NCBI GenBank assembly: GCA_030248295.1
Contig: JASANH010001537.1
Span: forward strand, 868,001 to 932,000
Direction: 5' to 3'
Length of the DNA stretch: 64,000 nucleotides
Source: Mesodorylaimus sp. YZB2_4
Taxonomy: Eukaryota > Nematoda > Enoplea > Dorylaimida > Dorylaimidae
Shown: positions 1 to 64,000 of the stretch, in pieces
How the letters are laid out: the number at the start of each line of letters is the position of its first letter
Numbering within the stretch: the stretch's first letter is position 1
Notes under the pieces: model-generated
The model's database searches: none
Seen by the model: the letters and a program-made list of their open reading frames with translations, nothing else
Told to the model about the DNA's origin: nothing
Program-made: the position numbers and the translations under genes

Positions 1-1660
1 GCAACTGCGGTCGATTAGGACATGCGTTCAATCAGAAGCTGCGTCTTTTCTCTGACAATATCATCAGCACGGGATCGGGATTGCGGGCAAAGGAGCAGAA
101 GGTCATGTGAAGATCTAGCGCGAGCAAAGAGTCCGCCTCTCACCGGCGGGTGTTCGACTCGCGGCTAGGTAAATCATTTTGCGTAATACTTCGCTACACC
201 CTCAAGTGCGCCATTGCTTGCGTGGTACGAACATAAAGATGGAAGAAGGGGAGAAAAGATTGTTAAAAGCGTCTTTCGGCGTATGCGCTACTCGGGATAC
301 CATGGGCCGCCACTATACTTGCATCTGCAGAGTATCGATTTGGAGCAGTGGGCAGAGCTGGGGTGTGATTAGGGCAACCTGTATGGTTGTAAGGCACTCT
401 CTCTTCCTGTGGTTGGTACACCAGGCATCCTGAGACATGGCTATTGATTGTGTGCAGGCTGGTCTAAAAGTTTTTCGTCTGGTAACAAACCTTTCAGAGA
501 ATTGCAGTATATGTTCCCGTCATCATGGTATCATGTGTCACTGTCAACTTTATCGTTCAATGTTACTGTAACTCCACAAAATATGGTAGACTTCGCTGAA
601 ATTATCAGGTACATAACAATACACAGAAAAGGTTTAGAAACGCCTTTGTTAAGTGTACGCCTAGAAGCACGTGCGAGTACTGCAGGCAAATGAAGAATAC
701 AAATTCGAGATACTTGTCAGCTTGACTTACTTGCATGCTGACATGCTTTTCAATACTCATTAGCTCAGAATGGACTTTGATGCTGTGGCAACAGGAGGAA
801 CTTCACAAAACTTTAGCGCGGGCAGTGAGGCAGTATTACAAATCCAATTCTGCGGCTGAAGAATGAGGGCTTTGTGTCTTTATAGTAGGAATCGTAACTG
901 ACGTACAAGAGTCTTGAATTTTATAGGACTTATGTCGTAGAAGCAGCGCAAAGCTATCACGACTAAATTACAAGCAAGAGCATTCGTTAGACAATCCTCA
1001 CATTAGTTGAATTCACGAGGTTGCTGATTGACATGAAAACAGATACTTTGCGACTGATGCGACGCGGCTTCCTTATTCGAGGGAAGCCATCAGTTGACTG
1101 GGGGCAGGGATTAAGCAGGTGAGGTATCTCGCGTAGACCCATGCAATTAGTGAACTCACGGGAAATACAAATTTGAGATTTTATCAGATCAGGAGCGGCG
1201 ACTGTTGCGAGATGAAGAGGTAAGAGGCGACCTACGCTTCGAGTATGGTGCTTCAAAGTAACCCAGAGGAAAGAGATGAACAGACCATTCAGGACGACAG
1301 AGAAAAACGCACACTGATGCCAAATCGCATGTCATTTAGAAGTGCAAAGTGTTCCATTCTCGGGCATTGTGCAGTGGGCGAGACGCTGCTTCCTCGTATC
1401 AATGCGAACATCGCGACAGCGACATGAACTTTAAGCTGGAGCATGAAAATCTAGGCGTCTGCAACCCATACTAGCGCCGCCAAACTGTTTCCATCCAGGT
1501 TCATCGTGCTCGTCAGTTTGCCTGACGATGTGGTGCATGAGGTGCAGGTGAAATGATATGAGGACAAATGAAAAATGCAGTTTACATGAGAAAAAAACAG
1601 TGAAAAGTCAGAAAAGATTGTCATATATGGACAAGCAGTGATACTAATGCCCTGGAGACT
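1..1660. other. Intergenic, no gene recognised
   Basis: Only short open frames with no recognisable domain, compositional bias or credible splice pattern are present. I see no tRNA, rRNA or transposon-coding similarity here. It is the 3' flank of the minus-strand receptor gene that follows. Confidence 0.6.
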
Positions 1661-2731
1661 CTACTGCGCCTGTCCACGCTCACCAAGTCGACTCTCAGCA
1701 GGATTCACGACCAAAGTCTTTGGCAAGCTCGTAGGCATCACAACTGTTCCACCGCACCGACAACACTTGGGCAACGCGTTGAGAACGACCCGTCTTATTT
1801 TTCTGTTGATCCCAATGCCCACAAAGAAATCGAGCGTGTCTGTGATCATGACCATGGCGTCACAGGCTGGTGCAATCACCAAGCCAGGCACGGAGCCGTC
1901 CAAGGCGGGCAACGCGTAGGACATGGTGACCCAGACAACATGGGGCAGCTGGTTCAGGGTCATCATGCACGCTTGATAGATATTGACCAGAAGCAGCGTC
2001 CTCTCTGCAATCTTTTTCCTCTGGTCGGTGGACGTGGTGCGGGATATTTTCTTCTTCTTCAGCTTGAATATAAGTACCATGACAATGTTGAGTATGATGA
2101 TTATGGCCACTCCGACAAGTCGAGTATACAGTCTTATATGAAAGAATACCTGACCCGCCACGCTATGACTAAGATCTTGGTTTGCTTTCAACGCGAAATG
2201 ATCTCCTTCCGATATGACCCCGAAATGGCTCAAATAAATAGCATTGCCTGAAAATCCAATCGAAAGACAGCAAATCGAGGCTAGGACTTGATGTCTCCTG
2301 TGATTCAGACTTCTGTACACGACAGGCTTGGCAATGGCCAGTACTCGATCAGCAGCCATGGCCACAGCCAGCAGGAGCGAGGTGTTGATCAGTGTCGCGT
2401 GAAGTGTGAGGCCCAAATAGCAGAAGAAGAATACCAGAATGTAGCTGCGTCGGAACCAGGGCCATCCTTCCTCCAAATCCAACCAAAGGAAGGAGATGAG
2501 GAAAGTACCAAAGAAAAATATCTCCAGCGTTTTACTGACTGTGAATACAACCTGGTATCCGTATGCTTTTTCGGTTTTGGACTGATTACAGAAGGCCAAG
2601 AGAAGGACGATATTGGTCGCGAGTCCGATGGTCAGGTAAATAATAGTCAGGCCCCTGTAGATGCTGGCACGAAATGCATAGATAGCCAACAGGGCTTGCT
2701 CATTTATTGTATAGTTCGTGCTATTCGACAT
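1661..2731 (-). CDS. Rhodopsin-like 7TM G-protein-coupled receptor (orphan)
   Basis: A single uninterrupted 356-residue frame starts at an ATG on the minus strand. It has a short extracellular N-terminus with an N-glycosylation sequon (NYT), then seven hydrophobic segments separated by basic loops. The end of TM3 reads AADRVLAIAKPVVYR, a DRY-type motif in which the third position is V, followed by the usual Pro/Tyr loop. The loop before TM6 is Lys-rich (KLKKKKISR). TM7 ends DTLDFFVGIGINRK in place of the canonical NPxxY, followed by a cysteine pair (CCRC) that could be palmitoylated. The overall form matches family A receptors, particularly the divergent orphan receptors expanded in invertebrates. 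The ligand cannot be inferred. No intron is needed, which is unusual next to the intron-rich genes downstream but common in such receptor expansions. Confidence 0.75.
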   Translation of the reverse strand: MSNSTNYTINEQALLAIYAFRASIYRGLTIIYLTIGLATNIVLLLAFCNQSKTEKAYGYQVVFTVSKTLEIFFFGTFLISFLWLDLEEGWPWFRRSYILVFFFCYLGLTLHATLINTSLLLAVAMAADRVLAIAKPVVYRSLNHRRHQVLASICCLSIGFSGNAIYLSHFGVISEGDHFALKANQDLSHSVAGQVFFHIRLYTRLVGVAIIIILNIVMVLIFKLKKKKISRTTSTDQRKKIAERTLLLVNIYQACMMTLNQLPHVVWVTMSYALPALDGSVPGLVIAPACDAMVMITDTLDFFVGIGINRKIRRVVLNALPKCCRCGGTVVMPTSLPKTLVVNPAESRLGERGQAQ

Positions 2732-4312
2732 ACTTAGCTCACGGACAATTCAATCTCAGGAACGATGGTCATTTGACTAGTATTCCGCTGGAGAAGTCGA
2801 ATGTGTGCATCCAGAAGTTTAGGTGGCAGCTTCCGATCAGGAACCATGAACCATGAACTTACCATGAATAACAAACGTGCGCACCTGAAACCTGATATCG
2901 AGCTCGACCAGAGCAATTAGCCAAATGTACCTGCTGCGCGTCAAGAATACCGAACCACTAGCTTCGCACGTTGTCCTGTCAGTTTCCCTGGTTGCTTTAG
3001 CCAGGACACTGCTCGCCGACAGAATAGGTGCATGGTGGACAAAAGGCTCAAGTATTTTTCCTGTCCCATCTGGAATTATTGAGCTCGACGCACAAAGAAT
3101 GAAAAATTTTATTGATTGCGAAGGCTCTTTTTCATTAACTTTCCCGCTACTCATCACGGTACACCATACTGTAAATTATCTACACCATGATGTAAATTTT
3201 GCGGCTATGTTGACACTCTTATTGTAATAGCGAGCGATTCAGCGCACCCCAGGTTACTCCTGGTGATTGAGGCTGGCTGGGAAAAACCATGAACCATATA
3301 CCTACCAGTCTGCAGCCTGCAAGCTACCCTGTGGATGATTCACTTGAATGCAAGTGTCGAGGTCCCGAGTGGAGACATGAAAGCTAACCAAGAAGATTCT
3401 ATCGGCTGTTGAACTGGCAGAGTTCAGACGAGCCCGCCATTGTGCAGGGCAGCCGATGTCCAAATGATGGTGTCCTCGTCTAAGGAGGTTCCTTGAACAC
3501 GACTACAGTTGCTTCTAGGCACAACAGATTTTCTTGTTTTTAGAAAAGACGACGCTGCCTCAAGTACTCTGAATTTTTTTATGAGAGTCCTTCACTTCCT
3601 TGCCTGCGGATTACCCACATTCCGTTCTTTGTTTAGAAACAAGCACAGACTGCATTTTCGTCTTGGCATGTATGTACGAGTGTACGTTTCGCACCAGGAT
3701 CAGGTCTGATAAAGTCTGATCTTCATTCGTCGAATGTGCTCCCGACGAGTGAGGTCAGGCCTGGTTTCACTATTAGTATATGTTTCCTACTTCTTAGAAG
3801 ATCCTGACAGCCTATCATGAAACAAAGCGACGTGGCCATCCCACTTTATGACAAGCTAGAAGAAAGATGGTTCTAACAGTAAGATCCCGCAAACTGATAC
3901 GGTCGCTGCTCTGACACATGATCATATAGGCGCGTGCACTACACGTGCATTGGTATGAGTTCTGGTGAAACTACTTCGTCTTTACACACACTGCAGCCAG
4001 TCAAAAAGAAAACTATGTGCACTAAATTCTGCCCATAGTATGGCGGTGGCAGATTCTGGGCGAAATGGCAAATTACCTATAGTTAGAGCTTCCCACCAAA
4101 CTGATTGTGTCGTTGCCAAAGAACATGCGTGGGGCAGATGTGCAAGCAATGATGAACTGAAACTGGAAGCATACAAGTTTAGCCGAGTCCATCAATTGTG
4201 TGACTCTGATTGCAGTTTCCTCTGCACGTGATGTGTACACAAATGTTGAAAGGGCTCGTTCTGCACAATGCGAGCACGTGTCTTGTTTGATGATCGCAGG
4301 TGAGGGGAAACC
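2732..4312. other. Intergenic, no gene recognised
   Basis: Between the receptor start and the TATA box of the thaumatin-like gene there are only short frames without domain features. The sequence is not visibly repetitive. Confidence 0.5.
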
Positions 4313-4319
4313 TATAAAA
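4313..4319 (+). promoter_or_regulatory. TATA box of thaumatin-like gene
   Basis: TATAAAAG lies 63 bp upstream of the ATG at 4376. That fits transcription starting about 30 bp downstream and a short 5' leader. It is the clearest core-promoter motif in the window. Confidence 0.6.
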
Positions 4320-4375
4320 GCACACAGCATCGACCACGAGTCAACCGAAACTGATCAGCATTTCGAATTCCGAAA

Positions 4376-5016
4376 ATGATTGCCGTCTCAACCACCGCGT
4401 TCTTCGCTTTGCTTTTTGGCGCTCATGCCGCCCAAGTACGCTCTGAGAACAAGTGCCCGTACACCATTTGGGTCGGGGCATTTGGTACTCAATGCACACC
4501 CGAAAATGGAGGCTGGCGTTTGAACTCTGGCGAAAGCAAAACTGTCACCATTCCTGTCAATGGCGAATGGAATGGAAGATTCTGGGGGCGCACCGACTGC
4601 GACAACAATGGAAGATGCTCGACTGGTAAGAGATGCTTACAGCTGAATCCCTCTGAGATGCAGCATTGTCAGATATTCTAGGTCAGTGCGCTGGTCTGCA
4701 GTGCAAGGGGACCACTGGCCAGCCGCCAGCTTCCTTGGCCGAGATTACGTTCAATGGTCACGTTGGTCTGGACTACTTTTATGTCAGTTTGGTGGATGGA
4801 TACAATCTGCCTATCTAAATGAGACCGATCGCTGGCACCTTCACCAAAGGCGATGGAAGCAAATACGACTGCTCAGTGGCGGGTTGCTCCTCCGACTTAA
4901 ACGCCTTTTGCTCTACTGCATTGCCTGTACGAGCTAATGGCCGAGTTGTCGGTTGCAAAAGTGCTTGCGAAGTGTTCCAAACTGATGCTTATTGCCCTCC
5001 TAATATTACACAGTGA
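4376..5016 (+). pseudogene. Thaumatin-like protein gene with in-frame stop and truncated C-terminus
   Basis: Exon 1 (4376-4625) encodes a signal peptide (hydrophobic run ending about AHAAQV) and the thaumatin start: NKCPYTIWVG, then the Gly/Trp-rich segment GEWNGRFWGRTDC typical of the family. A 56-bp intron (GTAAGA...TTCTAG, 4626-4681) joins in frame to exon 2 at 4682, which carries GQCAGLQCKG, AEITF and DYFYVSLVDGYNLPI. TAA at 4816-4818 then interrupts the frame. The same frame continues with MRPIAGTF, KYDCSVAGCSSDLNAFC and SACEVFQTDAYC before a final TGA at 5014-5016, so family sequence is conserved on both sides of the TAA. The usual last part of the fold, with its closing cysteines, is missing. 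Alternatives are a recent pseudogene, a base-call error (one change from CAA), or an unannotated extra exon. Thaumatin-like proteins are secreted beta-sandwich proteins, often antifungal or glucan-binding. Confidence 0.75.
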
Positions 5017-5112
5017 AATGTGAACGACACCAACCCCAATAGGCCTAACAGCACATACATAGTTATAATAGGTGTGATGAAGCATGCTAGAGTGGGAATA
5101 GCTCATATTAGA

Positions 5113-5475
5113 TTGATATTGCCCAATTGATGCGCCGGGGACACGAGGCCTATCACTCTGCAGGGAAAGACCAATGCATACCCCCTCCCAACGACCGCGC
5201 CCCCTAGCGAAAACTTAATATTGATAATTTATTAATCGACCATTACGTATAAATAGTAAACCAAAGCCGCCTCGTTGGGGTTCAGGTGACTTAGAGTGCA
5301 GAGGAAACGCAAATAGACACCTATCTAGACAGTAAGACGCCATTTAACCTTATCGTTAGGCTGGAACACAAAAGGCGCAATGACTGTACAGTGGCAGGGA
5401 AAGAGCAATGGCATACCAAGACTCCCCCACCTAAATGCCCGCACCCCTTAGCGGTAACTTTTATTTAATCAATTA
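5113..5475 (-). repeat. Diverged inverted fragments of the 5S-bearing repeat family
   Basis: The reverse complement of 5113-5176 matches 10765-10782 followed by 10855-10905 (the GATAGGCCTCGTGTCC and GCGCATCAATTGGGCAATAT cores), skipping about 70 bp. The reverse complement of 5388-5424 matches the neighbouring CATTGGTCTTTCCCTG...TGTACAGTCATT part. 5160-5220 and 5390-5475 also resemble each other, so this is a local duplication of an old repeat fragment. Confidence 0.6.
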
Positions 5476-5522
5476 TGTAGCGATCCGATCCAGAATCGAA
5501 TATAAAATTTATACTCGTTTTG

Positions 5523-5790
5523 TAGAGCTCGAAATTCTCTACAACTTTCGTATCGGGGTCGATGGCGGTCGTCGCTGAAAATTCCGAGAAAATCGGCGAT
5601 AACCATTTTGCCACGTTAAAGAAATTATCGATTATCTGACGATCGGATGAAAAATCGATAAAAACTTTAACGCTTTCTTATAGAGCTCGAAATTCTGCGT
5701 ACCTTCCGTGATGTGATCGAGGGCGGTCGTGACTGAAAATTTTGAGGAAATCGACGAAAACCGTTTTTCCTATGTTAAAAAGAAGTCACG
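5523..5790 (+). repeat. Two imperfect tandem copies, period about 158 bp
   Basis: TAGAGCTCGAAATTCT occurs at 5523 and 5681. In both copies it is followed by a diverged block containing GGCGGTCG, TGAAAATT and GAAATCG/GAAAATCG. No coding potential is seen. It is probably an old satellite or transposon fragment. Confidence 0.6.
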
Positions 5791-7564
5791 GACGGACGGA
5801 CGTTTGGTTTTTGTATTATAGAATAGAAAATGGCTCGCTCCGCTCGCAATTTTCGTTTTCACGGACCACGTCTATTCACCGCCTATGCTCGCCATGCAGC
5901 TGCGACGCTACACCCATGTGGTATACGACACTACATGCTCCCTCCCCGAAAATCAGTCGATCCCGTGCTGACCGACCAATAGGAGTACGAGCAGCGGCGA
6001 AAAGGCGGGACTAGGTGGCACCTGGACATTCGTACAGTGCTCTATATTTTGTATATTTGTTAGGCCCAAAAACATTTTCTTGGAAAAAGAGCCCGGAGCG
6101 TCGATAGCCCGAAGAATTGTGCACAAGACATTGTAAGATTTATTAGGTAAAGCCTCAATCCTGTCGAGCACTCGTGATTTTCCTTTCCGTGTGGGGCAGA
6201 TTTTTGCTCGTGTTATTATGCGTTTATTATAAAATTATTATTATGCGTTTTTGTGACCAATGAAAAAGAAAAACTCCTGGAGGGTCGATGGGCATGCTTT
6301 CAAGCTTCAAAATGAGGCTACTTGCATCGATTTTCGTGCGCGTAATCAAAAGAATTCGTAACTTCAGTTTCTTAGAGCATGAACTAAATCTGAAACCATA
6401 CTTTACCTCATTTTGTGCGCCGAATTCGAAAAATTTGAAAAGCCAGAGACAATGGGTCGCGTCAACTTGATTTTTGTTGGCGGATTTTGAAAAAATTGAG
6501 CGGAAAAAATTACGTAGCAGGCATCATCACAAGTACGAAGCAAGTATAAAATTACGAGTCAAGCACACAAGCACTTCTTTCCGAACGGGGCAACTTGTTC
6601 GAGCCACAGCGGATTCGGCTATCTTGGATCATATGCTTCAAGCGGGTCATGACGCTGGCTGTGATGATTTTCGCATCATCGATCTTGCAAATTCCGACAG
6701 ACTTCTGAAGATCAAAGAAGCCATCGATATTGTTACCAAACGTCCTACAGCAGAAGGACTTTGAAACACTCACGCTTTTGCAATAGGTTGTCGCTACCTG
6801 AGAATCAACATTGTGTGCGCTACCATACATAGGTTTCCAGCGATGCGTTGCTCGCCTTGCCTTACGATTCGTTTTTATCAGTTCCTGATGATGCCTTAAG
6901 ATAAGACGAAGAAACGTCGAAAATTGAAATATAATAAATGATGTCGTATTTGAGTAATTTATTGGTCTTCTTGTTCCTTTTAGAAATGTCGCAAGCAGTT
7001 TTCGCAGTATACTGTTAGTTTCAAATCTAATCATGGGACAAAAACGAAAAACCACGCATTATCGAATGCGTCCAGCGAAAATTAAGAGAAATGCATCTTG
7101 AAATCTGTGCAGGTAACTAATACAATATACTTTTCGGATAAGCAGGAGTTTTTAGTGTGTCGAAATTTATCAATTAGCTGTGCCTTGCTTCTTAAAAATT
7201 AATATTGTGTCCTCGAATGTGAAGCATAAGCAAAAACCTATCACAGGATCCAATTTTGAAATTTTTTTAGAAGCTCGCTTTCCCTTGTCATGCTTATTCC
7301 ATTCATCAATAAAATTGTCGACTCTCGAATCCCGACACTCCTAAATCAAAGCACTTTTGCGCCTAAGAATCTCTTGCGTACCATTTTCAACTCCTCCCCG
7401 CCCCCCGCCACGAGGTGTCAATTGAGGGTTTAGCATTACTTTATTGATGATAAAAAATAATTGACAGTTTTATTCAAAGGATGTAAAACCTTTATCAGCC
7501 TACAATGACTGTGTCTTTTATTAGCAAACGCAGAACGCATCAAGCAAATCAGATCGCAGTCATA

Positions 7565-7902
7565 ATGGACGAAGAAAATGAAATGGTCGAAACTGCAGAG
7601 CAGACAAAAGTAAACATAGCACTCTTAATTGTATCCAAGCCTAATGATTAAGCAGAATCAATCACATGCAGGCATCCCTTAAAGTCCAAAATAAGCAAGC
7701 AGAACTCGAAACGGTTACGGAATCAGGCGATATCAAAGCGACAATGGATAACTGCGTTGAGGTTCAAGAGAGAGGCGACGGCAATTGCCTATACCGAGCG
7801 TTGGCGCTTTTTATTCATGGAGACGAATCGTATTATCGATCTATAAAAGAGGAAATTACCAAGATTTTCGAAACAAAAAAAGCGATCAGATCAGAGCTCT
7901 AG
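7565..7902 (+). CDS. OTU-family cysteine protease, N-terminal part (possibly broken gene)
   Basis: An ATG exon (7565-7609) splices in phase across a 62-bp intron to 7672. The joined frame carries VQERGDGNCLYRALA, the OTU catalytic Asp/Cys block (DGNC, with Cys as nucleophile), then HGDESYY. The frame stops at 7900-7902 after about 91 residues, well short of a ~120-residue OTU fold. Downstream there are OTU-like pieces in other frames: YVDPLKENK near 7955-7985 and WAGEYELK near 8263-8289, the latter resembling the WxGExEL block of OTU domains. Either more exons exist or the gene is decayed. No catalytic His block was identified. OTU proteases remove ubiquitin from substrates. Confidence 0.55.
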
Positions 7903-8202
7903 GAGAGGTTTGAACATTTTTGCACAGGCACAGCTACACTGCTTACATTCTTTCAGCCAATTACGTAGACCCGTTAAAAGAAAATAAATCAGGCAGCCAT
8001 CCTGAACACGTTGCCCCCTCCCCACCATCCATGCTGAAAATACGAGTGAATTATATGGAAACAAGAAGTGAGTTGGAATTCCATTGTACTATACCATTGA
8101 GCAGGGACTGCCGCACTACTATTATGAAATGCTGCTGATTGGGTCCTTGTCCTGAATCTCTCCATATGTCCTGAGGGAAGCAATTCTATCAAACTTCGTG
8201 TA

Positions 8203-8330
8203 TTGCAGATTTTGGGCATGCCCACAATAATCTACATTATGCATCACGTCTTACCTCCGCATTCTTGGGCTGGAGAGTACGAGTTAAAGGTATCGTTTCA
8301 AGTGAAAAGCAAAAATTTATTTTTCGTCGA
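8203..8330 (+). CDS. Possible downstream OTU exon (W-x-G-E-x-E-L block)
   Basis: An open frame contains MHHVLPPHSWAGEYELKVSF. Its WAGEYELK part resembles the conserved block that follows the catalytic Cys block in OTU proteases. It lies about 350 bp after the DGNC exon on the same strand. Exon borders and phase could not be fixed, so the link is an inference. Confidence 0.3.
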
Positions 8331-8602
8331 AACTTATATCATAAATCAACCAAGGGGGCTAAGGGCTATCGGAAACAGTGTGTTTGATTGTGGTCACTGC
8401 GTTGACTACCCAGCGGTCATTTTTTTTCCGAGACTCCGCCTGGTTTACCACCTGGCGTAATGGATATAAAACTGCAGCAGGTGTGGCTACAGTATTTTGC
8501 CTTTGCTCGCTGTTTGCTTTTGCATACGATTGTTTTCTCAATGTTTGAGGCGATTAAAAATCAGTTTTTTATTTCCGTTTTCTTACACTGGCAATAGTAA
8601 AT

Positions 8603-9619
8603 ATGCCACAGAAATGTCTTGTGCCAAACTGCAAGGTCAGCAGGGACACGCACCCCTTGACCTCATTATTTTCCTTACCGACAGACGGCGAACGACGGGC
8701 TGCTTGGCTGCGAAGCATGGGAGCTGAAAATACTCACCTTCCGTCCAAGGCAACCGTGTGCATGCTGCATTTTGAAGACGACTTCATCATCAAGAACGGA
8801 AGCCGTATTACGCTCAAAAAGAATGCTGTGCCAACTATTGTTGATCCTTTTTCCACGAGACAGGTAAGCAGGCATGTTACTATATTGTAGTGGTAAAGGT
8901 TTACTGTACTCTAGTTGGGCTCTGCAGCCTGGATTGTCATATTTACTAGCAGCAGTCATGTTATCGCCCAGTTGCACTTAGAAGTACAGTACAATAAAAT
9001 TAGTGCTAGACATGACCTCGAGGTCAAGGTCAGATATCTGTCAAAACCTCGAGGTCAAGGTCAGAAAATTTTTTTGGGTTCGGTCAAGGTCAGGGTCAGG
9101 TCAGAAAAGTTTTTGAAGGGTCGGTGAGACAGTAAAAAAACCAGGCCAGTGAAACACTAAATAAAATACACATTTCTTGCAGCTGCAATGTGCTCCGATA
9201 TCGTCTGTCAAAGTTTACTCGTCGTCTATGCATTTCAGTGAATACAGAGAAAGTGACTGCCAGTTCCGTATGCCAGCTCAGTGGTCCCCAGGTAAGTATA
9301 GAGTTTCGAATACTGACTGATCTTATAAGGTTCCTTTTATTCAGGTGCCCACGAAATCTGCTCACGATGCTGCCACGTGTGCACCAGTCGAAATGGTATC
9401 AGCGTCTAGTGACGCCCCCATTGAAACAGCGGTATTGAATCACTCTGTTGTAAGTAGCTCCTCTGTGCACTGTCTGTGAGTCAAAGCTTTCACAAGAAGG
9501 TCGCATTATTTTAGGATACGGTGTCCTCAGTAATAACTATTGATGCTCAAAGAGAAAGCGACTACGAATATGAACCAGATAAAAAATCGAAAAAATCGAA
9601 AACCAGAATCGAAATATAA
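8603..9619 (+). CDS. THAP zinc-finger protein, 3' end provided by repeat
   Basis: Exon 1 (8603-8863) encodes a THAP domain: MPQKCLVPNC, TSLFSLPTD, RRAAWLRSMG, STA-like VCMLHF with the Cys/His of the C2CH module, LKKNAVPTIV with the AVPT box. A canonical donor (CAG/GTAAGC) follows. Two further exons keep phase: 9345-9449 (starts VPTKSAHDAA) and 9515-9619 (starts DTVSSVITID, ends in a Lys-rich tail). The model is 156 residues. The last four codons and the TAA lie in the first bases of repeat copy A (9607 on), so the original 3' end may have been replaced. 9183-9291 has splice-like borders and an open frame but would shift phase, so it is left out. THAP proteins are DNA-binding and often derive from P-element-type transposases; no transposase domain follows here. 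Confidence 0.6.
9003..9125 (+). repeat. Low-complexity GGTCAAGGTCAG tract
   Basis: Imperfect repeats of (A/G)GGTCA(A/G) separated by A/T-rich spacers lie in the first THAP intron. A reverse-complement version occurs at 23949-24040. This is degenerate microsatellite-type sequence. Confidence 0.7.
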
Positions 9620-11557
9620 CCTATCTAAATCAAATCAACGTGTGATTCTGCCATCGAGCAATATCAACTTCCACTGCGCAAACAATCGACGACAGAATCT
9701 TTTGGTAGCAGAAGGTGGTTGGGCGTGGAGAATCAATCGAGACAATGGGAACACGAGTGCCCGATGCCAGATGCCGATGCCGATGCCCGATGCTGATGCC
9801 GATGCACGAATGCCTGCAAACACCAACTGTTGCGCAGGTTTTCTCCAACCACTCTAGTGTGATGAGTGAGATGATCTGCATTGATGATTTTTTCTTCTGC
9901 TCATAATTAGGGTTACAAGTCAACTTCTCATTATTATTATTTTAGACCAGAGAAAACAATGGGTGCAAACACAATTGTAATGCGTTCGTGGGTGCGAACC
10001 AAAGCTTTCTGCAAAATATCAGAGGCGGCCAACTGATCAGCGATAGCGGTGGCCTGAAGTCTTTAGAATTCTTGAATTCTTGTGTGGTAAGCAGCCCGAA
10101 GAATGAGAAAAACATGCGGGGATTTTTCCAAACCCGCTTTTCGGGTTTTAGGCTTCGCTTTTAAGCTTCCAATACTCGGCTTTTGGGCAAAAATCCTAAA
10201 GAATTAAAAGAATTCGTGGGACTTTAGGCTTTGACCATTGCTGACTTATTGATCAGACGCCCCTGATATTTTTCAGAGTGTTTTATTTTGCACTTAGGAA
10301 CAAATTGCTATTTTTGGTTGCTATTTTTGGTTTTGTTGAGTTCGGCGCAACAGTTGTCAAGGTTGCCTTTTCATATTTTGCAAATGTTTAGAGTCGGACG
10401 ACAGAAATATTAGTGGGGAGTGGAAAAAGTGGAAATATCCGTTTTTATAAAAAAATTTGAAGGTCATGGTCACAACCATTCATGGGCAGCATTCTTCTTT
10501 GTTTCATCAGCTTTTAAAGTAGATCCATGATGAGCAGTGTGGCTGAGAGGGGCTGCTTGTGCCATGGCTCCATGACAATGAATACTGTATGTTTATGGTG
10601 AGGAGCAGCCTTTCGAACAAAGTTGATGCGTTATTGATTGTTCAAAAAATAACATGTATTTCATGACATGATCCGATCCCGTTATGATCTGGGTGAAGAG
10701 GACGACTTCCCAACCCTGTGCAGTCTTCCATTTGGACTTACATTGGGGTTAGGTGGGGGGCTTACATTGGTCTTTCCCTGGAGTGTACAGTCATTAGGTT
10801 CAGTGTTCGAGGCCAATTGTAAATAAAAATGCTAGGAAGGCCATTTGAACGAATCAGAGTGATAGGCCTCGTGTCCCTGGCGCATCAATTGGGCAATATT
10901 GATCCAATGTGGGCATAACACTTATGAGTCTTCCATTTGGACGTACGTTGGGTATGCAGCAGGAACGATCATTATCTCTGTTTTGTGCCGTGCTGCGGAG
11001 TACTTTCTTTAGGCAAAAAATTTGATAGGCGACTGACTTGACTAATTTCAGCAAGTCTTGGATAAAATTTTTTGCGTATGGCGACTAGGGATAGGTCGGG
11101 GTCCTGATCCCGAAGCGCTTCGGGATTATGCATAACGGTCATACATACTGTAGGCGTGCACGCTAGGTACACTCCGATCCATCGCATCATATCTTGCAAG
11201 AGGAAGCAGACGATATTGGCTCAGTCATTGTTCGAAGAGACAACGGTTCATTGAATTTCCAGGTCAGTAATGTCAGCAAATTTTTGCCATAGAGCACGCT
11301 TTGTGAACAAGGAATATGATCGGTCTTGCTATTGGACCTTTTTCCTACTCAAAGATGGTATCGGGTATGATGGAGGCATCAAAGAAGTATTTTTGTTGTT
11401 TTTCCTGCCGCCTGCATGTCTGAGTACATATTCGAAAAATCTGCGCTTTTCAGCACGGTAGTGCGGGTAAGAATTTCTGACTATGAAATGGTCGATCTGT
11501 AGGTGGTCTTCACGATTTCTGGGCGCGGGTTCACGTTACGTTTTATGTTTCTGTTTT

Positions 11558-12086
11558 TCAGAGGTTTGGAAGAAGGCGCACTGTAGTCATGTCACCCAAT
11601 TCTCCCAGTTTATCCCTGTTTAACCTGGGAATCTCACGCACGATTAGAGTGAGACCAAAAAGAACAGTTTTCCTCATTCGAGGATTTTTAAAGCCCAAGA
11701 CATTGAGAGCGAGTTCGACAAGGGTGTTATCAGTTTCGGCAAAATTGTACGGCGACTTGCAATGAGCACATCGCCAAGTGGGCGAAACTGAGAGTAAGTA
11801 TGACCAGTGTCCCAGAAAGCCTGCTGTAACGCCGCACCGTTCTGAAGTTTCGCTCGTCTCGTGAATCAATTACGCATGTCCACGTCACGACAGTGTGTGC
11901 GGTTTTTGCTGAGGAATCACTCATACCTGACTCAAACACACCATTATAGGGAGAAATCACTGCAAATCCAAGAATGGACAGATGAGCACAAAACCACTTT
12001 AAATATGCAAGAATTGATGCAATGCATGGGTACGACCATACCACGGTGAAAATACGGCATCCCGTCAGATCTGCCAAGTCAAGCAC
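11558..12086 (-). other. Antisense open frame in copy A, broken by a 4-base indel
   Basis: The frame starts inside the 5S gene on the opposite strand (MLDLADLTGCRIF). In copies B and C it runs on through CAHCKSPYNF. In copy A four bases are missing near 11833, giving a different short end. No known domain is recognised. It is probably non-coding, but a donor-like ACGGTAAGC sits exactly where A differs. Confidence 0.15.
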
Positions 12087-12146
12087 CGTCGGGCCCGGTT
12101 AGTACTTGGATGGGAGACCGCCTGGGAACTCCGGGTGTCGTACTCT
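12029..12146 (+). rRNA. 5S rRNA gene, copy A
   Basis: The complete 5S pattern is present: 5' GGTACGACCATACCACG, box A region CCAAGTCAAGCACCGTCGGG, box C region GGTTAGTACTTGGATGGGAG, and GACCGCCTGGGAACTCCGGG near the 3' end. The ends pair (GTACGAC with GTCGTAC). A T run (TACTCTTTTG) right after the 3' end serves as the Pol III terminator. Length is about 118 nt, normal for animal 5S. All internal promoter blocks look intact, so it may be transcribed. It sits inside a larger dispersed repeat, not a simple tandem 5S array. Confidence 0.85.
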
Positions 12147-13157
12147 TTTGCATCCCTCAGAAGAATGCTGTTTTTTTGGAATCGTGCAGTTCCTGCTGCA
12201 CCCATGGTCGAGTCTTCGCTGACCCTTTTTGTTTTCCTGTTGGCCGTGCATTGCTTTTCTTCTAAAGTGACAATCTACGTGCAGTACAGGCGGATTTTGA
12301 GTCATGATCCTGATTACATATAACTCACAAGTTCGACTGCCATTGATAATCTATCTCGAATATCAGACAAATTTGAGACAGCTCATGACCAATCAGAACT
12401 GCGGACGCCTATAGAAAATCTAAAAAGTCGATAAATTTTTGTGGAAGAATTCAGGTGCCAGAGGCCAGAGATGACGGTCATTTTAATTGCTGCCTGCGCA
12501 TTGTCTCAAAGATTTAAAGCCGACATGGTTTCATAATTTCAGGCATGGATGCAATGTATGATATGGTTGATGCGCTTCTAAGCTTCAAGATTTTATGTCG
12601 TTTGGCGAGTACATCTTGGCAACAGCACGGCTGTTGATGAATGACACTCGGGCCACTAGATACTGTACGGATTTGAGCACACAAATGCCACATTGTTTCA
12701 GTCATTGACACAATGCTGAACGAGCTTTCAATCATCATCATATTTCGAAAATTAGTTAGTTACTTAGGGCGGAAACTAAGCCTAATTTTGTCTTTAGATC
12801 CAAGATAAAGTTAAAATCGATCCAGATTTTCGGTCCTGATTAGTGTTGCAAATGACGTTGGTTTTTGAATTTGACTTACCTTGACTTTGACAGGGGCACC
12901 AAAAAACTTTTGTCTTTGACAGGGGTTAAAAATGCTTGATTTTGACACTGACATTGACTCAAAATTGACCTTTCGCAAAAATTTCAAAAAGACTCTGTGG
13001 ACACGCCTCTTGTCCCACCAGGTAACTAGCTCTCATGCCGCCCCACAGTCTTCGCCCAAGTCTGGGATGGCAGTTGGCTAAGGACGAGCCTGATTGCGTG
13101 GACAGGATGACTTCCCAATCTTGTTCAGCAGAGCACAACTGCGCGTGCAAAGAAGTA

Positions 13158-13455
13158 TACAGCAGGAGCGATCATTATCTCTGTTTTGTGCCACGCAGCG
13201 GAGTTTTTTTTTTTTTGGAACTTGATAGTTGACTGACTTTACTAATTTTAGCAAGTTTGGATAAAATTTTTTGCGAATGGAGACTAGGGATAGGTCAGGA
13301 TCCTGATCCCGACATTGAGGCTTCGGGATTGCATAACGGTTATATGTAGGCGTAAGCACGCTAGGTACACTCTGATCCAGCGCCAAATCTTGCCAGAGGA
13401 AGCAGAAGATAACGTTGTTGGATTAGATTGGCTCAGTCATCGTTCGTGGAGACTG
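13158..13455 (+). repeat. Diverged second copy of the 10.96-11.25 kb sub-repeat
   Basis: GCAGGAGCGATCATTATCTCTGTTTTGTGCC, GGATAAAATTTTTTGCG, GACTAGGGATAGGTC, TCCTGATCCCG and GCACGCTAGGTACACTC recur in the same order as at 10955-11215, with clear divergence. A more diverged relative of this family occurs at 26780-27075, which also shares the ATGAAGAGGCAACAGCAA block with 13615-13640. Confidence 0.65.
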
Positions 13456-13737
13456 TAAGGGGGAAGTTAAGATCTATCTAGTTTATGCACCATGCTAATC
13501 ATGTCGTGTGCGCCACTGCTACCTTTGCCCTTTCAGGCCTATCTAAACATCAGGTATAGGTCATGCTGACTAGTTCCTTGTTTTCGTCTCTGTCCATGAT
13601 GTTGCATTGATATGAAGATGAAGAGGCAACAGCAAGGCTGACCTTGGGGGACTTGTATCGAAACTGCAAATGGACTGATCAATTTCAGCTCTCACGAGTA
13701 TATAATCGGCCTAAGGAAAAGCTAAAAACCTAGATGC

Positions 13738-16380
13738 CTAAAAAATGTGCTTTAGTGAGGCAAAAAAACGAAAAAAGCAACTCAATCCCTGTCCTGATCC
13801 TGATTCGGTCCTGTACTCGACTCGGTCCTGTACTCGACTCGGTTCGCCTCGAATGTCTGGAGCTGCTTGTTCGATTGAAGCAACGGGAGGACGCATTGAG
13901 AATCGATCCACATAAAGGTGCTTTCGATTTGAAGCTGCAGTCCGTCGCGGACAAAAGTGAGGATCTTCGCTCAAATATGTGCTGCCAGCAGTTCGAGTCG
14001 TGGAATTGTTGGATCCTTCGCCTTCCACTTGTCTGCTCGCTTCGGTGCCACCTTGTTCATTCGGAAGCACAACAGCAGTTGAGTCAAGTCGTCTAGAATG
14101 ACTTGTCCCCTGTACAGGCATTCGTTCAGGCTGCGCTGTTGATTGCTTGTCTTGGCAGAACCATCATAGACAATTCGTACTTTGGTTGTCGCTCGATCAG
14201 GCGTGATCACAGGATGGTGTGGAAGGTAGTGAATGGGCTGTCGATCCTGTCTCGGTCGATCTTTTCAATGATGCCCTTTTGCAGCTGATCTTGGATTACA
14301 GCATGGTATTTAATCATCAGCTCGGGGTCGTATTGTAAGCCATGGATCCTTGACTTGAGTCGCCCCATGGATAGTCCGTAGTTGTCTTGCAGATCGAGAT
14401 GTTCACCTTTTTGCGGCCATTGAACTTGATATCGATTTTCCTGGACTTTGATTGTTTCATTGAATATCTGCATGGCTTTATCGTCGTCACGTTCATTGAT
14501 TCGATCAGTGATGCCTATCTTATCGAGTTTCCACAGGTCGTTGATTTGAGTTTGATCTGTGGTGTGTGGCTCGAGGTGGCTCAGCTCTGGACTGTTGATT
14601 GCGACTGACGACACAAAGCAGTTGAATGTTGAGGCTGGCTCAGCGATTTTGATTTGATTCTTGGTTCGGCGGAAAACGATCCACCCAAAGATAGAGCTGC
14701 GGAGATAAAGGCTTGGTCCGATTTCTTTGCTGTTGGCTAGCATGATGCGCTCATATTCATTGATGCCGATGAGTACATCTATCTTGATCATTTCCGATTG
14801 GATCGGCTAGATCATAGGCGTCGAGAGTGTCCTTTAGATCCGCGAGCATCGCGGCGCTCCGCCACAGTGATTGAGCGATCTGCGGGACGACATTTGCTTT
14901 GATTTTGATTCGTTTCCCACGTTTGCCCTTCAGTTCGAGCTCAACGATTGCAGATTTGATTCGCTTTGGTTCTTTGGCTCCGAACGTGTACAGCATGATT
15001 TCTTCGTGCGACGTTGGTTTGATCGCGAGTCGCTTGATAAGCCCTTCAGTCACATATGTTCGCTGGCTACCGCTATCGAGAGGAATTCTTTCTTTGATCG
15101 ATCGAGGAGCTTGGCCCCATGATTGGATATCACCCACGGCTGTCTGTAAAAAGACTGCTTGATTCGATGTGAACAGACTTGTGCTTACGTCAGAAGCGAG
15201 AGTCGTTGTGGTTGCCCCAGTGTCCATATGCGGTGCCTTCGATCGCTTGTTGCAGATGCTTGAATGATGGCTGGTGTCACGACAATGATAGCACCTTGAT
15301 TTCGCTTAGCATTGGTAAGTTCAGTGGCCTGGTTTGAGACATCGCCAGCAATGGTCCTTGAGTTTTCTCTTTCATTCTTCGACTGTAGGCACTTGTTGGC
15401 ATTCATTGGCGCAGTGGTCGCCCTCGCAGTGGATGCGTGGAGAGCGAGGCTTGTTCTCGATTGGGTTATGATTGGTGGTAGCTGTTAAGGCACGTTTCGT
15501 TTTACTCTTGCTGCTGACCAGGAAAGAATGGCTCCCCTGGGTATGCTTGGCTTTTCCTTCATTTCGCTGCTCTGGTAACTGAACTGATCATGGCTCGTCT
15601 TTTGTTTCTCGTACTGCATGGTGCGCTCGGGGGCAACGGCATCATGGATTGCTACCATCTTGGTCGATTCGGCTCGCAGTTCTTTGAGCACCCATTGATC
15701 GGCGGGTTTCTTTTCATATATCTTTTCGGGAATAAACGCTGGCAGTTTCGGCAAGATCAAACTTGGCGTCCAAGATTCATCGACTGCGCCACTGGCATTG
15801 ATTCGATTGAGCGCAGATGCTTTTGGAGATTGATTTGTAGTTGGCGCAGGCCTTCCGTTTCTAGCGATCTCGAGATCGTTGCTGCGTTTGAATGATATCC
15901 TGATCGTTTCCAAAGCGTTCCTTCAGGAGCTGAACTGCCGTTTCGTAGTTCTCGCCTTTGACAGCTAACCCATCAATCACTGATTTCGCATCGCCCATTA
16001 GTTAAGCCACCAGATAGGCCATTTTCGTGACAGGCGCGACAGCATCATTCGCGTGAACCTACGCGTGGAACGCATCTCAGAATGGCTTGAATTGCAGTCG
16101 ATCACCACTGAACTTCGGCAACTCGAGTTTTGGCAACTTGGCGTGAATTTGTCCGACGCCACCCCGGCCTTGATTCATACTAGCTTGGTTGTCTACGGCT
16201 TGGTTGCTACGACTTCCTTGTTCGACGCGCTCACATTCTATTTGAGCTTGCTGTTCGACTCCTTCCATATCCCACCTCATTCTTTGTTCCTCTCTCTGCA
16301 ACCATATCTGCATCTGAATTCGCTCAATCTCCGCGTTCACTTTGACCTCTTCCAACTTGGCCTTTCACTGGCGTTCCTCA
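13738..16380 (-). mobile_element. BEL/Pao LTR retrotransposon remnant with internal deletion
   Basis: The 5' end on the minus strand (16355 downwards) has the gag block LPKLELPKFSGDRLQFKPF of the DUF1759 type. Further gag sequence is at 15913-15485. A CX2CX4HX4C zinc knuckle (CYHCRDTSHHSSIC) lies at 15293-15252. A retropepsin-like block with PLDSGSQRTYVT lies near 15085-15050. The start of the reverse transcriptase region follows (14791-14207; DSPFTTFHTIL, then RATTKVRIVYDGSAK at about 14190). The frame then passes from LTQLLLCFRM directly to TIPRLELLAAHI, a block that normally lies far downstream, so the RT catalytic core (the YxDD region) is deleted. Several frameshifts separate the blocks. 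RNase H and integrase are not seen. The element lies exactly between repeat copies A and B. It is not autonomous. Confidence 0.8.
13796..13845 (+). repeat. Short tandem repeat CCTGTACTCGACTCGGT
   Basis: Two exact 17-base units, flanked by further CCTGATCC/TCGGTCC pieces. It is one of several degenerate short-motif tracts in the window. Confidence 0.6.
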
Positions 16381-18506
16381 TTCTCGATCATCTGATTCTC
16401 AAAACAGCCAATATCGGCAATTGCCGAGTCGTATTCGATCTCGATTTGGGCGCACTGCTCGCCTTCGTTGACAAACTAAACGGACTCGACATCGTCCACA
16501 GTCATGGGGGGTGTCGTTTTCTGTGTATCGAATGTGCGGTTGGTTATCAAGGGCTCTATCGAAATATAACCTATCTAAATCAAATCAACGTGTGATTCTG
16601 CCATCGAGCAATATCAACTTCCACTGCGCAAACAATCGACGACAGAATCTTTTGGTAGCAGAAGGTGGTTGGGCGTGGAGAATCAATCGAGACAATGGGA
16701 ACACGAGTGCCCGATGCCAGATGCCGATGCCGATGCCCGATGCTGATGCCGATGCACGAATGCCTGCAAACACCAACTGTTGCGCAGGTTTTCTCCAACC
16801 ACTCTAGTGTGATGAGTGAGATGATCTGCATTGATGATTTTTTCTTCTGCTCATAATTAGGGTTACAAGTCAACTTCTCATTATTATTATTTTAGACCAG
16901 AGAAAACAATGGGTGCAAACACAATTGTAATGCGTTCGTGGGTGCGAACCAAAGCTTTCTGCAAAATATCAGAGGCGGCCAACTGATCAGCGATAGCGGT
17001 GGCCTGAAGTCTTTAGAATTCTTGAATTCTTGTGTGGTAAGCAGCCCGAAGAATGAGAAAAACATGCGGGGATTTTTCCAAACCCGCTTTTCGGGTTTTA
17101 GGCTTCGCTTTTAAGCTTCCAATACTCGGCTTTTGGGCAAAAATCCTAAAGAATTAAAAGAATTCGTGGGACTTTAGGCTTTGACCATTGCTGACTTATT
17201 GATCAGACGCCCCTGATATTTTTCAGAGTGTTTTATTTTGCACTTAGGAACAAATTGCTATTTTTGGTTGCTATTTTTGGTTTTGTTGAGTTCGGCGCAA
17301 CAGTTGTCAAGGTTGCCTTTTCATATTTTGCAAATGTTTAGAGTCGGACGACAGAAATATTAGTGGGGAGTGGAAAAAGTGGAAATATCCGTTTTTATAA
17401 AAAAATTTGAAGGTCATGGTCACAACCATTCATGGGCAGCATTCTTCTTTGTTTCATCAGCTTTTAAAGTAGATCCATGATGAGCAGTGTGGCTGAGAGG
17501 GGCTGCTTGTGCCATGGCTCCATGACAATGAATACTGTATGTTTATGGTGAGGAGCAGCCTTTCGAACAAAGTTGATGCGTTATTGATTGTTCAAAAAAT
17601 AACATGTATTTCATGACATGATCCGATCCCGTTATGATCTGGGTGAAGAGGACGACTTCCCAACCCTGTGCAGTCTTCCATTTGGACTTACATTGGGGTT
17701 AGGTGGGGGGCTACATTGGTCTTTCCCTGGAGTGTACAGTCATTAGGTTCAGTGTTCGAGGCCAATTGTAAATAAAAATGCTAGGAAGGCCATTTGAACG
17801 AATCAGAGTGATAGGCCTCGTGTCCCTGGCGCATCAATTGGGCAATATTGATCCAATGTGGGCATAACACTTATGAGTCTTCCATTTGGACGTACGTTGG
17901 GTATGCAGCAGGAACGATCATTATCTCTGTTTTGTGCCGTGCTGCGGAGTACTTTCTTTAGGCAAAAAATTTGATAGGCGACTGACTTGACTAATTTCAG
18001 CAAGTCTTGGATAAAATTTTTTGCGTATGGCGACTAGGGATAGGTCGGGGTCCTGATCCCGAAGCGCTTCGGGATTATGCATAACGGTCATACATACTGT
18101 AGGCGTGCACGCTAGGTACACTCCGATCCATCGCATCATATCTTGCAAGAGGAAGCAGACGATATTGGCTCAGTCATTGTTCGAAGAGACAACGGTTCAT
18201 TGAATTTCCAGGTCAGTAATGTCAGCAAATTTTTGCCATAGAGCACGCTTTGTGAACAAGGAATATGATCGGTCTTGCTATTGGACCTTTTTCCTACTCA
18301 AAGATGGTATCGGGTATGATGGAGGCATCAAAGAAGTATTTTTGTTGTTTTTCCTGCCGCCTGCATGTCTGAGTACATATTCGAAAAATCTGCGCTTTTC
18401 AGCACGGTAGTGCGGGTAAGAATTTCTGACTATGAAATGGTCGATCTGTAGGTGGTCTTCACGATTTCTGGGCGCGGGTTCACGTTACGTTTTATGTTTC
18501 TGTTTT

Positions 18507-19037
18507 TCAGAGGTTTGGAAGAAGGCGCACTGTAGTCATGTCACCCAATTCTCCCAGTTTATCCCTGTTTAACCTGGGAATCTCACGCACGATTAGAGTG
18601 AGACCAAAAAGAACAGTTTTCCTCATTCGAGGCCTTTTAAAGCCCAAGACATTGAGAGCGAGTTCGACACGGGTGTTATCAGTTTCGGCAAAATTGTACG
18701 GCGACTTGCAATGAGCACATCGCCAAGTGGGCGAAACTGAGAGTAAGTATGACCAGTGTCCCAGAAAGCCTGCTGTAACGCCGCTTACCGTTCTGAAGTT
18801 TCGCTCGTCTCGTGAATCAATTACGCATGTCCACGTCACGACAGTGTGTGCGGTTTTTGCTGAGGAATCACTCATACCTGACTCAAACACACCATTATAG
18901 GGAGAAATCACTGCAAATCCAAGAATGGACAGATGAGCACAAAACCACTTTAAATATGCAAGAATTGATGCAATGCATGGGTACGACCATACCACGGTGA
19001 AAATACGGCATCCCGTCAGATCTGCCAAGTCAAGCAC
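18507..19037 (-). other. Antisense open frame across 5S gene, copy B (176 codons)
   Basis: A continuous frame starts within the antisense of the 5S gene and ends in LGELGDMTTVRLLPNL. It contains a Cys pair (WRCAHCKSPYNF) but no domain I recognise. The same frame is open in copy C until the copy ends and is broken in A. Because the first residues are only antisense 5S, coding is doubtful. Confidence 0.15.
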
Positions 19038-19097
19038 CGTCGGGCCCGGTTAGTACTTGGATGGGAGACCGCCTGGGAACTCCGGGTGTCGTACTCT
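18980..19097 (+). rRNA. 5S rRNA gene, copy B
   Basis: The sequence matches the copy A gene over the whole ~118 nt, including box A, intermediate element and box C regions, paired ends and the CTTTT terminator. No difference from copy A was seen inside the gene. It is probably transcribable. Confidence 0.85.
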
Positions 19098-20179
19098 TTT
19101 GCATCCCTCAGAAGAATGCTGTTTTTTTGGAATCGTGCAGCTCCTGGTGCACCCATGGTCGAGTCTTCGCTGACCCTTTTTGTTTTCCTGTTGGCCGTGC
19201 ATTGCTTTTCTTCTAAAGTGACAATCTACGTGCAGTACAGGCGGATTTTGAGTCATGATCCTGATTACATATAACTCACAAGTTCGACTGCCATTGATAA
19301 TCTATCTCGAATATCAGACAAATTTGAGACAGCTCATGACCAATCAGAACTGCGGACGCCTATAGAAAATCTAAAAAGTCGATAAATTTTTGTGGAAGAA
19401 TTCAGGTGCCAGAGGCCAGAGATGACGGTCATTTTAATTGCTGCCTGCGCATTGTCTCAAAGATTTAAAGCCGACATGGTTTCATAATTTCAGGCATGGA
19501 TGCAATGTATGATATGGTTGATGCGCTTCTAAGCTTCAAGATTTTATGTCGTTTGGCGAGTACATCTTGGCAACAGCACGGCTGTTGATGAATGACACTC
19601 GGGCCACTAGATACTGTACGGATTTGAGCACACAAATGCCACATTGTTTCAGTCATTGACACAATGCTGAACGAGCTTTCAATCATCATCATATTTCGAA
19701 AATTAGTTAGTTACTTAGGGCGGAAACTAAGCCTAATTTTGTCTTTAGATCCAAGATAAAGTTAAAATCGATCCAGATTTTCGGTCCTGATTAGTGTTGC
19801 AAATGACGTTGGTTTTTGAATTTGACTTACCTTGACTTTGACAGGGGCACCAAAAAACTTTTGTCTTTGACAGGGGTTAAAAATGCTTGATTTTGACACT
19901 GACATTGACTCAAAATTGACCTTTCGCAAAAATTTCAAAAAGACTCTGTGGACACGCCTCTTGTCCCACCAGGTAACTAGCTCTCATGCCGCCCCACAGT
20001 CTTCGCCCAAGTCTGGGACGGCAGTTGGCTAAGGACGAGCCTGTCTGCGTGGACAGGATGACTTCCCAATCTTGTTGAGCAGAGAATAATTGCGCGTGCA
20101 AAGAAGTATACAGCAGGAGCGATCATTATCTCTGTTTTGTGCCTCGCAGCGGAGTTTTCTTTTTGGAACTTGATAGTTG

Positions 20180-22115
20180 AAACGTGTCAATTGGAGTTCT
20201 GTAAACGATCGCCTTGGTCAACGTGATTTAGTGGGACTTGTTTCAGCGGCTCCTTCCGTCGATGACGCCTGCAAGGTGATGACTACTACAATTATCGACG
20301 TTTTGACCGAATTGATACCGCAGAGAACTATTCGACGTGACAAGCGAAACCCATGGATAACGGCAGATTTATTAGTCCTCATTCGCCAGAAAAACATCGC
20401 ATTTCGAGCTTGGAAATCGACTGGCTCCGTCGTCGATCACCGAATTTTCACATCTCTAGATCGCGATGCAAAAAATTAATTCGAAAAGCGAAATCAAATT
20501 TTATCAAATCGTCCTTCGAAAATGTCGACTCGCCGGCCTCCTTTTGGACAGCTTATCGCGGTCTGTTGCCTGACGAACGAAAAATTCCTGTGTTGTCCGA
20601 AGAAAACGATTGGCCATGTATTACCGCCGCTGAGAAAGCCGACGCCTTGAACCAACATTTCTCCAAAAATTTCAATGATGTTTATTATGGCGAATTTCGA
20701 AGCCCTTTTATTGACACAGACGATTTTAATGATTATTCTGTGAGTGAGGCGTTTATTGCTCGAGAAATCCGTCAGCTGAAGAACAATAGCGCCCCAGGAA
20801 TCGATGGCCTGACGGTTCCTATCATCAAACGAATTTCACCGAGTATCGCCCCGGCTCTGGTTATTGTCTTCAATCGATCAATCAATGACGACATTTACCC
20901 CGATTATTGGAAGCGCGCCCTGCCATTCCGAAACCTGGGAATAAAAATTCTGTCAAGTCGTATCGTCCAATCTCGCTGCTTTGTATTGTCTCTAAAATTT
21001 TGGAGCGGCATATGGATAAACTACTTCGCTCATATTTGTCATTATCTCCAAATCAGCACGGTTTCTGCAAGCGGCGTGGCACGAATACTGCGCTAATATC
21101 TACAACACAATTCATCCATGATTCTTTGAACTCGAGAAATTCAAAATTCGTTATTGGAATATTCTTGGATCTCCAGAAAGCCTTCGATCGTGTGCCCCAC
21201 GTATTATTATTAAATCGCCTAAAATCCGATCGTCGCATACCATCGAAAATTATAAGGTGGTTGGAATCCTATTTATCTGATCGATCTCAACACGTCGTAG
21301 TTGACGGTTCTGCTTCTTCACCTGCGAATGTGTCCTCAGGCGTACCCCAAGGCAGTGTTCTTGGTCCGACATTATTTATCGCCTTCCTTGATCCGCTCCT
21401 ACACGAATTCAAATTGCGATTCCCGCACTTTTTATTGCCTGCTTACGCTGATGATACGTCGTTATTTGCACCGCTCAAAAACCTTAAAGAAGCCGAGAAA
21501 TTAATTCAGCCTGCTTTGGATTTTATCATGATGTGGTTTGGTCAAGATGGATTGAATATCAACGTGGAGAAAACGCAAGCCATTATTTTTCGCTATGGTC
21601 ACAACCGGCTCAGTCAACTCCCGAATCTGTTTTTGCAGGGCAGCAAGCTGGAATTTGTCGATCAGCTAACTTACTTAGGTATTACGTTTTCTGGTGACCT
21701 CAAATTCAGTGAACACGTGTCCATTGCTGCTCGTAAATGCAACGCTATGATTGGTGCTTTACGACGCAGACTCGGTAAAAATGTGCATCCACGTATATTT
21801 GGATCCGTTTATAATGCATGCATACGTTCTGTACTGGAGTATGGCTGTGTTGCGTGAGATCCTGTTTTGCAATCTGATGTTGATGAGTTGGAGAAGGTAC
21901 AGTTTTACGGACTGCGGTTGTACTTAAATGATTTTACCATTTCTTATCAGGAAGGTCTTGAGCTTGCCGGTTGGATGTCTTTATCTGAGCGTAGACGTCG
22001 TCTGAAAGTGGTACAGTTTTATAAATTTTATCACGGGTATCACGATTTCAGTAATCGATTTTTTATTCACAAAGATGGTAATGTTCGTACAAGTGATAGG
22101 CGCTGTGATATCAAA
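20180..22115 (+). mobile_element. 5'-truncated non-LTR (LINE) retrotransposon, Jockey/CR1-like
   Basis: There is no endonuclease domain; the sequence begins inside the linker upstream of the reverse transcriptase. RT blocks in order: NNSAPGIDGLTVPIIKR (about 20790-20830), PIPKPGNKNSVKSYRPISLL (20925-20985), QHGFCKRRGTNTALI, FLDLQKAFDRVPH (21163-21200), GVPQGSVLGPTLF (21340-21380), YADDTSLF (21443-21470, the catalytic Asp pair), then the thumb-like YLGITF and SVLEYGCVA. Frameshifts lie near 20470 and 20920. TGA at 21855-21857 interrupts a family-typical segment, after which the frame continues to about 22100. This is a dead copy. It fills the space between repeat copies B and C. Confidence 0.85.
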
Positions 22116-23411
22116 AATTTTTTGGTGCCCCTGTCAAAGTCAAGGTAAGTCAAATTCAAAAGCCGACGTCATTTGCATCACTAATCAGGACCGAAAATCT
22201 GGATCGATTTTAACTTTATCTTGGATCTTAAGACAAAATTAGGCTTGGTTTCCGCCATAATTAACTAACTAATTTTCGGAATATGATGATGATTGAAAGC
22301 TCGTTCAGCATTGTGTCAATGACTGAAACAATGTGGCATTTGTGTGCTCAAATCCGTACAGTATCTAGTGGCCAGAGTGTCATTCATCAACAGCCGTGCT
22401 GTTGCCAAGATGTACTCGCCAAACGACATAAAATCTTGAAGCTTAGAAGCGCATCAACCATATCATACATTGCATCCATGCCTAAAATAATGAAACCATG
22501 TCGGCTATAAATCTTTGAGACAATGCGCAGGCAGCAATTAAAATGACCGTCATCTCTGGCCTCTGGCACCTGAATTCTTCCACAAAAATTTATCGACTTT
22601 TTAGATTTTCTATAGGCGTCCGCAGTTCTGATTGGTCATGAGCTGTCTCAAATTTGTCTGATATTCGAGATAGATTATCAATGGCAGTCGAACTTGTGAG
22701 TTATATGTAATCAGGATCATGACTCAAAATCCGCCTGTACTGCACGTAGATTGTCACTTTAGAAGAAAAGCAATGCACGGCCAACAGGAAAACAAAAAGG
22801 GTCAGCGAAGACTCGACCATGGGTGCACCAGGAGCTGCACGATTCCAAAAAAACAGCATTCTTCTGAGGGATGCAAAAGAGTACGACACCCGGAGTTCCC
22901 AGGCGGTCTCCCATCCAAGTACTAACCGGGCCCGACGGTGCTTGACTTGGCAGATCTGACGGGATGCCGTATTTTCACCGTGGTATGGTCGTACCCATGC
23001 ATTGCATCAATTCTTGCATATTTAAAGTGGTTTTGTGCTCATCTGTCCATTCTTGGATTTGCAGTGATTTCTCCCTATAATGGTGTGTTTGAGTCAGGTA
23101 TGAGTGATTCCTCAGCAAAAACCGCACACACTGTCGTGACGTGGACATGCGTAATTGATTCACGAGACGAGCGAAACTTCAGAACGGTAAGCGGCGTTAC
23201 AGCAGGCTTTCTGGGACACTGGTCATACTTACTCTCAGTTTCGCCCACTTGGCGATGTGCTCATTGCAAGTCGCCGTACAATTTTGCCGAAACTGATAAC
23301 ACCCTTGTCGAACTCGCTCTCAATGTCTTGGGCTTTGCAAGGCCTCAAATGAGGAAAACTGCTCTTTTTGGTCTCACTCTAATCGTGCGTGAGATTCCCA
23401 GGTTAAACAGG
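22116..23411 (-). repeat. Partial inverted copy C of the large repeat unit
   Basis: The reverse complement of about 11612-12903, beginning TTTTTTGGTGCCCCTGTCAAAG and ending at the complement of the CCCTGTTTAACCTGGG block. It has a few substitutions relative to A and B. With B it forms a ~1.3 kb inverted repeat with a ~2.3 kb spacer. Confidence 0.85.
22879..22996 (-). rRNA. 5S rRNA gene, copy C
   Basis: The full 5S sequence is on the minus strand with the same internal promoter blocks as the plus-strand copies. The terminator T run appears as AAAAGA at 22875-22880 on the plus strand. Its orientation is opposite to copies A and B, which is not expected in a simple head-to-tail 5S array. Confidence 0.85.
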
Positions 23412-23948
23412 GGTACATAGCCGAACATCATCCGCAATATACACCGGTCCTTGTGGTCATTCATAGCACTAACTCTCTTCGTACCCCGTGCTTTCAAACT
23501 AACGAGCGGCGCGCTTACAGTACGCCTCTTCTACACAATCGCTCTCACAGATCATGCAGACCATGAGTGGGCACATTGGAGTGCAAGATTTTCATGAGCG
23601 GCTGTTATTTCAACTGCAAAACTGTTGGATGTGCTCTCATTTGCGCTCAATGTGACGCCGGCGCGATTAGGGCCGCCATTGACATATATGGATCAGCATA
23701 CATAGCATGGCCCGCTCTGTTACGAGTGTGCTAGGTAACTTTTTGCTAATTGTCTTATTGACTTTATTGCTTTGATGAGCTGCCGCAGGAAGTTTCAGGT
23801 TGGGTTTAGGGTCCTGCAAGCTAGCTGCTGCACATAGGGCCCATGTAGGAACTCGGAGCTCCAGACATTTTAATGGCAGAAATGTTGGTTCCTTTGTTTT
23901 CAGATCACCCTGCTTCGGGATAGTGTTCCAATGACCTAGGTTTTTCAC

Positions 23949-24040
23949 TGTCTGACCTGACCCTGACCTTGACCGACCCCTCAAAAAGTTGCTGACCTGA
24001 CCCTGTCCTTGACCAAACCAAAAAACTTTCTGACCTGACC
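23949..24040 (+). repeat. TGACCTGACCCTGACCTTGACC tract
   Basis: Degenerate 6-7 base motif repeats broken by A/T-rich spacers (CAAAAAGTT, AAAAAACTTTC). It is the reverse-complement form of the tract at 9003-9125, including similarly placed spacers, so the two are copies of one sequence and not independent microsatellites. Confidence 0.65.
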
Positions 24041-25888
24041 GCTGAGCTGCTAAGAATTGTATATTTTCTGGCTCTGACTTCGACATTGATCTAACAAAAA
24101 ATTTTGTTTATAATCGGCACCAGCAACAAAGCTTCTCTGTGTTTGCAATTTTACCAAGAAATTTTACTACAGCTCACAATTTCCTGGCATTACGTGATTC
24201 GTTTCTGAATAATTTCACTATGTCTAACGAGGCCGCCTTGGCTAAAGCAGGCTGGTCCACATTATATGATCTCTGAAAACGTGCCAAATTGGGTTTATTT
24301 TATAAGCTTTACCATGGGTTTTTAGTCTTTGGGAATCGTCGTTTCATGCACAAAATGTGACCATCCTGTTAGTGGGCGACTCTGTGAACCACATCATTTG
24401 GATTTTCCAAGTCATAATTTTGAGTCCTACATACAAACAGAGTTTTGTGTTTTCTGCGACTCTTTTGCGGGATTCCGTGCCGGGATCATGCTTGGCAATA
24501 ACTTGATCTCGCGTATGAGCCTTGATCAATTTTGTGTCTCTCCCTATCCTGTCAAGTGCATGTATTTGCTTGGGTAAGGATAGGATCATGCCTGTATGTA
24601 CGTATACGATTAGAGCAGGAGTGTCTGACCTTCAGTAGTCGAAACCTGATGAAACATCAACCCACGTGGTTGACGTGCCTTCGCTTCTCTACTGCCGTCC
24701 TCGACCACCAAGAGAGAGGCTGCCGCCTCCGCAGCCTGTGTGAAACTGGCCTCAAGGAAAGTCAGATATCGATCAGCACATACTACGCTACAAATCTGAA
24801 GCCCTGGATTCTTGCCCGTCGCGCTGTGCCTCTCGCGAGCATCTGAGAGGCCTTTCTGCAGAGGACAGTGCAATTTTGTTACAATATCAGTGTAAAATGT
24901 CAAATCTGCCAGATGCTGCATCAATTCGCCAGATTAATGAATTTTGCGATGACTATGCATTATAAGAATATGCGGAAAAGAAGTCTCCACAGATAAGTAT
25001 CGAATGTGATCGGTGAATAGAAGCAGAATGTCTGAATTTCATTGCCCTATCCTGTCCCTAAAAGTCATGTACGAGTAGCAGATTGGATGAGAAAACCAGC
25101 AAGATCGCCAGAAATGGCTCAAGGCTGACACGAACATCAAATGCGTCAAAAGCAAAAAAGAGAAGAACTGTCAGCTACTAGTCCTATTGGTTCACCTTCA
25201 AACGTGCGTATCATTCGTCCAAATTGTGTCAGAGTGGTCGTTTCGTCTCACGATCAGTAGGCCTAACCTGACCAGCTGTTTCTGGTACTTCAAGATTATG
25301 GCATCGTCAGTCACTCATGCCTTAATGGAATGTGTGCACTTTTGGTCATCATTCGCTACTCAGTGCATGTACACATCGCAGTCATTAGATTAATCGTTCG
25401 ATGCCAGTTTTTAGAGCAAACAGAAGATCGTATTCGGAATCGACAAAGGCCCAGCCTCAAGAAGAGATTTTGCCTTCAAGCCGGATTTCCGTAGACATTC
25501 ATTAGTCGCCATGATTTATTGGTGGTCTATGATCGATTCAAGAAGAAAACCTCATGAAGATGGACAAGCCGTCCACCATGTCAAGTCAATCACAAGAGCT
25601 GATGGTCATGATCTTAGTCAATCCGCCTGTATAGTATGGGGGTCGATATTTGATAAACAGAATCTGTAAGTAATTTGTTTGTTTGGCACTACAGCCCAAG
25701 GCTGACGCTTATGTTTTGGTCGCAGATTCGCTCTGTTGATTTTGTGTATCTGTTTCTTGTTTTTTTTGTCAAGAAGATAGGACCGCAAGGGTTATATAAG
25801 TACGCGCTGTACAGTATTGATAGGTATTACAGAGCCAAGCTCTAGTGTTCTTGCCTTCTTTTGTGGTAGTGGTGCCCTCTGAAAATAA

Positions 25889-26227
25889 GGGTGTGGCTAT
25901 TAGGGGTGCCCATAGTTTTGTGCTCATTTGATGCATGTGTTTTGGAGTTGGGTGTGGGTCGCCAGTTCGAGGGCCTTGTCCAAGGACAGATCCAGATCAG
26001 CTTATCAGAAACGTCAGTTCCGCCGAGGCTCGGTAGCCCAAGGCTAAGGTAGTCCATCCAGTCAAGGGCCCGACGTGAGGGCCAAGTTCCTTGCTGAGGT
26101 AGCCCGAAGGCCAAGAAGACCTCAGTAATAGGAGCGACTTCCTTGTGCCGACGAGAGTTCTAATGACTGGTGGACAGTGGAAGTCCACAATCGTGGGCAA
26201 GATAGCCATGTAAGGGTGTGGCTATTG
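25889..26227 (+). repeat. 15-base direct repeat AAGGGTGTGGCTATT bounding ~310 bp
   Basis: AAGGGTGTGGCTATT occurs at about 25889 and 26213. The bounded segment is GC-richer than its flanks and has repeated GTAGCCC(A/G)AGGC(T/C)AAG words. It could be a short inserted element with a target-site duplication, but no transposon termini are obvious. Confidence 0.35.
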
Positions 26228-27560
26228 GAATTATGACCTGCAGTCATCATAGATGGCTAGTCTTCCTGTTCGTTCGATCCAAGTCAACCCCCCTGTGTTT
26301 TTTTTCGAACTGGTGTCCCCAGACGGCCAAGCTGTCCTAGCCTGTCTGGCTCATTTCCGCCCATCCCCTTTGTCTGCATGCCCAGCGCGGGGTGCCCTGT
26401 CTGGATTGGTGTGCAGTGGGGCCATCCATAAAGGTCGACCGCACGAAATCTCGATTTTGACTTCCCCCCCCCCCCAATAAAAAATGATCGACCACTTCAG
26501 CCATACCCCCCTCCTTCGTGAAATGTTTCATCTTATGCTTTCTCGAGCTTGACAAGGTGCCCTCTTCTTGACAAATCTTATTTTGACAAATCTGAAGACA
26601 AATCTTATTTTGATTCATGGAGCGGATTTTGTGAAAGCCTTCATGAAACTTTTCCCACAACTTTTCCCCATATTTTTAAAAAGTTTTGCGGGTTTGGCTG
26701 CGCCGGCCCATTTCTCCATGGGACTTCCAATCATATTAGCTGGCCAGCAGTCATGATATGATAAGCGAGACTGTGAGGTGACTAGGGATAGGTTGAATTC
26801 CCAATCCCGTTCCCGATCCTGATCCAGACATTTAGGCATCGGGATTTTGCTAACAATATGCATAAGCATGGCACACTCTGATCCATCATATCTGTGATAA
26901 AGCAGTAGCGATGAAGAGGCAACAGCAACATCGGCTCAAATCGATAATGATAGCAACACTGATTTTACTTAGCCTAGAATGACCTTGCTGGACGCGTATC
27001 GAAACTACGAATGTATTCATCAATTTCGGCCTACTTAAGAATGACTGAAACTCGACCTGATAAAAAGCTTAAAAACCTGGATGACTGGAGTGTGCTTTGG
27101 CGCGAATCCGAATCAACATAGCTCATCACATATCACTACTCTACACATCATCTTCATGCTATTAGGGGATAGCAGGGCGTTTTTGCTTGCGAGGAACAAT
27201 GTACGTACAGTTCGTGAATGTATCCGCCCGACCCGTCATGCGCTTATGGAACTCTTGCCCAATTCACCTTCACCTATGAGCAGTCATCAGCGTAGGAATC
27301 GTCCTGCAATAACTGCGTGGCTCCTTGTCAAGAAATTATGACAGTCTTCAAAAAAAGACGCATTCGGATGGAAGCAAAATTTTGGAGATTAATGTTAGCA
27401 GGGGGGGGGGGGGATTTCTGCACGCAAAAAAACGAGCACTGCTTCAAGCTGGAGAAAAAACCACAGCCAGTTCCTGCTTTACACTCCCGTCACAGCACTC
27501 TGCTTGGACTGAATATCTATACGTCTTGTTCAGTCAGCTTCGCCAACGGCTGATGCAGAC

Positions 27561-28700
27561 ATGGCTGATCACCATCAGTGGCTTGTGGTGGTTGTAATCA
27601 CCTCATCGATAATCGCCGGATTCGTCTCGCTGAAATGCCCGGGCGGCACGGACGTGTTTGAGTACAGCCCGAATAGATGCGTTGTTGTCAAGCGGCATGA
27701 TTTATCGATAAGCAGCATGGAGTACGAGCGAAAGCTATGTCAGTATTTGAACGAAGGTCAACACAAATGGCATCTACCAAAATTGGATACGGTTGAGAAA
27801 CATATGCAACTGACGACAGTTTTTGAAAAGTTTCGAGCGAATAAATCGATCCCTGGTCATTACATTCTGTGGCTGGGACTATCTCGAGATTCGGCGACCA
27901 TCGAAGAGGGTATTAACTTGACCCTTTGGAGAGACTTTTCAAAATGGCGGTGGCACGTGGACAATAGCTCGTTGGGCAGTGGTTCGTGGTCAGCTTGGTT
28001 TACAGATGAACCAGGCAACTCGAATTTCATTAAGGTATTCAAGGTCAGACCTAATCTTACCAATCTGGATGCACACATGGAATATTGTGTAGTCGCAATA
28101 ATAGTGAATGGCAATCCGTATTGGGTTGACATGGCATGCATCTATGATCGACGCCACTTTTCAACATTTCAAGGCGCTCATCTCTTGTCAATGGCGGCCT
28201 GTGAATCGGTGGCTGTGACTGAAGCAACAGTATCGACTATTCTGACTTCATCTACGATCAAATCTACTCTGCTAACATCACCGTCCTCTGAATCGAGCCC
28301 ATCATCATCGCCATCGTCACCTTCAGTTGCGCATCGGCCATCACCAACTGCAGCGAAAGTGTCCTCCTCGGCGTGGCAAGTATGGTTGATCGGCTCCTCA
28401 TGCTTTGCCGTTCTCATTATTTTATTTGCCGTCGTGTGCGCTGTGTATTGTACAAAAAAGCGTCGACAGCGATCCCCGCTGAAACGCCGTAAAAACAAGA
28501 AGAAATTGGGGTATCCAGAGGAAGGTGTCAGCATCTCACAGTCGATCAATAGCGTGATTGGAGGAAGCACGAGGACAAGGAGCTTCCCCACGTTGCCGAC
28601 TGACTCTGTCAGATCCAATTCAACAGCGACCGAATCGGACGCTCCTCAATATTTTGATCCCAAAAAAATTGTTGACAAATCTATTCGTGGCGCGAGATAA
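27561..28700 (+). CDS. Single-pass membrane C-type-lectin-like protein
   Basis: A 379-residue single-exon frame. Residues 8-25 are hydrophobic (VVVVITSSIIAGFVSL), a signal peptide. Residues about 27-200 form a C-type-lectin-like domain: paired Cys at the start (LKCPGG, SPNRCVVV), the WLGLS block, the long-loop SWSAWFTDEPGN segment, and closing CVVAI...YWVDMACIY. The classical EPN/QPD calcium site appears only as DEPGN, so sugar binding is uncertain. Residues 205-265 are a Ser/Thr/Pro stalk likely to be O-glycosylated. Residues 275-297 are a transmembrane helix, followed by a strongly basic stop-transfer (KKRRQRSPLKRRKNKKK) and a ~65-residue cytoplasmic tail with Ser-rich and Tyr-containing stretches. 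It could act as a cell-surface receptor or adhesion molecule. The lack of introns suggests a retrocopy or a lineage-specific family. Confidence 0.75.
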   Translation: MADHHQWLVVVVITSSIIAGFVSLKCPGGTDVFEYSPNRCVVVKRHDLSISSMEYERKLCQYLNEGQHKWHLPKLDTVEKHMQLTTVFEKFRANKSIPGHYILWLGLSRDSATIEEGINLTLWRDFSKWRWHVDNSSLGSGSWSAWFTDEPGNSNFIKVFKVRPNLTNLDAHMEYCVVAIIVNGNPYWVDMACIYDRRHFSTFQGAHLLSMAACESVAVTEATVSTILTSSTIKSTLLTSPSSESSPSSSPSSPSVAHRPSPTAAKVSSSAWQVWLIGSSCFAVLIILFAVVCAVYCTKKRRQRSPLKRRKNKKKLGYPEEGVSISQSINSVIGGSTRTRSFPTLPTDSVRSNSTATESDAPQYFDPKKIVDKSIRGAR

Positions 28701-29366
28701 AAGCGAAAGAAGCAGCCAGGAAAGAAGGCCAAGGCGAGGGTATGACAAGCTGGTGATTGACCCGAACTAATATGGTTTATGGACTCATTATCTTTGCTCC
28801 TTCTCTGCTGCCAGCTGGAGCCCTGCAGAGCGCCCTTTCGTGCAATGCAACTTGTATGAAGTGAAAGTGTCGTAGTTTTATGATTCCAAAGAAAGAAACA
28901 ACTGGGGAGAAGTGATCACTGAGAACACTAGATTTCAGCCCTTACCGAGGATACTAAAAAGCATGGCGTACACTTTTTTCGCCAAGTACAAGCGATTTTG
29001 GAATCGTCGTTTGAAATTTTCGCAGTGGTGCATCCGATTTAGGCGCCCAACTTTCAAGGAGGAAAGCCAGAGTTCCATCCATTCCATCAAGTTGGTAAAA
29101 CGTTCCATCCTGCAAAAATTTTTCTTGTCCAAACCTGGGTGCTTGGTAGTGAGAAATAAAGTCCCGCTTGTGATGGTGTTTTATGAAGAGTGACTGACAA
29201 TAACAGCGGGTTAGAGAGAACGGTTTGCGGAAGTATGAAATGCACAGTGTCATACGTTTCCTTCTGTCATATTATCTACACCAATTGGCGCGCTCAAGAG
29301 CCTCATCGGATGACAATGTAAAATCATTCAAGTGAGATATTGTACGAATGCACAAGAGGAGAATAT

Positions 29367-29868
29367 GCCCACGCTGACAAAACATGGCTAATCGTAAGAC
29401 TCACAAGAACTCTGCCAACGATAAGACCCTTTAAAGTTCGAGCACGAATTTCAGACAAGAATACTTATAAGAAATTTTAAGAATGACTGGATTTTTGAAA
29501 TGTCTTGTAAGAATGATTGTGAGAATTCATAAGATTCTTATCTATTTCTATGCCATTGCTCTTCACCCTATTGCATTATAACAGCGTTTCTGTCCAGCAA
29601 TCCGTATTTTACTTCCTGAATCCTCTCAACGCGTCGACTAGTCCTACTCGTGCTGTGAAAAGACACTTTTTGCATGCGAAGACTTATAAGAACTCTTATA
29701 AGTTCATGGCAAAAATCAAGGCAGCTGAAGCTCTTGTCAAGACTTGTCAGACTTCTTACGAGTCCCATGATATTCCTCTCATTGATACGTGAGGCCATAA
29801 GAAAACTGGATTTTTATAGGTTTTTTTCTTGGTCCTCATAAGTGTTGCCAAGAAGCGTCAGCGTGGGC
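29367..29868 (+). mobile_element. Possible MITE with GCCCACGCTGAC termini
   Basis: GCCCACGCTGAC at 29367-29378 is the exact inverse of GTCAGCGTGGGC at 29857-29868, with weaker inverted similarity further in. The ~500 bp interior is rich in TAAGA(A/C)T-type words and has no coding capacity. No target-site duplication is clear. Confidence 0.4.
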
Positions 29869-30424
29869 AACCTTTTGAGGACCAAGGTGTGAAGTGATAC
29901 CAGGCCCAGCATCGACCCAACACGGTTTTTGCACCGAACCGAACCTTACCGAACTTTTTCTCAAGTTTTACTGAACCCGAACCGAACCGACAGAACCGAA
30001 CCGAATTTCCTATGTTCACCCATATCTTACATCCTCCATAAAGTTATCATCGTCTATATCGGGTGTGTCATAAAGAATGACCCTCTAGTTTCGTCTTCTA
30101 TCAGCATATATGCACGTTATCGCAGTGGTCAGCTGTAAGCGGTAAGTTATCTGTTATCTGTTCCCATATACCTTTCTTCCACGTTTTTCGGCTACTGGCA
30201 ATACAATTTCCATACAAACGGAATGATTGACTGCACCTTTACCCAAAACGGTCAACTTTCGGAGGTCTTGACTTTTCATTTCTTTGTACAAGCAACTGTA
30301 CAATGTGAATCCACTAATGGACCACCTGATGCAGAATTGAATGATCTGTGTGCCTGTGCTAGTTAATGTAGCTTTTACAACGCGACTGCTTCTGAAAAAA
30401 CCTAGCCATTTCTGTGCCAGAATC

Positions 30425-30992
30425 GACCGAACCACCGGATTGGCGATTTTTACTGAACCAAACCGAACCGGCTTTTTTGGACCTAACCACCGAACCGAAC
30501 AAACAATTTTGAATTTCCTGTTTTGTTGGTGAAAATATGGTAATTTTGTTTGAGATTTCGTTTCAGCTATGAATTTCGCTGTCCCTTTTTCTTAATTATC
30601 TGGTTCTTTCTTCATTATCTTCAAAATTTTAATTCAAAAAGTGGTTAAAATGGATTGACTTCCAAATATTTCGAACATATCGGGTGCGCCATGAAGAATG
30701 ACCCTCACAGAAATGGCTAGTTTTCTTCGGAAGCAGTAGCGTCGCAAAACCTACACCAACTAGCATTTTCAAAATATTTGGAAGTCAATCCTTTTTATCC
30801 ACTTTTTAAATTGAAATTTTGAAGATAATACAGAAAGAACCAGATAATTAAGCCTCAAAGGGACAGCGAAATTCATAGGTGAAACTAAATCTCAAACAAA
30901 ATTACCATATTTTCACCAACAAAACAGGAAATTCAAAATTGTTTGTTCGGTTCGGTGGTTGGTTCAAAAAATCGCCAATCCGGTGGTTCGGT
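30425..30992 (+). repeat. Fold-back repeat with ~240 bp arms
   Basis: 30425-30670 and 30772-30992 are inverted copies. Outer ends read GACCGAACCACCGGATTGGC against GCCAATCCGGTGGTTCGGT; inner ends read GGATTGACTTCCAAATATT against AATATTTGGAAGTCAATCC. The ~100 bp loop contains GGGTGCGCCATGAAGAATGA, a word also found (TGTCAT variant) at 30060-30082. No coding sequence is seen. It is probably a non-autonomous DNA element or an inverted duplication. Confidence 0.8.
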
Positions 30993-31722
30993 GGTTCAGT
31001 CGTTGTTGGTACCAGGCACGCAGGCTGGTCCTGTTCGGTGGTTCAGTCCAAAGTGGGGTTGGACTCTGATCCCCACACCAAATATCAAGCGGAGGTAAAC
31101 GCAAACAACACTGCATATGCTGATAAAATTAATGACGCCAAATGGGGTCCGACACGATCCCAAACGCGTACATTGCTTTTTTGGATTGTAGGATTGCTTT
31201 GGACTTTGAAAGAGAGGTTTTGAACTGTGGGTGTGACTTATTTAACAGTCTCATAGTCATATGTAGTCATATTTTATGTACTGTAGCTGCAGATGCGCTC
31301 TTGGGAGTGTTTAAACAAAGAAAAAGCTTTTTTATCTTAGCCTGGTTTTTCCACGTCTCGTCAGCCTTACACCATCAGTTACATAAATTATCAGCAGCAA
31401 ATACGTACAACATATTCTGTTATCCAGGAACAGGTAATCATCGCGATATGGTATCTATCCAGGTTTCGAGTTGATAGATATCAGTGTGACAAAATAATGA
31501 ATATATTGGATTCGTACGATTAGACTCCACAGTGGTGCAGTGCTCGCTTACAATTAGGAGCGAGAGCCTAGGCCCAACTGAGGACCAATCCCAGCCAGTC
31601 GTGGAGGTCAGTCTTAGGCAGAAACCCAGATCTTGCACACCAGTCTGCAATGACAGCCTATAGTCTAATCGTGGGGAGAGACGAGAGCCAAACGAGTGGA
31701 CATCTCAGCGGTTAGACTGAGC

Positions 31723-32018
31723 GCCATCGTCTGAGGAAGCAAAGTCTAAGTGACAAACTCTGCAGGGGTTTCTAAAAACCAAACGAGTAAAAAGGGACAT
31801 CTCAGCGGTTACCCCCGCCCTAAAATTGCCCTAAACCACTTCCAGAAAAAAAATCAAAGAAGGCCCTTTGAAAAAAGTGCCTGCCAGACACCTAACATAT
31901 TCAACAAGCCGACAAAACCAACACAAAGGCCCCAACAACCCCCCCCCCACCCCCCCCCCCCCAAAAAACCCCCCCATCGTCTGAGGAAGCAAAGTCTAAG
32001 TGACAAACTCTGCAGGGT
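31723..32018 (+). repeat. 44-bp direct repeat around a C-rich tract
   Basis: CATCGTCTGAGGAAGCAAAG and the following bases through CTCTGCAGGG occur at 31723-31766 and 31975-32018. GACATCTCAGCGGTTA is likewise duplicated (31699 and 31797). Between them lies a C/A-rich tract with runs of up to 12 C. A tandem duplication or an assembly error at the C tract would explain it. Confidence 0.7.
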
Positions 32019-32267
32019 CATTGCCCTAAAAACTGTCATGACAGCTAAATTGCCCCAGATCTAGGGCCATTGCCCTGCGCATCGCAACGCTAAACCTTAC
32101 ACGCTTGACATACATAAGACAGGTCGAAATCGACAATGTTAGCATGGTTCCTATTTGGGAGACGCGAATTACTGACAGATCACGAGCCAACGACATGAAC
32201 CTAATTCGTTAAAACAAAAGCGTCTGGGAAGTACAAACGGAAAAATATAAAACGACCAATCCTCCTT

Positions 32268-33437
32268 TCAAACTTTCCCGAAACTCGCAACAAACCAATC
32301 TGGCAACACCTGATCACTTGTCAATCCGTGGTTACTGACAATACGTATTTGCCGCGCTTGAGGAAAATATTCAAATGCTGTCATCTCTCCATTACAGTCC
32401 GCTCGATCCGACGGCTTCGTATTCTTGTCAAAGAATGTCAACAAATCTAACAAAAAAGACAAGCAGATCGCTGCAGACCAAGAGGGACGGTCTCCTACGC
32501 CACCCGCAGCTGTACGAGGCATTTCGTCCACGTCGTACGGCGTCAAATATTTGATCATACCCGCATCATCCCGATATCCACACACGATTCGATCGATACC
32601 AGCCAGAAAAGATTGTAACCACCATTTTAGAAGCTTGAAACGTTTGAAATTTCTTTCCTGTCGCCATCCATCAATCACTCGGGATGTTTTCAATTCGATA
32701 TATTTCCCGCGATCATCCAAACAGTCGACTTCAGCCCCGTAAATCAATCGATATTGATCAGAAGGGGAAGAATTCGATTGGCCGAGTTTTGATCGAAAAA
32801 CTACGCAATATTGTTGGTTACAATCGACAATATCTTTGTTCGCAACGCCTACTTCTGTTTTTTCGATGCTTGGTTTAGTTACGTATCGTTCGAATCGATG
32901 TCCCCAATAAGTCATTCGTTTATCTCTTTCCGTCATTTTTTCCAGTTTTTCTTTTTCTTTCTCCGTTTCGAAAGCCATCAAGAAAACAATGCCCTGAAAT
33001 CGTACCGCACCCACCAACCAATTTTCACGATCTTCGTACGGAGTCGACGCTAATTTCGTTAACAAACCACGCCAACAAACGAAATTCGCTCCGTGAATCA
33101 AGTCGTTTAACGAACACTCTTTTTGATCGCTTCTTGCCGAATCCTCAAATAAATTCCGGCGTCGTCGTTTTTCTTCCAAAATCCATTGAAGTAAATTATC
33201 CAAACAGCCCGGAAGACGGCTACTTTTTTCAATAAGTTGTTCGAATCCGTCGTTTAAGTCTAAATTTAATGAATCTATAAAATCTGGAGGTGAATACGAG
33301 GAAAGTTGACTTTTGTCCAATTGAATGCCATCTCGATCGTCCAAAGAGAAATGGCCTACTTCCATTGGTTTCGCGAAATTGGGGAACAATGCCTGATCAT
33401 TTAGCGAAGTGACTGGTAGATGAGCGTTTTGAGACAT
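32268..33437 (-). CDS. DXO: DXO/Rai1-family decapping exoribonuclease
   Basis: A 389-residue single-exon protein from the ATG at 33437 (an upstream in-frame extension has no ATG). The DXO motifs are in order: WRGLLTKLA (motif I Arg), MTYWGHRFERY (motif II, the position of YxGYKFE), YGAEVDCLD (motif III GxEvD, metal-binding Glu/Asp), YIELKTSR (motif IV ExK), and FKLLKWWLQSFLAGI (motif V/VI Gln). These residues bind two divalent metals in known DXO structures. The enzyme removes incomplete or NAD caps from RNA 5' ends and degrades the body 5'-3', acting in mRNA cap quality control. Length matches animal DXO (about 390-400). Its start is 368 bp from the divergent UBR3 start, so the two may share a promoter. 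All motif residues look intact. Confidence 0.88.
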   Translation of the reverse strand: MSQNAHLPVTSLNDQALFPNFAKPMEVGHFSLDDRDGIQLDKSQLSSYSPPDFIDSLNLDLNDGFEQLIEKSSRLPGCLDNLLQWILEEKRRRRNLFEDSARSDQKECSLNDLIHGANFVCWRGLLTKLASTPYEDRENWLVGAVRFQGIVFLMAFETEKEKEKLEKMTERDKRMTYWGHRFERYVTKPSIEKTEVGVANKDIVDCNQQYCVVFRSKLGQSNSSPSDQYRLIYGAEVDCLDDRGKYIELKTSRVIDGWRQERNFKRFKLLKWWLQSFLAGIDRIVCGYRDDAGMIKYLTPYDVDEMPRTAAGGVGDRPSWSAAICLSFLLDLLTFFDKNTKPSDRADCNGEMTAFEYFPQARQIRIVSNHGLTSDQVLPDWFVASFGKV

Positions 33438-33805
33438 TTCTTGAAAATCAAAATCCAAATTTGAGTCCGGCCAGAAAAACCGATAGGAAAACAACAATTA
33501 AAAATGGCGAATTTCTTAACTTTTTAATTCAGACCCAATAATTTTCTTGATTTTCCAAAAACACTTGTGAGACTGATTTCTCAGTAAAATTGTCTAAATT
33601 TCTTTTAAAAATTTAGCGAGACCGATGTTTTGCTTTCCCTTTTTTTAAAAAAGGTTTTCCCGCTTTTTGCAGACATGCATGCCATAAGCAGCCAACCTCA
33701 TTTTTACCGTGTGCGTCCGCAACCTGGTATAGTCCTTCCTTGTTTGTAATCGATTTGTGTTTGATCAAAGATCAGAACTTTTTGTCTGCTGAAATTCAAT
33801 CAATA
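33438..33805. promoter_or_regulatory. Divergent DXO-UBR3 intergenic region
   Basis: 368 bp separate the two ATGs. The stretch is AT-rich without an obvious TATA box, holds both 5' leaders, and is the only space available for both promoters. Shared control is an inference. Confidence 0.5.
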
Positions 33806-36800
33806 ATGGCAGACGAAATCGGGTTTTTGTCGATGGGTCGATCTTTAAAACCGATATGTATCGCCTTGAAGACGATCGAAGAAGAACAGAAAGAAACGGG
33901 CGACGATATTACCAAAGACGAAAAATACGTAAATTACCTAAACGAAATTGAAGAGAAGATGTGGGGCGTGTTGGAACCAAATAATACCGCGTTTATGACC
34001 AATGAAATGTTCAATCGAAAAATGATCAGCTGTTGTCGCGCGTTGGTGGCCGGTGGAGACCTGTTTGAAGATTTCAGTCAAAAAGGTGCGGTTGTGTAAT
34101 TTTTCCAAACTTTTATGCAGGCCTGCAGTATTTTTGCTTTGTTTCTCCAGAGTGATAATCTTTGTGATTTTAGTCCGAGAATACGATGATGCTCCGACAT
34201 GCGGCCTTGTATGGACTCCGCAGTTTGTCGCGTATCGATGCAGGACCTGCGGACTTACGGTAATTTACTGTAAATTTGTTTTTCTATTTGACGTAAAATT
34301 GTTGACGAATCTTGTTTTAGCCTTGTATGTCCTTATGCGCCGAATGTTTTTTGGCCGGAAATCACGAAGGTCACGATTACAATATGTTTCGATCTCAGGC
34401 TGGCGGTGCCTGCGATTGCGGTGATCACAGTGTCATGAAAGAAACGGGGTTCGCGCGCTCTGTTCGTCTTTTCAGGTTCCTTTCAATGGTTTGTGCGTAT
34501 TTTAGATTTTGTCCGAAACATGCTGCGGCTAAGAATTCTAAAAATGCGCCACCGGAAGATCTGCTTTGCATGGCCCAGTACATCTTACCCCACGTTTATC
34601 GCCGGTTATTATTTCATTTTCGGGAGAATCCAACTACGTGTAAGTATTCGATTCGTTGAGATTTTTGCTCTCTTATTGTGGCAGAACATACATTCTTGAT
34701 AGGGGGGATCAAAAATCCATCCTTTCAGTCATGGTTCATCCCGTCCCTTATGTAAATATATTCTCAAGTACCTTGTTTTATACAACAGTAATCCAACCTC
34801 AAGATTTGCCATCCATCTCTTTAAAATAAGTGATCTACTTAATTTTCTTTGATTTTTAGCCGGCTTTGTTGAAAGTGCAAATCTGGTCGGTTTTTTACAA
34901 CACTTGAGCGATATGGGTGCAGCTATGAAGAATATTCTCAGCGTTAGCATGTTGGACAAAGACACGTATAATCGTTTGTGTAAAAGTGATGTTCTTTTGC
35001 TTACATTTTTAAAACTTATTTGCAGTAATGCGTATTTTTTAGTCCCGGAATCGACGAGTGAACGAACGATGTATTTATTAAGATCAGCAAAACTTTACGG
35101 CGATGTCTTGAAATCCATTGATAGCATTGCTACGCAAGATGATGCTGACGCTCTGGGTAAGTCGAGAGAAATTGCTCGAAAGCTTTTCTTTTCCCTTGAT
35201 GGAAATTGAGACGTGGGGTCAGGCTTTGTTTTTTGAGAAAAACTTCTGGGTTTGTGCTTCTGTATGTAAACCTATATATTATAGTGTTCGATTGGTTACG
35301 ACCAATCCGAAATATAGGCTGAGGCTAGGCGGGTTTTGAAAAAGTTTTTTTCGGTAAAGACATTTGGAGTATGAAGAAAAAAATAAGATTCTTAATCCAG
35401 GATTTAGGTCACGTGGATTTGAAGCTGTTTCAGTTTTCTAGGAAATTGGGAAACTGAAACCCACTTTGTTGACCTGGTCATTATGCCTCTCATCAGTCCA
35501 CGATTCGTGTTTTGTTTTCAGATTGTCCAGAACTCTGCGCTCCATTGTTTCATGAAAATTTTGTGGATGAATTCATGTTTTGGTTGGTAAAGTTCGAATT
35601 TCCGCAAAAGTTAGTAACCTTATTATTGAGCCTGTTGGCGAACGATGATTATAAGGTTGATTTTTCTGGCAAATGAAGGTAAATGGTTTTAGAAACTTTA
35701 CTTTTTTTTCAGACACGTTTCGCCGAGGCCTTTGTACAGCATTATACTCGAACGGCTACTTTATTATCGAAACAACGGGCCAACGAAACCGTGGCCAATC
35801 GTGTAATTCATATGAGCGTGCAATTGATGAGTAGCGAGAAGCTGTCATTGCGGTTGAACAAGGAGCATAAGCTGTTGCGTATTTTGGTGGTTTCGCTGCA
35901 CAATATGATTAAGAAAGGGCTGGTCGAATGCACCTTGCACAGTAAGTCGAAGTACATGGAAGACGGGACTGGAAGGAAAGTGTTCATGTATGAGCTAGGT
36001 CCAGATGCTGAGGGCCAGGGATGGAAATTTCCCATTTTCGCAGTGAATATTTGGAAATACCTCCTCGCTTGTTCTAACTATGTCCATTAGCATAGGCATG
36101 GGGTGAAGCGCAGCGCGCGTAGGTGTTTTATATCTATTAGCTCACCAAGCCGATGTGCCATACATTAGGGTGTTTCAAGGTCTATGGTTTCATTGGGTGC
36201 CAGCCAGTCACACTTGGAAGGGATGGTAGAACCAATATATTTTATACCGCAATAACCCTTATTTTGGAGCCTGAGCCTGAGGGGAGGGCAGTTGTATCAA
36301 ACTTTTAAATATATACTGTTGTTTTTAGCTTCTGTTCGTAATTTTCACCGCGTGGCCGATTGTTCGTCTCCGATTATGGAAAATCACAATTATTGGGCAT
36401 TGGCTTCCGATTTGCATAACGTCTTGGGGCATAAAGCATTGGCTCGGTGTTTCTTACGGGATCCGGCATTGGTCGATTTGTGGTCCAATTTCATCGCTTT
36501 TTTTCAAGGTAAGAAGATGAAAAAGTTTTGATGGTTTTGGTTTGTTTTAAAATAATGCTTTTGGTTTTTGTTAGGCATGAATGTAAATACGAGACAATTG
36601 GAGCAACATTTAGAATACGAATCAAGGGCGTATTATCCAGCTTTCACGGTGGAGATTGAAATATGTTCGGCCGTTTTGTGGTGTTTGATGCATCATTTGA
36701 AAGATGAAGTGAGTTGGTCTTGGGTGTTTGGGTTATGGGAATAAGGTGAAAATGAGGATTTTTTTCAGACTTTGTACGATTGTATCTTGTATACGGTGCA

Positions 36801-39800
36801 GTATGTTTTGGGCCAAATTCAAGAGTGGTTTGAGAATATTCATTTCTTACCGGACAGCTGTTGGAAGGTAAGCTATGGGTGCGATGGCAGGGTTCATACA
36901 TGCTTGGGAAACTGGGAAAATTTAGATAAAAGTTCTTGTAAAATTAGGTAAATAAGAATTTTTGAGTAAAAAATCGTGGAAACGTGTGAGATGTGATCAA
37001 CCGCCTTTTCCATGTACCGGTTGATCATGCTGGAAGTCAGTAAATCAGTCAAAACTGGTTTAGTAGGGTTAACAGTATTAAAATGATCAGGAGAAACCTA
37101 ACTTCTGTCTGGGCAACCTTGAAATGTCAGGGAAAATCATTTTTCGCTCTTTATATTTACCCTGTGACGTCTAAATGCGATTTGTGAAAAATTTCATGGA
37201 AGCTGCCAACGGGTGTGTGGGTAGATGCTTTGTTTTTCCTTACCTGTTATCCGCACAGCAATGACGTGATCACATGCTTAAAGGTGGGAAATTTGAAATC
37301 TTGTGCAAATACGTTGGATTGATTTGTATTGATTTTAGCCGAACCCGTTATCGGTGACATTTCATTTGCCCTTGCATCGTTTATATTCGGCGTTCGTATG
37401 GCAAGGTATCAAAATGGGCATGCAAGTTCTGTTCCCGTCCGAGACGTTTTTGAGACAATTGGTCATGCATCCGTTGCAAATACAGGTAGGAGGGGATTAC
37501 GGTTAGTGCGGGTGGTTGCGAGGGGACCTTGTTTTGACAGGTGGTACGATCGGAGATAGCCGCGGGCATGTGGGTTCGAAATGGGCAGTCGATGCGATAT
37601 CAAAGTTGTCTGTATGTACAAAGTCATTTTTGTTCGTCTTTTTTGGATTTGGATTTGTATTTGTTGCAAGTAAGTTAAAGAAGTTATGTTCAAAGAATAT
37701 TTGAGGAAAATGTGGTTTATTTTAGGTTTGTGGGGCCAGAGTTCATCCCGATTGGTTCGTACTCACCGTCTTTGAACGGTAAGTTTGTTATGGGTCTATG
37801 TTTGTGTGGGGTGGGGGAGAGTTTGAGCAGCCTATCTGGCCGCTGAATGCATACGTGGTCGATAGAGGAAGTCTGTGCTGCTTAGTGACAGTCGTCTAGA
37901 ACGTATGCATTTTCAGTGATTTCTTGTCAGAAAATATAAATGATACTGCCTGTGGCTTCTCAATTTCAAGCGGGGGTGGGGACTCAGAAAGGGTTGGTGG
38001 CACGCAATCCGCAGTAAATCAAAGAGCTTTGGTATTCGCTGTATTTTGCCTGTCATTATGACGCTAGTGCATCGTAGTGGCTGCATGGTTCATTGTCGGG
38101 TGGGGCTTGTTAAAATGATGACTCATCATCAGCATATTGTCAGTTTGCGGGTGATTGACGAGGAGGTCTGTCTGTTAACTCGATAGCCAAGCACTAATGA
38201 AAAGCGCACTAAAACCACACCGTACATTCAGGATTATAAACGATATAGAACACAATTATGGGAAACCTGATTGATCAGTTACAGGTATGGCTAGGACGAG
38301 ATAACGCAGGCTACAGAGCGTGTCTCTTAAGTGCGAGCGTAGAAAACAATGAGCAGCGTTGATTTGATGTTCCACTGGCCTAAGATCGCTGCCATTAGTT
38401 ATGCGGAGTGTCTGGGCTTCTAACTGCTCTGGCTTCTAGAAGTCTATTTCTGATTCAGGGAGAGGGACTATGGCTGAGACAGTGTGCTGGAATCACTGCG
38501 CTATGAGTGATAGGCTGTTGCTTCATCTGTGCCATTGGTGCGGGGTTTATGAATTGATGTCCAGGGTTAGTGCTGCAGGTGGCAAGGTGGAGTGTTTTCA
38601 GGTTTCACATGGTCGAGTGGTTGTCTTTCGCCCCGACGTATGCTTTAAAACGGTTTCTACGACCCGACTGGGAAATGCCCATGCTGGAAGGAGCGTTGAG
38701 ATTGATTGCTACGGTCATTTGTAACACGACGCATTTGGGTAAGTGGATGGAGTGTGCTGGCTGGTTGGGGTCAACACGGGTGATTTGCAGGGATGAGTGA
38801 AGAAGATGTAACCAGGGCCGAAATAGCCACGCTGCTCGGTGAGTGCTTAGCGGAGGGAGAGCGAGGTGGCAATCACGATGCAATGACTTTTAGCGATGGG
38901 CAATAAAACCCACAGTCAAATATTGGAACAACTTCCCGACAGTGGGATGCCTGGGCAGCCGGCCAAGTTCGTTGAGAAGATATTGGCTGAGGTAAGTGCA
39001 GGCTTGAATATGGAGTGGACAGGTGGATGACAATGGTCCTTGCCTTTCAGCTAGCGATTTATCAACCACCCCAGTTCGAACCCGGGGGTGCTATGCGTCA
39101 AGGCATTTACTTGCCCAAAGGTAAGCTGATCTTCTGTTGTGTACTAGGCATGCCGTGTGTGTTGGTTTGTTGCCACGTTTGCCATCTAGTTATTATGGCC
39201 TGTCAGAGGAAGGTCAGAACACACAAATTAAACTAGTTCTGGACTGGACTGGTCTGTTTGTGAGTGGGTGCTGGAAGGGTGCCCAAATGCCAGTGGAGGA
39301 TAATGAATGCTTTTTAGACGTGGTATGGTTGCAACATTTCGATCCATTGTTCGTCATGTTGCGAAGTATGCAAATGAAGGAATATCAGGATGCATTTATT
39401 CGATACACGGATTTGTAAGTCTGTGATGTGCTGTTAAATGGAGTGGTGGGTGATCTGGTTTGTTTCAGTGTACGAAGGACGGGCATGTATAAAAACAAGG
39501 GCTCGCCGTGGCCGCCTTTGCTCATACCACGTCACGCGTGCCCAGCCTACGATACTTTGCGGCGGGTGTTGCATTGTCGAAGTTTGCACGCTATTCTTTA
39601 CGTCATCTTGTATAAAGTAAGTCCAAAAATGGAATCAGTTTTTGGATTTAGCCTATAAATTTATTCGGTCGCAGGCTGTATCAGAATTGAACCCGGTCTC
39701 GGATCACGTTTTGTATTTGGTCGTCTATTTGCTGGAGTTGGCTGTTCAATTGCCCGCGCCTGGTGCCGCTGTGACTGAGGTATGGACTGGCGTGTAGTCA

Positions 39801-42800
39801 GAACTTCATACGTACACAGGTCAGCCGATTGTAAGAACGGATCTTGAAACGCTCAAACGAGGTCTGCGCTTTTTTGAGACCGTTTGTTACAAGTTCGATT
39901 TGATATATAGGATACGAAAATCGATAGTGGCGTTATCGATAACTGATCTACATACAAACGCATACATGACATGACATACAAAAGGCCATGACATTCAATT
40001 ATTCAATGCCCATAGATAGAGCTATGGTATCGACCAAATATTTTTTGCGCATTCCTGTACTCTGAGTGTTCTTTGACTATGTTGCCTTTACAGAAACTCG
40101 AAGGCCAAGGTTTTCATTCCCCAAATATAGATAATCTTTTGTATGTCTCATTCCAGCATCGACCGACCCACCGACCCGGCCGAACCGACCCGCCGATCCG
40201 GGCCGATGGTTTGGGACCCCCCAGGCCGATATTTATCCCCCAATTTCTCGCCTCCCCCCCCCCCCCCCACCCCGCCCCCAACGGTCTCATTGTCAGTTGA
40301 GGCAGTAATAATGAGATTCCTCGTTCTCAGATTCGAAGAGAACTATGACCATGATAGAAAATAAAGGAAGTGGTTTTTAATGATCCTTGAAAAGTGCTGA
40401 GAAAATTAGGCTTTCTGAATGGATGTAGTAATGTAAGTCAAGGGAACTTTTTGAAGCCTCTGAATCGGCCCTATGTTTTTTGGCCATGTAATCGATTATT
40501 TCATGATCGATTTTTCTTTCTTTTGGATCAACTTGTTAAAGCTATACTAGCACGGGGGGGTAACCTTAAAGAAGGTGAGAGTGCTGTGATATGCAGTCCC
40601 CATGTAAAATAAGGTTGGCATACTTCATTTTGCTCAGATCCATATCATTAGTTTAAAAAATGCGAAAATCGAAGTTTCAGAGAAAGTTGAATTGCATGCG
40701 CTTCGCGCTTTTGCCTGTGATGCGCAGGATAGCAGAGTGCTGTAACCGCAACAATTTTTTTTAACATCGGTGGAAAAATAGGTGGGAGCCATTTTTTCTT
40801 AGTTTCTTTGAGATTTAAAAGCGTAATTGATCTTATGGAATAAAATTAGCACGAAAGTTGATAAAAAGTATGCCACAAACTGACAATTTTTAGTTGCCAA
40901 GCCCAACTGTTTATTCTAGGGGTAATTTTTAATAGTAGGATATAATTATTCATTTCGAAATTTGTATTTATACGCTGCGGACAATTCGACAAAAATACAG
41001 TAGTTACATGCTTTAGCAGAGGAATACATCTGCTTTGATTTTTCTGCATTTCCAAAATTTTCTATCAGCTCTTATTATTTGTATTAATTTTCAGACGTCA
41101 GTAAAAAAATTATCGCGCCTCTCCTCTTTAGTGTATTGTCTGAAATTTTATTTCCTTGCTATTGAGCCGTTACAGTCCCAACACAAAAATGGCAGCGTTA
41201 CCAAATGTAAATATATGCCACAATATTGACCAACACATATTCGGCGAAAGCGTCACATACTTTCTTTATAAAATCACCCATAAGATCGATTACGCTTTTA
41301 AATCTCGAAGAAACTAAGAAAAAATGGCTCCCCCCATTTTTTAAAAATGTTGATAATTGTTGGTACAGTACTCTGCTATCCTGCGCATCACGGGCAAAAG
41401 CGCGCGAAGCGCGTGCAATTCAACTTTCTCTGAAAATTCGATTTTCGCATTTTTTCAAATAATGATATGGATCTGAGCAAAATTGAGTATGCCAACCTTA
41501 TTTTACATGGGGACTGCATATCACAGCACTCTCACCTTCTTCAAAGTTACCCCCTGCTAGTATAGCTTTAAGATTGGTCTCAAAAGTTAGCCCGAAACTC
41601 TCAATGGACCCCAAGCCCAGCCGATCATGTTTCTCAAAACCGGGTCATCTTTCTTACAATGGTTGTTGAAAACTTGGAGTATGTCGCGGACGAGGTTATG
41701 TATTGGATGGAATTATGGTATGTGTTATCGATTTAGGCGGCCAGCAGACGACATAATGTACTCGATTTGCAATTTTGCGGTTGGTTTCCGGGTAATTGCG
41801 TCTTTACGAATTTGTGCCATCGAGTGGATCGAGTATTACACATTGATAATATGCCGGGTTTGAGTCGGTCTTGCCAGTAAGTCGATGTGTTGTGCGGGTG
41901 GGGCTGTGATGTAGGGATTTGCATTTCAGAGATGAGAGTGATACGGAAGCAGATTTCCCGGATTTAGTTCGCTTGCGGGCCAAGCTTTCCGGGTCCACAT
42001 TGTCGACGTCGTCGGATGTGAGTGATGGACCTTCTTGGATTTCTTAGCGTTGCATATGATTCATTGTTTTAGAATCAGATCGTGCCGTCTCAAGTGCCTC
42101 GAAGTCGGAGCGGTGACATCCCGTTTATTGATAGCATCGAGACTGATATGGAGGTGGACACGGATTATTTTTATAATAGTAAGTACAAGGATTGAGGGCC
42201 TGTACGGGTGTATAGAGAATTCAGTTTGGGGAATGAAAATCTTGACTTTCGAGTTTCTGTAAAGACACCGGAGTTAAAGAGCAGTCAGATTATAGGAATG
42301 TGCAAAAAATTTTGATCGATACCATAGCTCCATTATTTATGGGCATTGAATGATTGAATGCGGCAAGATGATCCGAGCTAACGATTGATTTCTTGAAAAC
42401 CTGACTTACAGTTGGTGAAGTAATGCGCCAAAAGTCGAAATTCAAATTTTTTAGCTGAAATTTAAGGGTGTGGGCTCATAACAGAAAGCGGCATACACCT
42501 AAAAGTTTTGCATATTTGTCCATTTAAAATGACTGTAAAAAATATGCTTCAATGCCTCTGCATTATTTGAGATGGTCCGACTAGCGAGGCTGCATTTTTA
42601 GCGAGTGTAAAATTTCGTATTACTCTTGTGAAATTTTATACAATTCGACTGAAAAATGCATAGGAATCTGATACAGTATGTTTTGTATACTTAGGGCGTG
42701 AAAAAGTAGGTGGACTGAGCCTGTCTGAATCGACACTAAATGAATGATCAGTGTTCCTGGAACTGTTATCAACCCAATTGCACAGACCTGCAGGCTAAGC

Positions 42801-45800
42801 ACACATTTTATATTGATATCTCACGAACGGATCCCCAATTCTGGTAATAAAGTCGATAGACGCATGTTTTCACGCTCAAATAGAAGATGGCTGTATCAAA
42901 ACCTCGGAAAAATTATAGAAGGCAGAAGTAGATGCAAAAGTATGCACAATACTAAAAATAGCCTCAGGTTTTTGCTCGTTTGACGTTCTGTGTAACGCAG
43001 ATGTATAAACATGTGGGCACTTTTTGGAAGTGGTTGCCAAACTTTGTGGTCTGTCAAACTTTTGTGGTCTGTTTTGAGATGAGATGAGAATTGATGAGTT
43101 CACGCACTGGCAAGGTCCGGATGTCGAGGGGGATATTTTCTCGCCTTTTTTTGACATCTTTGATGAAGAAATTTTATATTTCTGGCTTTTTAGAAATAAG
43201 AATGGTACTGACACCTGCTGGGGATAATCCACGTGGGGCCTTTCCATTAGACCCCAGGATAGTGGGCCCCCTAGGTCTATAGACAAGTACTGTAGATGTC
43301 CCACCCACAGAGATGACTAGATTAGCCCGAACAACGCACATCATCCGTCGCTAATTCTGTGAAATACCTCATCGAGGATCCTCTAGTACATATATCGATC
43401 AAGCATGTAATTTTTGTGCAGGTTTTCATTAATGGGTGAACAATTTTCTTGTTTGGTCCCATATGCATTCATGGGGTCAAAATGTTCACTGGGCCAGCTA
43501 AATTTTGTGGACTGGAGTGTGATGTCGACTGGTATTTGTAGAGGCCATGTCGTATTTGCCGGCCGCGTTGCGTCGTCAATATTTGGCCAATTCGCCGGAA
43601 CGATTGGCCTTGACAATGGAGAGCGAGTCGGGGGCTGCGTTTGTTGAAGAAGCTGTCGACGACATGGCTTTGGTGGCTGCATCTGCTGAAAATCATATGG
43701 CCGCCTTGTATGATCGTACGAGCGATTCGGAGGAGATGGCGGATGTGGAAGAACGGGGGTCATCGCAGCTGGCCATCGAGTGCACGCCCAATGATGAACG
43801 GTCGTTGGTGTTGAAAGAGCCCGGAGTTATTGCCCGGTTCGAGAACAGTGGAGAGCACGTGGCGAGTGAGCACGAGGAAGGGTGAGTGCGTGTCCGACAG
43901 TTGAGGGGGTTGAGTTGTTATGGTCCATAGCCTCCGCTGTGTAGGCCCGGGGCGAGCGCCGCGTCTTGCAGGCGGATTTACTTGGTGTTTTTCTTGGATT
44001 CAGGGAGTGGCAAAAGCAGTTTCCTTTCATGGGCCTGTGTATTTCAGTGTTTATCTGCCAGACGCGGAGGAAGTGCATCGTCTTCCATCGTCGGCTCCTC
44101 CTCCTCGCGCACTGCCCCAGCCGAAAGTGCACGTTACGAACACGGGGGAAAGCTTGTTGTCCTTATTGATCAAACTGCACAATAAACTGGCTGGTGGCGG
44201 GCAGGTGTATCGGCCGCCCGAGAACGACTCGCACCTGAGAGATACGGCTCGAGTGGGCGATGGGGCTTTCTATTTACGCAATTTGTTGGACAAGACCTAT
44301 TTTCTCAGTCAATCGTGTCGAAGCGAAATCGATTCGTTGTGCGATTTCTCAACATCGCCCCATAAGCGAGGCGATTCGTCAGGAAAAGATGAAGATTCGA
44401 GTGCGAGGTATGATGGTTTGTTTGAGTTGTGCTTTGTGTAGAATATTGTATATCGTAGGAAAAAAGCGGCTAAAGAACGTCAGCAACGGCTGATGGCTCA
44501 ATTTACATCGAAACAAAAAGCAGTGATGGATCAGTTGTTGCAACAAGAATCGGCCGCTGCTGAATTGTCGGACAATCGGGATGACGATGAGGAAATGGCC
44601 CCCGAAGAAACCATGGAGTGTGTTATTTGTAATCAGGCTTCGGGTGTGTCTTTGGATCGCCCGATCGCCATGGTGGCGTGCGCGATGGCGACGAGTGGTG
44701 AGTGAAATAAGTTTCATAGTTCATTCGAATTTTAAGTTGTTTTTAAAGGAAAGTTCCTTCTGAAACAGATAAAAGGAGCCGGAGCGTGTACCTGAACACG
44801 AAGGCTGTTTTCATTCAGAAAGCTGCTAATTTGGTCCCCCCTTAGAGTGGGTAAACGGACTGGTGAGCAGAATAGAATGTTCCCCTGACGAGATGGAAGG
44901 CAAAGTTGGTCCGTCAGCACCATGGTGTCATCCTGGTTGGGATGAATGGGCAGAACGAGACTGGTGTCGCCAATTAAGCTTACACTTACCTTAAGGAAAG
45001 GTGCCAATACCCCCTGGCGCCAAGAGGCCCGAGATCGCACCATGGGGACTGGTGGCGACGAGTTTCGACTCAGCCTCCTCAAGCCAGTGGAAAACGATAA
45101 ATAAAAGGGGACTTCTTTCATCCGCGACTTGTTAATCATCTTAGGTTTTCATGAAATGGGCTCAGAGGTTTCCCCTCGCATAAAATTTACTCAAATATGA
45201 AGTGTTTTAGTGTTTGGGAAAGCGTATCCGGAAGGACGTCAATTTACGTCGTCAATATTCGATGTTTCTTTGGTTCACAAGTTGATGTCGCGAGGGAAAC
45301 AAGAGAATGATTATTACAGGCATCTAGTCACATCCTTTAATAAGGTGAGTTTTGAAGGGGGGGGGGGGGGGGGTTCTGCAAAGATACTCAAATAGTGTCC
45401 TTCGAGGGATATTAGATATTCAAACAATATCCTGGGAAAATTATATTAGTTTTTCAAATGGATCTGATGCAGGAAAGTTTTTGAGGGTAATCTGCAACAC
45501 TTTTTGGCATTTTTTCAAAGTAAGTGGTGTATTTGTTCCCAAAATTCACTCAATTTAATTTGTCGTGACCGAATGTCTGTGGGGTGGACGTCCCGCTTTC
45601 AGTAGCAGGGCATAGGTGCCGTTTGTCGTTGAGTCGACAAAGTACAACGATGTTGTGATATATATTTGCTGAAATCACACAATCGACCGTCTTTGAGCCT
45701 ATTCACAAAACATTCTGCCCTTGTCGCGTGCGCACAGTCATTCTGTCCTGCTCTTTACATTTCTTTCCCCTCTTCGTCAGGTTGTTATCTTGGGAGCCTG

Positions 45801-48800
45801 TGTGAGAAAGAGAATTATTTAATGAAAGAATAGAGTATGCGCCGTAACAGAAAATGGCCTCATCATCAGGGTTTTTGCTGGTTTGACCCGTGTACGAAAT
45901 GAGCATTTTCAGTGTTGACAACTGGTGAATCAAATTGCAAGAAAAATATTATATGTAAATTCTTGTTTATAGTTGTCGTGCATTTCGTCAACGAGCATGG
46001 GATGGGAAGGTGGAATATGCGTGTCGACGTGTGGTCATTTCGTTCATTTCGATTGTCACGAAGCGTATATGAAAGCAGTCAAGGTGAGGGTGTTGAGTGT
46101 GTTACAGCATCCACTGGCTAGAGAGGGGGAGGTCCAGTCCAACTTGCTCATTTTGGCCGTTTGACTGGCAAGGGTGGTCACGTGCGTAGGGTGTAGTCTA
46201 ATGTTTGTACGATTTAGGCTGATCCGAGCAGAGCGCAGGCCGGGTCGATATTGGCTGTGGACAAGGGAGAATTTTATTGCCCTGTGTGCAGGCAATTGGG
46301 CAATTGCGTATTGCCGATTGTGCGGGCTGATTTGTATTGCGAGAATGCTTTAAGAGTGAGTATAATTTGTGTTGGAGATTTGTAGTGTCAGTGGAAATTG
46401 TCTTTTTGTAGCCGTCGGACCGTCGATTCAGTGGGCCGAGGAGCGCTGTAGATTTTGATCGGGTAGCGGCTAATGTGATGAAAGAACTGGAGCCAGTGGC
46501 TGCCACGAGATTGGTATGAGACTTTCTTGGTTTGCTCAAATTTCGTATGGCATGTGGTTTTTTTCAGAAGGGTACCATGATGGGAAAAGCGTGCGAAAGT
46601 TTTATAATGCGTTTGATGGAATCGACGTATCCGCGTTTTAGTGAATTCGTCAGTGAAATGAATGCTGTTTGGGCGTTTTTGTGCGGCGTTATCAGGTGAG
46701 CGAGTTCTGAAATAATTTTTCCATTCTCGCGTTACTGACGGATGAACGCGAGTGAACTGGAGAGTCATTGGGCTGAGTTTGAGAATGTAGGAAACTTGTG
46801 ATTTTAGAACAAACTTGGAAGCGCAACACGTTTGGAATACGACGCCGGGGATGCAGAAGAGATCGTGCCTTCGTAAGTCTACTTTCAAGTCCTTGGTTAG
46901 GATTGGGCTTTCTTAACGTGATGAGTGTTCTTATCTGACACCTCTTATGTTAGCGCAGCCGCAGTAGACGTAGTGCAATGAATACGTTCATTTCAGCTGA
47001 TAGAATGAGGCGGAACCGAACCATGGGGTGGTGTTTCGTGGTGGTGTAATTTTGGCGCTTGTTTAGGCTCGCTGTTCAATTTGATGCCGAGTCAAATATG
47101 GGATTCGGAAGCGGAGGACGTGTATCAATGTTGTTTGGAGTGGGCGGCTTTAACGGGCATCGAATTTGAGCGGCAAACTGAATATATGCCGTTGGCTAAT
47201 GTGGAAACGGAAGTGCCCATGATTTTGAAAGATACCAGCGCCGTGTTGATAAGAATGGCCTTGGTTATGATACAAAAGACACCGTCGAGTGGTAAGTAAG
47301 GACGGCAGGAGGGGCTCGCAGTGTCAGGGATTCACGAGCTAAACGGGGATGGACACCTGTGCAGTGCAGTGGTAGTCAGGATACCTGACTCGAAACTTAT
47401 GACTTGCCTGATGATTTCGACTGCCAGTCTGTGGCGGAAATCTCGGAGGTCGCTGGGCGGTCTGATTGCTGTCGAGGAGCGGATGATCATCGTGGGTCTG
47501 ACGCTTGTACAGGTTCGTAGGTCCTCCTGGTGGGGACGTCGTGTGGGAAAGGAACTTGATAGTATTTAATCCAAATTCTGGCGTGAAATTCAAAGTTTTT
47601 GTCAGTCTTATGGCAGATTTGGCAAAAGCAGTTTCTTACTGAGCCGCACGCATAAAATTTTTAAAAAACCTAAAAATCATCTCCCGATTGGCGTATTTTG
47701 AATGACAGTCCTCTGATATTTTAGATCATTTCTCGGCAGTTTGTCACGCTGTATATAATTTGATGGTATTTCAATCGATGGTGCATGTAATCGAGTCCGT
47801 ACCAAACGGTGTTAATGTGCCGCTGTCGGTCAGGAAGCAGACCAAGGAGAATGCATCCGTCGAGGTGAGTTGATGCTGGTTTTTTTCAGGTTTTTCATAC
47901 TCTTATTGTTTAAGGGCGTTGTCGGTGCGGGTACGATGGAATCGTTGGCGGGGTTCATATTCGATAGTTGCTACGAAGAGATGTTCCGAGAAGACAAGGT
48001 GAGTGTAGTGTTGGCGGGCCGAGAGGGGTGTAGTAACTGAACGTGATGAACAAAATCCTAACTTCTGACACCTCTTATGTTAGCCATCGGGCAATGAATA
48101 CTTATGGCGATATTCTGAATTAATTTGAGCGAAGATTTGTCAAGTGATGCTTGAAATGGGAAATACAGTTTGTGTGCCTTTTGACTAGGTCGGTTACGAG
48201 ACGCTGGAAGAAGCCGAGTTTTATGCGAGTGTTGAAACGGGGTGCGTTCCGTTCTTACGGACGGCCGCCGTGATCAAGCAATATGGTGTGGCTCGGAATT
48301 GGCCCACGTCTGACGTGGTGGCCAGCATGGAGTTTAGGGCGCTGCGAGATTATGTACTGGGTCCGTTCGGTGGCGGGGATAAGCTGATCCGATGGACCAG
48401 TGCGAGGAGTACGAATGTTTTGCGTGGTTGGATCGAGGAATTGAAGAGACTGAAAACAAATAAGACCAATTGGACACCGGTGAGAAATGTTGTTATGGTT
48501 TTGAACGTATGGGCAAGAGTGTAGTGCATGGTCGGGTTTGGCAAGCGATCACCTAGCGATGGGCACCCCTTACCATAAGATGGTGGAGTCGGATAAAACG
48601 AGTTAATTGTCGGCAGCAGGTGCTGTCAGCAAAGGCTTATCGTGAAAATAGGAAGTCTATTTTATAATGTAAGGGGAAAAATATTTTCATGTGCAAATTC
48701 GAATTTCAAATGGCGAGAAGATTTGTAGACATAAATATCCCCTCAGAATCCGGACATTGCCGATGAATGGAAGGATTAGTGACTGGTGGAGCTTTTGCAC

Positions 48801-49652
48801 CACGCCAAAAACCCAGGGCAGTCAGTATCAGTCCACGCCATGGCTGCTGACTCCGTGCACAGCATGGATTACAAGACGAGCCTCTACAGATTTGTCCTTT
48901 TAGGTTCTGGCGAGACCACTCGTTTGGGAAATGCCCCGTCTTTTGCCGCTACCGAAGCAATTTGATCTTTTATTTCAACGTTTTCACAAAGCGCAATGTC
49001 TGAAATGTCGTACGGCTCCCAAGGAGACGTTGTTGTGTTTGGTGTGCGGTGACGTGGTCTGCTTTCGGGACACGTGCTGCATGTCGAACTCGTTGACTGA
49101 AGTGGAAACGCACGCGGTCGATTGCGGGGCAGGAACGGGCATCTATTTGTCCGTGCAAACGTCGACCATCATGATCACGAGGGACAAACGAGCCGGTCAC
49201 TGGGGCTCGCTCTATCTCGATGCGCACGGAGAAGAGGATCGAGGATTGAAGTGAGCACTGGGGGAGGGGGAGGTGTGTCGGGGCCTTGGCATGGGCCGTG
49301 GCAAGTGAAAGATACCTACTGACGATGAGTTGGACCCTCGGTTGTTGGAGAGAGGAGTTTCCACGTTTCAAATTTAGTATTTGTTATTTTTCAACCAAAA
49401 ATGGTTGGTCTTGGTTCCAAAATTGCATTGTGTTCTTTGAAATCGTATAAGCCATTTGGCTAAATGCGCGAAATGACAGTCTGCTGGAAACATACTTCTA
49501 AATGGCGTTTTAGGCGTGGCAAGCCACTGTTCCTGTCAGAAGAACGTTTCGCCATGTTGGAACAGAACTGGCGTTCGCACGCTTTTGACTCGGTTTGCAA
49601 GCGGTGGTTTTGGATCGGGCAGAGTTGGGCAAATATTGTTATCCCACTTTAA
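33806..49652 (+). CDS. UBR3: E3 ubiquitin-protein ligase UBR3
   Basis: Thirty-eight exons resolved by GT-AG borders join in one frame of 1,969 codons: 33806-34085, 34174-34259, 34321-34448, 34506-34639, 34860-35156, 35522-35655, 35713-35941, 36329-36508, 36575-36708, 36769-36867, 37339-37485, 37541-37669, 37726-37778, 38602-38738, 38791-38838, 38894-38991, 39051-39120, 39318-39414, 39469-39616, 39675-39779, 41737-41876, 41930-42017, 42073-42178, 43542-43881, 44048-44407, 44459-44697, 45211-45344, 45973-46083, 46218-46355, 46412-46513, 46568-46695, 46808-46872, 47067-47291, 47725-47864, 47915-47998, 48189-48479, 48904-49250, 49514-49652. The UBR box is in exons 2-4 ([32 protein letters not shown]) and is UBR3-type, not UBR1-type. 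An interrupted RING follows: CVIC (exon 26), [10 protein letters not shown] (28), CPVC (29). The C-terminal cap has Cys pairs (CLKC, CLVCGD). Length is close to animal UBR3 (~1,890). The last ~15 residues and possible coding at 41600-41736 are uncertain. UBR3 ubiquitinates cytosolic and nuclear substrates. Confidence 0.92.
39991..40078 (+). repeat. Intronic inverted-repeat arm, UBR3 intron 20
   Basis: It pairs with 42272-42360 in intron 23: ACATTCAATTATTCAATGCCC, GAGCTATGGTATCGA and TTTTTTGCGCATTCCT recur inverted with roughly 85 percent match by eye. The arms flank exons 21-23. Confidence 0.75.
40537..41570 (+). mobile_element. Fold-back (long-TIR) element in UBR3 intron 20
   Basis: Arms 40537-40837 and 41280-41570 are inverted copies with about 90 percent identity by eye. 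Outer ends are TAAAGCTATACTAGCA and TGCTAGTATAGCTTTA; inner ends are ATTGATCTTATG and CATAAGATCGATTACG. The ~440 bp interior is AT-rich and non-coding. The arms include a GCGCTTCGCGC-type hairpin. This architecture fits a non-autonomous DNA transposon. Confidence 0.8.
42272..42360 (-). repeat. Intronic inverted-repeat arm, UBR3 intron 23
   Basis: The reverse complement of this stretch matches 39991-40078. The mate lies about 2.2 kb upstream on the other side of UBR3 exons 21-23. Confidence 0.75.
45357..45373 (+). repeat. G17 homopolymer in UBR3 intron 27
   Basis: Seventeen consecutive G bases lie 13 bases after the exon 27 donor. It is one of seven G/C homopolymers of 12-17 bases in non-coding parts of the window. 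Confidence 0.9.
46934..46954 (+). repeat. 21-base word shared by two UBR3 introns
   Basis: TCTGACACCTCTTATGTTAG is found here (intron 32) and at 48064 (intron 35). GCAATGAATAC follows in both at similar distance, so a longer degenerate element is shared. Confidence 0.7.
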
Positions 49653-49800
49653 TCTTGTAGAGTGTGCTCTTGTGAGATGACATTGTATTTTAGTAGTGTT
49701 TTGAGGTTGAGAACACGGTTGCATCCTGAACTAGGTTTGCACAAGGTATGAATGTAGTAAATGTGAATAGGATCATAGTCCGAGGTATGACAGGGAGTCG

Positions 49801-51588
49801 TTACGCCCTGGGAACAAAATTAACCAGCGCATTTTGGATGCCTTCTTGAAAACTGTGTTTGTTGCGAGCGCCCAAGTCGAGCAGCCGTTGGCACGATAGA
49901 CGGGAATTGTAAGGTCGTTGCGCTGTTGCAGTTGCTGGCGGGGGATCCGGGTCCGGGGTCACGTGATCGATTGGGAGGGAGAAGACTCGGGCCATGGCCA
50001 GGGTCATATCGTACTTGGTCATTTCCTCGTACCCGGACCAGTGGTAGATGCCTTGGATGGACGTCTGCAAATAAGCCGTGTACCATCCGCATGTGCGGTA
50101 GGCAACCAGCATTGAGCCACTCATCGCAGGGTGGGTTCTATACCACATAGTCGGCACGGCTAGACCATGCCTTCTTCAGATCGTACTACAAAGCGGCTGG
50201 GGTGTAGAGCGGGCGTAGACTACACTGACTTCTGTTGGCTCTGTCAACCCTTAGGCCTTTGAGCTCCCTTCCCCCCCCCCCCCCCCCTGTACGACCAGAC
50301 CTACTGTACCTGTTGACTCTGTTCGAAATGACGTTCAAGCAAGATCCGAATAGCCCCGGCCACATCGTCTACGTGTGTGGGATATCGGCGTTCATAATGG
50401 GACATTTCCACAGCCTTATCCCTGCTCAAAATCACTTTCATGATGACGTCGACGGCTCCCTCTCCCAGATACTCGATCGGGCCGTACAGGATTGGAACAC
50501 GAAGGACGACGGCACCTACAAGGGAAGACAGTAGATGGCGAGTCACAAAGGATGCATAGTGGGAACTGCATACCAGGACAGTTATCCAGTACTGCATGCT
50601 CTCCAGCCAGTTTCTGTTTCCCGTAGTTGTTGAGTGGATTCGGTTGCGCCGTTTCTGAATAAGGCGGGGTTGTACCATCGAAGACGTAATCGGTGCTGAT
50701 GTAGATTATCTTCGCATTGTCGCTTGCTAAAAAAGAGGAAGTGCCTGATTTATTTCATAGATTATCATGAATAAAAGGCAAGTGGAACGAATCATCAAGA
50801 TTCCAGTTGGTGCAAACTATGCGAAGCACGGAACATCTGCCCGCCCTCAAAGGTTTGTGCAGTGCTTCATACGTGCAATACAAAATTTCTAGCTATCCTT
50901 GGTTGTTTGCAGTAGAGTACAATACAGTCCAACTATTTGGGGGAACTACACAAACACTTATACCTGCAGCTTCTGCCAAGTACTTGCTGCCGAGCACATT
51001 CACGCTATGAGCGAAATCTTGCTGTTTTTCAACCACGTCCGGAGCGCGAATGGCGGCGCTATGAATGATTGCATCCGGCTTAAAGGAAACGCATTAGACA
51101 AGGAACGAATCCCTGCGAACGGGCACTGGTGAGAACAGGGGTTATTGTTAGCTGCTCATTTATACATCCATAGATTTTAAGAAACACATTTTCCGTTTTT
51201 ATTTACTATATTTTCAGTGTAAATTTAAAAAACTCTAGCTGCGGCAAAACTGCAAGGCATTTATACATGTTTGATACAATTTCCGCAGGATTACAATTTT
51301 GCAAATCAACTCGGCTTTTGTAGTTTAGGTGCCCAAAAAATCTACTATAGGTGAATTAAAAAAATTGGCATAGCTTTCACTCACTTTAAACTCCGCCACA
51401 GCCTTCTCAACTTCTTCCTTATTTGCGATATTCACTTTCTTGTCCGTTTTCTCGTCCCTAAGACGATTGAACACCCATCGCTGGACCACAAATGTCGAAC
51501 TTGACCCGCTTTCATCCGTTTGTAAACGTGCCGCCACAGCTCGACCGAGCAAACCCGACCCACCCGTGACGATCACTCTTTTCGACAT
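49801..51588 (-). CDS. MAT2B: Methionine adenosyltransferase 2 subunit beta (MAT2B)
   Basis: Five exons on the minus strand join in phase to 313 residues: 51588-51385, 51078-50964, 50726-50574, 50515-50310, 50064-49801. The first exon starts [17 protein letters not shown], the Rossmann TGGxGxxG nucleotide-binding loop. Exon 2 carries [19 protein letters not shown] across the junction. Exon 3 has [17 protein letters not shown] and [12 protein letters not shown], the short-chain dehydrogenase YxxxK pair. Exon 5 has [15 protein letters not shown] and ends ALVNFVPRA. These match MAT2B and the related bacterial dTDP-4-dehydrorhamnose reductases. MAT2B binds the catalytic MAT2A and alters its response to S-adenosylmethionine in the cytosol and nucleus; it is not itself a synthetase. 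Human MAT2B is 334 residues, so size is normal. Its 3' end is 148 bp from the convergent UBR3 stop. Confidence 0.9.
50271..50287 (+). repeat. C17 homopolymer in MAT2B intron 4
   Basis: Seventeen C bases lie 22 bases beyond the exon 4 donor on the minus strand, where the transcript would carry G17. It is comparable to the G17 in UBR3 intron 27. Confidence 0.9.
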
Positions 51589-52357
51589 TTCTATGTAAGG
51601 AATGCAAAATCGCCCATTCCAATATTACATGCAGAATTGCTGCAAAAGTCGCCCAGATAACGTTCCCGCCAAAATCTAGCAGACAACAAGATCACGGCGC
51701 ATTCGTATTTCAAAAACCGCCAAATTCAATTTTTTTAGTCTTGTTTTTTGTATCGAAATTTCGGCGCTCTACATACGTCTCGACGACAGGACAGTTTTTG
51801 AGACAAGTATTTTAAAATAAGCTTCGTAGATGCGCCGATCAATGGCGATGGGCAGCATGCATCCATTCTTACATCAAAAACCGCCAAATTTAAATTTAAA
51901 TTTAGCAACGTTTGTTGATTTTGTATGCATGAATGCACATTCGCAATTAACATTTCCACCATTATCATTTATCTGCTACCTTTCCCTTGCACGCAACTAC
52001 CTATTGGCCGCGAATTCAATCTATTTTTAATCAGTCATTAGTATTGCTGTCTTTGTTTTCCATGCACGCGTTGTCGTGGATTGATAGCATTCACTTGTTT
52101 GCTTCCGTTTCTCACCTAATAGTTCTTTCTATCAGCTCTACGACCGGACATATTTTCTGTCAACCTTCTAAACGAGCCTTTTGCCGGCGGCTTTTTCCCT
52201 TTCTTAGTTTTTACTAATTTTAGACTCCTTTCAATTGCAATGCTGACTATAGTATCCAATCGCAGGCACCTAGCATACGTGGAATATAATTCGCATATTG
52301 CGCACAAATGCACCGAATTCGAATTTTAAGAACATACATCATCAAATGAGAAGCCAA

Positions 52358-53218
52358 TCAAATATGTGTTTCAGTATTCTCTCTGTACATGTAAGCTTCG
52401 ATACACTTTTTGTATCGACACAATGCAAAAACCCATCCATCGGCCACGCACAATGCCGATACTTCGCCGCGTCCCAGATCGGCCACAATTTTCTTACATC
52501 GATAAGAATCGCCATCGAAGAGAAATAATTTGCCACTGCCATCATAGACCAATATGTCGGCCTGCTCGTCGAGGACTGCCAAATGCGGCCCTTGTATTAT
52601 CCATTCTTGACCTTTCACCCGTTTCATTTTTATCGATTTTTCTTCCATGACATCAGTTTGTTCGTTAAGGAATAATGTCCACAATTGGGCTTTTTTCCAT
52701 TCGCATAAGACTAAACGCGTTTCTTTCGTGTCCTTATCGAATTTGACCGACATATCGTTATAATTTCCCGAAGTTGCCTTGCGAGCGCCGTTCACTTCGG
52801 TCAATAAGACGCGCCATTCGCCTCGATCGAATTCGTATGTCCAAATTGTGGATTTGGTTTCGCCACTGGCCAGCAAGTGCAGTCGTGTCTCCACGCAGAC
52901 AACTAATCGTCGAAGTGCCCAGTTCTCAATTTGGGCATCGGTTGGACACCGAGCCATTTCGACCAGGTCGAAATTACGGTAGACGTTTATTGTCCACACG
53001 CCATCGCGGACGACCAGGAGGAAGATACGGAAGGAGGGCGAGGATGAACTGCCTCGCACACAGGCCACACCACACGCATTGACTTCGTGGAATGTCTTTT
53101 TATGTTCGATAACTTCGCCTAAATCGTTCACAATCAGAAGACCATTGTCGTAGTCGGCTATGGCCACGTCGTCGTTGGGTAAAAGGCACACGTCCACTGG
53201 ATTCTTCATCAATGGAAC
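52358..53218 (-). CDS. NHL/beta-propeller-like C-terminal exon
   Basis: A 286-residue frame opens at an acceptor (CACTATAG at 53224-53219) and ends at 52358. It begins VPLMKNPVDVCLLPNDDVAIADYDNGLLIVND, the shape of an NHL repeat (P-x-D/G-V, ADYDN). Further blade-like segments follow (GVACVRG, VWTINVYR, WTYEFDRGEW, HLAVLDEQADILVYDGSGKLFLFD, EVSALCVADGWVFALCR). NHL propellers bind RNA or protein in TRIM-NHL proteins. An ATG at 53212 could start a shorter protein, but the acceptor and phase fit splicing from 55432. Conservation of catalytic residues is not applicable. It is not recognised as a specific family member. Confidence 0.6.
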   Translation of the reverse strand, partial: VPLMKNPVDVCLLPNDDVAIADYDNGLLIVNDLGEVIEHKKTFHEVNACGVACVRGSSSSPSFRIFLLVVRDGVWTINVYRNFDLVEMARCPTDAQIENWALRRLVVCVETRLHLLASGETKSTIWTYEFDRGEWRVLLTEVNGARKATSGNYNDMSVKFDKDTKETRLVLCEWKKAQLWTLFLNEQTDVMEEKSIKMKRVKGQEWIIQGPHLAVLDEQADILVYDGSGKLFLFDGDSYRCKKIVADLGRGEVSALCVADGWVFALCRYKKCIEAYMYRENTETHI

Positions 53219-55431
53219 CTATAGTGAAAAACATGTTTTAAACATTAACCGTGAGCGGGAATCGAACCCTGGACTGAGATCACGCAAATGGACAGGGATA
53301 ACCTGGCATGGACTTGCCAGGGCAAATAAAGGCTGGGTGCCATGTCCGAGGATGACATTGTAAGTGCTGGTGAAAGTGAAAGTGACTGAAGGTCATTTGC
53401 GATAAAGCTGCTATTCACTTCTTCAGGGTATGCCCACCAATGACTAGAGGGCATGCATCAGCTATAAATCCAGTCTAAAAGAGCGATTATTTTATACAAA
53501 ATGAGTTCATAAAAATCAGCTCTAAGCACCGTGTAATTTACATCAGAAGATACAAATATGGATTTTATGCTGGCACTGTGCATGAATTCTTGAAAGCCGT
53601 CCCTCTCACGCGGACGCCCTCCTGGACACATTGACCTTGAGTCTCGGGCGGAAATTGCACGCCTACCTTCTTGCGCAGGGGGAGAGCGTCAAAAAATGTT
53701 CAAATTATCATCTACCTGATACGGATTTTATGTTCAGTGGGCGTGCTGCGAGACAGCAGCATGCCTTCAGGGCCTATGGCGACCAGAGAGAGCAAAACCC
53801 GTTGGGTTTATGCTTCACCTATCTTTGACTTAAAGGGGGAGAGACAGCTGATCTACCAAGTTTTTACGGCTACAGTCCCTCTCCGAGGCACACCTCTCTT
53901 TAGACACCTCCTGGGTCCTGCCTTAAGCTTTGTCAAGTTAGTAACAAAAGGAAGGTGACTGTAGAATGCAGCAAAAACTTGTCACCTTGAGCCCCCATGC
54001 CAGCTCTGGGTTCAAGGGTTTTGTATGTGCCTAGTTTCGATCGTACCACATGCCACAGTAGCGATAGGCCCTACTATTTGAACATAATCTCCGGTGGGGG
54101 GGGGGGGGGTAATTTTAGTGCAAGCTGTATTTTACACTGCCGCTGCCGAAATCCCGTGTGACGCATGCATTTGTCGTGCTCCCTTCCTTCTTTTTCTCCC
54201 AGTCCTGTCCTATCAGTTAACACAATCTTATCATTCATCATATCCAAATGAATATTATAGCAACCCAATACTCCGAGCTGGAAATTTCTTGTTGACGATT
54301 ATAATGAAAAAACAATGAATGCATAGGGTCACGGTATGCCTGGCAGCATATGCCACTTGCGTACTGCTACACGTGCGTCTAACGTTAGTAGACGAGAACA
54401 CTCGCCTTTCGGAGAGGAAATTGGGTCCAGCAGTTGGATTTAGAGAAATATAGGCTACCAGCCACACCCATTATTTGGTGTATGGGGTGACGGCTTTCAT
54501 GTAAACTTTTTGCAACTCTGTGAAATCCTGTGTTATATCAATGCAGTATATTATTTTGAATTTTGATGCCGACTATCTTCTGGCACAGAGCAAATCGGAC
54601 GCTCGCACGGCTAACAGAAAAAGCAATGTCATGGTCACGGGCTACGAAGCACCTTGCGCGCTGGCGCCAGTGCCTTAATTGTACCACATAGATAAGAGGG
54701 AGTCCCCAAGTGCGGATGTTAAAGCTATGACAGAATCTCAAGAGGCAGTCCCTATTTTTCCTAGACTCCACAGACATTGTCCATCAGTACAGTCTTCAAC
54801 CCACGGCGTTTCCCAGACTGCATGAAAATGGAGGCACTTTGGGAAAGTCCGTCTCTTCTTGTCAACAAGGACAACTCCGCCTTCTCAAAACCAACTTGCG
54901 TGAGAACCCAATATAATTACATTGGCGATGCCACCGCAGACCCAGGTGCAACTTGCATTAAAAGGTCCCAGGGGTGCAGCCGTCCGAGAACTTGGCACAT
55001 TTCCATGAAAGAATTGATTCGCACTCTTGTTTCAGCAAACAGGCGAGCATTGTTGACCAACATGGGCACAAAGAGCAGACTAGTCGCGCTTAGCTAGGAC
55101 TAATCGTAAGACCCTGCAAGGACAAAGGATTGCGTGATACGCTATGGATCACTGTAACTGCAGCTACTGATGCCAGAAACCAAGCCGTGAAATTATGGCC
55201 ACTTGGCACCAGGAACTATCCCGTGGGGTTTGCGTCCAAAGAGGGAAAAGGGCACACGATTTGCAGAATTATGCAGCATGAACATAGCAGACGGGACAGT
55301 GCTTGAGCGGACCAAGTCAGCCTGTGCGCCCGAGTGGATGGAGCAGTACTGTAACGTTACAGTAAGCTCAGTGCCTGCCTTGCCAGAAGAGCGCCCTGCC
55401 CAAGGCCCCACATGGTTGACATTTGACTCAC
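53219..55431 (-). other. Putative 2.2 kb intron of the NHL-like gene
   Basis: Bounded by a good donor (AAG/GTGAGTC at 55432) and a good acceptor (53219), both phase 0. No convincing internal exon was seen. It contains a G14 run (54096-54109). Confidence 0.4.
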
Positions 55432-57889
55432 CTTCAATCGATAGGAAGTGCACAATCGGTTATGAATTCTCTGCAGACTAGAACCCGTTGTGGTGGCCGG
55501 TGTGGAGTCGGTGCTCGCCGTGGGCATCATGGCCGCCGCCGTCTGGCCAGCCTCGCCGTTCGGTTGCCTGTGTAAGACATCCTGCTCATGTTCGCCACTA
55601 CTCGAGCCACTCGGTGTTGTGACTGGATCGGGTAATCGATTTTCTTGTTTTTGCAGTTGTTGTTGTGAGAAGGAATTTGGCGGGGCGTGGTGTTCGATCA
55701 ATACTTGACCTTGTTCCGCGCCCGACACCCCCTCCTCCTCTTCGATACGGTCCGAATAGGATTGGCGTCCAGTCAGTGGCGGAGACGTGTCACTGTCCAA
55801 GATGGCAGTTTCTTGTTCCACACCCGTTTCCATGACTCGGGGAGGTGGTGGAGGCGCGAATGAGTCACCGCTCGAAGTGGACGATTCGGAGCACGAGGAG
55901 GACTCGGGACCGCTTTCCTGAGTGCCATCGTTCGACTGATGACGAGGACTATGGGTCATGTTGGCCTGGTTTGGGGGTTTGACCATGAGTAATGACGAGT
56001 TATAAGCGATTAAGTCGTGCTCTTCGCTTTCTTGAGTTTTGGAATTTGTCGAGGGAACACGCGAAACGGAAGTTTTTGTTTCCTGGGAGTGACTAGTGGG
56101 TTGTTCGAGGATGACGAATCCCCTTGTGGGCGAGTCGATTACGACTGGTGCCGGTAATGGTCTAGCGGGCCATGAGACGAACTGATGGTGAACGGGCGGC
56201 GGTGGCAGCGAGTTGGGGGTGGCCCCTTCATCCGAACACGAGATCGATGACGGCTGATCGTCGTGATGCGAATGACCGTCGCCGTTCGTGGCCAGCACGA
56301 CCGCCTGTCGTTTAGAACTGCTGGCAGTCCCCCGCGATCTTCTCTGCGTCTGCTGGCCAATGGGCGGCGACCCGGCAGTGTCCCCGTTGGCACGCCCCAA
56401 CTGCAACTGCAACTTGCGCCTGCAACGGGCCAACAACGAAGTCGACTGTTGACCTTGCAGATGCGGCGTCTGTCGCAGATGATGGTGGTGGCCGTTGGTC
56501 AGATGCACACCCGTCGATTGCGATATGGATCCCGACGAAGTGGATCGTCGCCTCGAGTCCAGCGGATGACCCGGTCGAGTATTCGTGGCCAGCGATCCGC
56601 TCGGCGTGTCGCGATCCTCACCCGCTCCGAGCGCTCTTAGAATAGTTCTGGCCACATTTTCGGGCGATTTAGGACTGCCGAACGTGAGCCCGTCCCAACG
56701 TCGTTGTTGGTGGTAGTTCAAATGATGAGGTCGATGGTTGTTGACGAAAGAGGAGGAGGCCGAATTCGATGTCGATTGCTGATGGCCGTGACCCGAATTA
56801 TGAGCCACGCACGAGGCGGCCTGATCGAGTTCCTTCATCAGCAAGCTCGTCGTTTCTAAAATTGGAAAAGCCTGTGCTCACACCTCAGCACACGACGAAC
56901 AGTCAAACTGCGTCCGAGACACTAACAAATGATCGAAACGGGAAATGAGAGCCGAGCTAAGGCCACCAACGAAATGAGCCGCTTACAGCCCAAATGTAAT
57001 TTTGACGCTGTCCTATCGGCGTGCCGAACGAGGTTGACCAAATGGGCTGCCATTCTCATTAGGGATCAGTAAAAAAGGGAATTCTTTTTACAGCTTTTCC
57101 TTAAAACCGCGTGGAAAGTTTATGATGGAACTATAAACTAGCAAGTGCAAAAAAAACATGCACAACCCGCTGGTTAGCTCAAATTTATTATTCTCATGAT
57201 GCGTCGAAAAATGAAGCCGATGACGTTTTCGCACGCGCCAAATGAGCAAATTGAGTAAACGAGATTTAGACTAACATCGGTTCATTAATTTCAAAGGCGC
57301 CCGCTTTGACAAGAAAGACCAATACGGCCAAGAAACTCGTCCTCTTTCTTCGAATCAAGCGTGTTGCAAGTTTCTTTTCGATGAAAGCGACACGAAAATT
57401 TTGATGTCGAACGAAATAAAACATTGGGGAAAAGGGACAGTACCCTTCTTCTGACTCGGATGTAAAAATATTAGTTTGAGAACAAAATCGAGGCAATAAA
57501 AGTTTGGAGTGAAGCGCGCGTGCCTCGAAGACAGGTCGATATACTTTTGGCCTTGTATGGTTGGCGGGGCTGTCGGCTCGTGACTAAAGGACGAGGCTCA
57601 TACAAGCAGGAATTTATTGAAGAAAGAGAGGCTAAAAGCTTTTCTCACGCGCCTCGGGCGTTTAGAAAATGGCTCGGGCCGGCCAGCCAAAGGGGCTTCT
57701 TAAGTTTACGAGAAGAAAGCAGTATTAAATCAGGGGCCGCCACTCGGCACGCTAGTCTCGATTCAATTTGTCAACTTCTCGTCCACAAAAGCTGATGTGG
57801 GCATCGAGCAGCTTACCTTTGGTCATGTGCTCGCGATAGGGGTGCTTGAGCGAGGACATGAGTATGTAGCAGAAGTCGTTGTTCTCCAT
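55432..57889 (-). CDS. Large disordered N-terminal region of unknown protein (exons 1-2)
   Basis: Exon 1 (57889-57817) starts at ATG and encodes MENNDFCYILMSSLKHPYRE and on to EHMTK. It joins in phase to exon 2 (56855-55432) at ETTSLLMKELDQAASC. The first ~40 residues look ordered and helical. The next ~430 are low-complexity: His/Ser/Gln-rich, PPPPP runs, acidic patches, and many SP/TP sites. The exon closes with RLCTSYRLK and a canonical donor. If spliced to 53218 the protein is 785 residues with an NHL-like C-terminus and no visible RING or B-box. I do not recognise the family. Two separate genes are the alternative. Confidence 0.55.
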
Positions 57890-60800
57890 GCTGACCACGG
57901 GATGTCCACTCGGCTAGTGGCCCCTGGCGAGGTGGCGGTATGGTCTAATGACAAACATTGATCACAGCCGTTCAACTCTCGCTCGTTTCCTTTCGTCCTT
58001 CCGCTGCGCTACTCAAACGAGTGACTGACGGTTGAAGCAGCCCGAGCCGAGCAGGGGGCTTCCCCGAGACGGCGAGAAGACAAGAGGGCTGAAAGTCGAT
58101 GCCGTGGCGCACCTGCCTCGTGTCCTACCCATATTTGACTGCCCGGTCCGAAACCAATTTACGCCTCTCCACCCACCCCTGCCCCCCAATTGAAGGCCCA
58201 CGGACGCTTTTTATTATATAATCGTAAGCTCGTCTCGGTAGCCCGTCCGTCCGTCCGAGGCAGCCCCGAGATCGGCCCTGTTATTCACATGCCAAGTTCA
58301 AACAAATGACCGATCGTTGGCTGCCGGAGTGGCGACGTCGTTTTTCAACTTTACTCTTCAATCATTATGAGCGAGCCGGCAGCAGCTCTCATTTTCAGTC
58401 CTCCATTCCCCCGCGGCCACACACCCATCACTGGTTCGGCCATAGCCCTTATAGGCGGCACATAAAACACGCAATTCTCCTCCTTGGACTCCTCGACTCC
58501 TAGTGTGTGCATTAGTTTCTCGCCATCCTCGGTCGTGCGGATACGGACACGATTTATGAGCGTCGCCAATGGCTGCCCAATCGTTTACTTAGGTTAGAGT
58601 GGATTGGAAAGAGCAATTAGCAGTCCTGTTCCTGCTCACTGGCACATCCAACAGACCCACTCTGGCACACATTCGTGATCAGAAATAGGCCGAAACACCG
58701 CAGCAGAGACCAATTCGAAAAAGGTCAATTCTTTAATTATAATTGCTTTAAATGACGCACGTGAATCTAATGGAAAGGATTGTTTAGGTGCGCCTTTGTC
58801 GGCTGCTTCCTAAGGGCGTGCCCATAACTTGAGACCATGGCCGGAGTGCTACTTTGTGTCCCCGACTCGAGAATGACTAACCATACTAAAAATCTGGCAA
58901 TATGATATAATTGCCTGTTATTTAGCAGAAAAGTCGAAAACTTGGGTGCAGAAATAAGTACAGTACTTGGGTGTACATGTATCCATACTCCTAACTACTG
59001 TGAAAGAGAACTGCATAAATGAGCAAGTTCTTGTCGAGCACGAAGCCAAACTTCAATTTCCTCTCTAATACCATATTTCACTCTCCATGAACAAAAAATG
59101 CTAAGAAACTGAAACCTTTGGCGCGAGGTGCCTAATACTTGACTGGAGGGCCACATGATTGCACAGATGATCATAATGAAGGTTCAGACAGAGGTTTTCT
59201 TTGGTGCAAATGGATCAGAAATAACCGAGAAAACAATGGAAAATCCGCCAGCCAGATGTAGCTAGCTAACGAACTTCAGATTGAGTGCAGTAGCGCACCT
59301 TTTTTATGGCGCACGATGGGACATTTTTGGTGGGTTTCTTCCTCCCGTCACTCACTCGTGATGGTTTCAGGTTCAGCATCGTCTTCGGAAGCCGCAAAAA
59401 AAACAAATGTCAGCCCCAGTTACATTTCTGTCTATCATGAGTCAAATGCGCGAACTTGCGCAAATAAGATCAACGAAAGTGATAGAGTGCGTGTGACAAA
59501 AAAAAAACGAAGCCATATGAGATACCCGAGAATAAGCCCTGGTAAAGATTAAAAAGCAGTCGAGGAAAAATCTGAATATCCCATAAAAGGGCGCATGAAA
59601 TAGAAAACATTTCAAAGGCGTTTCCGTTTCCAGACAACTCTACGGGGGGCGTCTCGGCAAACACGACCAGCACAATAGGTGGTAGCGCTTTAGTTAAGAA
59701 AACTGGGAGAAAATTGCCTGTTTATTTGGCAGCTAGCAGCTAGGTGTGACAGTGAGTTTTGGAAAGGTGCCTTTTTGGATCAAATCCACTTTGGATTTTT
59801 ATGAGACACTGCAACCGTGCACAAGGACTCGTTACCTGCTAATCTGTAAAAGAGCACTTACCATTTCTTTTCGCTTGCGTTAAAACTGCCGGTTCCTCGG
59901 TCAATAATAAACAGCGTACCCCCTTAGGTCAATTAAGTATAGAGCTGAAAATTGCATCATTTTTTAAATAGGTTTGCCTTTTATGCCATCGAGTCCTTTT
60001 CTAAATGGAGGTGGCACAAAGCCTAACACAAAAACCTTCTTCTTAATAATAACAAGACTTCCCGCCAAAATTCAAAATAGAGCTTCGCTGTTGAGGATAT
60101 TGGCATAGACTTAAATTTGAACTGTTACAATACTGATTTGGATGCTGAAAATTTGAGGCTCCAAGCTTTAAATTTTTACTGGCTACCTTTCCCTTCGATT
60201 TGACAAAACTTCAAAAACTACAGTACTGTATGTTCAATTATGCTAAACTTTGCCGCCCTTGAATCTGGTCAGATGTTTGCCATCACATGTGTGTTTTAAA
60301 ATTTTTTAGTACTTTTTTTCAATTGGCTGATATTTTAATCTCGAAAGGCGCAAACAATTATTTTGGATTCGCAATTTTATTCAACTGAAAATGTTGCCTG
60401 AAAATATCTGTGTTTGCGGATATCACGAGTAAATGTCTGTTAAATCTCAAGCGTGGTTTGCGTTTTGTTGTCAAGAAAGTGAGCCGCTATTTTACTCCTT
60501 TAGAAATACTTTTAAGCGAATTCACTGGAGCTTTCTTTGTGATCCCTAATTTGCTCGTTTGTGAATGTCTTGCTCAAAGTCGACGTGCCACGTGCGTAAT
60601 GAGTGCAATTGGCCATGACAAGGCTTCATGGCAATGTTGACTCGCTTTTCTGCTGCTGAGGTTCAACAGAAGGTGACGAGGTGGCTTCTGCGGACATTCT
60701 TGCAGTGCAGAAGGGACGAGGAAAAATGTTTGCCCTGAGAATGCAGCTTGCAAGATATTCCACGGGCTAGTGAAACCCCAGAGTGAAGAAACCCTACATT

Positions 60801-61502
60801 TTGTCTTTCTGTTAGCCGCAGAAGGCTAATTTGCTTCTATTTAAACCTCAGCAACAGTAAACCAAGTCAACATGGTCATAATGAAGCCGTGTCATGGTCA
60901 CTTGCACTCATTACGCACGTGGCATGTCCGACTTTGAGCAAGACATTCACAAATGAACAAATTAGTGGTAATAATTTGGACTGCTGTCAAGAAAATCAAG
61001 CACTAGAAACATTTATCTTTTGACCCATCAACTGTCCACTGACTGAGGAAATAAGATAATAATTCAGAAAACCCAAATTCCAGAAACAGGGTTTTTGCTA
61101 GTGCGATTGGCGCATATATAAAAATTTGAATTTTGGCGGGAAAATTCGTTATTTTTAAGATTATCAGTCTAGCCGGTCCATGCGTTTGATGTGCAACAAC
61201 GGGGTAATGAGCAGCTTATGTACGGTCACTTTTGCGGCATAGCACTGTGCATGCGATCATATTACTGGTTGCGCTGACCACTAAATATGGGTTCTATTAC
61301 CCAATTTTTCAGCACAAAGTTTTCTCTAAAATAATTATTTCTAGTGACTCTATGCTCCTTATCAACACATCAATCTGCAATGACTACTTTTGCGTACCTA
61401 GCACAGATATTTCACTCGTTCGCATGCTCATCACTGACACCCACTTGCTAGTTTCATCACGACCATAACATCAGTCCAGTTGAGTGGCCTGAACCAAATT
61501 AT
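57890..61502. other. Intergenic, no gene recognised
   Basis: A 72-residue minus frame at 58351-58569 (MATLINRVRIRTTEDGEK...) has protein-like composition but no known domain or splice partner. It might be an upstream exon of the unknown gene. The rest holds an inverted repeat (60554-60957) and AT-rich sequence. Confidence 0.45.
60554..60957 (+). repeat. Inverted repeat, ~90 bp arms, 225 bp spacer
   Basis: 60554-60641 and 60866-60957 are inverted copies sharing GTGAATGTCTTGCTCAAAGTC, GCCACGTGCGTAATGAGTGC and GCTTCAT...ATGTTGACT. A possible outer pair is CCCGCCAAAATTCAAA (60060) and its inverse near 61128, which would make a ~1.1 kb fold-back unit. Confidence 0.75.
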
Positions 61503-63684
61503 CTATCCATACTCATCGATGGCGTTGACAGCCCGACTCAGCTGCAAACTGGAATAGTAAATGCCGATGACCCCGAAGAATGCCCCCAACCCAACGATAA
61601 CATATTCGCACACTCGTCGCACGTTCGACAATAAATGCCGTTTCAATTGCAAGTGGAAGACGCATGGCCAAATGAAACTGAGCATGGTGCCTGTGATGTT
61701 GCCAACCAGGCCCATGAGCAGGGCGAAATGGGGAATAGATATCGCCATAAACAGGGTGAACAGGACCAGGCATATGCGCAAGGCCAATGCCCATTCTCTC
61801 ATCGAGCCATCAGCGCTGAAACAGGATGGGAAGTTCTTGCCTTTAAAAAACTGCGCCTCCAACAATTCCACGGATGCAAAGTAGGGCAAGGGGTAGGAAA
61901 GCAGGGCTTTCAGAACAAGGATCAGATTTAAGACGGCCTTGAACTGTTGGGAGGGCAGATTGTTGGTCACTTCGTCCTGCGTGTACTCCCCGAACGTCAG
62001 GAAGCCGATGAAGCCGAACAGTGCCTTGAATATGGCCGCCGCCACGTGACTCCACTTCAGCATGGGTCGGAACTTTGTTCTGTCGACCATGTTGCCTTCC
62101 AGGGTCGGTAAGAATATGTGCGACGTGTAGCTGAACACGACGATGCCCAGTACGGTGGGGAAGGTGGTTATGTTCAGGCTGAATTTGATACTCCCCAAGG
62201 ACCAGCGTGCGGCCTGCGAAAAGCAGTAGGCCATGACCACGAAATTGATGACAATGTGCGAGACGGTATTCCAAAAACTGAGCCACGAGACGGCCCTCAA
62301 ATCGGTGAGGAATGCGCAGGGCATGAGAAGGGCCGTGCTGACCATCATCCAGCCCATCTTATCCATGGATGAGCCCGGGAAACTGCTCTCCAACAGATCC
62401 CCGCACAAGACCACGTACAAAATGCAGGTCATCAAAAGTTCGATCATCTGGGCTGTCAGCACCAATCGACCGCCCCACGGACGACCCCAACACGTCTCGG
62501 CTACCGCCTTGTAACTATTCCGCACTCGGGCACCGCTCTCGTCGTACAAGCATTCGACCAGCAGCAGGCCGGTGTAGTAGCAGACGTAGGCCACGAAGGC
62601 AAGTGCGAAGACGCCCCACCACCCACCGTGCAAAACTGCGTAGGGAAGACTGACCACGAACATGCCCTGAAATGAGTGAGTTTTGTGGCTACTGTTTGCA
62701 AATCTAAGGAGCCGGATGACGCAATCTAGCAGAAGCCTGATGCAGTCGAGTCTCTGGTATTGCTTGCATACGCAATAGAAACCTATCTGAAGCCATATTT
62801 TACTTCCCTCCCTCCAGCAGGAATGTGGCACTTCTGCCTTGTTAAGCCAAGATGGTTTTGGCTGGGAATATAGTAGAGGAGCTTATAAAACACCAAGCTG
62901 ACTCGTTTGAGTGCAATTCGTATGCAATTCGGTTTAGCTACAATCGACAGTGTCGTTATGACAATCAAAAGGCGCATGCATGTCCATCTTGGCATATTGC
63001 TTTCACAAGACTCAAAGTGCCACATTTGCCTTTCCATGCAAAATATGGTTTCAGGCGGGTGAGGCGCAATCACAGGTCTGGTCCCCAATTGCACTCTGTA
63101 GGACCCCACACGCCGTATAGACTTCAGTATGTCAAGTGCAATGGTGCATTAGTGAGGTCGGGCATTCTATGGAAGGGCAATCTTCTTGCGGAGTATGGTG
63201 ATACGACAACCACTCAGTCAGGTCTGCAAAGCTTGACGGGTCCAGAGAAACAAAACCTGCCAACCACGGCCGATGCAGTAATTAAGGCGGGAATCCCTCA
63301 CCTGAATTCTCAGGCCAGTCTTACCTGAATGGCGTTGGTGACATTCCATCCGGCTTGCCATGGGCCTATTTTATGCTTTCCACCGAACTCTCCTTCTCCA
63401 ACGTCCTCGTCCTCAAACTCGGCGCCTTCCTGCTGGTCGTCCAATGCCCCGTACCGACGTTGTGTCTGCAGCTCGACACCTCCTCTGGCCCCGTCGGGTG
63501 GACTCTGGTCGTCGCCCAGGTCTGGCCCTTCGGTGCCGAACGAGTGAGCACTACCGGCACGACTCACATTAGCTGGTACTCTCTCGGTCAATGTGGGCAT
63601 GGGTTGCGGCCGAGTGGGCGCCACGACCGGCGTCGATTCATCCATTGAAGTCATGAACCAGTCTTTGAATTTACTCGAAAGCAT
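61503..63684 (-). CDS. SLC32A1: Vesicular GABA/glycine transporter (VGAT, UNC-47)
   Basis: Two exons join in phase (63684-63325 and 62666-61503) to 507 residues. The N-terminal ~105 residues are cytosolic, with acidic and Pro-rich stretches. GPWQAGWNVTNAIQ/GMFVVSLPYAVLHGGWWG, spanning the junction, is the first transmembrane region of the amino acid/auxin permease fold and is diagnostic of VGAT. About ten membrane segments follow; typical blocks are LLLVECLYDESG, RNSYKAVAE, VVFSYTSHIFLPTLEGNM, GFIGFLTFGEYTQDEVTNNLP, KALLSYPLPYFA and NITGTMLSFIWPCVFHL. The protein exchanges cytosolic GABA or glycine for vesicular protons on synaptic vesicles, so expression is expected in inhibitory neurons. 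Human VGAT is 525 residues. All conserved blocks look intact. Confidence 0.93.
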
Positions 63685-64000
63685 TTTTTATTTAAAATTT
63701 TTTGATTTTGTCAATTATACAAAACAGTAAACGAGCTTTTCTCTGGGGGTAGTCGAGACTGAATGGCCTAGTTGGTCGGTGGCCGGGAGGAGGTAGGGCA
63801 TGGGGGATCATTATCCAGTCTCCCTATCGATCGTTCCCACCGGAAAGCACTAATTAAGCTCGTTGCCCATCCTCGTCCAAGAACCCTTCGGGCAGCGGTC
63901 TAAACTCGGACGAAGATAAAAACCACAATCTAAGCAGGGCCGTCTTTGCTCAACGTCTTCGCTCTCATCTTCAAAACTCATTCGAGCAAAGAGTAACGGA
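63685..64000. other. 5' flank of the VGAT gene
   Basis: This would hold the VGAT 5' leader and proximal promoter. No TATA box or other gene was identified before the window ends. Confidence 0.4.

Follow-up and report, generated by a model that had tools for sequence, protein, structure and literature searches.

5S rRNA genes and a truncated BEL/Pao retrotransposon in a 7-kb tandem unit of the nematode Mesodorylaimus sp. YZB2_4

The stretch of DNA analysed here (the window, 64,000 nucleotides of contig C13) contains two direct repeats of 3.6 kb, copies A and B, which each carry a 5S rRNA gene and between which lies a minus-strand retrotransposon remnant (Table 1). The copies are 99.45% identical over 3,627 columns of a pairwise alignment, with 14 substitutions in 3,621 aligned bases, and their starts lie 6,950 bp apart; chance is ruled out for repeats of this length and identity. 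An initial annotation of the sequence had recognized the two near-identical repeats and their 5S genes, and both genes are real, scoring 109.1 bits each against the Rfam model RF00001 (gathering score 38), but it missed a third 5S block, which is inverted. Positions 1-120 of the covariance model are matched in full, which indicates that both the fold and the sequence are of full length.

Table 1. Features of the 5S locus and its flanks, in window coordinates
Feature	Position	Strand	Basis
Left end of Mutator-like DNA transposon, broken at 9584	8284-9584	+	98-99% to C516, C278
Terminal inverted repeat, 212 bp	8284-8495	+	left end of Mutator-like transposon
Filler between broken transposon and array; motif ATCGAAA as at array start	9585-9607		sequence itself
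Copy A, 3.6-kb part of unit	9608-13232	+	99.45% to copy B
3' part of BEL-family LTR, cut at array start; end CGACGACA, then TTTGGTAGCAGAAGG	9608-9694	+	90.8% to C103 LTR
Dispersed-repeat piece	9816-10679	+	at least 21 other genomic places, about 70-78%
Repeat X, first copy	10952-11251	+	82% to 13155-13411; parts in C194, C10
Second dispersed repeat	11263-11619	+	at least 9 other genomic places, 81-86%
5S block, also present in inverted third copy	11611-12912	+	98% to 22112-23415
5S rRNA gene 1, followed by TTTT	12028-12146	+	Rfam RF00001, 109.1 bits
Repeat X, second copy, spans copy A end at 13232/13233	13155-13411	+	internal alignment
BEL/Pao gag-protease remnant	13830-16501	-	DUF1758 and family alignment
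Truncated BEL-family LTR, spans copy B start at 16557/16558	16511-16644	+	87.4% to C103 LTR
Copy B, opens second, incomplete turn of unit	16558-20180	+	match to copy A, unit arrays
5S rRNA gene 2, same sequence as gene 1	18979-19097	+	109.1 bits
Non-LTR retrotransposon fragment (reverse transcriptase)	20181-22111	+	RVT_1, 118.6 bits; at least 47 genomic pieces
Third 5S block, inverted, 1,304 bp	22112-23415	-	98.5% to copy B
5S rRNA gene 3, identical, in inverted block	22878-22996	-	Rfam RF00001 search
Pieces common to older 5S locus C13:120-133 kb, within 23416-25053	to 23704; 23457-23884; 24580-25053	-	sequence match

Thirteen dispersed genes of the window type, termed type I, were identified, and over their 119 bp they show 0-3 differences. 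They are nearly invariant even where their flanks are 30% diverged or unrelated: in one comparison the gene has 1 difference in 119 positions against 62 in 912 in the flanks (p = 0.007), and for the gene on C18 the corresponding values are 1 in 119 and 168 in 568 (p = 3.5e-15). Because they remain nearly identical within diverged or unrelated flanks, the 5S genes of the repeat look functional, as far as conservation of sequence can indicate. They are most probably Pol III genes of the ordinary kind, with an internal promoter and a T-run terminator, which would be carried by the repeat as passengers and would not drive it. A separate tandem 5S array with a period of 304 bp differs from type I at 10-14 positions. 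A 5S-derived SINE of the SINE3 type was considered and rejected: the sequence common to the sites on C430 and C184 comprises only 127 bp around the gene, and that shared with the window only 123 bp, and no common tail of the SINE3 type was found behind the 5S head at the dispersed sites compared (C430, C184 and the window).

The earlier assignment of the minus-strand remnant to BEL/Pao is borne out, for this remnant only, by domains of the BEL-type protease and Pao kind. DUF1758 is matched within 14757-15305 on the minus strand (24.3 bits, cut-off 22), and the family members on C222 and C199 reach further, to Peptidase_A17 (“Pao retrotransposon peptidase”), DUF5641 and integrase domains. The homology consists of two segments, 13830-14046 and 14047-16501, between which 840 bp are absent relative to the copies on C532 and C199, and in the window the remnant lacks further pol sequence and the 3' end and is not flanked by LTRs that belong to it. 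The gag end had been described as touching copy B, and the repeats as immediately flanking the element; neither description holds, because BEL homology stops 56 bp before copy B and about 600 bp from copy A.

The succession of direct repeat, BEL sequence and direct repeat, which recurs on contigs C278 and C516, could be taken for a giant-LTR BEL/Pao element, in which copies A and B would be 3.6-kb LTRs bearing 5S genes and the arrays would result from recombination between LTRs, as in Cassandra, for which tandem arrays with shared LTRs are reported (PMC7215508). This reading, one of two possibilities raised in the initial annotation, where the element was envisaged as an animal one whose giant terminal repeats contain the Pol III genes, has next to no chance of being correct. 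The BEL family has its own LTR of about 240 bp (TGTCGCG...CGACGACA), which spans the supposed edge of copy B and which, in alignment, is unbroken across the equivalent of that edge in five genomic copies (C222, C11, C414 and two on C103). This true LTR (241 bp) has no 5S gene inside it, and there is no type I 5S gene on C222, C11, C414 or C103. The truncated LTR at the edge faces the opposite way to the gag remnant, so that the orientation of gag relative to the adjacent LTR piece is wrong for such an element. As had already been noted, the repeats do not end in TG...CA and show no target-site duplication, the bases outside being ...AACCAGA and AACGTGT. Among the matches listed, for which 40 candidates were scored, 63 of 67 BEL pieces lie outside the arrays, and their contigs, with the exception of C278, carry no type I 5S gene. 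Copies A and B also contain pieces of other dispersed repeats, and their edges fall within other sequences and do not form fixed-end terminal repeats bounding an internal region. At the end of copy A, repeat X runs across 13232/13233, a continuity that depends on one comparison copy (82%). Position 9608 was considered as the fixed end of a dispersed family and was rejected, because many matches began there only as a result of the copy A query having been cut at that point, and they continue when the sequence to the left of copy B is used.

The structure is instead, with good probability, a composite tandem repeat of about 7 kb. The unit is present in the window as well as on C278 and C516, with lengths of 6,950, 6,984 and 6,932 bp in the three arrays, and it forms head-to-tail turns at more than one place that can begin at any point, as expected of a tandem (higher-order) repeat. 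The window locus comprises 1.52 turns in 10,573 bp, where turns are those assembled in three arrays, two of them open at contig ends, so that true copy number and array length may differ; the arrays may also be misassembled. Because the C278 and C516 arrays start elsewhere in the unit (at 15674 and 10758 respectively, against 9608 on C13) and their contigs end within the array, the unit is a composite one without fixed ends. On C278 the order is BEL end, unit, BEL, unit start and contig end. In each of the three arrays found, the BEL remnant belongs to the sequence that was amplified, in agreement with the other suggestion of the initial annotation, that a 5S locus had been amplified together with a retroelement. 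Of the two outcomes which that annotation had named as telling against LTRs, copy ends that vary without fixed termini are observed, but a consistent absence of BEL sequence from the copies is not. A 40-base sequence at the unit join is exact at four places (one on C13, two on C278 and one on C516) and is found with 1-3 mismatches at four further places outside the arrays; the join is therefore continuous older sequence.

Copy A has no substitutions relative to C516 in 3,133 positions and 5 relative to C278 in 3,623. The second turn on C278 is only 96.66% identical over 987 columns (21 mismatches and 8 gap openings), and homogenisation has therefore been uneven. The presence of only 1.52 turns on C13, together with a transposon breakpoint that C13 shares with C516, is compatible with a plain local tandem duplication on C13, of which C278 and C516 would be later segmental copies or alternative haplotypes, with no array biology involved. 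This is unlikely, since the outer flanks of C516 (9,793 bases) and C278 are unmatched in the window, and these loci are therefore not simple haplotypes; the open ends of both contigs inside the array also argue against it, as does the absence of a simple nested order among copy B and the C278 and C516 turns.

The shared breakpoint lies in the Mutator-like transposon at the left edge. On C278 a copy of this transposon, at 103598-108209, has an inverted repeat at either end and matches PF20700, a domain of Mutator-like transposases, at 38.3 bits (cut-off 26.5); no Pfam match was obtained in the window at 9136-9438. An identification of the left flank as piggyBac, suggested by its TTAA start, was dropped because the protein of the intact copy matches the Mutator-like transposase. 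On C13 and C516 the transposon is broken at the identical position, immediately after CCAGATAAAA, beside the array at unrelated sites, with the left inverted repeat intact in each; such agreement is not expected if the ends were joined at random and independently. The coincidence would be explained if a Mutator-like element had captured the 5S/BEL array as Pack-MULE-like cargo and taken it to both sites, and the transposon piece has diverged to an extent (about 1%) similar to that of the first turn (0.94%). Such capture is nevertheless very unlikely: inverted repeats enclosing a cargo are not seen in the window, where the right one is nowhere present, the C278 array lies outside the intact transposon at a distance of 2.9 kb, and the sequence at 9585-10757 of the C13 locus has no counterpart on C516. 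A functional 5S array that moves, its unit having been taken to several chromosomal sites either as circles or as Mutator-like cargo, is an improbable proposition; if it were true, part of the supply of dispersed 5S genes would be delivered by a mobile composite repeat, and the common breakpoint, if it reflected array movement, would reveal a route for multiplying dispersed rRNA genes.

Under the preferred explanation of a composite tandem repeat, one unit of about 6.95 kb contains a 5S gene of the dispersed type, still accompanied by about 1.3 kb of its former surroundings, and in addition remains of other repeats, a truncated BEL LTR and an oppositely oriented, truncated BEL gag-protease piece. 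The unit was amplified head to tail, presumably either via circular copies or by unequal exchange. For 5S rDNA, extrachromosomal circles have been described (PMC3225859), and circular multimers could yield arrays with arbitrary starts, although for the present locus they are a possible mechanism only. The turns on C13 stop at arbitrary points of the unit on both sides, where they have been joined, probably by end repair, to the broken Mutator-like transposon on the left, where the filler appears to be templated, and to the non-LTR fragment on the right.

The arrangement is related to those already described in other animals. In Tribolium freemani, 5S arrays are associated with satellite DNA and Jockey-like retrotransposons (PMC11202950), and as in the present case near-identical 5S genes lie in a larger repeated arrangement with retrotransposon sequence; the T. 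freemani arrays, however, have a satellite spacer and a Jockey-like element, whereas here there is a mosaic unit of about 7 kb with a BEL fragment and few assembled turns, and an ordinary 5S array is located separately from it. Cassandra, a TRIM element that forms long tandem arrays, likewise has 5S sequence in direct repeats, but that sequence lies within true LTRs, without gag or pol (PMC7215508), while the repeats here are not LTRs. The initial annotation knew of no animal counterpart of Cassandra, a view that is now outdated: Ajax, a nemertean TRIM, has part of the 5S gene in its LTRs (PMC10886601). Ajax resembles the present case as 5S-derived sequence in repeated animal DNA, and differs in that it contains only the promoter part, in LTRs with 5-bp target-site duplications, whereas whole conserved 5S genes occur here without LTR structure; 5S sequence inside an LTR, which characterizes both Cassandra and Ajax, is not found. 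A literature search of titles and abstract openings retrieved no 5S-BEL tandem unit, although a published account may exist. With this analysis, the idea of an animal element whose giant LTRs carry 5S genes is removed as a false lead, and what emerges is a clear case of 5S gene spread in which whole genes are nearly unchanged and their surroundings are shuffled with mobile-element debris.

Matches to Srx and Srsx receptors, which point to a probable nematode host, were also obtained, with scores barely over the cut-off.

The comparison of the window with the whole genome (145 Mb in 1,067 contigs, each designated C and a number, the window being C13:868001-932000) bears out the initial annotation on the near-identity of the two long direct repeats, A and B, each of which contains a full-length 5S gene scoring 109.1 bits. 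An identical third gene, overlooked there, is found at 22878-22996 (minus strand), within a copy of the 5S block that is inverted and 1,304 bp long. The assignment of the remnant between A and B to BEL/Pao is also right, because, beyond the DUF1758 protease domain which the remnant itself carries, family members on C222 and C199 extend into Peptidase_A17 and integrase domains and DUF5641.

Features of the 5S/BEL locus in window coordinates
Feature	Coordinates	Strand	Remarks
Copy A	9608-13232		99.45% match to copy B
BEL/Pao remnant	13830-14046 + 14047-16501	minus	840 bp absent between the parts relative to C532 and C199
Copy B	16558-20180		99.45% match to copy A
Non-LTR retrotransposon fragment	20181-22111		right of B; followed by the inverted 5S block

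The repeats are parts of a tandem unit of about 6.95 kb, which has a start-to-start distance of 6,950 bp on C13 and 6,984 bp on C278, and which places two 5S genes 6,932 bp apart on C516. On C278 the order is BEL end, unit, BEL, next unit start and contig end, and on the minus strand of C516 it is broken transposon, partial unit, BEL, unit and contig end. The unit is a mosaic of an LTR piece, a dispersed repeat (at least 21 other places among 40 candidates scored), a repeat designated X, a second dispersed repeat (at least 9 other places, likewise among 40 scored), the 5S block, repeat X again and the BEL piece. The join 40-mer occurs exactly at four genome places, all within the C13, C278 and C516 arrays, and with one to three mismatches at four more, outside the arrays. 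Substitutions relative to A number 0/3,133 in the right turn of the unit on C516, 5/3,623 in the first turn on C278, 14/3,621 in B, 22/1,302 in the third, inverted copy and 23/2,459 (0.94%) in the left turn on C516; the second turn on C278 is 96.66% alike over 987 columns.

The suggestion that A and B are giant LTRs must be rejected, since the join 16557/16558 falls inside the BEL family's own LTR. The join 13232/13233 also falls inside another sequence, a copy of repeat X (13155-13411), whose counterpart at 10952-11215, elsewhere in the unit and 82% alike, is unbroken (the comparison being with this one copy). The arrays begin at different points in the unit (9608 on C13, 15674 on C278 and 10758 on C516) and therefore have no fixed ends, and a search for a target-site duplication at the A/B repeat structure revealed none.

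The LTR itself can be delimited from its other copies. Window 16511-16644 matches it at 87.4%, and five copies (on C222, C11 and C414, and two on C103) align unbroken across the join 16557/16558. All five have the upstream sequence TGTCGCGAACG in common, and the LTR ends in CGACGACA in the aligned copies, with CGACGACG instead in C414. Beyond this end lies either the internal start TTTGGTAGCAGAACGTGG (C222 and the first C103 copy) or unrelated flank (C414, the second C103 copy and C11, which is a shorter version). The first 123 bp on C222 are repeated directly 4.4 kb downstream at 99.2%, and the purine-rich string AAGCGGCGGAG, taken as a putative polypurine tract, precedes the C414, second C103 and downstream C222 copies, as would be expected of 3' LTRs. 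C103:111321-112049 is a short TRIM-like element of 729 bp, in which two BEL-type LTRs, 78% alike, enclose a 252-bp interior; AGTGG stands outside each end and fits a 5-bp target-site duplication, although it is one example and, given the 78%, not proof. From these copies, the LTR of the family is about 240 bp long. The piece in the window is cut off on its 5' side and is oriented opposite to the gag remnant.

A is preceded on the left by a broken Mutator-like transposon, of which the first 1,301 bp are present, a 212-bp inverted repeat included. C278:103598-108209 holds a copy of this transposon that looks intact and has both inverted repeats. Between the broken transposon and A stand 23 bases in which the ATCGAAA motif from the start of A recurs, and which look like filler made in end joining. 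The same transposon breakpoint occurs at window 9584 and at C516:8908, in each case beside a 5S/BEL array, and on C516 it is joined to unit position 10758. The transposon part common to both loci has diverged by about 1%, like the left turn on C516, and a comparison of 9,793 bases of the outer flank on C516 with the window gave no match. The shared break speaks against fully independent events.

A 61-base 5S pattern allowing up to 3 mismatches, which misses more divergent copies, occurs at 13 genome places (control, 0). Over 119 bp, these dispersed (type I) genes differ from the window gene at no position (seven genes), one (three), two (two) or three (one); five of the 13 lie in BEL-containing arrays and eight elsewhere. 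On C18 the flank has 168/568 differences versus 1/119 in the gene in the same alignment (2 if ungapped; p = 3.5e-15), and at C13:124 kb the figures are 62/912 and 1/119 (p = 0.007). Single genes at C430:26116-26234 and C184:183350-183468 have no more in common with the window and the other copies than the gene plus a few bases, and are identical or differ at 3 bases despite unrelated surroundings. Such conserved genes in diverged flanks form the pattern that upkeep by selection or gene conversion would produce. The C430 and C184 genes also have a TATA-like sequence about 30 bp upstream. A large inverted duplication at C13:120471-133241 carries one 5S gene per arm, with no differences between the arms in the 1,036 bp compared, and pieces of window 22377-25053 are present in both arms.

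A second 5S type forms a separate array of 304-bp period (C32:850757-861224 and C295:141-6935), and differs from type I at 10-14 positions in the eight array copies compared. Many of its copies have lower scores and appear degenerate, with 60.8 to 104.6 bits for those uncut by a stretch end, while the 13 dispersed genes are pristine.

Most likely, the tandem repeat was enlarged by unequal exchange or via circles, and the 5S genes would be ordinary genes riding along in it. TTTT, a predicted terminator, follows the 5S gene, and no feature seen points to use of the 5S promoter by the BEL piece. Cassandra and Ajax resemble the locus in layout, but a 5S sequence inside an LTR, which is their defining feature, was looked for here and not found. 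The closest published arrangement that we found is that of T. freemani, in which satellite arrays interrupted by Jockey-like elements accompany the 5S genes (PMC11202950). The C13 locus belongs to a known kind, the composite higher-order repeat holding 5S genes and mobile-element debris.

Elsewhere in the window, inverted repeats at 40037-42313 and 30474-30971, with arms 84-96% complementary, are probably foldback elements.
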